A stretch of DNA of 64,000 nucleotides, taken from the NCBI GenBank assembly GCA_963922205.1, contig CAWUHX010000023.1, positions 1,240,001 through 1,304,000 on the forward strand. Reading direction: 5' to 3'. The notes under the pieces are model-generated. The model was given only the letters and a program-made list of their open reading frames with translations, had not been told where the DNA came from and searched no databases. A program made the translations under genes and the position numbers. Shown here piece after piece: positions 1 to 64,000 of the stretch. Numbering within the stretch: the stretch's first letter is position 1; every line of letters starts with the position of its first letter. The DNA comes from Romanomermis culicivorax (lineage: Eukaryota > Nematoda > Enoplea > Mermithida > Mermithidae).

Positions 1-2
1 AC

Positions 3-3000
3 TTGGATGGGGACGCCTTGGTAAAATTCGAAAATATTTCCAACTCCCCTAATTCTCCTCAGACGTACGATCAATTTAAACGGGCTCTGCTGGATGCCTT
101 CCCTGTTGTTCAAGACACCCTGTTTCATCGTCAAATCTTGAGGGATCGAAAACAAAAACGAACTGAAACAGTAATGGCTTTCTTTAACGAACTCGAAAAA
201 TTGGGCCGGCTTGCCTATCCTAATTTTGAACTAGCTTTACGGGAGAATTTAATTGAACCCGTTTTCCGTGAGGGTCTGTTGAGTGATATTCAAAGTGTCA
301 TCAAGTACAAACAGTACCCTGATTTAGCTGCCCTTGTTTCTGAAGCCGTATTCATAGAACGACAAATGTTGCGGGACGAAGCCAAAGTCCCCTGTCCTAT
401 GTCATATCCCTCGTTTGTCAGGGAACCAGTTTTAGCGGTCCAACATGAGGACCCTTTGAAAAATCAGGTCGATCAGCTGAGCCAAAAGTTTGACAAAATT
501 TTGGATGAACTTCGAAATCATGGTAAAAATGAAAAACAGAGGCGTTCAGATCACGGTGTCACATGCTATAAATGTGGGAAAAAGGGGCATTACGCTAATA
601 CTTGCAAGAAAGCCCCTGACTCCCCTATGGTTCCTACGAGTTCTTCATGTTCTATTTGTAGTCGAGAAGGCCATGTGGCCTCTGAGTGTAAATCAAAATG
701 TCGCTTTTGTAAAAAAGTGGGACATAAGCACAATAAGTGCCCTACCATAGAATGTAGGAAATGTAAACACAAAGGGCATTTGGAAAAATATTGCCCCCAA
801 AAGTATGGTCAGAATCACAATAATGGGTTATCTATCAATCTCCTGGATAGTGACGACCCTGGTATGACCACTTTAAATCATTGTTCTGTCACAGGTCCGG
901 TCATGTCACTAGCATACGACCCCAACTGGAGTAACGACGAGACGGAAAATCGGGCATGGCCAGCGTCCATTCCGCCAACGCCCGAACCAAGCGAGCCCAT
1001 GTCTGAAGGCTTGTTAAGCGAGGGCGAAATCGAACAGGTCGCTGCTGAAAAACCCACCTTGCCCAAAGACTATAAAATTCCCAAAAAGGGCAAAACCGAC
1101 GTTCGCCCTGGATCCGACAGGCCCCCTGTCTTCGACAGACTTGGTGAGAGGCTTGAAGCTCAAGAAAGTTATTTGCCCCATAAAAGGGCTTTTTCTTCAT
1201 TACAGGGTGTAATGGCAATCAGCGGTATTGCCGCTGCCCGAGGTGCAGGCGGGCTCGGACAGCCCGGAGAAGAAAACGTCGAAATCGCACCCGAAACCTC
1301 GTGGGCCAAGGAAACCAATCGACCGGCCCAGGAAGTCCTCAACAGGGCCGTCGACAAAATGGGCCACGGTTCTTCTTTTCTCGAGCAAACGGCCACAACG
1401 AAAATCGTGGCCAGGGGAAAAGAATGCGTGGAAACCGTCCGAACTGGGGCCGACGCCCCTATTGAAAAGGCCACCACCGCCCATACATTTTCTTTAAAAT
1501 GTGTGTATATTTTTTTCACCATTTTTATGGGCGTAAATAAAGTCTCTTCACTTCAAATTTGTGGAACCTCTCAAAGTGGTCACTCAATCGAAATTCCTAA
1601 AACTGTTTCGTGTGTTAGACCCATGGTGGGTGAGAAACCCCTGACAACTATGGGTAAGCTTTTCGTACCTCGCGAGCACCCTAAGCTATCGCCAGCATTC
1701 AAGTGTAGCATCAGAACCCGAACGATTTGTACAAATACGGGATTTTTCGGTTCCAAAGGTATTGTGGGTGATAATACGAAACTTGCAACACTCACCCCTT
1801 TTGAATGCAAAACTTTTTGGTACTCAAAACTTTACAAGGGTCAAACTTTGAACGAGACCCTTCCAAACTTTTGGTCAACTGCAAATACCCTTAGTGTCGA
1901 ATATAGGTGGTGTTGCAATGATCATTGCAGTTCCGTTGAGAATTTAATCATTGAGGAAGGGCAAGTGGCCTCCTGGGATAATTCGAATCTGCTAAGCACC
2001 CTTGGTGATCTTGGGGGCTGTAAACCCAGTTCAGGCCACTGTGTTGCGTCAGACGGAGTGGTTGTTTGGAATGAAACGACCCTCGAATCTATATGCCCTT
2101 TTGAGTACAAAGACAGTTATATTGTGAAACAAACGGGTCATCATATCATCATTGATGACTTGCAAGCTGCGTTTTTCGTTAAAAGATCAAATTTTTCTTA
2201 CAAAAGTTGCCCTAATATCACAAATGGGCTACTCACCGAACAAGGTGTTGTGATCGAGATCAATCAAACCCTTGTAGAAATGGAGGGTCAGAATTCTCCA
2301 CCTGTATTTGATCTAACAGATTCTGACCCCATCAATGCCAAACTAAATTATTTGGCGTTGAAAATGATTGATTTTGAAATGCAAAGTTTTCGAAACGTCT
2401 GGAGTGAACTATGTAGACAGGCCCAACGCCATTTGGATCTTATATGGCAATTTTTACATCTAGATCCCACTCTGGGAGCAAGGGCCTTCCTCCAACGAAC
2501 CGACATTATTGCGCAGTTCACAGGTGAGGCCATAACAATTTGGCCCTGCAGGCAAGTGAATGCCTCTCGAATTTACAAGAATCATAAAATCAATGGCACC
2601 TGCTATGAACATATGCCAGTCTTACTGGGAAACGACTTGATGTTTGTTTCCCCAGGAGGTGTGGATCTCCTACCCTTTAGCCAAAGGGTGGATTGCAACC
2701 ATCAGCCAATTCACCCTTACAAAATCAGTCAAACTTGGCAAACAGAAATGGGTCCTATTCACGTCAGTAAGGTACCCTTAGAAGTCATTTGGCAGGGAAA
2801 CTTCTCAATCTTCAACTTCAAATCTCCGCCAATATTTCATGGTCAGTTGGCAGCAGTTTCAACTAGCCTATCGTTTTTGAAAAGCTATATGTTTCAGACC
2901 CATGATTTGGAACTTGTGGTCAAAAGACTAGTCAATTATACCTCAGAAATGTCCCTTCACTCAGGGACAGTGTACGAATTTCTGGCTGGGTCCGGACAAG

Positions 3001-6000
3001 CAATCGGTAATAGCATTTCAGGGGCTGGTCAAGCCCTTGAACACGTGATTGTTGGGTCACATCAAAGCATGACCCAAGGACTTAATAACTTGCTGAAAGG
3101 ACCCTTGCAGATGTTGGTAAACTTGGCTGTCCTAATAACTTTTGTGGTTGGAGTTATCTATGTTAGCTACTGGGTCTCTCGATGTGCTAAAAGACCCAGG
3201 CAATTGCCAAGGTATGAGCAGCCGAGGAATCGAATTGCTCCTCCGGTTACTCCTACTCTTGGGCAGGCCCTCTTGGAGTTGGCCAGCCTGAGGAATTCGG
3301 AAACCCAAAACAAATACATTATGGTGCCAAATCCACAGGCCCCTAGTGCCCCTTTGATGGAATGGGTGAATAATGCTACCCATGTGAGCGGCGAAAATCG
3401 AAGAACGCCCCATATTATGGTTAGGGTAAACAAAAACGTCACCGCCAATGCTATGGTAGACTGCGGGGCTACATTTACCTTAGTTGACAAACGAATCATT
3501 GATCAATTGGGTGATATTAAAATTGAACCCACAAATATGACCCCTATAGCTGCCAACAACATGAGCATTCATGTTTTGGGTGCAGTTTATCTCACGATTG
3601 AAGTTGGTGCTATCAACGAAACAGTCACAGCACTCGTTCAAGAAAACTGTGCTGCAGACCTTTTACTGGGGTCAAATTTCCTGTTTCGTTTCAAACAGTG
3701 GGCTATAAACAACGAGAAATCATATGTGAAATTGGAAAACGAAATTGTACCCTGCACGGGGGTTAAATATCATTCGTTACGCCACCGAGGCGGCATTTAC
3801 ATGAATGAACGGGTCATTCTTACCCCAAGAAGTGTGACTGAATTTTCAGTCCCTGTTTCAAATCTTTACAGAAATGAGACTATGGTCCAGTTCTCCCCAG
3901 AACCAAATGTGGCAGAAAAACTACATGTATGTTTTGCTGCCACTGTGAGCCCAGTCATTGACTACAACCTGCGGGTTTCAGTGATGAACCCCTTGAACTC
4001 AGAAGTCACACTGTATCCGGACATGTGCATTGGTTCCGTGGCCTGTTACGTGGCGACCAGAACAGAAGCATACAATGGTAACCTAGATGGGTCAGTCAAG
4101 GAGAAACCCATAAAAGAATGGTTGAACCAAACTGTAGATTTGTCTGGTTCTGACCTTACAGATACGGAAAAACAACTTCTTTTGGATCTGCTGGCTAAAT
4201 ATCCAAACTTATACGCCAAGACAAAGGCAGATGTTGGTCGTACAACACTGGTGGAACATTCAATTGAGACACAGGGTAGCACGCCAGTGAAAAGACCCCT
4301 TTTTCGAACAGCCCCTAAAGAGAAGGCTTTGATTGAAGAAGAAATCAGAAAACTGGAAAATAGTGGGATAATCTCAAAGAGCAGTTCCCCTTGGTGCACA
4401 AATACAGTCCTGGTTAAAAAGAAGGACGGCGGTTTTCGCCTCTGCATTGATTTTCGAGGCCTAAACAATGTGACCAAAAAGGATACATACCCCCTTCCAC
4501 GCATTGATGATATTTTTGATGCTTTGAGGGGTATGCGATATTTTACGACTTTAGATCAAACGAACGCTTATTACAGCATACCAATTGCTGACCAGGATCG
4601 GGAAAAAACGGCGTTCAACTGCTCGTCTGGGCAGTATCACTTCAACTACCTGCCTTTTGGGCTTTGCAATGCCCCTGCAACCTTTCAACGCTTGATGGAT
4701 GTTTTACTTTCGGGGTTACAGTGGTCGAATTGCCTCGTTTATTTGGACGATGTTTTAGTATTCGCACGGACCCATGCAGAAATGTTGGCTCGGCTAGACG
4801 TCGTTTTGAGCCGCATGGATAACGCTGGCTTGAAATTGAAGCTCGGAAAATGTAAGTTTTCGCAGACCAAAGTTCACTACCTGGGCCACATAATCTCTGA
4901 GAAAGGAATAGCTCCAGACCCTGGCAAAGTGGAAGCTATTTCCCAACTTCCTGCCCCGACTAATGTTAGGGAAGTCAAGTCATTTTTGGGTCTTCCATCA
5001 TATTATCGACGTTTCATAAAGGGCTGCTCTATGCTTGCCAACCCTTTGACAAGGTTATTAAAAAAGGATACCCCTTTCGCCTGGGGCACAGAGCAACAAG
5101 CAGCCTTTGACGCACTCAAAACTTGCCTCATTTCGGCCCCTCTCCTGGCTCATCCAGATTTCTCAAAAGCTTTCATTTTACAAACAGATGCCTCTCTGCT
5201 TGGTATAGGCGCTGTTTTGAGTCAAATTGGGGATGACATGCTTGAGCATCCCATTGCTTTTGCAAGCCGTGGGCTAAAGCCCGCTGAGAAAAATTATCCG
5301 ATCACTGAACTAGAAGCCCTAGCAGTTGTCGAATTTGTCAAGTACTTTAGGGCTTATTTGTTTCAACAAGAAGTGATAGTCCATACTGACCACACTGCTG
5401 TCAAGGCGGTTCTCAACAAAGAGAACCCCTCCCCTCGTATTGCACGTTGGGGTTTAGCCTTATCTGGCTTTCAGTTGGATATCAGGCCCCGTCGTGGTGT
5501 GGCCAACCGAAATGCTGATGCAGTTTCGCGTTTCCCTGACCCAAAATCTGAACCCACTTTTGATATCGATACCTTAGAGACTCGTCCAGAGACTAACGTT
5601 GTTCAAACAGACCTTGAAAACACGGAAAGCAAGGGCTCAATAAACATTATCCAAGCCCCAGTCCAAGGTCTAGAAAATGAGGCCACTGATGCGGAAGAAT
5701 TGGCCAAAAACTTTGCAGAATTTCAACTGATAGATACAGACACCTGCAAACTCCTTACGGATCTTAGGAATGGAAATTCCGAACTCTTAAAGCACTATTG
5801 TGAGGAAAACGGGCTTCTCTACCGTCTCTCAAATGGGAAAAAGCGACTTTACATTCCCAAAGCCCTACGTCATGAGGTCATGAGGACCCATCACGACTCA
5901 AAATTTGCGGGCCATTTCGCCTTTGAAAAAACCTTACATTCGATTGCAGACCGGTATTATTGGCCCCGGATGCACAATGATATAAAATCATACTGTGAAA

Positions 6001-7103
6001 CATGTTCAAAATGCCAAATGAACAAACCTGTTAGACATCGCATCAAGGCAAAGATGGTTCCTATCTTCAGTAGTGAACCATTTGAGCGGGTTGGGCTAGA
6101 TTGCATTGGCCCTATCACCCCTTCAATCAATGGAAACTTGCACATCGTCGTCTTCGTCGACTATTTCACGAAATACATGGAGGCTTTCCCGGTACCTAAT
6201 ATAACCGCAAAGACTATAGCCTCTGTTTTCGTCAATCAAATCGTTTGTAAGCATGGTGCGCCCAAAATCATTCATTGTGATCGGGCCTCTGATTTCACAT
6301 CAGAACTTTTCACAGAAATCACAAGATTATGCAGTACCAGAAAGGTACATACGACCCCCTACCACCCTTGCGCCAATGGTGAGGTCGAAAGAGGGAACCA
6401 AACCCTCGTCACACGTCTACGAATGTTCGTCGATGATCGTCACGACGATTGGGATGATTACATCCCTTTTTCAGTCTTCGCCATAAACACTCATGTGAAT
6501 AAAACGACGGGTTTCTCACCCTTCGAATTAATTTATGGCAGGAAGCCCCGATTGCCCTCAGAAACCCTTTTCCCGAGGTCTCCTTATCAGGTTGACCCAG
6601 ACGATTACTTAACAAGGGTAAAAACTTATCTTTCATCCGCATTCGACAAAGTGAACAGAGCAACCAACGAAGCCCAATCGAATTACACTGCTCAATACAA
6701 TAAGAACGCCAACGACACCCAGTATGAAGTTGGAGGCTACGTTCTTCGGAAAACACATACAATGAAACGGCTAGAATGTCCAAAATTCATAACCAAACAA
6801 CATGGACCATTTAAAATCGTTGGTATTTCATATCCAAATATCCTTCTCGAAAATGAAAAGGGTAAGCAATTCACGATCCATGTCAACGAAACAGTACCCT
6901 TTCACTCAAGGGTCGCATATCAAGAAAATGGACCCTCAATGCCGAATTGTTCAATTATCTCGACTCGTCCATCAATCAACAGTTCAAAATCGGCTGGCAA
7001 CAAATGGCGACGTCTATACAGCCGATTCACATCCAAAAATCGACGCCTGGACTGCGAACGAGGACGTCCGCTTTTTAAAGGACGGGAATGTCACGAGGAG
7101 TGA
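3..7103 (+). CDS. Gag-Env-like-Pol polyprotein of LTR retroelement (5' partial)
   Basis: The frame is open at the left edge; the first codon is TTG, so the true start lies upstream. Residues are counted from base 3. Gag: capsid-like region about 1-160, then four CCHC zinc knuckles at 188-201, 216-229, 233-246 and 251-264. A polar linker follows to about 499. Then comes a membrane glycoprotein-like block, about 500-1075. The aspartic protease has its catalytic Asp at 1153 (VDCGA, with Cys where Ser or Thr is usual). Reverse transcriptase carries YLDD at 1580-1583. RNase H is at about 1727-1845. Integrase has an HHCC finger at about 1960-2005 and catalytic Asp2033, Asp2093 and Glu2129 (D35E spacing). 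A GPF module lies near the C-terminus and there is no chromodomain. All catalytic residues are present and no frameshift or stop occurs. Placing the glycoprotein upstream of protease is abnormal for this group, where env usually follows pol. Confidence 0.92.
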   Translation: MDGDALVKFENISNSPNSPQTYDQFKRALLDAFPVVQDTLFHRQILRDRKQKRTETVMAFFNELEKLGRLAYPNFELALRENLIEPVFREGLLSDIQSVIKYKQYPDLAALVSEAVFIERQMLRDEAKVPCPMSYPSFVREPVLAVQHEDPLKNQVDQLSQKFDKILDELRNHGKNEKQRRSDHGVTCYKCGKKGHYANTCKKAPDSPMVPTSSSCSICSREGHVASECKSKCRFCKKVGHKHNKCPTIECRKCKHKGHLEKYCPQKYGQNHNNGLSINLLDSDDPGMTTLNHCSVTGPVMSLAYDPNWSNDETENRAWPASIPPTPEPSEPMSEGLLSEGEIEQVAAEKPTLPKDYKIPKKGKTDVRPGSDRPPVFDRLGERLEAQESYLPHKRAFSSLQGVMAISGIAAARGAGGLGQPGEENVEIAPETSWAKETNRPAQEVLNRAVDKMGHGSSFLEQTATTKIVARGKECVETVRTGADAPIEKATTAHTFSLKCVYIFFTIFMGVNKVSSLQICGTSQSGHSIEIPKTVSCVRPMVGEKPLTTMGKLFVPREHPKLSPAFKCSIRTRTICTNTGFFGSKGIVGDNTKLATLTPFECKTFWYSKLYKGQTLNETLPNFWSTANTLSVEYRWCCNDHCSSVENLIIEEGQVASWDNSNLLSTLGDLGGCKPSSGHCVASDGVVVWNETTLESICPFEYKDSYIVKQTGHHIIIDDLQAAFFVKRSNFSYKSCPNITNGLLTEQGVVIEINQTLVEMEGQNSPPVFDLTDSDPINAKLNYLALKMIDFEMQSFRNVWSELCRQAQRHLDLIWQFLHLDPTLGARAFLQRTDIIAQFTGEAITIWPCRQVNASRIYKNHKINGTCYEHMPVLLGNDLMFVSPGGVDLLPFSQRVDCNHQPIHPYKISQTWQTEMGPIHVSKVPLEVIWQGNFSIFNFKSPPIFHGQLAAVSTSLSFLKSYMFQTHDLELVVKRLVNYTSEMSLHSGTVYEFLAGSGQAIGNSISGAGQALEHVIVGSHQSMTQGLNNLLKGPLQMLVNLAVLITFVVGVIYVSYWVSRCAKRPRQLPRYEQPRNRIAPPVTPTLGQALLELASLRNSETQNKYIMVPNPQAPSAPLMEWVNNATHVSGENRRTPHIMVRVNKNVTANAMVDCGATFTLVDKRIIDQLGDIKIEPTNMTPIAANNMSIHVLGAVYLTIEVGAINETVTALVQENCAADLLLGSNFLFRFKQWAINNEKSYVKLENEIVPCTGVKYHSLRHRGGIYMNERVILTPRSVTEFSVPVSNLYRNETMVQFSPEPNVAEKLHVCFAATVSPVIDYNLRVSVMNPLNSEVTLYPDMCIGSVACYVATRTEAYNGNLDGSVKEKPIKEWLNQTVDLSGSDLTDTEKQLLLDLLAKYPNLYAKTKADVGRTTLVEHSIETQGSTPVKRPLFRTAPKEKALIEEEIRKLENSGIISKSSSPWCTNTVLVKKKDGGFRLCIDFRGLNNVTKKDTYPLPRIDDIFDALRGMRYFTTLDQTNAYYSIPIADQDREKTAFNCSSGQYHFNYLPFGLCNAPATFQRLMDVLLSGLQWSNCLVYLDDVLVFARTHAEMLARLDVVLSRMDNAGLKLKLGKCKFSQTKVHYLGHIISEKGIAPDPGKVEAISQLPAPTNVREVKSFLGLPSYYRRFIKGCSMLANPLTRLLKKDTPFAWGTEQQAAFDALKTCLISAPLLAHPDFSKAFILQTDASLLGIGAVLSQIGDDMLEHPIAFASRGLKPAEKNYPITELEALAVVEFVKYFRAYLFQQEVIVHTDHTAVKAVLNKENPSPRIARWGLALSGFQLDIRPRRGVANRNADAVSRFPDPKSEPTFDIDTLETRPETNVVQTDLENTESKGSINIIQAPVQGLENEATDAEELAKNFAEFQLIDTDTCKLLTDLRNGNSELLKHYCEENGLLYRLSNGKKRLYIPKALRHEVMRTHHDSKFAGHFAFEKTLHSIADRYYWPRMHNDIKSYCETCSKCQMNKPVRHRIKAKMVPIFSSEPFERVGLDCIGPITPSINGNLHIVVFVDYFTKYMEAFPVPNITAKTIASVFVNQIVCKHGAPKIIHCDRASDFTSELFTEITRLCSTRKVHTTPYHPCANGEVERGNQTLVTRLRMFVDDRHDDWDDYIPFSVFAINTHVNKTTGFSPFELIYGRKPRLPSETLFPRSPYQVDPDDYLTRVKTYLSSAFDKVNRATNEAQSNYTAQYNKNANDTQYEVGGYVLRKTHTMKRLECPKFITKQHGPFKIVGISYPNILLENEKGKQFTIHVNETVPFHSRVAYQENGPSMPNCSIISTRPSINSSKSAGNKWRRLYSRFTSKNRRLDCERGRPLFKGRECHEE
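1500..3210 (+). other. envelope-like glycoprotein segment inside the polyprotein
   Basis: This is part of the same frame as Gag and Pol. It opens with a short hydrophobic stretch (residues about 500-513) that could act as a signal or anchor. A cysteine-rich ectodomain with nine N-glycosylation sequons follows (NET, NET, NFS, NIT, NQT, NAS, NGT, NFS, NYT). A Gly/Gln-rich stem comes next, then a strong transmembrane helix at about 1037-1058, then a basic tail (RCAKRPR). This layout matches a viral-type surface glycoprotein. I could not assign it to a fusion-protein class or to baculovirus F, phlebovirus G2 or chuvirus-like families by eye. How it would be made separately from Gag-Pol is not visible: it has no Met directly before the hydrophobic stretch, so splicing or proteolysis may be needed. 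Confidence 0.75.
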
Positions 7104-7260
7104 CAAAAATGTAAAGTTATGTAAAGTTATGTACTGTATATTCTCTGAAAATTCTACCATGTTTTTCCTCCAAAAAAATTCCGGTTAAAACCTGTTTTTG
7201 TACAGTTATTTTTCGTTCATTAGAATTACGAGTTTTATGCACTCGAGCACTTTTTATTGT

Positions 7261-7385
7261 AATTATGCACACCTCAACGAAAATGGTGGCGACAACTCAA
7301 AAACACTAATTAGGAACTCTCGCGTAATTATGCACTTCAACGAAAGTGGTGGCGACATCTAAAAACACTAATTACGGGCATTTGC
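7261..7385. repeat. 65-bp direct repeat, two units, downstream of pol
   Basis: Two imperfect copies start at 7261 and 7326. Each runs AATTATGCAC, then TCAACGAAA, then GGTGGCGACA, then AAAACACTAATTA. They lie between the pol stop codon and the candidate 3' LTR. They could be element untranslated sequence or an LTR-internal duplication. Confidence 0.7.
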
Positions 7386-7890
7386 ATAACAGGGCTAATT
7401 GTGGCGCCCTGTAGATTTCAGAACCTACAGTAACTCAAGTATGGTCCGCGCCGACCACTGTAGGTGTTTTTCATGTCTGAAATGTGGGTCAAGTGGGTCT
7501 GAGACGAAGAAGAAGACCCTGTTTTTCGAAAGATGACCAGTCTTGGTTTTTCGCAGCAACCAGAATAGTTGGATCCGGCGCCGGATTCCATCGGTTATTC
7601 TTCGTTACGCGAATCTTTGGTTTTTACGTCGACCTCAGCAATTGAATCCCGCGCCGGATTCTGTCAGTAATTGTGCCTTACGAGAATCGTCCCGCGACTG
7701 GACCGTTATTTCGTTTGTGTATTTTCGCGCCGAGTGTTACGTAGTGTAATTCCGCACCCGTTTTACGTTTGCGTTTTGCACCGATTTTACATTTCGTATC
7801 GAACCAACGTTTGTACGAAGGTTGTAAGTTGTAAATTAGTAAAGTCAAAACCCAACTTGCTTAGGTACACATCAACCAGTTACAGTAACC
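7386..7890 (+). mobile_element. candidate 3' LTR of the retroelement
   Basis: This non-coding stretch follows the pol frame. It contains TGTAGATTTC at 7411 and ends near CAGTTACA at 7887, giving a TG...CA-type unit of about 477 bp. The other LTR in the window (43047-43950) also ends in TTACA about 40 bp after AGTAAAG. That similarity is the main support. The boundaries are uncertain. Confidence 0.35.
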
Positions 7891-8305
7891 GCTGACAATT
7901 GGTCGGTAGGCGTGTGCTGATTCCGGACCATACGTTTTCACTTATATTAGATTGATTGATAATTTGAGTCGGGTGATAACCGCTAATTGGTCAGTAGGCG
8001 GTCCTATAGGTCGGTAGGCGGTCATTTTCACTTCTGAAAAACCAATAGATTTTATTCGAAAAAATGAAAAAAAACGAAATCCTCGAGAAAATGTCCGAAA
8101 TTTTGTCGATTTTTTTCGAAACCTACAACTTCGAGTCACGTGAAGATCGCTTATTGGTTCGTAAGCGATCTTTCAAGATTCGTGACCATAAAATGTCGAC
8201 TCATCAATTCGTAGATTTGATTGACTAGTATTTCTAGCCACGTGACGTCTGCTGATTGGCGGGTGGCAGGCGTCCCCCGATCACTCCAAGCCAATCAGAT
8301 TGGCT
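7885..8305. repeat. stem-loop cluster with ATTGG loops and CACGTG boxes
   Basis: Inverted repeats with ATTGG in or beside the loop occur at 7977-8001 (arms ACCGCTA/TAGGCGGT), 8144-8169 (GATCGCTTA/TAAGCGATC, perfect 9-bp arms) and 8244-8274 (GACGTCTGC/GCAGGCGTC, one mismatch). A perfect AAGCCAAT-CAG-ATTGGCTT hairpin lies at about 8288-8306. The phrase ATTGGTCGGTAGGCG and variants recur at 7898, 7986 and 8011. CACGTG occurs at 8137 and 8239. The block lies between the retroelement and the 3' end of the aconitase gene. It could be a CCAAT-box promoter-like region or a structured repeat; its function is unknown. Confidence 0.5.
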
Positions 8306-8554
8306 TATTGAAAAAAAACGACATAAATCGAGAAAAATTTGTATCTTCCGCTACTTGGAAAACAAATAAAACATATTCGTCTTGATAGAACTGTATATTT
8401 CACTAAACTTCATATGCTATATTGTATAGCATTCTACAAAAAAAGTTTTACACAACATAAAAGCACGAAAATGGCCCGATCGGTTCCAAAAAATGGAGCA
8501 TTAAATATATTGCAAACCTGAAACTAACTTCAGCACGTTAAAAAATTTTCATTT

Positions 8555-11500
8555 TCATTTCGTTTGTATTAATTTTCGTATCATGTAGTGCAGGATACCA
8601 CCGTTTTTATAATATTCCAATTCAACTTCGGTATCGAAGCGGCATACGACTTGGAATTTTAAACCGTTATGAGTCTAAAGAAAAAAAACGACATGCAAAA
8701 ATTTTCTACATTTTTTTTCATTTTTATATTTTCATTTCATTTTCACACATTTCGTTTCTTCGGTTTTCTGCTTGTCATTTTTTTCATTTTCTTCTGTTTT
8801 TGTTTTTCTCCGTCAATGTTCTTCATTTTTTCATAACGCTCAATTTTTTTGATACCGTGCATTTCTTTTTTCTCTCCCTGTTATTTTATGTTTTTTTTCT
8901 AATTACTTTCACTCATCATTTCTTCCATTATTTTGCATTTTCTTCTTCACAAATATGTATATCTATTCCATTTTTCTTTTTTGTTTTTGTTACAGTTTTT
9001 CTTCTTTTCCATTACTTTTCTTGAGGTTTTTTATTCATTTTCTACTACGTTGTTCTGCATTTTTTTTCACTTTCAATTTATACTTTCTTCTGTCAACGAT
9101 TCTTAATCCTTTCCCTTATTGCTCTGCTCCTTTTCTCTTTTAACGTTTAATATTTTTCTCTATTTTCATTGCCAATTTTGATCGTTTCTCTCTCCATTAA
9201 CCTTTCTCCTCTCTTCCCAGTAGTTTTCTGCGCCTCCTCATTTACTTTTTATGCCTTAGTTTCGATTTCTCTTCTTTCGTCTTTAACTCTTTTGTCCTCT
9301 TCTTTTTCCTTTTCTCTATCTTTTTGCTGTTTTTATTGTTTTTAATTTTTTCGCCTACTAATGCGTTATTCGTTTTTTTTCTTTATTTTTTCTCGCTGTT
9401 CATTCTATTTTTGTTTTTCTTACTATATTTCCTTTATATTTTTTCTCTTTCTTCTTTAACTTTTCTTTTACATTCTTTTTTATTTTTGTTTCATTTTCTT
9501 TTTCTTGTTTTCATTTTTCTTCTAGCTTGCCAATTTTTTATGCGTTTGTGTTTTTTCGTCCTTGTCGTTTTATTTTTGTTTCCTTTTCTTTGCTTATTGT
9601 TCCTTGTTTTTTTTATTGTCTTACATGTTCTTTCCCTGCTGCTCGTCTTCATTTTTCGATGAGCTTTCTATTTCGTTTTTCTTTTCTGTAGTTTTATTTA
9701 CTAGTCTCATTATTTATTCGATTCCGCATTTTCCGGTTATTTCTATTTTCTTTTGTCATTTTATATTCCTTAATTTGTTTTTGATCGTTTCCTTCTTTCC
9801 TGCTTTATCACTCTTCGTTTTTGTTTCCGCTGCTTTTGTTATTCCCGTTTTATTTTTTCTTTCAGTTTGCTATCTATTTGACTCTATTTATATGTAATGT
9901 GGCTGTTTTGTATCCTTTCTCCATTATTTCTTTCCGTTTTTATTTTTCAACTTTTTTTCTCTTTTCCTTCAGTGTCTTTTTCGTTTCCTTAACATCATTT
10001 TGTCTTTGTTACGTTTTCCTTGCTAGTGCGTTTCCATTGGTTATTTTTCTTTTTTCTTATCCTTTCCTTTTTGTTTAGGTATCCCTTTTGCTGTTATTTT
10101 TGAATTCCGTGTTTTTAATTTTTCTTATTTTTTCTTTCGCTTGTCCTTCTTTGTTTTTAACCGTCTTTGTCTTTTCTTTTTTCATATTTCTTTTCTTTTT
10201 TGTTTTTTCATACTTCTTTTCTCCTTTGTTTTTTTAGAGTTTCAGTCTTTACTTTTTCTTTGTTTTCTAATTTTCTCAACTATGCCTGCCGCTTTCGTTT
10301 TCTTTTCAATTGCTGTTTCTCCCTAATTTCTATTTCTTTCTTCTTTTATTACTTGTAATTTTTTCTTCCTTCCCTTTCCAACTTTTCTTTTTTTCGCTTT
10401 CCTTCATCTTTGTCTCATTTTCTTCATTTTATTTTTGCTTTTTTTTATCTTCTATACAAAGTTTGAGTATTTTCTTACATTTTTCATTTCTAGTCCTTGT
10501 TTTTTCTTCCTTCTTTTGGTATCTACTCTTTTTAGGTGTAGGTTTTTTCCTCTGTCGTATTATATGCTCTGCTCACTTCTACTGTAGCTTTTTGCAAAGG
10601 CGCCAAATTTTGGGGTAAATGGATGGTGAATCTTTCAGTGCCGGTCAAACCTAACGATTCGGCGTTTTGATCCGGGCAATATTGTAAAGGCACTATCCCC
10701 ATGCCGATCAAATTCGAACGATGAATGCGTTCGTAGGACTCGGCCAAAACTGCCCTGACGCCCTATTGTAGAGAAAAAAAGCTTTCCATCAATGACAAAA
10801 AAATAGTTTAAAAAAGAAATCAAACACGAGAGTAAAACGGATCAAAATCGTAAAAATGAATGAATAAATATCGAAAAGAGACAAATTAAAAAAATGAACA
10901 AAAAAAGAGATCACAAAGCTAATGACGAAAGCAAAAAAATTGAGAAAATAAATCGAAAACAGTAGAAAAACTCAGGAAAACAGTGAACAGAAAAAAAGAA
11001 ACATAAAAAATTTAAAAAAGATATGAAAAATTAGAGTAAAACAGGGAAAAATAAAAAAAAAAGAGATAATAGACACAAAAAAATTAACAATGAAGGGATA
11101 CAATAAAATACAAAAAGAAAGAAGAAAAAGAAAAACAAACCAAAAACGAAAATATGTCGAAAAAAGGAAACTACAAAAAATAGAAATAAAAAGAAAACTG
11201 AGAAAAGCTCAAAACAGAACCATAAAGTAGAAAACCCGTAATGCAAAAAGATGTAGGATTGAATACAGAGATATAGATAAAATGAAAAAAAAGAAAAAGG
11301 ATTAGACAAAAAGAAAAAAAGATAAATTATATTAAAAGACAGATGAAATATATTTGGAACGGATAACGACGACTAGAAGAAAGGAAGAGAAAAAGATGGA
11401 AAATCAAAATGAAAAAGACAAACAAAACGAATACTAGAAGCGATAAGAAAAAAATGAAAAAGGAGAACCAAAATAGAGAAAGAAAGGGGGAAAAGCATGA

Positions 11501-12265
11501 ATGGAAAGAACAGCATCAAAAAGAATGACAGAAAATAAGTGAGAAGATCGATAAAACAGAAAGTATAAAAATACAGAAATAAAAATTGAAAAAGAAAGAG
11601 GAAGATGAAAAATCAGATGAAAAAGATTAAGAAAAGCATAGAAAAACGAAAAAGACGAAAAACAAAAATATGAAAAGTAAGGGAAAGGAAAAAAAGAAGA
11701 AACAAAACAACTGAACAAAACATGAAAAGTAACAAAATGAAAAAAAAGAAAAAAAGGAGGGAAAGAAGAAAAAACCCACCAGAGAAAAAGATAAACAAGT
11801 GTGACAAGAAGCAGAAAAATAATGGACAAAAAAATCAAATATGGAATGAAGAGATAAAGAGAAGTTACAGGGACGAAAAAAGAGACAAAAATAGAAAAGA
11901 AACAGAAAGTAAAGAGTGGAAAAAAGAAAAAAAATATGAAGAGAAATGAACAGAAAAAACACAACAGCAGAAACCGAAAAAAGCAACAAACCTGCAAATA
12001 AGGTCCTTTGGCCGCCCAATCCCTCGACGATCCTGATCCGTATTCTTTACCGGCTAAAATGATAACCGGATGTCCTTCTTGTTTATAACGCATGGCGGCG
12101 TCGAAAACGTCCATTTCGTCGCCGGACGGTAGATGGACGGTCCGCGGTCCGGTTTTGCCGCCCAGAAGTTTGTTAATCAAACGTATATTGGCGAACGTGC
12201 CGCGGGCCATAATTTCGTCGTTACCTCGACGCGAACCGTACGTATTGAAATCTTTGACCGTAACG
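8555..12265 (-). CDS. ACO1: aconitase exons 16-18, C-terminal swivel domain
   Basis: Exon 16 (11992-12265) carries [10 protein letters not shown] and [12 protein letters not shown], with the substrate-binding arginines. Exon 17 (10577-10762) carries [13 protein letters not shown] and LGLTGTERF. Exon 18 (8555-8674, 120 bp) encodes the conserved end, [16 protein letters not shown] through MIRKLI, and stops at 8555-8557. Exon 18 is too short to stand out as an open frame. I located it because exon 17 ends at a good GTGAGC donor about 40 residues short of the family C-terminus. A 1.9-kb purine-rich (transcript-sense) intron separates exons 17 and 18. Confidence 0.94.
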
Positions 12266-15200
12266 CTGAGAAAATGAAAGTTTAAAAACACTTTACATTA
12301 AAGTGTAAAAATTGAATATAACTTTACACTAGGTTAAAAACTTTTAAGTTTAAACGAGAGTAGTCAGCACTTTACACAAATCAAAAATCTAAAGTTTAAA
12401 CTTTGAATTTGATTCAGATTTTAATATTCAGAAATCCAAAACATTTTGAAGAGAAATACTCGCCAGCACTTTACACTTTACATTATGCCATGCCTAAAAA
12501 TTTGACTTCACACTTAAACTGGATTCTACTAAAGTTTTAGGCATCGAAAATTTGAACTAAATCGCACAACTAATTTTTTCAGCATTTTACACAAATTAAA
12601 ATCCTTCAAGTGTACCCAAATTTTAAACAATAAAAATTCACAAAATTCGGAAGGAACCTTTTCCAACACTTTACACAAAGGTATAAGTGTAAAGTTTGAT
12701 TTTATAATGTTGGACTTGACTACTCAAGCCGAAGCTTCAAAAATTCAAATAAAGTTGAAGAACGAATGTTTTTCAACATGCAAAAAAACACAAATCAAAA
12801 CTCTTAAAAACACAAATCAGAACTCTTAGATTGAAAGTTAAAAATTGATTCACATTTTAATCATAGAAAATTCTTGAAAAAAAGAACGCTTTCTAACACT
12901 ATACACAGAGCTACATACACTGATTCTTCAAATTTAAATTCGATTCTCAAATTTAAATTCGATTCTCAAGTTTAACTTACTAAAACTAGAATTACTCGAA
13001 GAACAAATGTTTCTCAACAATTTACACAAATGAAGAGTACTTCGAACTTGATCTAGATTCTTAACCGCAAAAATTTTAAACTGAATGTTTCGTTACACTG
13101 CACAAAAAGCTATGCAAAGTTGGAATTCATGGCTTTCAACTCGATCTCAAATTTTAAATTTCAAAAAAATCCGAAGAACGAAAACTGCTCAGCGCTTTAC
13201 ACACATGAAAAATCTAAAGTTTACACGTTGAAATTGACCCATATTTCAAACCTTGAAAAGATACATATACCGGTGCCACGGAGTTTGGGAGGTGGGGTCG
13301 GGCGACTTTTTATGAACTGGGGGTCACAGATTCCCCAAATTTTGGGGGAGAGGTCTCTGAGGGGAAAAATCGAATTTTTCTCCAAAAAAGTCCGGAAAAC
13401 AGTTCAAAAAATGGTTATTTTTGTCTAAAAAACCGCGAAAAATGTATTCATGGCGCCAAGCGCCGAAAAAAATTCACGTTTTACGGATATTTTTTATTGA
13501 AAACTGACGTTTTTCAGTATTTTTCCGACCAGGGGTATGGGGGTCCCTATGACTGACTACCATATGGCTAGCCATAGGATTGGAAAATCCTGGGGGTCAT
13601 CCAATAGCTAGCCATATGGCCACTTCCCCCATTACATCTATACTCGAAAACATACATGTAATTGGGGGGCAGTAAACTGAAATCTCGGAATTCAGGTTCC
13701 AATTTTTAATCAAGTGGAGATTACACTTTTCAAGTTGGAAATTCTATTTTTCCTAATGAAAAGTCCTCTTTTAATTTTCGAAGCTTAAACTTCGGAATCG
13801 GTTCTGAGGTCTGGAGGGTCGGGCGACTTTTTTTGGGGCCGGGGGTCACTGATTCCCAAATATTAGGGGGAGAGGTCTCTAGTAGAGAAAAAATTGATTT
13901 TTTCACTGAAAAAGTTTGAAAAATGGTTTTAAAAAAATAATTTTTTTTTCTAAAAATCCGTAAAAATGTATTCATGGTGCGAATAGCCGAGAAAATAGAC
14001 TTTTTTGATCATTTTTAGTTCAAAAGTTGACATTTTTCAGTATTTTTTCCAAAAATTAAGAAACCCGAAAGAGGAATGTTTTGCAAAATTTTACGCCGAG
14101 TAAAATTTGAATTGTACGATTGAAATTTTCTCGTTATTTTATAAAATCAGAAACTTCTTATAAAATTAAACGTAACACTTCAAAATTATTAGAAGTCTCA
14201 CAATAAAATGATTGATTTTCTCATATTTCGCCCCATATTATAAATAAAAACCTTGCAACTTAAACTTGACTCAAGTCTCAAACAAGGAACAAATCCGAAA
14301 ATCAGTATTCTAAATTTTTGAAAAAATCCAATTAGATCTTAGAACTTCAAAATCTCGAAATTCCAGAAGTTTAAAGATTATATTTTTACATTACATCTTA
14401 TCCCAAACTTTAAACTCCCTTTCATTTCAAACATTTGTGACATTTTACGACTTTATAACTCTTGGTTCAATCGTGATTTAAAACTTTGAAATCATTTAAT
14501 TCAATAAATAAACATTTTTTCAACATTTTACACCAAATAAAAATATTTACACTTTATATCTGATTCCAACTTGTGAAACTCCAATAATTAAAATAGAAAC
14601 GTTTTCGAGCATTTTAAAACAAATTACAACTTTCAACCCTACATGTAATTGGGGGGGGGAAGTGCTATGGGAACCTCCCCCCCAGAAATCGTCGACCATA
14701 TGGCTAGCCATTGGGCGACCCCCCAGGATTTTCCAATCCTATGGCTAGCCATATGGTAGCCATGGGAACCCCCATTCTTTTTAGTCGGAAAAATACTGAA
14801 AAATGTCATTTTTTCCATGAAAAATGTCAATTTTTGAACAAAAAATGGTCAAAAACGTTAATTTTCTCGGCGCTTCGCGCCATAAGTACATATTTTATCA
14901 TTTTTTAGACAAAAATTACTACTTTTTAAACCGTTTTTCGAACATTTTTCATGGAAAAAATCGAATTTTTTTCCTTCAGGGACCCCTCCCCCCAAAATTT
15001 TGGGAATTACTGACCCCCGGCCCCAAAAAGTGCTCCGACCCCCCCCCCCCCAGACCTCGGAGCTCCGTTACATGTATGCTTTCAACTCACACTTCAAGAC
15101 TTATAATTTTTATGTTGAAACATACCAGAATTTTAAAAAATCACTTTTTGCGTTTTACACACTCAAAGTTTAACATTTTAAACTCCAGAAAATTTCGCCA

Positions 15201-18200
15201 AATTTTTTCCTCACATTTGAAAATGGCGTTAAAATTTTGACTTTATATTCTTTAACTAAACTCGAAATTCGAAATTTTTTCGAAATCACTGAAATTCTAC
15301 ACATTTTTCACGATAGAACTTCCAAATTTGTACCCTTTTTCGGCCAGAAAACGAGCCGCGGGACTGGTTCTGGCGATCGATCCCGCCGGGCTTATATGAT
15401 CCGTCGTTACCGAATCGCCAAGGTTCAATATACAATAGGCGTTATCAATATTTTTCATGATCGGCAATTCCATGGTCTAAAGGTAAACAAATTCAAAGTT
15501 TTCGAAAATTTAAATTTTCGATGAAAATTTCGAGAAAAAGTGTATTCAGAAAATTAGGAAAAAGGCACATAGTCCAAAAGCACAAAATAAACGAATTGAA
15601 AAAATTTTCAGAATTGCCGAAAAACAATGAATTTTCGACAGAAAAAAAAACAGAATTTAGAAGCACAACAAAATTTAGAAAATTTTCAGAATTCTCACAA
15701 AAATTATCTAGTTTAAAGTTCACAAATATAAATATTACAAATTTGAAACGTTGAAAAAAATTTTCCGCTGGTAGAAAAAATATTTAATAAAAAATCTACA
15801 AATAAATCAACGAAAAACAAGCAATAATGTTACGAACGGAATGAGAAAACGTAAATTGAGAATGAATTATCGAGACAAAAATGAAGAAAGAAGGAAAAAA
15901 TACGAGAAAATTCAAAAATAGTAGCTGCAAATAAAAAACAAGAAGCATTCAGAAAATGGCAAAAATGAGTTTAGAAATGAAAAATAGAGTCAAAAAGAAT
16001 CACAAGAAAAACATTAGAAAAAAATAAAAGGATGAAAATAAAATTCATAAAACAAATAATCAACAAAAATGAATATAATTTTAAAAGGAAAAAATGTCTA
16101 TTAACAAAATTTAATGAAAAATAAAGTTGAAAAATGTAACAAAAAAGTTGGTAAAAAAACCAAAAAATTATAAAAAAAATTACACTTAAAACTAATTAAC
16201 AACAAAAATTAAAGAAATTTCGAGAGAGAAATGGCGATAAGTGACAAAAATGGATGAAATATAGTGTAGAAATTTAAATTAAATCACAAAACAAAGAAAA
16301 GTACAGAAAAAATGAAAAAATAAAACATTACAATGATGATTAAAATGTAAAATCAACAAAAATAAACGAAATTTCAAGAGAAAGGAGCGAAAAGTGGGAA
16401 AAATTAATCAAAAATAGAGAAAAAAGAAAGACAAGAAAAAGTACAGAAAGCAAAAAATAAAAACAAAATAGCAATAAGAAACTTACCTATGAAAACTAAT
16501 AATCATCAAAAATAAATGAAATCTCGAGAGAGAAAGGGCCAAAAATGGAGTTCAAATAAAAAACAACGAAAAAGTAAAGAAAAACATAAAACAAAAAATT
16601 AACAACGAGAAAATTCAAATTGCAAACTAATAATCAAGACTAATGAATAAAATTTCAAAAGCAAAAAATACGAAAAGTAGCTAGAATCATTGAAAAAAGA
16701 GTAGGAAAGAAAGACAGCAAGAAACACTGAAAGGAAAAAATCAACAAATCTACGATAATAAATTTTACAATAAAAATTAATAATCATAAAAAATAAAATC
16801 TGAAGAGGAAAAAGTGAAAAATGGTCAAAAAGTGAAGCTACAAAAACTAAAGAAAACAGAAAATATAAAAAAAAGAAACTAAACAATAAAAACTAATAAT
16901 CAACAAAAATAAATGAGGAAAAATGTGAAAATCAAAAAAAGAGTGAAAACTAGAGAAGAAGAAAGACACTGACAAAAAAAGAGAAAAATTACAAAATAAA
17001 CAAGAAACTACATACCATATTGTCGAAAAACGGCGGTTTTTTGATGTAGGTCGATTTTGAATCCCAATCGTAATTGATCGACTTTTTAACTGACAAAGCT
17101 TGCCATTGGGGCGATCCTTTGGTCACGTTGTTGTACACTTCGACGTACATGTTGCGCAAAATATTTTCCTGTTCGAACTTGGCCACTTCTTGCCTCGTCG
17201 GAAATATATCGCGTAAGAAAACGGGTCGTTTATTTTTATCGAGTCCTAAAAATAATAAGACTGTAACTATTAGACATGTATCGGCATACCGGAGGAGGTT
17301 GGGGGTACCCTCATCCCCAACTTGGTCGAACCCTATACCCAAATGTCGGAACTCCCAACCCCAACGTGGTCAACCCAATACCCAACCGCCTTCCAAACTC
17401 GGAAAAATTTGGAAAAAATAACTTTTTTTGCCTTTCTTTGGAAAATTTTCAAAGTTTTTTTCGAATTTTTTGGGGGGGTCTTCGACCCCCTCCCCAAATT
17501 TTGGAAATGCTGGTACCCCCACCCCAAAATTTTGGGTTTACCCTCCCACCGAACTGATCGGACCTCTTGCAGGCATGTGCATCGAATAGGATATTTTGAA
17601 AATATCGACTCCGAGTACGGGTGCAAATTTTTTAGAATATCGAGTCCGGATCCTAGCCCGGGTACCCGATATATCTCTAGTATCGGGCTGCATATTTTGA
17701 AATTATCGGTTCCGGTCCAAAGTTTCAAGAATAACGGGTTCGGGTGCAAACTTTTAAGAATATCGAGTCTGGCTCCAGGTCCAACGAAATGGTCGGATAA
17801 TTCCGAGTCTTATTTCGGGTGCGGGTATCCGATACATATCAGTTTTCCAAAAATCATGATAAAATCTGAACCGATCTCGTCACGTTTCTTGATGATATCG
17901 AGCCAATTTTTTTACATATAATTTTTTCGGAAAATTTTTGGATAGGTGAAGTTTTGACACTATTACATTATTTCTTCCTTTAGAATCACATGAATTTAAA
18001 AAACACCTTTTTGAAAAGTTAAAAATTCACGTTTTTAACGATTTTGAAGAAAGTTTACCAAAGAACTCTGTGAAAATTTCATATTCCTATCATTTTGCCG
18101 ATTTTAATGATTTGAAGAAAAAAATTGAAAAAATAAAAAAACGGATTTGAACTGATTTATTTTCGATTTACTCAGAACATGTTGATTAAAAATTCAAACA

Positions 18201-21200
18201 AAATATTTTAAAATCGATGTTTCTTTCAAGTTTTTAATGATTTCGACTTAGATTCTGCATTTCTCGAGTCATTTTCTGACTATTATTACCTATCTCGAAA
18301 CAAAAAAGTCATCGAAAAAATGAAAAATACGATAAATTTCCAAGAAATTTTCAACTTTTCTACATAACATTTTTGAATGACTTTGAAAATTCGAGAATCA
18401 TGATTAAATTTCGACATTATGGCGTAATTTTTTCGATCAGAATCCCATAAGAGAAAAAATTTAAAAAAACTTGGAAAAAGTTTACACAGAATTGAAAAAA
18501 TTTACACAGAAAAATTTATAATTTCTTCTCAATTTATTTTTTCGATAGGAAAAATACAAATAGAAAAACTTGAATTAACACCAAAATATAGCGTTTTGAT
18601 AATTTCGCAGATTTTTTTCAGTTTACAAGGTTTTTCTTGAACACCTGAAAATGATAACAGAAATCTTGATTAAAATCAAAACTGTGTTTTTCCAATTTGT
18701 CATTTACATTTTTTCGCACATTTTTCTTGTATTTTTTCTCTATCTTCTCCATTTTTTATTTGTTTTATTTTTTCCCTGATGGTTTGTTTTTTCCTCGTTT
18801 TTCTTTTTTGTTCCTTTCATTTTTATTTTTCCTCCCTTTTTCATTTTCTTTCCACTTTTTCCAAACCATTTTCAAATTTTCTACCCAATTGAAATCTTTT
18901 TTTCGATTGCTCCATTTTTTGTATTTTTTCTTATTCTTTCTTTTGTTTTTCTCTCTTTTTCCTTATTTTCCTTTTTTCTCATTTTTCCAAGCGAATTTAC
19001 CACGAAATGATCAGAAACTAGCCAAAAATAGCTATTTCGATCTATTTTGGGATTTAATCGTTCACATCTTCTGGGAATAATTCAAAATTAAACATGAAAA
19101 TAAATCAGTCTCGAGGCTTCTTTAAGCCTTTTCAATTTTTTCTCTTCTAATTCGTCACGCTCTAAAAATGATGTTAAGAAATTAGGAAATTTGCAGAATT
19201 CTTCAAAATCTTTCTTCAGAATTGTGAAGAATGTGGATTTCTGACTTCTTTGGACGTTTTTATTTTTTTATATCTAGGCAATTTTGGTAGGAAAAAATAT
19301 GTGAAAATCTACAATTTTGTGAAATATTCAGTATTTTTCCATTTTAGGGTAATTTCGTGTTTCGAAATAGCTAAAAATAGTCGAAAAAATGATGTAAAAA
19401 ATAAACGATCTGCCTCAAAAGCCACAAAAATGTGAATTTGTGCATTTTTCACAAGTACTCAGATTTTGGTTTTTGTACGTCTCTCAGACCAAAAAAGTGC
19501 CTAGAAAACAAGTAGCACTTTACCAACGGGCTCTTTTTCAAAATCGATGTCCACTTTCCCAGCTAAAGCGTAAGCGACGACAAGCGGCGGCGACGCCAAA
19601 TAATTAGCTCGAGTTAACGGATGAACTCGGCCTTCGAAATTTCGATTGCCCGAAAGAACGGCCGCGGCGATTAAATCGTTCTTTAAACGATAACAAATGT
19701 AAACTTTTAGCTCTTTTCACAATTTTTTCACTTTGAAACATAAAAAAAAATTTACTATAGTTCTAAAACGAAAAAAAATAGAAATTTAAAAAACCTCTTT
19801 ACAACTTTTTTTAATTTACAAAAATTTACAAATTTAAAAAATAAATTTTGAATCTATGTATAGTATTTTTGTTTTTGACTAACTTACACTTTCAATGGCT
19901 TGAGCAACTGGTTCGGGTAGAGGTCCGCTGTTACCGATACATGTCATACATCCATAACCGGCCAAATAAAATCTGAAAGTGTTAAGCGCGACACATAAAA
20001 TAAAATTCAAATCGAAAAACAAGTAGAAATGAAGAAAAAATATATATAAAAAAGTCAAAAAAATAAAAAAGACAAAGAGTTCAGAGAAAAAAGTCAAAAA
20101 GCAGTAAGAGAAAAAATACAGAAAAAGTCGGAAAAAGAAAGACTTAAGAAAGTTCACAGAAAAAACACGAAAAGAAAAAAGAAGAACAAACAGGAAAATA
20201 GTAACAGAGAAGCCAAAAAAGGGAAACAGAAAGAAAAATGAACAAAGAAAAACACACAGAAGGAAGTCTACAGAAAAAAAGCTAGAGAAAGATCAAAAAA
20301 GAACTATAAAAATTACGGAAAAAAGCAAAAAAGAAAAGAAACAAAAAAGCTAAGACAGAAGACGAACATACAAAAGATAAAAAATAGTAGGTACAAACAT
20401 AAAGAAATCTTCAAAAAAATCAAATAAAAAGAAAAACAAAGATAGATAATAACGAAAAGAAGCCAAAAAGAAGGAAGACAGAAAAAATTACAGCAAAATA
20501 TCCAAAGATAGAAAAAATTTATATACAGAAACGATTCCAAAAAATGCAAACAAATCTCAACAAAGGAACAAAAAGAAGAAGCGAAACAGAGAAGAAACTA
20601 AAAATGCCAATAAGAAAAACAAACAGGAAAAAATTCAGGAAGCCAAAGATGAGAAAAAACAAATGCCAGAAAAACAAACAGAAAAAATACAGATAAAGAG
20701 CCGAAAAAACACAAAAAGAAGAAAATTGACACAAAACGGCCGGAAAAACCAGAAAAAGACACGCAAAATTAGTCAGAAAAACAAAAAAAATTAAACAAAA
20801 ATTTACAGGACAAAAGCCTAGAAAAAAAGTGACAGAAATAAAACAAAAAAAGGCCCAAAAAGGAGAATAGAAAAAATTGTTGAATAAATCAAACTTTACT
20901 GATAAGAGGCAAGAATTAAACGAACATTTCACATTGAAAAAACGATTCACAGAAAAAATCAGAGAGAAATAAAAACAAAAAAATGTGTTAAATTAATGAA
21001 AATTTTTTACTAGAAACTAAAGTACTCTACTCACCCGAGTTTTTCAAGATAAGACAAAAGACCAGAGTGTTGCAAATACTTCGTAACGACCCCGCTCCCC
21101 GGGCTCAAACTGGTCTTAATGTAAGGGGCGACGGTCAATCCTCTTTCGACGGCTTTTTTCGCCAATAAACCTAAAATTAAACTGATATATTTCTCATTCT

Positions 21201-24200
21201 TGAGCAAAAAAAGTTGGAAAAGCTACATTTTCTATTGTTTCTTAACCTATATCCATTCACGAAAGAAAAATAAAGAATAAAAACCAGAGGAAAAAGCACA
21301 AGAATAAAAAAAAGAGGAAACAATAAAAAATAAACAAATAAAAACAGAGGAAAAAGAGAATGACAAGAAAAAGAGAAAGAAAAAAAGTAGAGAAAAAATA
21401 AACAGAAAAGGAGACAAACAATATAAAAGAGAAAAAATACTAAAACGAAACTTAACATAAAAGAAAAGACAAAAAGAAAAGAAAAAACAATATAGAAAAA
21501 CAGATAAAAAAAGAAAAAGAAACAGGAAAAAATAAATAAAAAACTGGATTAAAGGGGAAAAAGCACGGAGAAAACTGTAAAAAGTTCACAAAAACAGAAA
21601 AAATGAGACACATGACAACGTAAGTAAGAGAAACAAAGAGAAAATAGAAAAGGTAAATGAAAAAACATAACTAAAGGGAAAATAAGAAGAAACGAATAAA
21701 ATGAGAAAAAATCAAATAGAGAGGAATGAAAGAAGAAAGGCAAGGTAGAAGGAAAAAGAAGGTAAAGAAAAGGAAGAGAAAAAAGTAAAAAGTGCAAAAC
21801 AAAAGGAAACACACATGATGAAAATCAAACAAATGACAACTGAAGTAGAAAAAAGCTATAAATCAATAAGAATGAAAATAAATCAATAGTAAGAAAACGA
21901 AAAAACATCGAACTCACCAGCACCCAACATAACAGAGGGATTGCTTGTATTCGTACAGCTCGTTATAGCGGCTATAACGACGCTACCATGATTTATTTTG
22001 TACTTTTGGCCTTGAAATTCAAAATCGCCGAAGTTATCCCGTTTTCCTTCTGGTAATCCGAAAGCCTAAACAAAGAGTTAATTTTTACATCAACTCTGAA
22101 ACGAAGCTATAAACGTAACAAAAAAAAAATGCCAAAATGCAACAATTAACCTGGATTTTTCAACAAAATCTGAAAATCTTTCAGCGAAATAGTACAAAAT
22201 AGTCACTTTAAACGAGAAAACATGTAATATTTTTGGTAATTTATCGTCATTTTTGACCAAAAACCCACCATGACTCATGTTTTTTGTACTACAAAAAGAT
22301 TATTTACAAACAAAGGTCTCAACTTTTTGGTACAAAATTTCTATTTTTGAACAAAAACTGTCCACTCAAAACTCAACCTTTCAGTAAAAAGGTCAATATT
22401 TCAGTAAAAATTGCGATTTTTGAATTAAGAACTGTCAAAGATTCAACTTTTTGGCAGAAAACTGTCATTTTTGAACAAAAACCTGTCACAGATTCATGTT
22501 CTTGATGCAAAAAGGTCACCGACGAAAAAAAATCATTTTTCAGTAGAAAATTTCCACTTCAGAACAAAAAACAGTCAACCGTCAAAAACTCAATCTCTCA
22601 GTAAAAAAAAGTATAATTTATGAACACAAAGGGTCAAAAATCTCAGCTTTTCAGTCAAAAATTGCGATTTTTAAACCAAAACTGTCGAACATCCAACTTT
22701 TTGATAGAAAACTGCAGTTTCTCAACAAAAACCATCCAGGATTCATGTTATTGGTTCAAAGAGGTCATTTAGACCATAAAATCATTTAGACCGTAGAACC
22801 AAAATATCCATCCTAGATGGAAAATTGACTTTTGAATAAAAAAACTCAACCTCAGTAAAAAAACTCACTTATGAAAATAACGATCAAAAATCTCAATTTT
22901 TCAGTGGAAAATTGCATTTTTTGAACCAAAAACTGTCACAGATTCGACTTTTCGGTAGTAAACTGCCATGTTTGAGTAAAAACTTGTCAGAAATTCAAAT
23001 TCTTACGAGATTATTTATGAATAAACGGTCAAAAATCCCAATTTTTCATTAGAAAATACCTTTGAATAGAAAATTGTCCCCCTCAGAAACTCAACTTTTT
23101 GAAAATCGTCAAAATGTCGAACTCTAGGCGCTTTTTTTATTTACGGTTTTGTAAACAAAAAGTACCATTTTTGATTCTTTTCTCGGACTTTTCGGACTTC
23201 AATGACTTGAACGGACCTTCGATAGGTTCTCATATAAAAAACTCACTCACTTTGAAAGAAACTTTTTCCGTAATACCGCGCGTAAATTCATTTTTCAATT
23301 CGGACACCGGCACTTGATCGTGCGGTCTTTTTGGACCGCTTAGACACGGAACGACTGTGCTCAAGTCTAATTCGATAACCTATGGAAAAGAATAAAAAGA
23401 TGAAATATGAAATACCTGTAATTGGGGAGGGGTTGGGGGACTCCATACTACTTGGTTCAACTCAATACTCTACCCCAAACGCGGAAAAATCAGGAAAAAA
23501 TGGGGGAAAGTACCTTTTTTGGTCTCTTCTAGGAAAATTTTCGGCTTTTTCGAACCCCCCCCCCCCAAATTCCGGGTTTAGCCCCCCAACTAATCGGGCT
23601 TCTTACAGGTATGTTCTAACATGATTACTTTAGTGCTTATTGTGCGTTTTTTAAAATTCAAAATCCATAATCTATTGATTCGATTTACGAAAAAATCAAA
23701 TCAATGTGTAATTCACAGCGAAAAAAAAATAATTGTATTTTGATCAATTTTATAACAAGAAAGATCAAAAAATTGAAAATTTTTAAGGAAATCATCAATC
23801 TCAATTTTGATCAATTTCGAAACAGAAAAAATCAAAAATAGAGTCAATTTAAGAAAATTGGGTTAAAAAAATTTGTTGATCAGTTTACAGTCTTAGAATT
23901 CTGATTAATAATGATGACGATTCGTGATGATTAAATCTAGATTTTGGTCAATTTGAGAAGAGTTATCAAGAACAGATATTTGGTTTAAAAAATCATGGAT
24001 AGTTTGTCCAGTGACAGAATTCTGATCAAAAGTGATAACAATTACATTTTCATTGGATCAATCCCACAAGAAATATACAACAGGGAAATCTGGTTCAAAA
24101 AATTCACGAATTATCTTTCAGTCATAAAATTGCCATTATAAGATTTGATTAATTTTATAACAAGAAATATCAATTCCGGTAAATTTGAGGGAATTTGATT

Positions 24201-27200
24201 CAAAAAAAAATTCGTTGATCAGTTTCAGTATTATAATTCTGAATATTTATATTAACGAACGATTGGTACTTTGATTTAATCAATTTTACAATGGGAAATG
24301 CCAAAAATAAGGAAAAACTCACGGGTTGTTCGTCAGTCGCAGAATTCTGATCAATTCTAATTAGGATTTATCGATTTGATTTCCGGGGAGTTTGGAAATT
24401 AAAAATTTAAACCAGAAACAAATTGAAATTTTCCCAGTTGTGAGATGATTTTCCCCCAGCAGATCAAGAGCATTGTTGATTATTTCATCTCAATCATACT
24501 TTTGTAAATACAGGATCTTCTTTGGTGTCCGAATAATTTCTGAATAACTTAATTTTCCGTAAATATTCTTCCATCAATTTCAATTTCGATTCGTCTCTGC
24601 CTGAAAAAATGAAGATTTATATCCTAGGAGCACAGAACTAATCGAAGAATCAGTAATTAAATTTTTCCCATGTTGAATATCGGTAAAAATTTTCAAAATT
24701 CAAAATCCAAAATACAGTAAGGATTGTAAAGCAATTTTTACGTCCATTAATGTTTTTTAATCCAAACAATTCTCTCCGCGTTAAAAGCAAAATTTGATTT
24801 TAAACCAAAAAATGATTTTGTATTTTTCTCACGAATAAAAACAATTTTCGAATCAGAAATCGCCACAACTATAGAAGAGAACAAAATTCAAACCCGTCTG
24901 TTTCAGATATTCCATCGTTGCCGAATCGCACGGGAAAAACGCTGCCGTGCAACCCTGTTCGGGCGCCATATTGCTGACGGTGGCGCGATCGGCGACGGAC
25001 AACGTTGCGACGCCGGGTCCGAAAAATTCCACAAATTTTCCGACAACTCCGATTTGTCTTAGTTTCTAGGAAAATTTCGTAAAATCGTAAATTCAAAAGA
25101 AAATGTCGTGCAAAAATGAAATTCGTGAATACTTTTGTAATGGTGAGCACCAGATCCGTGGCAGTAACAATCTCAGGCAATTGACCGGTCAAACGATAGC
25201 CTATAACTTCCGGTAGAACCATGCTCATCGGTTGATTGAGCATCACCGCTTCGGCTTCTATACCTCCGACGCCTGAAAAATTCTGAGACAAATAATTTTC
25301 AGATTCAGACGTATAGACTACAGTTAAGTCTTAGGCTTAAGTTAAAGCTTAGGCGACTTAGTTCCAGGAGGCTTCGGCTTTGGTCCAGGCCTAGGACTCA
25401 GATACTTAATGTTAGGTCATGTCTTAGGGTTTAGGCTCAGGCATAGGCTCTGACTTGGCCTAAGATTCATAGGTTCAGGAAGCTTAAGCAGCATAGACTC
25501 AAGCTTAGGCTTGTGCCCTGGTTTAGGCATAGCTTCGATCTTAAGCTCGAGCGTAGTTTCAGACTAAGGTTCAGGTTCAAGCATAGGCTCAGGATCAAGC
25601 TTAGACTAAGAAGGCTCATGCTTGGGCTTACGTCCGTGCTTAGGTTCAGACTCTGACTTAAGCTAAGTTTCAGGCTTAGGCATAGGTTTAGTTTCATGCT
25701 TAGGTTCAGACGGCTTAAGGATAAGTTAAAGCTAGGCTTCCGTAACCGACTCAGGCACATATTCAGCATCAGGCTTAGGTTCATGCTAAGCCTCATGTTT
25801 TACCTTGGGCCTAGGTTCAGGAGGCGAAGTTGGCATAGCTGTAGTTGGGGCAGTTGGGAGACCCTACCCCCGAGTCAGTCGGACCCTGTACCCAAGTGTT
25901 GAGAATCCCAACTTCCGGTACCCCTAAAGTCTACCAAATCGGAAAAATTGGGCAGAAAAATGCATCTTTTCGGGGAAATTTCGGAATTTTTGACTTTTCT
26001 GAGTCATTTTCAACCATACATGTAAAGGAGTTCCAAGGTCTGCGGGGTTAAGCGATATTTTTGGAGCGGAAGTTCATCAAGGGGTGTTTGAATAAAAATT
26101 CGACTTTTTTTAATAAAAACTTGGAAGAACGGTGCAAAAAATAGCAATTTCTGTCAGTTTGGTTCACGCTTAATGTTTTCGATAGGATTTTTTGCTATTG
26201 AAGTCATTCGCACTAAATTTTGTGTGATAGGAAATTTTTTCGAAGCGTAAAGTTACAAAGTTGCTGCCAAAATTTCAATTTTAATAATTCAAATTTTAAA
26301 AAATTCCATACACTCCAGGCTTTTTTTAGTCATTTTAGGGGCCTGGGCCCCTAAAAGTTTGGAAATGGCTATTAAAATTTTAGGTCTAGGAGCCATTTTG
26401 TTGACTTATTCATTTATATTATAGTGAATATTTTCATTCAATTTTAGATTTAAAGTAAGCCTTTTACAGGCTCTAAAATCATAAAACACCGAAAATTTTC
26501 CGGCGCTTCGCGCCAGATCTCATTCTATAATTTTTCAAATTAATCTATTCACTGTTTTTCTACAAATCAAACTTTTTGCGGAAAAAAATTCTTGACAAAG
26601 GGAAAAAATATGGGGTTCGACATGGAAAAGATGAATTTTGGTGCATTTATGATATCAAAATCTCAATGATATATACATATTTTCGAACCATGTATGTTTA
26701 TCGAATAAGTTATCCTTAAATTGATTTTCCAGCATTTTAGAGTGTCAAAATCTGAAAAAAATTTCACTTCGTAGCGCCGGAAAGATATAGGAAACAAGAG
26801 AACAATAAGAACACAAGCTGCATTTTCAAAACCCTATACTTTTGAGCATACACGCACAGCATAGAAATTCTGCTCGAAGTCAGCCAGGACAGGGAGTGGA
26901 ATAGAAATTTTTTTCGTTCTTGATAACAAGAAAGGTCGTAGAAAGGTTTTCTAACATCCAAGCAGCATATTCTTCAACCTATATCAGTCAGATGTGTGAA
27001 ATTATTTGCCTAGACAGCACTTTTCAAAGTTTTAATGTTACTTTTTTGGAATCAAGTATACACTTTGTTTATAAAAAATTGTTAAACTACAGCGTCATTT
27101 CCATTTTTATGATAACTTTCTCTTCTCTCTCGCTCGTTTTCCTCCGTTATCTTCTCAATCATTGGGGGTTCAAAGTCTGCTGCGGAACTAAAACCCCCTC

Positions 27201-28970
27201 ACGTGCATGTATTCTTTTGAGTCATAAGGAAACTTACTCGAGTGTTACCTTGGAAGAAGATTTGTGCAAAAATAAACGAAATATCGTGTTTTTTGCATAA
27301 AAAATTTCCTTTGCACAAACATTTCTCGGCCGATCTTTGTACATGTATGTAGAAAGAAGCCCGTAACCGAAAACGCTGGTTGGAAATCAAATTTTGAACA
27401 GTAATTTTTTTTAACTCAAACTAACTGATTGAATATCTATAAAATTTAATTATATAGTGCGTTCTACAGAGTGTTACCACAAGCCCGTTTTTCGATATTC
27501 TTGAATTAAAAATTTTTGGCTCCCAAAATTTCAATTTCGCCCCTAAAAATTTAGGCCTAGGAGCCATTTGGCTCCTGGTTTTCAGACAAAAGAAGCCTAA
27601 TACACTCTATCTCATCTGTAAATTAAAATTCTAATTTTACCAAAGCCGAGAACTCCCAAACCACAAATCATCGTCGTATGAGAATCCGTTCCGACCAAAC
27701 TGTCCGGGTATAAGCTATAATTGTCCGTGAAAACGACGCGCGCCAAATATTCCAAATTCACTTGATGCACGATACCGGATCCTGGCGGAACGATCAACAT
27801 ATTTTTGAACGAAGAAGCGCCCCACTATAAAAAAAAGATTAAAAAGTTTAATTGTCGAGAAAAATTTATTATGTAACGGGTTTGATTACGGTACTTTTAA
27901 AAATTGGAATCGTTCTTTGTTTCGTTCGAATTCAGTTTCTTGATTTCGTTCCAAAGCTTTGGAGCTAAAAAAATGAAAAAAATTAAATTATCTAAGAATA
28001 TCTTCTTATTCAAAAATAAAAGGAATCAAAATCGAAAAATATCGAAAATGAATAAATTTCGCTGAAATCACAAGGATTTTTGCTTCTCGAACGGAGAATT
28101 GAAATTTTTCAACAAATTATTATACCACAATTTGAAAATTCTTAATGATATTTCAAATAATCACATTTTCTTCGACAGACGAAGCTTACTCGCCAAAATA
28201 ATCCACTTGTACAGAATGATCGACGACCAAATCTGCCGGACAAACGGGGTTGATCTTTTTCGGATCACCTTTCAATTTAACGACTGCGTCGCGCATAGCC
28301 GCTAAATCGACGACGGCGGGCACTCCACTGATGAAAAAAAATTATTAATTTCCATCAAACTTTCATTTAAAATGGACTTATAATGCCAAAAAGTCGTTTC
28401 CTCATTCCGTTGAAAAGTAAAAGAAAAAAGGACTAACGTAAAATCCTGTAAAACTACTCGCGCCGGTTGGAACGGGATTTCGGTATTCGAGCTTTGATTT
28501 TTTTCCCAATTGAAAATATTTTCGACGTCGGCGCGTTTCACGCGAAAATCGTCGCAATTCCGAACGGCCGATTCCAAAAGAACACGAATTGAAAGGGGCA
28601 AACGGTCTAAAAATGAATAAATACATAACTCAACTTCAAATCTTTACAAAGCTACGAGAATCTTGCTTTCATAATTAATGACATCTGAGAAGGCTGGCAG
28701 AAACTCACTTCTCAAAATTTTGTTCAAGGTCTGAAAAAATTTTAAAATTCGAAAACCAGATCAAAAAACACGTTATTTTTATAGCAATAAGCCAAAATCC
28801 TAGGAAGTTTGCGCCGACAAAAATCAAACGAAAACCTAATTTCGGCCAGCTCTGCAAAAACACTCACCATATCGAGGGTCGTTTAAAGCGGTAACATCGT
28901 AATATTTATAGTTTTTCCCGTCGGTGTGTTTGATAGCCTTTTCGATATCTTTAAACTGTTTCAAAGCCAT
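8555..28970 (-). CDS. ACO1: cytosolic aconitase / iron regulatory protein 1, 18 coding exons
   Basis: It interconverts citrate and isocitrate in the cytosol with a 4Fe-4S cluster; animal homologues without the cluster can bind iron-responsive RNA elements. Minus-strand exons, 5' to 3': 28868-28970, 28438-28606, 28190-28327, 27895-27964, 27641-27824, 25133-25272, 24894-25065, 24500-24600, 23251-23379, 21918-22065, 21035-21170, 19888-19972, 19524-19680, 17016-17245, 15334-15476, 11992-12265, 10577-10762, 8555-8674. Every junction is GT-AG with matching phase. The total is 894 codons plus stop (human ACO1 is 889). Cluster ligands are Cys439, Cys505 and Cys508. GTDSHTT, NRNFEGR, GSRRGND and [10 protein letters not shown] are intact. 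The start ATG (28970) lies 2 bases after a 5'UTR splice acceptor. Introns range from 67 bp to about 3.1 kb, many filled with repeats. I infer an active aconitase; the RNA-binding role is not shown by sequence alone. Confidence 0.96.
8690..10540. repeat. last aconitase intron: long T/C-rich tract (+ strand)
   Basis: About 1.85 kb is built almost only from T with interspersed C and short TTTTC/TTCTT words on the + strand, so the transcript is purine-rich. The many phenylalanine-rich open frames here come from low complexity and are not genes. Other purine/pyrimidine introns of this gene have the opposite strand bias. Confidence 0.85.
10790..11985. repeat. A/G-rich tract in aconitase intron 16
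   Basis: About 1.2 kb of A-rich sequence with GAAAAA/AAAGAA words on the + strand, pyrimidine-rich in the transcript. No coding content beyond the flanking exons. Confidence 0.85.
12370..13260. repeat. degenerate tandem repeat, about 80-110-bp unit (CACTTTACAC)
   Basis: In intron 15, a unit marked by (A)GCACTTTACACAAAT followed by AAAATCTAAAGTTTAAAC-type sequence recurs roughly every 80-110 bp, at about 12373, 12475, 12581, 12665, 13020 and 13188. Copies are strongly diverged. A similar style resumes at 14080-14637. Confidence 0.6.
13261..13642. mobile_element. TACATGTAA-type MITE, copy 1
   Basis: About 380 bp in intron 15, diverged from the copy at 14638-15078 and in the opposite orientation. 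It shares the GGGGTCGGGCGAC start, a CCCCAAATTTTGGGGG block, a GGCGC hairpin and a terminal CCATATGGCTAGCCAT palindrome. The ends ACATATACCGG and TTACATCTATA are degraded. Confidence 0.6.
13795..14075. mobile_element. TACATGTAA-type MITE, truncated copy
   Basis: It repeats the G-rich head (GGTCGGGCGACTTTTT), the CCAAATATTAGGGGGAGAGG block and the TTTTTCAGTATTTTT segment of the 13261 copy in the same orientation. The CTAGCCAT palindromic end is missing. Confidence 0.55.
14080..14637. repeat. AT-rich intron 15 filler with degenerate TTTTACAC repeats
   Basis: AT-rich sequence with scattered ACATTTTACA words, related in style to 12370-13260. No exon found. It ends at the target duplication of the next MITE. 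Confidence 0.4.
14638..15078. mobile_element. TACATGTAA-type MITE, best-preserved copy, 8-bp TSD
   Basis: A 441-bp element with ends CCTACATGTAATT and GTTACATGTATG. It is flanked by exact 8-bp duplications CTTTCAAC at 14630-14637 and 15079-15086. It contains runs of G and C, a palindromic CTAGCCATATGG block and a GGCGCTTCGCGCC hairpin. The 8-bp duplication suggests hAT-type transposition. No coding capacity. Confidence 0.8.
15740..17010. repeat. A-rich degenerate tandem repeat in intron 14, about 110-150-bp period
   Basis: A unit containing ACTAATAATCA-ACAAAAATAAA, then GAAATTTCGAGAGAGAAA, then a GAAAAAGTACAGAAA-like stretch recurs near 16200, 16345, 16490, 16625, 16775 and 16885. On the coding strand it is pyrimidine-rich. 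Confidence 0.6.
17285..17577. mobile_element. CATACCTGTAA-type MITE in intron 13
   Basis: About 290 bp, starting CATACCGGAGG and ending CTTGCAGGCATG. It contains CCCAACTTGGTCGAACCCTA-like segments, T-rich middle sequence, and G and C runs. Flanks TGTATCGG and TGCATCGA agree at 6 of 8 bases, consistent with an aged 8-bp target duplication. Confidence 0.6.
17578..17900. repeat. short repeat block with AATATCGAGTC and GGGTATCCGATA motifs
   Basis: Three to four copies of a GGGTGCAAATTTTTTAGAATATCGAGTC-like unit are mixed with CGGGTACCCGATA and CGGGTATCCGATA words. Similar GGATATCCGG words recur near 57040. Probably another short-transposon remnant. Confidence 0.4.
18690..18990. repeat. T-rich low-complexity block in intron 13
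   Basis: About 300 bp of TTTTC/TTTCT sequence on the + strand, like the last intron and opposite to introns 10, 11, 14 and 16. The remainder of intron 13 (17900-18690, 18990-19523) is AT-rich with nothing else recognisable. Confidence 0.6.
19888..22065 (-). CDS. ACO1: aconitase exons 10-12, carrying the Fe-S ligands
   Basis: Exon 10 (21918-22065) holds [11 protein letters not shown] with Cys439. Exon 11 (21035-21170) carries [12 protein letters not shown]. Exon 12 (19888-19972, only 85 bp) holds [15 protein letters not shown] with Cys505 and Cys508. These three cysteines correspond to Cys437, Cys503 and Cys506 of human ACO1, and all are kept. Exons 10-11 and 11-12 are separated by A-rich introns of 747 and 1062 bp. 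Donors are GTGAGT for exons 10 and 11 and GTAAGT for exon 12. Gene finders could easily miss exon 12. Confidence 0.95.
19990..21000. repeat. A/G-rich tract in intron 11
   Basis: About 1 kb of GAAAAA/ACAGAAAAA words on the + strand with no coding signal. Open frames on the minus strand here are Phe/Leu-rich artefacts. Confidence 0.8.
21230..21900. repeat. A/G-rich tract in intron 10
   Basis: Same composition as intron 11: AGAAAAAGAGAAA-type sequence between exons 10 and 11, with no other feature. Confidence 0.8.
22310..23110. repeat. degenerate 50-60-bp tandem repeat in intron 9
   Basis: The unit is approximately GTCAAAGATTCAACTTTTTGG, then CAGAAAACTGTCATTTTTG, then AACAAAAAC. It repeats more than ten times with heavy divergence and two alternating forms (TTTTTCAGTAAAAA and TTTTTGGCAGAAAACTG). 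Confidence 0.6.
23412..23612. mobile_element. CATACCTGTAA-type MITE in intron 8
   Basis: About 200 bp with terminal inverted repeats TACCTGTAA and TTACAGGTA. It has a GGGGAGGGGTTGGGG head, a C-homopolymer (about 12) and the CCCCCCAACTAATCGGGCTTCTTACAG-like tail seen at 63435-63679. No clear target duplication remains. Confidence 0.65.
23640..24480. repeat. diverged AT-rich repeats in intron 8
   Basis: Words such as TTTGATCAATTTTATAACAAGAAA and CAGAATTCTGATCAAAA recur every 80-120 bp. No gene recognisable. Confidence 0.4.
25320..25830. repeat. degenerate hexamer array, TTAGGC/TTCAGG type
   Basis: About 500 bp in intron 5 has a 6-base rhythm of AGGCTT, AGGTTC, AGGCAT and variants (for example CAGGCTTAGGCATAGG). 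TTAGGC, the nematode telomere hexamer, recurs but never as a long perfect run. A smaller patch (CTTAGGCTTAGGCTTAAGG) lies at about 35378-35396. Confidence 0.65.
25834..26110. mobile_element. MITE remnant, mixed CATACCTGTAA/TACATGTAA types
   Basis: It begins CATAGCTGTAGTTGGGG and contains a TCGGACCCTGTACCCAA-like segment of the CATACCTGTAA family. At about 26014 it runs into CATACATGTAAAGG plus a G-rich head of the other family. Probably two adjacent or recombined remnants. Confidence 0.4.
26315..27606. mobile_element. candidate 1.3-kb inverted-repeat element in intron 5
   Basis: The ends share AGGCTTTTTTTAGTC (left) and, on the other strand, AGGCTTCTTTTGTC (right). Each is followed inward by copies of TTTAGG-CCTAGGAGCCATTT. 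Inside are a CCGGCGCTTCGCGCC hairpin segment and the dispersed repeat of 26940-27220. No transposase is recognisable. Confidence 0.4.
26940..27220 (+). repeat. dispersed repeat, copy 1 (inverted copy at 49350-49660)
   Basis: It shares TTCTAACATCCAAGCAG..ATATT, TCAACCTATAT, TGTGAAATT and TCTTCTCAATCATTG with the reverse complement of 49350-49660. Both are followed by an AAACCCCCTC..GTGCRTGTAT block. Identity of the element is unknown. Confidence 0.5.
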
Positions 28971-28972
28971 TG

Positions 28973-29420
28973 CTGGAAAATGATTTTACTTCGATGAATA
29001 GAAAATCAACCTTCGAATAGTTGTCTCAAAGATGCGAAAAGTGATTTTTTACCATAGAAGCGACTTTAAAACAAAATACCAAAGAAAAACTCGCAAAACA
29101 ATCAAAATTCAATGCCATACACATATTTCAATCAGACACATCTAAAACAGTTCCTTCTCGTTCTTCGGACTGATATGTTAATAAAAATATTAACCTGAAC
29201 AGTGTAGCTCAGCACGCAAGAGTAACTGTCTCGACGGCGAGAGAAATTTCGAACTCGTAGAGGCGAGAATACCTAGTCTGATAATCGCCATCGATACCGA
29301 CACGTATACTTACAACAACACACACAACAGCACGTGCGAGCGAAGAGAACACGTTTTGTTTTGTTTGTTATTGAACGTACGACGACCAGTGAAACCACTC
29401 GAACGAAAGAGAAGTGATAT
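28973..29420 (-). promoter_or_regulatory. 5'UTR intron and likely first non-coding exon of aconitase
   Basis: A TTTTCCAG acceptor lies 2 bases before the start codon, so the 5'UTR is spliced. The best upstream donor on this strand is GTAAGT at 29313-29308, giving a 341-bp intron and a non-coding exon beginning somewhere above 29314. A CACGTG box lies near 29331. The transcription start is not resolvable and no TATA box stands out. I see no hairpin that I would call an iron-responsive element. Confidence 0.45.
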
Positions 29421-30004
29421 CCTCCTATAACACAATAAAAAAAAAGAAGTTATGGCAAAGGCAAACACGTTAATCGATAGATGCCCAAGGTAAATTTTTC
29501 CAGTTTGTAGATTCTGTAGGATAGGCTCAAAGTGCAAAGTTCATTTCACATGAAGAACCGCCAAAAACCCGGTACCTTGTCTACAGTGAAATTAGTATCG
29601 CTATTAGTAAAGTAAGTAACAATATCTACATGCGTATTGATTCCGATATACCAACACAAGTGACATCTACGGTCGCAGTCACCTACAATAATCGGAAACT
29701 AGACTCGATGGTCGCAAATAGACTTTTTTTCTCATCAATTCATTACAAATCTAAATATAATACAATCCAAGAATACAGGAAAACGTCATCATACTGAAGT
29801 AAATAATAAAGCTGTAGCAACAAAAAAGGCGATAAATGCGTGTTCGAAGCTCACGAAACCCGAATATTATGCTTAATATGGCATCAGAAATCGAATCAAG
29901 ATATGATAACCTGATCAGCTAAGGCAACAAAAAAGGTTAAATTTACATAAACGAAAAAAACGTTCGATTTTTTAGGAGAAAAAAAATTTAATCGCGGAAA
30001 AATT
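29421..30004. other. intergenic spacer between the two host genes
   Basis: AT-rich sequence upstream of the aconitase 5'UTR exon and downstream of the membrane-protein stop codon. It probably contains the aconitase promoter. I recognise no gene, repeat or strong promoter element in it. Confidence 0.4.
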
Positions 30005-32175
30005 CTAGATTCGGTTAGAATCGCCGCGAAAACTCTTCTCCACCAATTCCATCATTTCGTGTTCGAAAGGGGGGCATTTTTTGTCCCGGAGATTATATGA
30101 GCAAGAGTGATTGGTTTTAGAATCCATGGAAAAACAATCGTTGTCAAAGGCTGCGATATGAGCCTGGAAAAATATGAGGTTTTGAACGCAAATTTTAGAC
30201 AAAAAAGCCATTTCAAGATTTTCAAGACTCGACAAATCTATGTTTTAGTGAATTTCAGCAATTCATTGAAAATTTTCGACGTATAAATCCTCACAGAATG
30301 AATTAGGGTGTTTAATAAATGGCTTGAAATGCGACTTCCACGGAATCTTCATGACTCGCATATTTTTTGCTGCGCTGAAATTATAACGTCAACTCACTTG
30401 TTTTCGAGCGTAATCGTCGTTTAAAACCCATTCGCCCGATAAACCGGACCATTTTAAGCGCCAAACAACCAATAAAAACGTACTCAAAACGCCGAATATG
30501 CCAATACAAATCAAAATAATCAACGTAGTTTTATGAATTTGAGGCTTATCGAAAAAGGCGATAATTTCGTCGCGAAAACTGGTAGCCGCCGGAATCTGAA
30601 GTAAAAATTGAATTTTAACGAATTTTCGTTAAATTATTACTCTTTGAATATAGTTTTCTTCCAAAAAATGCAAATTTTTCGGCCCCAAATGCCCGCAGAA
30701 ATTTATATTATGCAATATAACAAGCGAAAAGCGACACGTTTATGGAATATTTGTGAAAATTCGACCAAATCGATCACTGCAAGCTCAAATGAAGATGTTC
30801 AAAACCATACATGTCAGAGTTGCGAGGTCAGGGGGACGGGCGACTTTACGGATGTCGGTGGTCGCTGACTCCCCAAAATTTTAGTGGAAGGGTCAATGAA
30901 GGAAAAAAATTCGATTTTTTCACAAAAAAAAAGTTCCAAAAAAGGGTAATTTTTGTCTAAAAACCGTAAAAATGTACTCATTGCGTAGAGGGCCCCGAAA
31001 ATTGAGGTTTTTGACCATGTTTTCTTAAAGAATTGACATTTTCCAGTATGATTTCGACAGAAAGTATGGTGGTCCCTGTGACAAATATATGGCAAGCCAA
31101 AGGATTGGCAAATCTTGGGGATGGCCAATGGCTAGCCATATGGCCGACGATTTCTGTGGGGGTTCCTATATAGCACTTCCCAGCCCCTCCACCAATACAT
31201 CTGTATGTAAAACCAAAACTATCGTTCTTATGATTTACTGGAAAACTTTTGAAAAAATCACTCGGAAGATGTTTTTAATGAAGAAATAATTTTTCGGATT
31301 CCATATTCTTCCTGTGCAATTTGATAGACAAAAATTCAAATTTTCACCAGATTCCGGTGTAAAATTGCACACTATAATGTGTATGAAATGAGAAATTAGA
31401 GATACAGGTAAATTTATTAAGGACATCTGAAAAGTAAGACTTACGTACGGCCGCTTTTGAGCCTAAAATGACCTGAAACCCCAAAATTTTTCTCCTTTTT
31501 TGGGCACCGAACCAAAAGATTTTCTCGTTTGGCAAATTTCAGCCCCAAAAAAGTATGATTTGGGGTGAAAAATCTGTATCTGAATCTCAAAATTAGATCA
31601 CATTTTTGAACTTATTTTCTTCTCACCGAAAAATTTTGAGCTCCTGTTTCGTTTAGGGTATCGTTGCCGTAAAACGTGAAATTTGCTTCGTAATCGTACA
31701 ATGGCGCAAGGGTCGGATTCTTCGACGCCGTTCCGGGAGGACCAAATGACGACGAAACGACACCGTTTTCGCTCGACGTAAAATATTTTATCAAATCCGT
31801 GGTGTAGTTTTCGCCATTTTGAATGGGCGGGGTATAGAAGACGTTGATTTTCGTTTCGTTGATGATTAAAAAACTGGCATTTTGCGTATTTCCGTCATCG
31901 AGAGAGCTTATCGTCGCAGAAAATCCGGCCGAAGATGAAATATAATTGGCGTTTAAAGTCGTATTTGATATAGGAGAATCGGATTGAAGATAAGCCAGAA
32001 AAGGCAAAAGAAAACCACTCGATGAAGGCAAAAGTGAGAGAAAAATGAGTAGACCTGTAAAAAAGAACTCAACAACAAAATTTCAAAAAAAATTCGTTTT
32101 TCCATAGAAATCGCAACAAAATTCATCATCTTTTCATCGTGAATCTTACTTACCTGAGCAAAAATTTAATATCAT
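30005..32175 (-). CDS. unrecognised single-pass membrane glycoprotein, 4 exons
   Basis: Exons on the minus strand, 5' to 3': 32154-32175, 31627-32054, 30398-30595, 30005-30163. All junctions are GT-AG with consistent phases, and the protein is 268 residues plus stop. The start ATG (32175) opens a signal peptide that crosses the first intron (MILNFCSG, then LLIFLSLLPSSSG). A luminal/extracellular region of about 130 residues follows, rich in Ser, Thr and Asn with several NXS/T sites. One transmembrane helix, TTLIILICIGIFGVLSTFLL, leads into a WRLKW motif. The C-terminal tail contains HIAAFDNDCFSMDS and several Cys. I do not recognise the family and propose no function. Exon 1 encodes only seven and a third codons, so it is easy to miss. 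Intron 2 (30596-31626) carries a MITE. Confidence 0.8.
30807..31206. mobile_element. TACATGTAA-type MITE, copy in the membrane-protein intron
   Basis: About 400 bp with ends ATACATGTCAGAG and AATACATCTGTATG. It has the GGGCGACTTT head, a CCCCAAAATTTT block and the GGCTAGCCATATGG palindrome seen at 13.3 and 14.7 kb. The flanks show AAAACCA on both sides, a possible aged target duplication. Confidence 0.65.
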
Positions 32176-32727
32176 GGCTTGAGGCTCCGTCGAACGATTC
32201 GATTCGAAAGCTCTTAAGAGAAAAAGATTCTTTAAAAAAATTGCCAAGAAAGATGTGCGCATAAAATAATAAATAATTCAATTACTAAAATCATAAATTT
32301 GGAAAATACGCCGCTGAAACATGAAATCCACCACAAACGTCCACAAATGGCGCTTTAACTTTTTCTTTCCAAAAAACAAGTCTCTCACTTTGTAGTAAAA
32401 CCAAAAATTAATAAAAGACCGTCATTTTTCTAATTATATTTAGACGTACTCCATGCCCACTGGCAATTTTATTCAATGGTTCATAAGGTCGTTTTTAGGA
32501 GAAAAGCAAAATCACTCCATATTTTCAAGATTTTCTGATAAACCATGTTAGTTACATAAGAGGACTGTGAATTTGTGAACATACCCAATTAATAATCATC
32601 GGTTAAAAATCCACAGTAAATATTTTGTGATGTGAAACATTACAAGCTTCAGCTTAACATTCCAGGTAGACATTTGAGATGGCTTTATGACTTTTTAAAT
32701 CTTCGAAAGCAAACTACAGCTTCTACT
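32176..32727. other. upstream region of the membrane-protein gene
   Basis: AT-rich; presumably contains that gene's promoter. No defined element seen. Confidence 0.3.
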
Positions 32728-32772
32728 ATGTATGTATATATATATATATGTGTATATACATATGTATGTGCT
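32728..32772. repeat. TA/TG microsatellite
   Basis: A short run of TATGTATATATATATATA then TGTGTATATACATATG dinucleotide repeats. Confidence 0.8.
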
Positions 32773-32909
32773 TGCTTGATGAATAAAGGAACTATGAATT
32801 GATTTCTATGTCTTTTGTGTACAAAATGCTTATTTTTCCTACTTTTATAGTGGAATCAATTCAAAAAAATTGTATGTTTCGATAACTTTGATATCAGCGT
32901 GCACTGCAC

Positions 32910-33260
32910 GGCAAGAATTTTCCAGTGGGGTGGGTCCTCGGACTTTTCATTAAGGGGTGGGCGAGGAAAAAAACAAAAAAAAGTTCCGCAAGCATGTTTC
33001 TCATGAAACATAAAAATCATCAAAAAAGTAGTCTTGGAAAAATTTTAGGGGAGTGTTTGACGATTTTTTTCGGACCAGGCGGAAAGGCGGCCAGGGTCGG
33101 AGGGTTTACCCTCTACCCCCCTCGTCCATTATGTTTGGTGGACATCAATAACAGTCTAAAGCAGAGCACCCAATGGGGGCTATGGGGGGGGGGGGGTATT
33201 GCCCCCGTCTTAGATTTGGAAATTTATTTACTACCCCATAAAAACAGCTCACTATAGCAA
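32910..33260. mobile_element. G/C-run MITE-like remnant
   Basis: GGGGTGGGTCCTCGGACTTTT and GGGGTGGGCGAGG occur at the left, CCAGGGTCGGAGGGTTTACC in the middle, and a 12-13-base G run with GCCCCCG at the right. The style matches the other G/C-homopolymer MITEs, but no intact terminal repeats are found. Confidence 0.35.
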
Positions 33261-33455
33261 AAAATTTTGGTAGACCTCATCCTCTCCCCAGTAGGTTATA
33301 GTAATTCGAGAAGAATTGCACAATGTGTGATTGTGAGGAATTACTCACTGCTCTTTTTGACACATTTACTGAGCAAATCATTATGGGAAAGTATGCAACT
33401 TGTGTGCCATATAGCGATTTTTAGGAAAGGATATCAGCACATTAATATATACATA

Positions 33456-33924
33456 CTACTTGTAGGAAATCATTATAATATATAATTGGGAGATGAAAAA
33501 ATGACTTATGTATATGTGATTTATCAAAAAATCGCCCCTTTGGAAGAAAAACATTATGTTCTTAAAATCCTTCCTCTTCATGCTCTCTTTTCCTTTTCCC
33601 CGCTTCTGCGTTGGGTCTTCTGCGCGCATAATGGTTACCCTAACTGTGGCATACTTTCCTGCTATGAGTTGAGACATGTGAGGTCTGTTGACGTGGATCA
33701 GGAGTGGTACTGGGTTCCAAACTCATAGTTCATAATGTAACGGGATTAATAATACTAAAGCCGCATTCAGCATCAGGACTTTCAATTGGAAGCACTGTTC
33801 CAAGCCTTAGCAGGGATGGAATAAGCCCATACTGCTGCAGATGCTGGTTCAAATAATGTTTCCAAAAGTATGTTGTGTCTGATTCTTGAAATGTGCAGGA
33901 ATCAGTTGGCTTGACAATCTCCAA
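33456..33924 (-). pseudogene. possible hAT transposase C-terminal remnant
   Basis: On the minus strand, a 64-residue frame ends in a segment with LPIESPDAECGFSIIN, resembling the conserved (S/A)xAERGFSxMN dimerisation motif of hAT transposases. It is preceded by a WKHYLNQHL..YGLIPSLL stretch that suits the same region. A downstream frame (MSQLIAGKYATVRV) may continue it after a stop. The start and end of the ancestral gene are lost. Confidence 0.35.
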
Positions 33925-34079
33925 AGTGTGACTATTCTGTACATATAATTAGTGCATTGAAGTTGCATGATTGGGAGCTGGAAAACGGAGTTGAAATAGT
34001 AAATGGTTTTTGACTGTAAAAAACATAAAGTAGGGGCATTATTTATTTTTGTAAGTTGTATGTGGTTAGAGTACTACAA

Positions 34080-34540
34080 CCCCCCCCCCCCTCCTCTGCA
34101 AAAAAGCCGGGAGCAAAAAAAGGTCACGGCGTATTTCAAGTACTACCCTCAAAGTTTACGATTTTACCCTACCTAAATTTTCGACCTTGGGGACCTCTGG
34201 TCTAAACGATCGAATAATGTGAGAAAAACAGGTTCCCATGAATTTTGGAAAAAATACAAAAACCAAAACGAAGTCTTGTCAACCCTTGAGTCAGTAAAAG
34301 GAAGATTCCTCAAAATTATTTTCCATACGTTTTCAAGTTCGCTTTAAATAAGGAACTATCATTTCAAGATGATATGGAGCTTGCATCATGTCAGGGGGAG
34401 AAGGGTTTACCCCCTACAACGGGTATGTTCATCTTTCTCAAATAAGGTGTCGAAGAAAAATACAATTTTCACTTTCTAAAACGCTGGAAATTTAACCTTC
34501 ACAACGTTGGGGAATAAATTAAAATCCGACTGATGAAGTA
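34080..34540. other. AT-rich spacer with C-homopolymer and MITE-like fragments
   Basis: A 12-base C run at 34080 and a GGGGGAGAAGGGTTTACCCCC-like palindrome near 34395 suggest short-element debris. No gene seen. Confidence 0.3.
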
Positions 34541-34549
34541 TAATTTGTT

Positions 34550-35930
34550 CCCCATTCCGGCGCGCAGCGCCGGAAAAATTTTTCAGTTTTTATATTCTAA
34601 AACGCTGGAAAATAAATCTCTCCAAAGGATTCGTTGATTCGTGAATAGAAGTTCTAAAATCACAGTCTAGAATGATGTCTTCAATTTCAGCTTTCAATAG
34701 ACCCAAAAGTTCACGTTAAAAATGTTGGAAAAGTCCAAGCATCGAGAAAAAAAATTGAGAGAATTGATGAAAAATTGTTTTTTCAGAGATACTGCTGTTA
34801 ACGATTAGAAAATGAGATGAGCTAACTTGATTGATAGAAACTGTGGATGCTTAATTAGTAATTGGAAGTAGATGTGCTAACGGCCGCGCCTGATAAAAAA
34901 TTATGATTATTATACCCCTGACCGGCGCGAAACGCCGGAAAATTTTGAGACCTTGAGCTTTTAAAGTCTACTGAAACGCATCTTTTCGATTTTGAATTCC
35001 GCAAATTTTTTCCACTATGAGAACCATACCCAAAATTTTTTTCGTCACTTCCAAATTTCTTTCCTCAAAAGAACCCATTTGAGGAAAAAACGGAATGCTT
35101 TCCGAAACAGCGTTTTTTTGTGCACGGACATTCGTGCCAATTGGCACATAGGAAAAAAACCCCAACTTGGCCAACCCTGTACCCAAAATCATCCACCCCC
35201 CCCCAGTTTGGAAAAAGTTAAAAACATTTGCCAAAAAGTGTATGTTTTTTGGCCTTTTTTGGGAAAAATTTCGACTTTTTTCTACCACCCCCCCCCCCAC
35301 CGCCCAACTGGTCGGATGTCTGGGTAAATTACGGATGGCGGTGGCCGCCGAATTTACCCTACCTTTAAAATTTTCCTTAGGCTTAGGCTTAAGGTACAGC
35401 AGCTGCGCCCGCAGCTTCGCGCCGGTTATAACTTTAATAAGCATTATTATTTTTTTCCTAGCTCAGGCGCAGCTTCTAGCATATCTACCTTCATTTATCA
35501 CGTTATCTATTTTCATCATCCTAAACGTATTAATCTCATGTTTTAATTGGTAATCTTCAATATTTCATCTTGATATTTAATGAAGATTCACATTTTTTCC
35601 TTGACACATTTTTTGAGAAGGATCAATACGTCAAGTCGGTAAACTTTTTGAAGCGATTAATCCTTTCTTAACGTAAAATCAATTCAAAAGCTGTATGGGA
35701 GTAGTTTTCGGACATTTCTACTCTTCTTACTCATATCATTTCGGCCAAGTTCATGAGAGTTTACAAATAAATTACTGGTTTTAAAATTTTTCAAATGAAA
35801 AATTTCTAGAAAGTACGAATTTCGTTCCAACAGAAAGTTCGAATGTAATTCTTGAAATATATGTTCGAAAAATTGATTTCCCAGTGTCGTGGAATGAATG
35901 TCAATACCCAAAAAATTTTCAAGTCTTATA
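34550..35930. mobile_element. aged relatives of the CACTG MITE, with a CATACCTGTAA-type insertion
   Basis: From about 35420 to 35920 the sequence parallels 39236-39720: TCGCGCCGGTTATAACTTTAATAA, then AGCTCAGGCGC, then TACCTTCATTTATCA, then GAAGATTCRCATTTTTTCC. Upstream are GGCGC hairpins at 34559 and 34922. A C-rich block at about 35160-35335 resembles the CATACCTGTAA family, with no intact ends. Confidence 0.55.
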
Positions 35931-36499
35931 TCTTTTCTATTATATTATGTAGTCGTATCCAATTCATAGCTGAACACGAAGTATTTTAAACTTCTAAATT
36001 TCTGAAATTTTTCTAACTTTCATGCACTGTAACCAGGGTTGGCAAAAAGCAAACTTTAGAAATTTCGACTTTTTGGTTTTTTGGTTTTTTTATGGTTTTT
36101 TAGTGGTTTTTTTCTGGTTTAATCCTTTAGAATGTTTGTTACATCAAAATAACTATGTAAAAAGCTGCTAGAAGCTCCCTGTATAATCTAAGACTAGTTA
36201 GGGAGCCTTAAAATGGCAGCTAGAAGTATTTATCTTATCGGAAGTGTCATTATTTTATGCTATAGGAAATCACTATTATAGCAATACAAATACAGTAATA
36301 GTGAGTAGTGATGGACCGATGGCCAAAAATTTGCCATCGACCGATGCATCGGCCAGGGTCACCGATGGCATCGGCCGATGCATCGGCTGGAACATGTACA
36401 AAATGCAGCCTGAAGTTGCTACACTGTAATAAATTTAAAATTATTATGAATTATTCACAAAGTTCTACTGATATTTTCAACAGTCAATAATTAATAACA

Positions 36500-37960
36500 T
36501 TTCATTCATCTGATTTGTCATCAACAACGGCATCTGTTGTACTACCTTCACTTTGATTGCTGAGTTCACTAGAAGCTTCTTCAACTTCAGCTTGTTTTTC
36601 CAGTTTGAACTATTGAATCTAATCTCAGCAATAAACGGGATCTTTTTCCACTTCTAACATCTTTTGCTTTTTAAAATGATCATTCACTAGCTACTGACTC
36701 AATTGGAGCTGATAAAAATTTCATGGAAAGCTAAAGAAAATTTTTTCATAATGAAACTTATTTTCAACTGCACACTATTTGGCCTACATTAGCTAATTCT
36801 GGTTTTGTTGCAGCATTTTACTTACATTATTCTAGTAATGTATTCCAAAACAATGGTTTTTGCTTGCTAAAATATTGACATTGCATATTTTTCGGGCTAC
36901 AGCTCATCTTCAGATAAACTTGCAATGCCCAAATAGTGCCTGAAATTGGTCAGTTTTGTGTAAATGCTTGAATTATTTACATCAGTATTAATAGTGGCTT
37001 ACTGAGAAAGTTTGAAGAATGAATTTGAAGATTCATTCAAATTTTTGAACCGTATTTTCAGAAAAGCGTTGATTTTGTTGTTTTTGATCGACAACCATTC
37101 TAGCCAAAGCTATAGTCGTTTTTTCTTGAAATGCTTCTAAATAATGACAGTGAAAAGTAAGTAGTATTTTAAATTTTCACGATTTTTTGATAAACAATAT
37201 ATTATATAGAAATGGAAAATGGTGAGCATACTGACCTAACCCTTAACAATTTTTCGAGTGAAAAATTTAAAATAAGGGCTTTATGTAAACGATTTTGACA
37301 ACGATACTGATTTGTGTCACTTTTCTATTCGGAAGCATTTTATAAAAAACAGATTATAGTTCAGCTTTGTCTTCTGCTTGAGGATCCCAGAAAGCGTAAA
37401 TTATTTAATTTTGATTTGTATGATCAATATGTGTTATATTTCAAATTTCAACCCATCCTTTTTAAATCCAGGATCTGGTAAAGATGCCAAAGCATGAAGT
37501 CTATTGTCTTCAATGGGTTTAAAGTGGGCGCGATTATCATTTCTATAACAATATTGATTCATTTTTCCCCACAATTCCTCCTTTAATGGACCCAATCCAG
37601 GAAAGTTGAAATATGGATTGAGTGGCGTAAAATTCTTAATCATACGATTCTTTAATTTATGTTTTTCAAAAAAAATTTAGGCACAAAATCTAGCTTACTT
37701 TTCTTCAGCTATTTCCTCCGAAATACAGGCGTTTTTAGATTCATAGATTTTTACAGTTTCTGCAAAAGATTTTAACAAATTGACAAGCTGCCAAAACATA
37801 ATTATCTAAGGTGTGGATACATTATACATGTATTAATAAAGTATATTCTTACCGCCGCAGCTAAAATATCCCATTCATAGCTTGTCAAATTCTTGTTATC
37901 TAGTTCATCAATGGCAACACAGGGCAAATATGCCAGACATTAAAACAACCATTTTCACAA
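36500..37960 (-). pseudogene. decayed hAT transposase
   Basis: Minus-strand fragments, N to C: LTSYEWDILAAA (about 37860-37900), LLKSFAETVKIYESKN (about 37730-37790), then NRLHALASLPDPGFKKDGL (about 37455-37515), matching the LAxLLDPRFK motif of hAT transposases. A frame-broken APIESVASE segment near 36700 resembles the C-terminal dimerisation motif. Stops and gaps separate all parts, and a 250-bp MITE interrupts it. Confidence 0.65.
37110..37359. mobile_element. 250-bp MITE, copy 1 (CTATAGTCTGTTT ends)
   Basis: It runs CTATAGTCGTTTTTTCTTG to AAACAGATTATAG. It is colinear with 61181-61430 over its whole length, sharing TTAACAATTTTTCGAGTG, ATGTAAACGATTTTGA and TACTGATTTGTGTCAC. It lies inside the decayed transposase. 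Confidence 0.7.
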
Positions 37961-39075
37961 AAAAATACTGTATTTACTAAAGTAACTGTAAAATATGTAT
38001 GTGAACAATCTGTTTTTTAAGCATATGCACCTGCATTCATTGTAACAAAAAGTTGCCAAACAATCGGCTATCGGCCGATTATTTGCCAAAACATCGGCCG
38101 ATGGCAGAAAAACGCAACAATCGGCCGATGCATCGGTCCATCACTAATAGTGTGTACGTAAGAAAGGAACCATTAGTGAAGAACATAAGAAAAGTAAAAA
38201 TGGAACAGAGCATGCGATATGTAAGAGGCAAATTCAAGGAAAATAAGAAAAATTACAAATAAAGAGAAATATACAATACACAATGTAAGTAATCAAAATT
38301 CAAAAGAAATCAACTACAGAATTGTATCAATGCATCATGCACAGAAAAGTTGAAATTACACAATACCGTTTTCGATAAGAGGGTTTTAAATTGTTTTAAA
38401 TTTAAATAAGACGACTACATATGTTATTAATATTACGAATATAGTTGAAGGTCACACATAGACATTTCGGATGTTTCCAAATTTTTGCTTTTCAAACCTG
38501 TCTGCGAGCTATAACTATAGCAAATGGGTCTTATTATATATACTATTCTCGCTTGCATAATAGATATACATATTTTTGCACAATTTTTTCTACTTAGTAG
38601 CGACGTCAAGTCCCATAAAAATGAACCACTCAAAAGTTCATCTCTTTATTAACCTACAGTATGCTTAACTGATTTGTACAAAATTTTATTTTTGTTGTCT
38701 CATTTATATTTTGAAATTTCGAGCTAAGAAAATTGAAAAGCTTGCCGTTAGAATAAATTTAGGATATTAAACTCAATCATATTTTATAACATTTTGATGA
38801 TGATATGGATCAATGGATGTCACCCGTTTGGTCGAAGTACACTCCAGGAAAGATTTAGCATCTACTTTTTTGTGAGCAAATTATAGCAAAGTTGTCTCAT
38901 GCACTAAATGTGTGCTTGCAAGATGGATACAAAGGATATCGATTGATTTATATTACATCTTTTGAGTACGAAATGAATCATAAAAATACGACTTTTTTCT
39001 ACTTTGTAGTGAAGTCAATTCAACTAATTTAATTGTTTTGTTGATTTAGATAGACACCTATACATGCCTTAGAAG

Positions 39076-40083
39076 CACTGTTTTTTTCCCCCGAATCGTG
39101 CTTTTTGGGGAAAAAAATTCGGAAAGGGGAAAAAAATTTTGGGCTCTTTCCCCATTTGGGGAAGAAAATTTTGGGGATCGGATACAGAAAAGATGCATTT
39201 TGGTGCATTTTAGAAGGTCATAATCTCAAAATTTTCCGGCGCTTCGCGCCGATTATAACTTTAATAATCATTATTATGCATTACTTAGCTCAGGCGCGGC
39301 TTTTAGCACGTCTACCTTCATTTATCATATAATCTATAATAGTTTTCATCATCTTGAACGTATTATCTCATGTTTTCATTGGTAATCTTCAATATTTTAT
39401 CATGATATTTAATGAAGATTCGCATTTTTTCCTTTTGAGAAAGATCAATACGTCAAGTCTCTAAGCTTTTTGATGCGATTATTTCTTTTCTAACGTAAAA
39501 TCAATTCAAACGCTTCATGGAAATATCTTTCGGAAATTTATACTCTGCTTACTCATATATTTTCGACCAAGTATGAGAGTTTACAAATAAATTATACTGG
39601 TTTTAAAATTTTTCAAGTAAAATTCTAGAAATTACGACTTTTGAACACAAAATTCAAATCTAATTCTTGAAATAAATGTTCGGAAAATTGATTTTCCAGC
39701 GTCGCAGAATATCAATAACCCAAAAAATTTTTCCGGCGCTTCGCGCCGGAAAGATTAACATTCATTTTGGGTTCTCACTCGTCATCATAGAGAACTTAAC
39801 CATCGATTTATCATGTAATTCTCAAAGTCATTATGCTTTTGGATAGTTTACTTGAAAATTTGTTCCAATGCTTGTACATTAAATTTTGAACTCGAAAATT
39901 TCAATTTTTTCCTCAATTTTAATGAATTAACGGGTCTAAAAACACCAGGAGTCTTGAAAAGGCTCAAAAACACCTAAATAAAGCGTCTGTGAGCATTTTT
40001 AAGCGAAAAAAAAAACGACTCCGTGAAAATGGGGAAAAAAATTTTGACCCCTTTCCCCATTGGCCCGGTGGAAAAAAACAGTG
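39076..40083. mobile_element. CACTG MITE, copy A, exact 8-bp TSD
   Basis: A 1008-bp element with inverted ends CACTGTTTTTTTCC and GGAAAAAAACAGTG. CTTAGAAG is duplicated exactly at 39068-39075 and 40084-40091. CCGGCGCTTCGCGCC hairpins occur at about 39236 and 39731. No coding capacity. Ends and duplication length suggest a hAT-type MITE. Confidence 0.9.
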
Positions 40084-40233
40084 CTTAGAAGATCGACTAA
40101 TGTGAAAAAGCAGTTTCCTTATGATTTTGGAAAAAAACCAAAAAAACCAAAAAACCAGAGATTTTCCAATTTTTTGGTTTTTTTAAAAAACCAAAAACCA
40201 AAAAACCAAAGCCTTGCCAACCCTGACTGTAAC

Positions 40234-40999
40234 TTCGTGAATATTGCGGACCCAATCGAAATTCATTGGGGGGCACATATTCGCCAATTTACTTTAAAAA
40301 ACACTGCATTCCAAATTTTTTTGTGCCAAAAACCATAAGTTTGGCACAAAAAAACTGTTCCGAAAAAGCTCCAACGCACGAGATACAGTAGATAAGTGGT
40401 TCGAATAGTGTCCTGGAAAACTTCTTCTACTTGGTTGTCAAAATAGTGTAAAAATACAATGAATGCAAGCCACAATTCGCTCTATTGGAAGACCCGAAAA
40501 TGTAAATTTTGTTCATTCTCATCATGATTGAGCCGCTTTTATTCTTTACACGGTCATCGAAGCCGTGATCGATCGAAATTAGTGCACTTGGCGTGCAACC
40601 AAACATATTTAACGTTAGTTTTTCATAGCGCAGTCTAATTCGTCACTGCCGCCGTACCGTGAAGTATAAATGGGGTTTTGCAGCCTATTCATTTCAAGTG
40701 AGCGATGCAGCGATCCTATGATAGTAACTTCCTCACGGAAAGCTCAGTGAAGCTTATTACTGTGATTAATGAAGATAATTTACAGGCATAATCAGAAGAA
40801 CTGAAATAAAACTTCCTCGCTTAGCTATATTAATGATCAGAATGATAGTGCTCAACATTGCCACCATTTCGTAAGAAGGCATAACATGATGACATGATTT
40901 TGTGAAGCAAACTGGGTCTCCATTTTCTAACTAATTTTCTGTTTCACAAATAACTTACTTCCCCAATTTTATTGAATCAATCAAAAACTTCAACCAAGC
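40234..40999. other. spacer without recognisable content
   Basis: AT-rich sequence between two mobile elements. No gene or repeat found. Confidence 0.3.
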
Positions 41000-41150
41000 C
41001 ATACCTGTAATTGGGCCGGGGTTGGGGGGATTCCCACCCCCAACTTGGTCAACTCTATACCCGGCCTTTTTGGGGAAAGATTTCGAAATTTTTTCAATTT
41101 TTTTAGGGTTCTCGACCCCCCCCCCCCCCCCACTAAGTGCTCCGAATATT
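41000..41150. mobile_element. CATACCTGTAA-type MITE, right end missing
   Basis: It starts CATACCTGTAATTGGGCCGGGG, continues with CCCCCAACTTGGTCAACTCTA-like sequence and a 16-base C run, and stops at ACTAAGTGCTCCG without the TTACAGGTATG end. Confidence 0.6.
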
Positions 41151-41879
41151 GACGAACTCTAGCACGAAAATGTAAACTTGTGAACCTACAAAGCGTTTTT
41201 TGCGCGCTTAAGATTTTTTTGTCCACCTGTAATATCGGTAAAGACGTTGCCGCCTACCTGAACAAATTGCATGCAAATTGCATGTGCAAACGTGCACCGA
41301 ATTTACAAACAAAATAATGAAAATTAAAGAATGCATAATTAATTCACATTCATGAATTTGAAGGCATCATATCTCATTATGTTGCGCCATCCAAATTTTT
41401 ATCCATGATGCCACTTTAAAAAATGGTGGCAGTGTTGGGATATACCCATCGGAATACTCAGATGTCAGTGGACAAGCATGATAGTTTTTCTATGATTCTG
41501 ACATTTCCATTGTCTCGGAGAAATTTGACGTTTTTCTTACAGTATCAAGTTCTCACTTTGTAAAAATTGCGTATAATATTGAGCCTACTTTTTGGTTTCA
41601 CTCAGGTCACCATATCAAAGTAAACAGCCTTCAATAACATCGAAGAGATGACCAAATTTTATTGAAAAATAACAAACAAACAGAATGTAGACGAAGATAT
41701 CGAAAACCCGTTTCAAGATGTGGCAGCTCGCATGGGCGGGGCAACCAAAATTACTCCGTCTCCACGAACGAATAACATGACCAATTGTCGTTTCGTTTGC
41801 TTAAATCGATGAAAAATTGAAGAATACGGTATAAACTTCAATGCAGATTTGCAAGTTCCATGTTGGAAAAACGAAAGAT

Positions 41880-42900
41880 GAAGAGGAAACAAACTAGGAC
41901 GAAAACGATACGTTAGTGAAAGGAAGGAAAAATTAACAAGAGTTAAAACGGGGAAATATAAAAAACCGGATCCTGACTAATACAAAGAGATGATGAGGAA
42001 GAACTGGAATAAAACATCAGAATAGAAAATTGCATAAAATCCAAATAGACGCAAAAATCAAGTATATACATAGAAAAGATAATCAGAGAAACAAAACAGA
42101 GAAAAAGAATAAACCATGATAATAGTAATTCGTATAAATTGGAACAGCAGAGAGAAACAAAAGAAGAGAAAACGTAACAACATAAATAAGCGTCGTAATA
42201 TAAAATCTTATAGAATATAAATACGGTATACGGAAAACGGTACAAAAGAATCACAGAAACAAGGACGTGTCACGTGTCGCACGGCTGTACATCACCCCTT
42301 TGTAACTATTGCAACACTGGCTCAGTAGTTCAATGCTGCACTATAGTCACAGAGACCCGCGTTCGAATCCCGGTTGAGCATTATTTTTCGAACAGTGTTT
42401 GGCGATGGTTACGATGGCAACGCGTTTACCCATTTGCGTGTCAGACGGACAAAAAATTAAAAAAAAATCGTATAAAATTTCAGAAAACGAGAGGAGACAG
42501 TATACGAAAAAATTCGTAAAAACCTAAGAATAAAAAAAAGAAAGAAAAAAAGATAATTAAGGACGTAAATGAAGCATCAAAATATAGCATCGCATAAAAT
42601 ATCAATAGACGCAAAAATACACTATACAGAAAACGATACAAAAGAATCAGAGGAATAAAAAGGGACAAAAATGATAAGGAACAACAGGAATAAATCTTCG
42701 TAAACAAAAATCTGAAAAAAAACTCGAAAAGATGCATGCATGGAGACAGTATATAAAAAGCAGGAGAATAAGACGATAATGATCAACTACATAAGCATCC
42801 GAATTTGAAGTCGTATAAAACTGGAAAAGATAAAGAAAAGCATGAAGACTTAGAGATGAAACAAGAGGAAAATAATGATATAAAGCTCAAAAAGAGAAAA
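41880..42900. repeat. A-rich element with internal direct repeat
   Basis: Segments at about 42030-42240 and 42590-42660 share AGAAAATTGCATAAAAT-like sequence, ATAGACGCAAAAAT and ACGGTACAAAAGAATCA. GAGACAGTATA recurs at about 42495 and 42743. The SINE-like insertion lies between the copies. Composition resembles the A-rich aconitase introns. Confidence 0.45.
42312..42380 (+). repeat. tRNA-derived SINE head (degenerate tRNA-like sequence)
   Basis: TGGCTCAGTAGTTCAATGC matches an internal A box and GTTCGAATCCCGG a B box, about 40 bases apart. The acceptor stem does not pair and no clean anticodon arm forms, so it is not a working tRNA gene. A body with GATGGTTACGATGGCAACGCG follows, so it is most likely a SINE (about 42300-42470). 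Confidence 0.5.
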
Positions 42901-43046
42901 TCATAGGTGGAGCAGTAGAGTCAACATACAATATACTTGGCCCGCCAAAATCTGACTAACGCCCCCCCTCTAGAGCCCAAATGGTTATAGATAGAGACAT
43001 GAGGTTTCTTGCATAATATCCGCCATATGGGCAAACATAGGGGTGG

Positions 43047-43950
43047 TGTAACATACCTGCTAACGCAGTACTGTAAATATATAGCATACTGTATGTGATA
43101 GACATTTATTAAATATTATTTCATTTTCGTATTTTACCATCTCAAGGGTGTCTGGGATTCACACCCAAACATTCCTATAAAATTACGTGAAGTACTTTAT
43201 TTTGATCTGTTCACACCCCGGTAGCCCAATTAAGATGCCCCAATTAATTTGCACAAACGGCAGCTGGTCCCCTAGAACCTACACTAAACCACACATTTCA
43301 CCGCTACCGTAATCCCCCGTAAAAATCGTAAACAACACCTGCACACAGTAAAATACGTAAAAGCCCCACCAGACAGTAGTCTCAAGTGCAACGGTAGCGA
43401 CGGCCCCACATAACATGTGTATTCAGAGAAACAGATGCAGGAAGCATGCACAGAAGCACAAAGGTGTGGCTAAGCCCACCGTAGAAAGCAAGCAATACAC
43501 GAAAAGCATACCATACTAGAAAAGCGTTAAAGGGCGTGACTAAGTAAGCATGAAAAGCAAAGCAGGAAGCGACGATTGGCGGAAGAAGATGGACAGAAGC
43601 ACGACCTCCCGCGACGCCCAGGGAGTGGCCAAAAACGTCATATAAAAAGGGAAGCAAAGCCTGATTTTATCATTATTGGTCATTATTATTCGTAGTTTTA
43701 AATTCGTTTTTCGCGATCCTTTTATATTTGCAAGCGGCCATTTTTACGAAAGCATTCAAACCGAGGCCCGTTCGTTATTTGCAAGCGGAGTCTGCACTCT
43801 TTCGTATTGTCACCGACGTCTCAAAGCAGCCGTCGATTTGTATCGCATCGCCCCGTATTGTTGAATCACCCGTCTCCCCCGCACCCCGTTTCGTTGCCGT
43901 AACGTCCTTTTTGGTTAAAGTAAAGTGCTTCACAAAATCTGGTCATTACA
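43047..43950 (+). mobile_element. solo LTR, 904 bp, 4-bp TSD
   Basis: The unit begins TGTAACATACC and ends GGTCATTACA, giving inverted termini TGTAA/TTACA. GTGG is duplicated directly at 43043-43046 and 43951-43954. A TATAAAAAG box lies at 43641. No retroelement coding sequence adjoins, so it looks like the product of LTR-LTR recombination. Open frames inside it are not genes. Confidence 0.65.
43641..43649 (+). promoter_or_regulatory. TATA box of the solo LTR
   Basis: TATAAAAAG about 310 bp before the LTR 3' end, where the U3/R junction would be expected. Confidence 0.45.
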
Positions 43951-43954
43951 GTGG

Positions 43955-44819
43955 CAAAGGTCATATAATCAAATGGCGCTCGGTGGGGCGCCAGAAACAC
44001 GCAAAAAACGGTTTTCTAGGGCCCCTAGTTGCAGCAGGTTCCTCAATGCGTATGCTCCCCTAGACCTTGATACTTTCACCCGTGCATCTATCAAGTGTCC
44101 TCTCGAAATATTTTTTTTATTTTTTGAAAATATTGATTTGGTCAGGTTATATGTATGACCAAAGTTCCATAAAATCTCCTTCGCTTGGGTTCAAAAAAAT
44201 CATTTTTTGTGGAACGGATGTAGTATTATCTGATTATCCTGCATGTATAGTCTGTTTTTTTTTCAAATGCTTGCAACGCAAAAATGCTGAAGTAAGTACG
44301 CATGCAGAATTTCGTGCCGAGATAATATCGTTGTTGACTGTACGTCAGGAATCCATTAACCGGCGACTGTAAATCGTGGCAGAACTCTCAACTTGACTCG
44401 ATAACTCTTTTAAAAATAATTTCCGTCCGATGCGAGAAATATCCGAAAAAAATTTCGCGTGGCTAAAAGAATATTCGCTCCGCGCAGAAAAAGCTAAGCA
44501 AATGGCCAGCGCTGCGGTGCGATGCGCCAGATTTTGAGATTTGAACTTTCCAATCGACACCGATTGTGTCACGATCTTAATTCCCGAATAAATGAAAACC
44601 ATGTGCGAAAATTTTTTTCTTATTCCCAACTTTCTTTCCTAACAAATAGAATTCAATTACGTCAATAACTTCAATTACAGTTGTTTTTCCCCAGGATACA
44701 GTAGAGTGTGCACACGCCCGGTAATTGAACAAGCGATGTGTACTTCATTCCATCTTTTTTTGGTTACAAGCATTTAAGGAACAGACTATAAAATAAAGGT
44801 ATTTCCGTGGTCTTTTAAA
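43955..44819. other. spacer without recognisable gene
   Basis: Moderate-GC sequence with several short open frames on both strands. None shows a motif I know and none has convincing splice context. Confidence 0.3.
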
Positions 44820-45070
44820 AGATGAGGTTTCCGACTATTGGGAATTCAATGGATGCGGTCACTTTACACAAAAAAACCCCGGATGTTAACAAGCGTATTC
44901 TTGTTATTTTTTGATGCAATGAATTTTTGACGGCGGGTAATTGGTCACTTTACACAAAAAATTGTCCTATGTGTAAACAAATGTATTTCTGAGATTTTTT
45001 GAGCTGAGGGTTCTTGACTGTAATGAATTCAACAGATATGGTCAGTTAACATTCCATTTACAAGGTGTTT
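44820..45070. repeat. two-to-three-copy tandem repeat, about 100-bp period
   Basis: GAATTCAA.GGAT..GGTCACTTTACACAAAAAA-like units recur at about 44850, 44945 and 45030, with GTGTAAACAA/GTTAACAAG between them. Confidence 0.45.
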
Positions 45071-45654
45071 TACTGTGCAGTTTACACATATTTTACTTTT
45101 ACCCAAGGTGGGAATTTGTAGTTTAAGATTGTTTCTTTTTGTTTCTTTGATATGAAGATGGCCAAATTTAAAACTTTAATGTGCTTTTAAGAAAGTTTTA
45201 ATGCATGGCTGAGGCCCATTAAAAAGAGGTGGACTAGTTTATCATACTTGCTTGGCTAGTTGCCAAGCCAGAAAAAGAAGTGGACTAGATTTTTGAGAAC
45301 TTGGGTTAGAGTTGGAAAACATTCACTTTCATTATATTGAATTTTTGTTCTTTCTCATTAGAAAATGTTTCATGTCCGTGGAAAAAAATATTCTGCAGCT
45401 GAGTGCATAGCACACCTACCGACCATTGATGCACATAGAGTGGGGAGTAAACCCTTCCAGTGAGACTGTGGTTACACGTGGCTGGCCTCTGGAAAAACTC
45501 AATTAATTGGCTACCCCTGGACGTTTTCAAAATCTAAAAACACATTAAAAACAGGTTTTTTGACAAGAATTAGTAAAAATCGAAATATTTTTGGAAAATC
45601 CATTTTTTGCTTTTAAACTCTCCCTCTCGAAAATTGTTCCCATGCATTATTACG

Positions 45655-45840
45655 TTCAGCCACACGTGTGCAGCTCTGAAATTTGGGGAAGGGTGGTTAC
45701 AGAATGGGTGGATCCTTGTTTTTCGAGACAAAAATCCCAAAAAATTAACTAAAAATTTTTTCCAACAGGAAAAGATTTCCAATTTCAAAACTCTGGGTCC
45801 CCCAATATCACTGCCGCACATGTATGCTTCCAACCGCACT
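45655..45840. mobile_element. possible TACATGTA-type MITE remnant
   Basis: Left CACACGTGTGCAG and right CTGCCGCACATGTATG, with GGGGAAGGGTGG and GGGTCCCCC internal. Terminal repeats are only partly inverted and no target duplication is clear. Confidence 0.35.
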
Positions 45841-46429
45841 GAGCTTTGAGGAAAAAACCTGAAATTCAAAAATAAGGTTGATTTGAAACATTACCTTACA
45901 AGTATGGCATTTTCATTCGATAGGCGATCAAGGAGGAGTATAATATATTAAGATTGCGTGGCCTGAAGGAGATCAAGTTTGCCCATCACATTAACAGAGA
46001 TAGAGATGAGTAATCAGCGAATTGTGTTTCATATGTGGGTGCTTGATACAATTTTGTTTCATGTAAAATCTAACATGCATCCATCCAGAGACAAGTTTGG
46101 TGATGATAGTTGTGTCAAAGTAGCATGTGCATTGCTGAATCAAAAACTTTTGAATGACATTTTTGTATGATGTATCCTATTGCCCTGTTTGCAGGTATAG
46201 TGCGCAACAACTGTAACCAGGGCACATATCTACTAAAGGTTCAACCTCGAGCTCAAAGATAATCTCGAACAAAAAAGCAACCACCTCAGTTTAAGCAGTT
46301 GCACTAACATGTCAATGAAATCAATTGTTTGCTATAATTTCGATGTCTTCAGGATTATCCCCATCTCGAGCTGTTGGGTTGCACTATTTTCTTAATTTTT
46401 TTATTTCTAGACTGCAATTCTTGATCCTG

Positions 46430-46790
46430 GGCCTACACCTTAGTATTAGCATATCTTAAGCCTGGTGTGAGGATTGTTAGTTCTGCAAGAAAATAATCTT
46501 GACATCGTGATTACCTGAAACTGAGGATTAGTGCTTAACACTTTAAAAATCTTATGACCTGGGTACCTAGTTTTCACAGTACTCATGTTACCTAGGGATT
46601 TTGCATACCAGACCTGAGTACTATATCTAAGTACTTGAACATTGGAGTATATAAGTGTTTGACTCACATAATATCTTGTTGAAAATTCGGGTAAACAGGT
46701 CACCTGAATACCTAAATAGTACCTAGGTCGAAATTGACCTGGGTAGGTATACCCACATACCCAAAATACCTGGGTACTCAGTATGAAACA
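46430..46790. repeat. GGTACCTAGGT-type degenerate repeat
   Basis: Words such as GGGTACCTAG, TTACCTAGG, TACCTGGGTA and GGGTAGGTATACCC recur in both orientations over about 350 bp, suggesting a palindromic short element. Confidence 0.4.
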
Positions 46791-47499
46791 CGGCTGAGGA
46801 TATCAGCAATTTAATCATTATTCACAGATTGGGTTAGTGCAAGTAATCATTGAGTTTTTATAGTGCTTAAATGATGCCTTTTCAATCACAGGCACAAGCT
46901 GAAAAAAAACAAAATAACTATAACATGCCAGTCACTCACTGTTTTTCAGCTAGAGTTGGAGGCATATATTTGGATCACTGCCGACTTACAATGCTATATT
47001 GTCATTGGTTTAGCATTTCTCCACATTTGATTGAAGTTAACCATTAGCTTGCATATAATTTTCATCCAGAAAAATTTTTCTGTGGTTGATATAATGTTAT
47101 GGGGGGGGGGCAAAATGCACGAAGCTGCAGAATATACTTTTCCACAGACATGAAAAATTTTTTAATGACAAAGAATAAAAATCCAATATTACAAAAGTGG
47201 ATTTTGCAAACTTTAACTCAAGTTTTCAGAAATCTAGTTTAATCCTTTTTATAGCTAGGCAAAGCAAGTATTGGTTTGGCAAGAAAGAAATATCGATTTT
47301 TGATCATGTGTTATCAACGAACTTTTCCCTTAAGATCCAGCCAAATCAATTGAGTCATTAATTGTTTGTTTGGAAGAGAAAGCATATATTGTTTTCAAAA
47401 ATGGGGTCAGTCTTCAGTTTTCTCAGCATGTCCATTTTATTGATATATAGAACGTAGTGTTACCTTCCCAACCATATATGTCATTGCATTTTGCATGAG

Positions 47500-48475
47500 T
47501 TTGATTTGGGCAGATCTGGGGCTGAGGCAACAAGAAATATATGGGAAGCTTATGGTGAACCTGCTGTGTCCAAACATGTAGTCAAACAGTAGTTTGCAAT
47601 TTTCAGGAATGGCACCTGCAATATCAAAGATGAACCTCATAGTGGATGATCACATGAAGTACCAGAAGTAGACATTCAAGAACTGCTGGCCGTCGATCCA
47701 CAAGCAACCACTAGGGAAATAGCAGAAGTCCTCGCCATTACCCACACTACTATTGAAAATTGAATGAAGCGGATGAACAAGGTTCGTAAGCTCCAAGTAT
47801 GGGTGCCTCATAAGTTGAGTGATCATGCTATGCAACAGCATGTTATCATTTCCATGTCATTACTTTCATGAAGCAAAATCAAGCCTTTCCTTGATCAAAT
47901 CATCACTGGAGATAAGAAGTAGGTTGTGTATGTTAACATCATCTAGAGATGACAATGGGTCAACAAAGGCTCTTAATGAGCACAAGCGCCAAGGCCCAAT
48001 CTACACCCACACAAGATAATGTTATGGGTAAGTTGCTTAACCCAGGGAATCATCCACTTTTAGTTCCTTTTACGTGGTTTGACTATCACTGATAAAGTCT
48101 ATGAAGACCAGCTTCATCATGTACAAAATGCCCTGATTCAAAAGCAGCCTGCATTAGTTACTTTCACTCCATGACAATGCCCATCCACATACCACTGCCA
48201 TATTGTCCAGGCAAAAATCCAGGAATTAAATTGGGAGTTGTTACATCATCCACCATATTCACTAGACATTGCACCATCAGATTATTATTTGTTCCCATCA
48301 TTGCAGAACAGCCTTGTTGATATGGAATTTGAAAATGATGACCAGGTCGAAACATTCATCCAGAACTTTTCGGATTCATAGCCAGAAACCTTTTATTATG
48401 CAGGCACTGCAAAGCTACCTGCAAAATTGCAAGGTGTGATTGAAAGTAATAGGGCATATTCTGATGATTAATCAT
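47500..48475 (+). pseudogene. mariner transposase pseudogene
   Basis: Fragments match the mariner transposase in order: an N-terminal helix-turn-helix segment (ATTREIAEVLAITHTTIEN), WVPHKLSDHA, the first catalytic region ITGDKK (Asp codon at 47911), HDNAHPH (Asp at 48173), and YSLDIAPSDYYLFPSLQNSL (third Asp at 48280). The last two Asp are about 34 residues apart once a frameshift is allowed for. The end resembles AKLPAKLQGVIESN. Several in-frame stops (for example at PHSG* and IEN*) and at least one frameshift make it dead. I could not identify the inverted repeats. Confidence 0.85.
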
Positions 48476-48479
48476 GCTT

Positions 48480-49289
48480 CGTGCCAATGTAATAAAACTT
48501 CAAAAATAGAGTCGGATTTTTGACATTACTTTGTTGCCAACAGTATATATTCTCCTTTTTTCTTCCCTATGGGGACATAAAAATACTATGCCAAATAAAT
48601 GCACCTGCTCATCTAAACCCACTCCACAAATAAAGGCACTGTCATACTTCACCCCGATACCGCATGACCCATGCTGCACTGCTTTTTCTATTCACACTAA
48701 CAAATGGTGCCGCATGGCGCCTTGTCATACTTTGCCGAATGAGTGCCCCTTATTTTCTTTCAGGCTCTCTGAATAAAACTTTCTGGAAAAACTTGTGAGC
48801 AATTTTGCGTTTTATTGTTTTTGGAGCTGCTAATTGCATTTGGCTTACTGCCGAGACAACATCAAGCAGTAGAAATGTGTTTACACCTACTATGCATATT
48901 AATAATTTTTCCACTTTCATATTTTTATTGTAAATTTTGTAATCATGATGGAACCTATTGTCTCTTTTTGTGGAAATGCTTGTGAATAAAAAAGTGAAAA
49001 GTATAATATCAAAAAATATCAGAAAAGTATAATAAAATATATCATTTTATATTTCTATAATTTACTGAGTCTGCTCATCTGATCCTCACAATTTTTTCAC
49101 ACCAAAAATCCTATAGTAAATGGTTTGTGTAAACGACCTCGAGGTCACTCCATTTTTTGTCCATTTTTAATTTACAAACGTTTTATAAAAACGAACCATA
49201 CATATTTCCAGTCCTCCTGAAAATCTATTTCTAAAAAGGCCATTAATAATACCTCTGGGATAAAATTACAGGAAAAACTTCACTCTGAA
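48480..49289. other. spacer without recognisable content
   Basis: AT-rich sequence with no supported gene; the short frames here lack family signatures. Confidence 0.3.
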
Positions 49290-49349
49290 ATTTCCTGAGT
49301 GCATGGCCAAAACTTGTCAATCATGGATTTTTCAGAATGTTGGATGATT

Positions 49350-49660
49350 TTTTCCAAATGTAGCATACACGCACATAGAGGGGGTTTGAGGCAATTGACC
49401 CCCAAGGTGATTCGACCCACTGCAATGATTGAGAAGATGACTAATGAAAAAGTGATCAAGAGAGAAGAGAAAGTCATCATAGATGAAAATGATACCATAG
49501 TTAAATGATCTCACCAAACAAAGCATACTTGATTCAAAGAAGTAGCATTAAAACTATATAAAATGCTGTTCAAGCAAAAAATTTCACATATTTGGCTAAT
49601 ATAGGTTGAAAAATATCCTGCTTGGATGTTAGAAAAACATGCTGCTTGTACTGGCTGAGT
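49350..49660 (-). repeat. dispersed repeat, copy 2 (inverted relative to 26940-27220)
   Basis: Its reverse complement carries the TTCTAACATCCAAGCAGGATATT, TCAACCTATAT, TGTGAAATT and CTTCTCAATCATTG words of the aconitase-intron copy, in the same order. Orientation is opposite. Confidence 0.5.
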
Positions 49661-49699
49661 TCCCACGTAATTTATACATTGTGCATGTATTACTAGGAG

Positions 49700-52600
49700 G
49701 CTTGATAAAAACAATGCTCAAAAAGTGTCATAATTCACAATTCATGTAGAAAATATGATTGAACTACATATACAGATGTTATAGTGTGCATCAATATGTT
49801 ATAGCAACAATATATTATTGCTTTACAACACAGGAGTTGTTCAAAAATTTTGTTTGAGTTGAACTTTGAAATCAGTACCGCGCGGCGCGGCACCATTCCT
49901 TGTGGTGAAGTATGACAGGGCCTTAACAATGCTTTCTCAAGTAAATGTATCCATGCTAAAAGTCAAGACCTGTGACAAAATGTATTTTACATTGTACTCA
50001 TTGTTTGTAAACCTTTTGGCATATCGCTCTTGACATTTCTTAGTTTCTTATATTGTTGATCTGTAATCCTACCATGGAATCTTCAAGACGAAAGTCATTT
50101 TACACTGCTTTGAAAAATATAAAAGTACCCATTCAAATAAATGTACCCCTTGAATAACCGCACCCACAGCAGTACTTTTGAAATAATGAACACACAGGCT
50201 GTTCAATTGAAATAGTATAACACCTAGATTTTCAAATAACAATTTGTGGAGTGCTGCCATTTGGCCTAGTGACGAGGCCACACCAAAACTTTGGCGTGCA
50301 CATAAAATTTTGGAAACTTGACTTTAGCCACCACTGTAGAATGATTTGGAACATAATGTTCTTCTGTTGCAGCCACCGTTTTCAAGCGTATAATATAGCA
50401 TAGTACAGAAAGTATAGATTCCTGTTGCTATAATTATGCTTTGAGGATAAACCTAATGTTATATTTGAAATTATTTGAGGGGTTAAAGATCCATCGTGTC
50501 GTTACCTGTCCTAGTGCATGAGTCGGAAGAGAATGGAGAATTGGCAGGAAAGATAGCATGCTTACCTGAGAAGGATTAAAATTAAAGTACCTAAACCCAC
50601 AAATGATGACCCAAATTAGCAAAGCTTCAGTTTCCTAATTTGAAGCTAACTAAACTTATTTGAGAAGAGGAGATTTTTCTCCTATACAACTTTACCTGAT
50701 AAAAACACACTTACGAAACCCAAAGAAGACGATTGAGTAATGGCGACTAGTAAATAATACAAAATGGGCGTGGCTAAACATAAGTTTTGCCTGTGCTGGG
50801 AAATGACGAAAGGAGGGTACAGGGAAACCACAGACCAATACGAATAATACAAATGAAAAACTCATGTGCACACCTGCCAAATCCACTTCCTACAGTAAAC
50901 TGCCTGGAATAATCCATTACACTCGATCCGAATTGTACCAGCAGGCGCTTCTTCAAAAACGACAAACTATTACGAAATTGCACAGAAATTGGCAGGAACA
51001 CACTACAACACTAACACTGTTAAACAGTAGTCATTTCCTGAAGAAATTACAGAAATTTAGTGTTTCCTGATTCACAGTCGATAAAAATTTACTCAAACTC
51101 TGGCTGAATAAGGACAATCGGACCACAGTTGTAAATAAAACTTTACGATTTGGGACACAAATTTGTTCTTCTTGATCATGATGCTATAGAGCCTGAATTC
51201 AGCTGGACCCCAATTCACAAGTAACAGCAATGTAGCTATTCAAGCAGCCGATGCCACTGTATATAACAGGTGGCCCAAAATTTTCAGAAATGAAATAGTT
51301 TATCTTTTTCAGTTTTTTAGATTTTAATCTAGATGCTATATAAATGAACTAGGATTATTGTCGTATAGATCCTCGAAATATATTTGAAACGACTGCCACG
51401 TGTGTGCACACATAGGTTGAATCAAGGCTCTAATATGACATGCAATTCTGGCATGAGCAACTGTCTGTGTGCTACATGAGGTTTTAGCATGTGACATGTG
51501 TTTGTACACACCATTTACTTCAACTTGAGCCAAACACAATAACCCAATGAATTGAAATCTGGTGAAAACCTAGGCCGTTCTTCAATATTTGGTTTGAGGT
51601 TTGTGGGATGGTGCTAATTGTTGCTGGATGCACCAGCCCCATTGATTGTAGACATGTCAGGGTTACTGCAGGTGCATGTGTTCAACTTCCATTGTCAGTG
51701 CCCAGGTGGTGGACGTGGAAAGTTACGAAAAAAGAAAATTTACATAGATTTCTGATGCCACTGTTTTGCATGTTTTTGGTGATTTTTCACTATGTGTTTT
51801 GGTGTCGCTTATATACATTATTTGTTATTTTATTGTATTGGCGTCCTCATCTTTTCACCCAATACAAGGTCGACACGGTAATTGTTTGGTTTTGTGAGTG
51901 TAGGGGAGGCTTCAATAAGATTAGGATTGGAGACGAGAGTAGGATCTTGTGTATCAGAAGTCACAGCCTAGCAGATGCTGCCCTCGGTGCACAAGTTTAA
52001 CTACTTTTTATAATACCTTCTCTCAATTTATTAGGCCGTCACTTGAACACCATGCTTGACAAATTGACAAATACTTGACAAATACAAATTTGGCTTTCCA
52101 AACCCAGTCCAAGCCATGAAGTTTGGTAGTTGTTGAGCGGCTACCAATTGAGCCAGTTGAATGGCTCCACTAAGGTTCGTTACATACACACGCTGATTTT
52201 GGTTATTAAATTCTAGCTTCAGTTACAAATATTTTTTTTCATTAGAGAACAGGCTCTTTTTAACTGGTCATTTGTGAGCCACAGTAAGATTTGTTCACAT
52301 TTTCGTTTCCTCTTTTACGGGGCCGCAGCTGTAAGCAGCTGGGATTTATGACATTGGCATTCACGGCATAGTTGCACTGGAAACTTTGAGCTAAGAAGCT
52401 ATTTTCCTGACTGAAACAATATGATCCCGAACCTTAATTTTTTCTCCAGTGCCTCACGCATAGGCCTCTTGAGCGATCGGTCTGCTTATAGTTGAATTGA
52501 ATTCTCCACGGCGTGAGAAAAATTGTCTGAAAATTTTTGGATAACCTGTATTTGCCCATCAAAATTTTTTGGTGAATTCTTTTGAAGCAGGTATATTTTG

Positions 52601-52950
52601 ACTTCCAATATCGTAGTGTATATCATATTTTTATTTAAAACTACATTGTCGACCATTCGTTACGCATGTCGACCCTCTTTCAAAGGGCAGCTTATGATCT
52701 CTGCAGCATTTTTTCATTAATAGCACGAGGTAGTATTGATTTTAATGATGCAGTAAACTGCTTGCTCGATATTATACGGTTTCTGTGATTGTGGTAATAA
52801 ACAGCAGACCATTGCTGTGACAGGCAAAAGCTCTCACAGTCCATCGAGTGTTCCTAGGTAGATTTATCTCTTCTGTGTACAAAATTGCACCTTATGATTC
52901 TCGAAGAGCAGAGTCCCATTTTACGCCTGAGCACTGACACCCCTAGGGCA
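49700..52950. other. 3.2-kb spacer without recognisable genes
   Basis: I examined both strands for conserved motifs and found none. Short open frames (60-130 codons) are present, including a 130-codon + strand frame at 51608-52000, but without recognisable domains, splice context or unusual composition. Confidence 0.3.
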
Positions 52951-52952
52951 TT

Positions 52953-55935
52953 CTCATGTGACCGATACCAAAGTGGGCGATTCCCAAGTGAGCAATTCCC
53001 AAGTGAGCGAATTCCCAATTGGGCGATTCCAAACGTGCCATCGAGAATGTAATAACATTTCGTTTATATTTTTCTTCCTTACTTCACATTTTTCTCGAGG
53101 TATTCTCGTGTAAGCGATTTCATATATTTTTTTATATTTTTCTTCTTTATTCGCTCAATTGAGTGATTTCCGGAATGAGTGATTCCCGAGTGAGCGATTC
53201 TCATGTGAGCGACTCCCAAGTGAGCGAATACCCAAGTGAGCGAATACCCAACTGAGCGATTCCCATGTGAGCGATTCCCGATGAGCGAATTCCCAAGTGA
53301 GCGAATACCCAATTAAACGATTCGATGTGAGTGATCCCCAATTGAGTATATTCCCAAATGAGCGATTCTCAATTGAGCGATTCCCATGTGAGCCATTCCC
53401 AATTGAGTAATTCCAAATGAGTGATCGAGAATTTAGAACTTTCTTCAAATTTCAAACTTCAAAAAAAAAGAAAGAAAAAAAGATGTGAAAAAAAACAAAG
53501 AAAAAGGGAAAGAGAAGGCAAAGCAAAAAATTGAGATGAGAAGTAGATAAAAATTAAGAAAAAATCACAAAGGATAAAATTAAGTAGGAAATAGATTGCC
53601 GAATTGTACAATACTTACATGGGAGCACTGTTTTTTCCTCATTTGCACTATAATGTGGAAAAAAAATCTGGAATGTGGAAAAAATTTTTGAGGTCTTTCC
53701 ACAAATGTGGAAGAAAAATTTGGGATTTCATATTGAAAAGATGCATTTTGATGCATTTTAGGAGGTCCAAATCTCAAAATTCTCCGGCGCTTCGCGCCGG
53801 TTATAACTTAAATAATAATCATCATTCATTAATAGCTCAGGCGCGGCTTTTATCATGTCTACCTTCGTTTATCACTTAATCTATAATAGTTTTCATCATT
53901 TTAAACGTAGTATCTCATGTTTTAATTGGTAATCTTCAACATTTTATCATAATATTTAATGAAGATTCGCATTTTTTCCTTTTGAGAAAGATCAATACAC
54001 GTCAAGTCTCTATGATTTATGATGCGATTATTTCTTTGCTAACTTAAAATCAATTCAAAAGCTTCATGGAAATATCTTTCGGAAATTTATACTCTGTAAA
54101 ATTCTAGAAATTACGACATTTGAACACAAAATTGGAATCTAATTCTTGAAATAAATGTTCGGAAAATTGATTTTCCAGCATCCCAGAATGTCAATATACC
54201 CAAAAAATTACCCGGCGCTTCGCGCCGGAAACAATACCATCTTTTTTGGGCTTTCACTTGTCATCATATAGAGGACTTGACCATTGATTTCTTATGTAAT
54301 TCAAGTCAATTATGCTCTTGGATAGTTTGCTAGAAAATTTGTTCAACAATGCTTGTAGATTAGGCTTTAAAGTCGAGCATTTCAATTTTTTCTCCAATTT
54401 TAATGAATTAACTTCTCTAAAAACACCGGAAGGCTTGAAAAAGCTCAAAAACAGTGCGATAAAGCGTCTGTGAGCATTTTAAGCCAAAAAACGAGGATTT
54501 TAAGACGAAAAAAATTTTTTTCCACATGTGGAAAAAAATTTGACCCCTTTCCACATTTGTGGAAAAAAGTTCGTGGAAAAAAACAGTGCATGGGAGACAA
54601 TGCTTATTTGAAATAACAACTTTTAATGTGTTGTTTCATGAGCAAAAATAAAAAAGTAGATGACAAGAAAAAAGAAAATGAAATGAAGCGGACACAGAAG
54701 ATACAAACGCAGAAACATACGTAAACAACAACATAATTGTAACACATAGACCGAAATAAAAAAGAAATATATACAAAGAAAAATATAAGGTAAAGAAGAA
54801 AAATGTGAAGAATATGTTATTGCATTCTCTATTGCTCGTTTGGAATCGCAACAATTGAGGATTCGCGCATTTGGGAATTCGCTCACATAGGAATTCACTC
54901 ACTTTGGGATTCGCTCAATTGGGAATCGCTCACATGGGAATCGTTCAATTGAGAATCACTCAGTTGTCAATCGCTCAATTGGGAACTGCTCACTTGGGTG
55001 TATATGCTTATGTTTTCGTTTATGCATGTTTTTACGTTTTCATCTTTTGTCTGTGCTTTCTTTAATTTTCTTCCTTCTTGTCATCTAATTTGTTCTTTTT
55101 TTGCTGATGATACAATACATTATAAGTTGACATTTTAAATGCCCGTAGACTTCCGTATAATTACTGTTCAGTTCGGCGTGCTTGGATCTTCTATCGTTGT
55201 AAGTGTGAAAATCTTCATAAAAAATATAAACAAAAGAATGCTGGAAGAATCAAAACATCAAGAGAAAGGGAACGTCAGCAAAAATAAAGACATTAAAGTA
55301 AGTGAAAATAGGCGGAAAAGCATCAGAAACAGAAAAAAAACATGAAAAAAGTAACAAGAAAGAAGATGCAAGATAGAGAACGCAACAAGGAAGAAAGACA
55401 AAAACATGTGAAAAAAACAAAAATAGACGGTATCAGGGGAACAGAAAGAGAAAAAGATAAAGAATTAAAAAAAACCTAAGATGAAAAGTAGGTAAGAATG
55501 GAAAAAAATCCTAGGGAATAAAATAAAATGGGAAATAGAGCGTGCCGAATTGTATAAGAATTATATGGGAAGCAATGCTTATTAAAAATGATAACTTGTA
55601 ATGTACTGTTTCATGAGCACAAAATAAAAAAAGTAGATGACAAGAAAAAAGAAAATGAAAGACATCAGAGACAAAAGATGAAAATGCAAAAACATATATA
55701 AACGAAAACATAAGCTACACACAGGACGATAGAAAAAGAAATATATACAAAGAAAAATATAAGGTAAAGAAGGAAAATCTGAAGAATTGTTCATGGCTCG
55801 TTTGGAATCGTTCAATTGGGAATTCGCTCATTTTGGGATTCCCTAAATTGGTAATCGCTCACATGGAAACCACTCAATTGGGAATCCGCCCAGTTGGGAG
55901 TCACTCACTTTGGATTCGCTCACTAGGGAATAGAC
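52953..55935. mobile_element. composite foldback-like element with inverted minisatellite arms
   Basis: Left arm (52953-53425): many copies of a 14-17-bp unit, roughly GAGCGATTCCCAAGT, alternating CAATT, CAAGT and CATGT. The same unit in reverse complement (AATTGGGAATCGCTCACATGGG) forms arms at 54848-55005 and 55798-55930. Between them is an A-rich segment of about 500 bp present twice in direct orientation (53440-53625 plus 54589-54850, and 55330-55800). The first copy is split by the CACTG MITE. A T-rich piece at 53050-53150 is its inverted copy. No coding capacity. Confidence 0.65.
53626..54588. mobile_element. CACTG MITE, copy B, exact 8-bp TSD and paralogous empty site
   Basis: A 963-bp element, colinear with 39076-40083. 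Ends are CACTGTTTTTTCC and GGAAAAAAACAGTG. CATGGGAG is duplicated exactly at 53618-53625 and 54589-54596. The directly repeated segment near 55570 reads TATATGGGAAGCAATGCTTA without the insertion, which confirms the boundaries. CCGGCGCTTCGCGCCGG occurs at about 53783 and 54211. Confidence 0.92.
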
Positions 55936-58328
55936 CATACCTGTTGGAGGATGATTGGATTTCTAAATCCCTATTTTTCATCATAAATTAACACGCTATC
56001 TGTTTCGAGTCACATTATTTCCTCGTTATTTTCTCTGACGAGCTCTTAATGGGAACTTTGAAGTTGTTGTTGACTATTGAAGATAATCCAATAGTCATAA
56101 TCCGAGTTGAACACATATAACAGATCAACAGTCAACATAAAGAATGTCAATGAAGATCATGAACTACAATGAACGATTTTTTTCGATTTACAAGCATTTT
56201 ATGAAAAATAGTGCGTTTCAGTTGTTATAAAATAGATGATATTTGTCGATTAACTCAAAGACCGTAGGAGTCATTGTTTTTTTGAGCCTGAAGAGAATTT
56301 TCTGGAAGATTATTCAAGCTTCAAACGTTTTCATCAAAAGCCACAATTTTCATCAGATTCACATATCAAAATATTGATGTAAAAACCCTGTTGATTCATC
56401 TCAACGGGGTTTGGAAAGCAAAAGATGTGTTTCAAAATTGTTGCACTATCGAGTGATAGTGTAGCTCGATAAAGCGTTCTTCGACAATAACCCACTGGTA
56501 TCACAACTTTATGCTGATGCTGTTGTACTGAAATTTGTACAATGATGATCATTGAATTTCTGAAAAATCTGAATTTTCGGACTTCTGGTCATTGCCATTA
56601 CTAACATCAGATTCCGTTCAACCTGCAACACATCGACGGCATGCAAAGAATCAATTCAATTCGAGCCTCACGTGATAAATATAAGCTTCTTGTCAATTTA
56701 ACCCTGCTGCATTTTGTTCGGAGATTCTTTGTTGGGTATATTTTGTTGGAAACATTTTGTCGCAACACCATCATGAAAGTGATTTGAAGAAATTTTAGTT
56801 TAACTTGAAATTTTTCGAACTTATAATTTGAATCTTATGCTTAGATTTAATTTTTGATTTTAACTTCTCTGGTGATTTTATTCTTATTTTTTCTCAGATT
56901 GTTAAAGTGAGGCAATTTGAAATGAAAATTTTTAATGTCTATCATCACCAATGATGACATCAAAAAACATTTTAGAAGCTTATTCTTCATCAAATTTAAA
57001 AGCGTCGACTCTGTCACATGTACATATATGACCGGACATGGGGATATCCGATCTCTTCAAAAAACCCGGATATCCGGGATGTCGAAAAATATCCAAGGAA
57101 CATCATTAATTATCAGTGCTACTCTTCAAACGAGATAAAGCTTTTCGCTTGCCCACTCATGAGTGGATTAATGCCAAAAGTAAGGGCTGTGTTCTGAATT
57201 TCTAGAATTTTTCTGCAACCTTTTCTGAGTGACCGACAAGTATTGTTCGCCTGATAGTGGTAGAGCATGAACTAGACTTTTTATTTATCATGTCTATACT
57301 CTGAACAATACCAAATATTACCTGGCTGAAAGCCGTGGCCTATCACCAATATCATGTATGCAGAATTCTAAAAAAATGAGAAAAAGTGGTGTAACTGTAA
57401 AATAAACCGAAGAAAGCTTTTATGAAAATGAAAGGGGCATTTCATAATAAAAAATGTCTTTTTCACAAAGGTCCTATGTAAGATTATGTGACATTGATAT
57501 TATGAAAATGTCACGAAAAAAGGTCATTAAAGTTCATGTTCGACAACAGCGTTTCGCCACTGGCTTGCTTTCTTTCTGATTATAATAACCATATTATATT
57601 TTAACGACTCAACATTATCCTGCTGTTACTGATGTAGCGGAAGTCAAAAAGAAATTAGCTGTATACCCGCTTCGACTATGTGCTGAAGAAAATAGAAAAT
57701 CATCTTCAGCTGAAGATATTTTTTCTCTAATAATTCATTGTTGGCATTTTATCCCATAGGTCTAAGAGCAAGAAATTCAAGCTTTGTTTCTTCTGTTTCC
57801 TTGGATTTCACGCTTTCATCGTTTCTTTCGTGTGAAATAATTCAGCAAATCACCTTGCATATCTTCTCGAAGTTTCTACTAAAGATAAATGAACAACATG
57901 GCTTATTTCTTTGCAACAAAAAAAGGATCATTTTCCAGCATGTAATCATCAGAAATTAATAGGCTTAAATCAATGTTGTAGACAAATATTTTTCAGTTTT
58001 TTCTGCACAGCGCTTATCGCCCACAGATTCAAAAAAAAGGAAAATTATTACTTTGGCCTCAGAGCCGCTCTGAAAAGCAATCATCGGACATTCAATCCCG
58101 CTATTTTGAGTAGAGATTTCATCGAATTATCACTGCATTAGCCGTTTTGAAATAATATATTATATTATAGCTATTTTATCTAAAAGTTGATACTTGCTAC
58201 ACTTAGTTTTTTTTTGTCTCGAAAGCATTCCATCTGGAAAACTTTGAAAAGTTACCATGGACAGGTTTCTACAATGAAACTTAAGTTCCAGCTGAATTGC
58301 AGATTGAGCTTATCTTGACTCTAAATGT
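55936..58328. other. spacer without recognisable genes
   Basis: AT-rich. A GGATATCCGG-type palindromic patch lies at about 57035-57085. No supported coding sequence. Confidence 0.3.
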
Positions 58329-58439
58329 CATACTATCGCCGTTAAGGTGCAGCTCAGCTGTAACTCAACTCATACACACAGCACATATCGGGAAAGTTAA
58401 GCTACAGCTGAGCTAGACCTTAACGACAATGGTATAATA
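58329..58439. repeat. 110-bp palindromic (snap-back) repeat
   Basis: CATACTATCGCCGTTAAGG..GCAGCTCAGCTGTA pairs with TACAGCTGAGCTAG..CCTTAACGACAATGGTAT across a spacer of about 40 bp. Size and structure fit a small MITE. Confidence 0.6.
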
Positions 58440-59523
58440 CGTTAAGCCATAGTTTAAGCTGCAGCTTAGCTTTAGCTAGGCCTCTTTGATGAAACCAGCC
58501 AATGATTTTGATCTCAGTTAGAAAATCGACGGTGAAGCATTGGCTGCTATTCCGAGGATTACTGACCTTGGCTAAGTCAGATGTCATTTTCACGGCATTG
58601 TTCTGCACGTTGTCTGAGTGGAGTGGTTACCAGTGTTGAAGGACTTCATCGGTGGCACTTGTGCTGTTGCACCATTGACCAATGCCAATGTATGCGTGAC
58701 CACCCTGAATGCAGTAAGGCTTATTGGATGGCACTGGAACTGTTCAATCACTGGCTAAAATATGGGTACGTCTGAACATTCTAGCCAAGACTCAACTAAA
58801 ATGACTGGTGGGCTCCTGTAACAGTCATCTACGCTGTGCAAGTTGCTCGTATGAAGGAGCACACTGCGAAACACAACAATGATTTAAATCATCTGATTAA
58901 TTTTTACCAAGTTCTGAGCGATTTTGAAAAAAAACTTGAGTCTGATAGCTTCCAAAAATTTAATGTTGTACATGTACAATAATAACCTTGACGCGACATG
59001 GCCAACCTCTTGAACAGGAATCGAACGGAAATCCAAGGAGTTGGTTATGACTTCCAGCCAAGACGACGATACCAGTCAAAAGGTTTAAGTATTTGAAAAT
59101 GAGACGATATTAAACCAAACGCGAATGTCAAAAGGATGATAGATAATGTACTCCTTCCTGCCTACACTATAAATGATGTAGACGTTTAAGGAAGTAGCAG
59201 CGAAGACTGAATCAAACATGTATAACAAAACGGCAAGTCAACATGGATGGGCTAAATAAGGTGATTGAATGACAATCTTCTAATACTTTTACGAATCTAT
59301 GCAAAAAAAACTAAGAAAGAAATAGAAATAAGAATAAGAATTGGAACAAATATTACTACAAAAATACTTCCGTTAGAGAAAACTGAAGCTTTTATACAGA
59401 CAGCTCTAGTACAAAAATTGATATATAGAAATGAAGACAGAGGTCAAAGAGATTGGCCATCTCACATGTGTTCCTATTATGTAGCTTCTCTGTGTATGCT
59501 ATAAATATGGTAGTACTTATACG
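58440..59523. other. spacer without recognisable genes
   Basis: No motif or repeat I can support. The short frame at 58581-58775 has clustered Cys but no known pattern. Confidence 0.3.
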
Positions 59524-61985
59524 GGCCTGTACAGAGGGTACACAAAGGATACCCCTGTACAAAACATATACTCTTCAAAGTTTGCCACCTTAACTGAGGT
59601 GATACAGGGGGTGTAGAAAGTATAGTTGACACGATCCAAATTTCGTTAAGCATGCTGGGAGATACAGGGGGTGTAAAAAGTACACCTGAAGCTTCAACGT
59701 GTAAAATTCTACTTCCATTGTAGAAAGTACGCTCGAAGCTTCGACTGCACTTTCTACGTGGAAGTGGAATTTTACACATTGAAGCTTCAACCCTAGAATT
59801 CTACTTCCATGTAGAAAGTACGCCCGAAGCTTCAATGTGAAAAATTCTACTTCCATGTAGAAACTACGACTGGAGCTTCAACAGGTGAAAATCGACCTCA
59901 ATGTGGAAAGTATGCCTCGATCGACTTGACTCGGACATTAAAATTCATGACATAATATTTCTATCGGAAAATTTTTTTAAAAACACCTGAGGATCATAGA
60001 ATCTAACAGTTTTTAGTCAATTTTTTACAATTTTAAAAAACACATGAGGGTTATAGAATCTAAGGATCTAACGGTTTTACTCATTTTTTACCAAACTTTA
60101 GGGAAAAATTCTTTTCGGAACACATTTTTTACGTATTCGGAACACGTTTTTTAAAGATTGCCTATGCTTAAGCGTTGTTTTCAGAACACTTCAGGGCACG
60201 ATTTTCTATGTGTTTTGTAAAAAGACATCCCCGAAATAGTTAAAAAACGTGTCTCAAAAACAACGCTAAAGCATATGGAATCATCAAAGAACATGTCCCG
60301 AGTATGTAAAGAATGTGTCCCAAAAAAATTTTCTGCAAAAATTTTGCAAAAAAGAGTGAAACCATTAGATCGTTAGATTATATGATCCCTCAGGTGTTTT
60401 TTAAAAAATTCTAACTAGAATGCAGGATGAACCGACTATTGCAGTCAACAAATATAGTATTGATTTTTTCAAAAATTTTTTTACATTTTAATAAAAATCT
60501 AATTGTTTCACGGAACTTCTGTACAATTTAGAGAGTAAAATAGTTAGATCGTTGGATCTTAAATCTAATATTTACCATCCTACTCTTAAAATCTGACGAT
60601 CTTATGGTTTTGCTCGTTTTTTACAAGAAAAGTTTGCTCGGGACACATTTTTAAATATTCGGGACACGTTTTTCGATAATTCCTATGCTTAACCATTGTT
60701 TTTGGGTCACATTTTTTATTTTTTAGGTAAGATTTTACATGCGTTTTATAAAAAAAATCGTACCCAAAAAAGTAAAAAACGTGTCCCAAAAACAAAGGTT
60801 TAAGCATAGGGAATCAACATAAGAATCATCATAAATTGTGCCCCGAGTACGTAAAAATGTGTCCCAAAAAAATTTTTTGGTAAAATTTTGTAAAAAATGA
60901 GTAAAACCATTAAATCGTTAGATTGTATCACCCTCAGGTGTTTTTTAAAATTGTAAAAAATAAGTTAAACTGTAAGATTTTATGATGCCCAGGTGTTTTT
61001 TTTAAGTTTCCCATAGAAATATTATGTCACAAACTTTAATGTCCGAGTCAAGTGCACCAAGACATTCTTTCCACATTGAGGTCGATTTTTACCCATTAAA
61101 GCTTCGAATGTAGTTTCTACATGGAAGTAGAATTTTTCACATTGAAGCTTCGGGCGTATTTTCTACATGGAAGTAAATTTCTGTAGCCTGTTTTTCTTGA
61201 AAGGCTTCCAAATAATGAGAGTGGAAAGCAAGTAGTATTACAGATTTTTGCGATTTTCCGATAACCAATGTATCATATAGGACTGGAATTTGTGAGCTTG
61301 CCGACCTAGCCTTTAACAATTTTTCGAGTGAAAAATTTTACAGTATGAACTTTATGTAAACGATTTTGATGACAGTACTGATTTGTGTCACTTTTCTATT
61401 TGGAATCATGTTATAATAAACAGACTATAGGGTTGAAGCTTTAACATGTAAAATTCTACTTCCATGTAGAAACTACGGTCGAAGCTTCAGGTGTACTTTC
61501 TGCACGGAAGTAGAATTCTAGGTTTGAAGATTCAACGTGTAAAATTCTACTTCTATGTAGAAACTATGGTCCAAGCTTTGGGCGTACTTTCTACATGGAA
61601 GTAGAATTCTAGGGTTGAAGCTTCTACGTGTAAAATTCTATTTCCATGTAGAAACTGTGGTCGAAGCTTCCGGAGTAGTTTCTACATGGAAGTAGAATTC
61701 TAATGTTGAAGCTTCATTATGTAAAATTCTACTTCCATGCAGAAACTATGGTCGAAGCTTCGGGCATACTATCTACATGGAAGTAGAATTTTTCACATTG
61801 AAGCTTCAGGCGTACTTTTTACACCCCCTGCATCACCCCGCACGATTAACGAAATTTGGATCATATTACGCCATGAACTATACTTTCTACACCGACTGTA
61901 TCGCCCCAAACAGTTAAGGCGGCAAACTTTGAAGTATATGTTTTGTACAGGGGTATCTTTTGTGTACCCCCTTGGCTCTGTAGCC
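59524..61985. mobile_element. foldback element with long subrepeated inverted arms
   Basis: The outer arms are inverted copies: TACACAAAGGATACCCCTGTAC at the left against GTACAGGGGTATCTTTTGTGTA at the right, then GGGGGTGTAGAAAGTATAGTT-like sequence, then arrays of a unit built on TGAAGCTTCAA, AAAATTCTACTTCCATGTAGAAA and CGAAGCTTC. The left arm is about 59524-59948 and the right about 61035-61985; the right is longer because it has more subunits and a 250-bp MITE. The centre (59960-61030) contains two further palindromes rich in GTGTCCCRA and TTCGGAACACG words. No open frame fits a transposase and the termini show no clear target duplication. Confidence 0.75.
61181..61430. mobile_element. 250-bp MITE, copy 2 (CTRTAGYCTGTTT ends)
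   Basis: Colinear with 37110-37359, with better inverted ends: CTGTAGCCTGTTT and AAACAGACTATAG. It interrupts the subrepeat array of the foldback element's right arm, so it arrived later than that array. Confidence 0.75.
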
Positions 61986-62433
61986 ATGTTCAGGATGCTA
62001 AAGCATTCTGTGACGAGCGGGGTCCGGTAAAAGCCCGTAGCAACCAATATCCATCAGCACTTCCTGTAAGTAACATGGTATAATCGAATTATTACGCATA
62101 AAGTTCCTGTAATTTCTTCTTGAGAGAACAATATTTACTGAACACTTGAGGAAATAAATGATGATTAGTCTTAATGAGAATCGAATTTAAATATTAATCA
62201 TTGTCGTTTGAACTGGTATTTTTAAACGCAAGAATTTCAACGAAGATTATTCATAGAAAACTTTGACAAAATTAATACAGAAAATTTATTCACGGTTAAG
62301 GAAAGAGCAGATTCTGGTGCAAGTGTCTTGTAAAATAGACTTCTTGACGATCTATTCACATTGGGCTCTGAGAATGAACGTAAAACGTAAATTCGGGGGC
62401 AAGACAATTATGATGACTGATGACTCCGTGTGA

Positions 62434-62811
62434 AAACACGAGATACATAATTTTAATCTATGTATTCAATACACTTTGACTGATCCATCGATTGATGCCC
62501 AATTTAATATGCTTAGAAAAGTACTCATGCACGTCTCGAACGGTCACAGTATGGGTGGGGTAAAAGACTTCGATTGTGAGATCATAACCGGAAGTCCCCG
62601 TACCGATCTGTTTCTAACCACACGTAGTCAGCGGTATCGGACACGGCAATGGCCGAATTTTCAGATTCAACTTGGCACTTGGCAGTTCAACTTCACAGGA
62701 AATCTTTCTACAGTAAAAAACTCTGAATTTATTCATGGCGAAGGCAAGGTCAAAATCATGGATAATCTAAATGGGTATACCGTGACACATCACGAGGACA
62801 TGGGACATTAA
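62434..62811 (+). CDS. unrecognised open frame, possible exon or remnant
   Basis: An open stretch of about 125 codons ends at 62809-62811, with higher GC than its surroundings and segments such as GSPRTDLFLTTRSQR and WPNFQIQLGTWQFNF. It lacks a convincing start codon (the first Met is internal). I recognise no family and see no clear partner exons. It may be a chance frame or a decayed gene. Confidence 0.2.
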   Translation, partial: KHEIHNFNLCIQYTLTDPSIDAQFNMLRKVLMHVSNGHSMGGVKDFDCEIITGSPRTDLFLTTRSQRYRTRQWPNFQIQLGTWQFNFTGNLSTVKNSEFIHGEGKVKIMDNLNGYTVTHHEDMGH

Positions 62812-63434
62812 AGTGCTGACGAGAAGACCCAAACCAGAGGAGACGAGGACGAAGTACATTGCTGAAGAGCGAAAGACATGCTTAGACTTTGGCTACATGT
62901 TCTTTGGGAAAAGGTTCGCTAGCAGTCCTCAGCCCGGACAGAACCCTGCGCGAACCCAAGCATGGTCTCGGCTGATCTATCTGGAATTGCAACTTGCTCT
63001 AAAAATTTCTAGCTATTCAAGGGTGTTTCCCAAACCAAAATAGCACCAAATTTCCAAAAAATTCGTAAAAAATGTATTTATTTCCATTGAGGCTTACAAA
63101 ACTAATTAAAAAGGCCAAAAATCCTTGGGTTTGCAAGATTATGAGGAAATTTCTTGTCAATATCTTAAAATTTTCCGCAGGGCAGTTCAATTTGTTCGAT
63201 TAGAAATAAGAACGCACGCTGAGGAAGGTCCAAGGCGAAGTTTTAAAGCATTGTAATCATTTTGACTGGATTCTGAGCACATACTGTCAGTCAAAAGTAT
63301 CGAAAAAAGGGCGATATTTTCTGAAAACCTTTGGGAAAATTGAAACAGGGGTAATATGTTAAATTTATGGTGAGGATCTCGAAATATGAGGAACAGTATA
63401 GCTGAATCCTGGGTGTCTTCCACTCATCCCCCTC
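62812..63434. other. spacer without recognisable genes
   Basis: A second short + strand frame (62813-63043) overlaps the end of the previous one without any recognised domain. Nothing else stands out. Confidence 0.3.
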
Positions 63435-63679
63435 CATACCTGTAAGACCTCCGACTAGTTGGGGGGGGGGGGTAAATCCGAAATTTTGGAATTTTTTTTT
63501 TGGATAGGAAAAAGTCGAAATTTTTCCCAAAAAAGGCCAAAAAAATACACTTTTTGGCAAATTTTTTTTAATTTTTTCCCAACTGGGGGGGTTGGGGGGG
63601 TGGGGTAAATGATTTTGGGTACTGGGTTGGCCAAGTTGGGGGGGTCCCCCCCCCAACCCCTCCCCCAAGTACAGGTATG
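63435..63679. mobile_element. CATACCTGTAA-type MITE, intact copy, exact 8-bp TSD
   Basis: A 245-bp element with ends CATACCTGTAAG and AGTACAGGTATG. TCCCCCTC is duplicated exactly at 63427-63434 and 63680-63687. It has four G or C runs and the TTGGCCAAGTTGGGGGGG and CCAACTGGGGGGGT blocks typical of the family. The duplication length suggests hAT-type mobilisation. Confidence 0.85.
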
Positions 63680-63696
63680 TCCCCCTCTTAGGCCCA

Positions 63697-63930
63697 AATT
63701 ACAGAACGCGGGTAAAATAAAAGTAAGGTAATGATAAAATCTCGGGTAATGTAACCCATGTTTTACCCGCCATTTTTACCCGCCTTTTACCTTCTATTTT
63801 ACCCGTGATTCTACCCATCTTTAACCAGAAGTTTTACGTGCGATTTTACCCATGATTTTACCAACGATTTTACCCATGTTTAACTTGGAAATTTACCCGA
63901 CTATTTTAGTTTTCGTATTGCAGAATATAG
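63697..63930. repeat. TTTTACCC minisatellite
   Basis: About a dozen units of 12-16 bp built on ATTTTACCCGTG/ATTTTACCCATG. The first 60 bases have the complementary form (CGGGTAAAATAAAAG, CTCGGGTAATG), so the array is partly inverted and may be another foldback end running off the window edge. Confidence 0.6.
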
Positions 63931-64000
63931 GTAAGTGGCGGGTTAACCAAGCCATCATTTTTATATATGTTTTTCATGGTGAGCTTGTTTTTAGTCATAT

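What the first reader, a model, noticed from the sequence alone, without database searches (positions are those of the whole stretch)
3..7103. One intact frame ordered Gag, Env-like glycoprotein, Protease, RT, RNase H, Integrase
In Ty3/gypsy elements and retroviruses env normally follows pol. Here a signal-like segment, nine glycosylation sites, a Cys-rich ectodomain, a transmembrane helix and a basic tail lie between the Gag zinc knuckles and the aspartic protease, all in frame for 2366 codons. The intact frame and complete catalytic residues argue against random debris. A single polyprotein would place a secreted domain in the middle of a cytosolic one. That implies splicing, internal initiation, or a membrane-spanning polyprotein cleaved on both sides: an unusual expression strategy and possibly an undescribed lineage.
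Basis: partly seen in the sequence, partly recalled or inferred. Interest (0 to 1): 0.88.

Follow-up and report, generated by a model that had tools for sequence, protein, structure and literature searches.

The report
Retroelement with envelope gene mid-polyprotein
A virus-like jumping element in what is probably a mosquito-parasitic worm carries its membrane-fusion (envelope) protein in the middle of its single long protein, between shell and enzymes, instead of at the end, and the other copies examined and distant relatives share this layout.

Summary
The window (host inferred: Romanomermis culicivorax) holds the 3' 86% of a 9,234-bp Ty3/gypsy element: 809-bp LTRs with one mismatch, target duplication ATTG. 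One frame runs Gag, Env, protease, RT, RNase H, integrase, 2,472 codons from its first AUG; its stop codon lies inside the 3' LTR. Env is a class III fusogen by sequence (Pfam Monjiviricetes_fusion, 60 bits, cut-off 27). The order is no chimera: the 30 best-scoring copies (window's own included), one copy from each of four divergent subfamilies (56-68% Env identity) and a metagenomic polyprotein (P0011, 34%) keep it; no scored Env lay downstream of the 49 RT matches compared. Env is under purifying selection (dN/dS 0.09-0.29). A signal-like segment precedes Env in six of six sequences that reach far enough, with no conserved AUG near it. I favour a membrane-spanning Gag-Env-Pol polyprotein; spliced env mRNA is the main rival and RNA data are needed. 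My paper searches found no gag-env-pol element, though one mosquito metavirus (Chibugado) is reported as env-gag-pol, and the most relevant paper was not held. Class III envelopes in gypsy elements are already known.

The parts
3..842 (+). C-terminal part of Gag: capsid-like region and CCHC knuckles (Gag starts upstream, at C23:1239685 or earlier)
   Evidence: Pfam zf-CCHC 9.3e-9, best stretch residues 187-203 of P0001; Retrotrans_gag 0.0045, below cut-off; upstream part in L009
843..1484 (+). Gag-Env linker, low conservation; phase-0 acceptor-like TTACAG|GGTG ending at 1205
1485..1538 (+). signal-like hydrophobic segment in frame inside the polyprotein; contains a T7 run (1510-1516) that varies in 5 of 30 loci
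1503..3302 (+). Env: class III-like fusion glycoprotein, nine sequons, 16 ectodomain Cys, transmembrane helix, basic tail (bounds approximate)
   Evidence: PF24664 1.5e-16, 60 bits vs cut-off 27; profile finds a chain named glycoprotein B at 1.7e-4
3393..3707 (+). aspartic protease with DCGA motif
   Evidence: PF13975 9.5e-9
4203..5402 (+). reverse transcriptase (YLDD) and most of RNase H
   Evidence: PF00078 1.2e-35, PF17919 9.4e-37; nearest solved relative Ty3, 3.9e-80
5403..7103 (+). end of RNase H, integrase (H2C2 zinc domain, rve core, GPF motif), stop codon
   Evidence: PF17921 2.7e-23, PF00665 1.2e-8; GPF
7077..7088 (+). purine-rich stretch before the 3' LTR, inside the coding frame; candidate polypurine tract
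7089..7897 (+). 3' LTR, 809 bp, TGTCACG...GCTGACA; one mismatch to the 5' LTR (L009 4664-5472)
7898..7901 (+). 3' copy of the target duplication ATTG

Best explanation
This is a young, structurally intact Ty3/gypsy LTR element whose class III-like envelope gene sits between gag and pro-pol in one frame. Shown: order, frame, LTRs, target duplication, conservation, purifying selection. Inferred: the genomic RNA is translated into one Gag-Env-Pol polyprotein. Gag is made first in the cytosol. [quoted passage not shown] Signal peptidase would cut between Gag and Env, and the element's protease on the cytosolic side of the Env tail, giving Gag, membrane-bound Env and Pol. A spliced env mRNA may add to this. 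Env would let particles enter new cells. Identity about 0.95; the polyprotein route about 0.5.
For: 26 of 74 Env matches lie in stop-free frames of at least 2,400 codons, spread over four identity groups, so the in-frame fusion itself is kept. P0011, a protein of another source, has Env 811-940, protease 1172-1264, RT, RNase H, integrase in one frame after a knuckle at 244-260 that is just under Pfam's cut-off (19 vs 20.8 bits). A signal-like segment precedes Env in window, L040, L041, L042, L043 and P0011 although its letters differ. No conserved AUG lies near it. One signal, one transmembrane helix and downstream enzymes make a coherent topology. Env dN/dS 0.09-0.29 for 11 of 14 other stop-free close copies, three with indels left out.
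Against: No RNA or protein data. One polyprotein would make Gag, Env and Pol in equal amounts, whereas retroelements usually need excess Gag (general knowledge). A signal after roughly 600 residues of cytosolic Gag is unusual. Acceptor-like sites in the linker favour splicing. Five of 30 loci are out of frame at the signal T run. P0009 as predicted begins after the signal segment. The protease has DCGA, of untested activity.
Confidence: 0.55

Rival explanations
1. Env is made mainly from a spliced mRNA: an upstream exon is joined to an acceptor in the linker before the signal, as in Drosophila errantiviruses or, for CERV, in C. elegans Cer1. Unspliced RNA yields Gag(-Env)-Pol.
For: T-rich CAG acceptor-like sites in phase 0 before the signal in the window (TTACAG|GGTG), L040 (TTTTTTCAG|GGTG), L041 (ATTTTCAG|GCC) and L042 (TTTTACAG|A), and in 10 of 13 further linkers (L047, L048, L050-L053, L055-L058). 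Spliced env is typical of insect env-gypsy elements (PMC12992720 passages); CERV is spliced with part of gag (PMC10309623 passages).
Against: L049 and the decayed L059 lack such a site in the linker, and in L054 it is out of phase; in the L040 group another, out-of-phase site scores higher. Phase-0 donors in early Gag score low (2.6-4.3); the best in-Gag donors of L009, L060 and L062 are phase 1. Splicing alone does not explain why env stays in frame with both neighbours. The scores are hand-made, not trained on this species, and no chance expectation was computed.
Confidence: 0.3
2. Env is spliced out as an in-frame intron to give Gag-Pol, while unspliced RNA gives Gag-Env.
For: It would solve the Gag:Pol ratio and topology problems. 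Some donor- and acceptor-like sites exist in and around Env.
Against: No conserved donor/acceptor pair bounding Env was shown. The R. culicivorax model P0008 joins Gag, an Env piece and protease, but it is only a database protein whose exons I did not see.
Confidence: 0.1
3. Internal initiation (AUG or IRES) before the signal segment makes Env.
For: In the window and L040 an in-frame AUG follows the acceptor-like site closely.
Against: The nearest in-frame AUG is 42, 32, 168 and 129 codons upstream of the signal in four subfamilies, so no conserved start.
Confidence: 0.04
4. Assembly join, chimera of two elements, or dead debris.
For: None beyond the odd order.
Against: 30 of 30 loci, four further subfamilies and metagenomic proteins share the order; LTR pair and target duplication bracket one unit.
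Confidence: 0.01

Closest known systems
Errantiviruses / envelope-carrying gypsy elements (Drosophila gypsy, ZAM; metazoan set of Chary and Hayashi 2025)
   Same: Ty3/gypsy pol with captured env; some are said to have type III fusion glycoproteins (PMC13172572 passages)
   Different: Typical order gag-polyprotein-env (PMC10379392 passage) with spliced env (PMC12992720 passages); here env lies between gag and protease in one frame, and the integrase has GPF whereas errantivirus integrases are said to lack GPY/F (PMC5408687 passage). Chary and Hayashi 2025 was not held, so I cannot say whether it lists this order.
Chibugado virus (mosquito, unclassified Metaviridae)
   Same: Metavirus reported with a non-standard place of env, before pol
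   Different: Reported as env-gag-polyprotein (PMC10379392 passage), not gag-env-pol; I saw no sequence of it
Atlas virus (Ancylostoma, Bel-Pao)
   Same: Nematode element with a single-frame polyprotein of 2,828 residues including Env (PMC9094657 passages)
   Different: Order Gag-Pol-Env; class II phlebovirus-like Env; Bel-Pao RT
Anakin (mosquito Bel-Pao with chuvirus glycoprotein) and Tas (Ascaris)
   Same: Class III-type glycoprotein captured by an LTR element
   Different: Bel-Pao; for Roo, Tas and Cer-7 Env is said to lie downstream of the polyprotein (PMC7642597 passages). PMC10084718 reports no clear capture by Gypsy (passages).
Cer1 (C. elegans Ty3/gypsy)
   Same: One large frame, no stop between gag and pol, extra protein CERV (PMC10309623 passages)
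   Different: [quoted passage not shown] nuclear protein, not an envelope
Positive-strand RNA virus polyproteins with capsid-glycoprotein-polymerase order (flaviviruses; recalled)
   Same: Internal signal sequence after capsid, glycoprotein in the lumen, enzymes cytosolic
   Different: Works-like comparison only; no homology claimed

Membership tests
Ty3/gypsy (Metaviridae) | PR-RT-RNase H-IN order, RT nearest Ty3 | tested here: met
Ty3/gypsy (Metaviridae) | LTRs TG...CA, 4-6 bp target duplication | tested here: met
   TGTCACG...GCTGACA, ATTG
Ty3/gypsy (Metaviridae) | tRNA primer site after 5' LTR | tested here: inconclusive
   TGGTGACC six bases after the LTR, also in the leaders of L061 and L062; tRNA not identified
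Errantivirus-type env-gypsy | env downstream of pol | tested here: not met
   none of 74 scored Env matches lies within 6 kb downstream of the 49 RT matches compared
Errantivirus-type env-gypsy | integrase without GPY/F motif (PMC5408687 passage) | tested here: not met
   GPF present
Errantivirus-type env-gypsy | env from spliced subgenomic mRNA | not testable with these tools
   no RNA reads
Class III fusion glycoprotein (Monjiviricetes/gB-like) | profile match above curated cut-off | tested here: met
   60 vs 27 bits; 7 of 8 members of A2 match at E up to 0.1. Against: the single sequence found no solved chain at E up to 1; the profile found a gB chain at 1.7e-4
Class III fusion glycoprotein (Monjiviricetes/gB-like) | class III fold, fusion loops | not testable with these tools
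   structure prediction switched off
Belpaoviridae (Atlas, Anakin, Tas) | Bel-Pao RT | tested here: not met
   nearest solved RT is Ty3; no Bel-Pao reference was in the tree
Troyka | CG...CG termini, 3-bp duplication | tested here: not met
   TG...CA and 4 bp; features from the abstract of PMC12440569
Retroviridae | gag-pol-env order | tested here: not met

The most novel reading that the evidence does not exclude
A deep lineage of reverse-transcribing elements, present in a nematode and in unidentified hosts of several metagenomes, encodes itself as one membrane-threaded Gag-Env-Pol polyprotein with an internal signal sequence, the layout of positive-strand RNA viruses rather than of retroviruses, perhaps started at a non-AUG codon.
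Probability: 0.4. Interest if true: 0.88.

Novelty: new variant of a known kind. Interest (0 to 1): 0.78.

Why it matters
The env-bearing retroelements whose descriptions I read place env after pol, or in one reported case before gag. A lineage that keeps Env in the middle of an intact frame must solve expression, topology and stoichiometry differently, and it does so in many copies. It makes testable whether an LTR element can build an enveloped particle from one membrane-spanning polyprotein, and it adds a nematode Ty3/gypsy case to the capture of class III fusogens by retroelements.

Tried and rejected
Ideas rejected or left open. (1) Chimera or assembly join: rejected. (2) Env-less relatives: 15 of the 49 RT matches compared had no scored Env upstream. 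I fetched upstream sequence for four of the 15. L064 and L065 have Env; L063 has an internal deletion but keeps the Env end before protease; L066 is cut by the contig end and shows an Env end before protease. In L064 and L065 the miss was thus due to the cap of the Env search; the other 11 were not checked. The 55 lower-scoring RT matches (72-73% identity) were not compared. (3) Three other gypsy families of this genome (L044-L046) as further cases: no Env match before protease and no hydrophobic segment between Gag and protease. (4) One origin for all Env-in-the-middle elements: not shown. In the RT tree (25 rows; 8 candidates dropped as too short; few references) the R. culicivorax subfamilies with P0009 and P0010 form one clade (100/100), but P0011 and the short P0007 fall in a weakly supported group with L044-L046 and P0014; the label needs three changes. 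(5) Scans of viral contigs and genome contigs with the Env alignment: 35 and 121 pattern matches, none confirmed. (6) The profile used included protease/RT columns, so its plant and fungal hits are taken as RT hits and were dropped as Env evidence. P0033 is not found by my Env-only profile at E up to 10 and matches only by profile-profile comparison (probability 83%, E 8.6e-6); I count it as a likely distant case, not as proof. (7) dN/dS between subfamilies could be computed for one pair and region only; elsewhere synonymous sites were saturated.

Full report
What is there. The window is G000:C23:1240001-1304000 of a genome with 359,112,060 bases in 595 contigs. Table 1 of PMC10879605 gives 359.1 Mb and 595 scaffolds for Romanomermis culicivorax v2 (passages read), a mermithid nematode that parasitises mosquito larvae; I infer that host. 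Two of the four hits are named R. culicivorax, but they are not identical to this copy (51% over 47%, 84% over 8% of the query), and my check for them in G000 did not complete. The frame 3..7103 is open for 2,366 codons, with a chance of about 10^-58 at its base composition. The 5' flank (L009) completes the element: C23:1238664-1247897, 9,234 bp, two 809-bp LTRs with one difference, target duplication ATTG, TGGTGACC six bases after the 5' LTR, first in-frame AUG at C23:1239685; by subtraction 2,472 codons to the stop, and 86% of the element in the window. The stop codon at 7101-7103 lies inside the 3' LTR (7089-7897). The near-identical LTRs mark a recent insertion; without a rate I give no age.

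Domains. Pfam gives CCHC knuckles (capsid family below cut-off); Monjiviricetes_fusion PF24664 at 1.5e-16 (60 bits, cut-off 27) with sub-threshold bornavirus G and herpesvirus gB; aspartic protease; RT; RNase H; H2C2 and rve integrase. The single Env sequence found no solved chain at E up to 1. A profile of eight Env sequences finds a chain named Envelope glycoprotein B at 1.7e-4, a near-identical one named ORF8 at 4.7e-4, weaker gB chains at 0.11-0.12, and one unrelated chain at 0.86. The nearest solved RT is Ty3 (3.9e-80). Env is therefore a class III fusogen by sequence; its fold could not be modelled. It has nine sequons, 16 ectodomain cysteines, a transmembrane segment and a basic tail.

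Is the order a family trait? The Env search of the own genome gave 74 matches (73 of 4,172 candidates scored, so a lower bound): 35 at 90-100% identity, 5 at 68-72%, 19 at 58-60%, 15 at 55-56%; 26 of 74 lie in stop-free frames of at least 2,400 codons. In 30 of 30 fetched loci (L010-L039, the best-scoring 30 of 74, the window's own copy included) Gag capsid, knuckles, Env pieces and protease come in that order; the RT start was found in 27 of 30. L040-L043, one each from the 60, 58, 56 and 68% groups, keep the order too; L043 is decayed. I compared the 49 best of 104 scored RT matches: 34 have a scored Env within 6 kb upstream and none downstream. Of the 15 others, four were fetched and none shows a different order. 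[quoted passage not shown] P0010, P0009 and the partial P0007 have Env before protease and RT; P0008 (named R. culicivorax) joins Gag, an Env piece and protease. P0033 has a knuckle-like motif, a hydrophobic segment, a Cys-rich ectodomain, a transmembrane segment and a DTGA protease, with an Env only distantly alike.

Selection. For 11 of the 14 other stop-free close copies (three with indels left out), Env dN/dS against the window is 0.09-0.29, linker 0.15-0.92. Between subfamilies pN in Env is 0.25-0.29 while pS is 0.75-0.81, saturated. Env is being kept as a protein.

How it might be expressed. A hydrophobic signal-like segment sits just before the Env start in the window, L040-L043 and P0011; its letters differ but its place and nature do not; P0009 as predicted begins after it. 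The nearest in-frame AUG upstream of it is 42, 32, 168 and 129 codons away in window, L040, L041 and L042, so a conserved internal start is unlikely. Acceptor-like T-rich CAG sites in phase 0 occur in the linker of window, L040, L041 and L042 and in 10 of 13 further linkers, not in L049 (short linker) or L059 (decayed), out of phase in L054; in the L040 group an out-of-phase site scores higher. Phase-0 donors in early Gag score low. I rank the membrane-spanning polyprotein first (about 0.5) and spliced env second (about 0.3). The in-frame join from Gag through Env to Pol is the fact to be explained, and only the first explains it directly.

Start of Gag. In four subfamilies the frame is open upstream of its first AUG and carries a conserved peptide (E[T/A]L...F.RI...) without any in-frame AUG before it; in L060, L061 and L062 a CTG with A at -3 and G at +4 lies five or six codons before it, in the window not. 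A non-AUG start or an upstream exon is inferred, not shown.

Compared with what is known. Env-bearing gypsy elements are known and some are said to have type III fusion glycoproteins (PMC13172572 passages). Insect env is typically spliced (PMC12992720 passages), and the typical order is gag-polyprotein-env; the same passage reports Chibugado virus, a mosquito metavirus, as env-gag-polyprotein (PMC10379392). Atlas virus shows a single-frame Gag-Pol-Env polyprotein in a nematode Bel-Pao element with a class II Env (PMC9094657 passages). Anakin shows chuvirus glycoprotein capture by Bel-Pao (PMC7642597 passages), and PMC10084718 reports no clear capture by Gypsy (passages). A search for phrases such as gag-env-pol returned 19 papers, of which I opened only PMC10379392, the rest being HIV or vaccine and other papers by title. 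I opened the passages behind 'between gag and pol' or 'upstream of pol' in PMC13269885, PMC6238403, PMC8556966 and PMC5408687: none describes such an order. Other searches listed none by title. The paper most likely to bear on it, Chary and Hayashi 2025, was not held. So 'not described' is limited to these searches.

Verdict. Observation confirmed; the order is a conserved trait of a lineage; the glycoprotein is identified by sequence; expression mode is open. New variant of a known kind, of high interest.

Noticed in passing
L009 about 5619-5684, L060, L061, L062: Conserved peptide upstream of the first in-frame AUG of gag, with a well-placed CTG in three of four subfamilies: possible non-AUG start of Gag.
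   Followed up: partly
window 1510-1516 (T7 run in the signal segment): The run differs in 5 of 30 loci (L018, L025, L028, L030, L034), putting linker and Env in different frames there; decay or slippage not distinguished.
   Followed up: partly
window 3393-3707: Protease motif DCGA in the window family and in L040, L041, L043; DTGA in L042, DSGA in P0009.
   Followed up: partly
L049 (C26): A 59%-identity copy with a much shorter Gag-Env linker, signal segment about 45 residues after the last knuckle.
   Followed up: no
window 11995-12270, minus strand: Exon of an aconitase-like gene (Pfam Aconitase_C 1.2e-23), about 4 kb from the element.
   Followed up: partly
window 8001-12000 and 20001-22000: Stretches with strong strand asymmetry: T-rich (AT skew -0.41 at 8-10 kb), then A-rich (0.23 at 10-12 kb; 0.60 at 20-22 kb).
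   Followed up: no
G000:C122:531866-533065: RT match in an open frame of 3,612 codons, far longer than its relatives.
   Followed up: no
P0006, P0007: Env-bearing contigs filed under bacterial MAG names, probably eukaryotic contigs binned wrongly.
   Followed up: no
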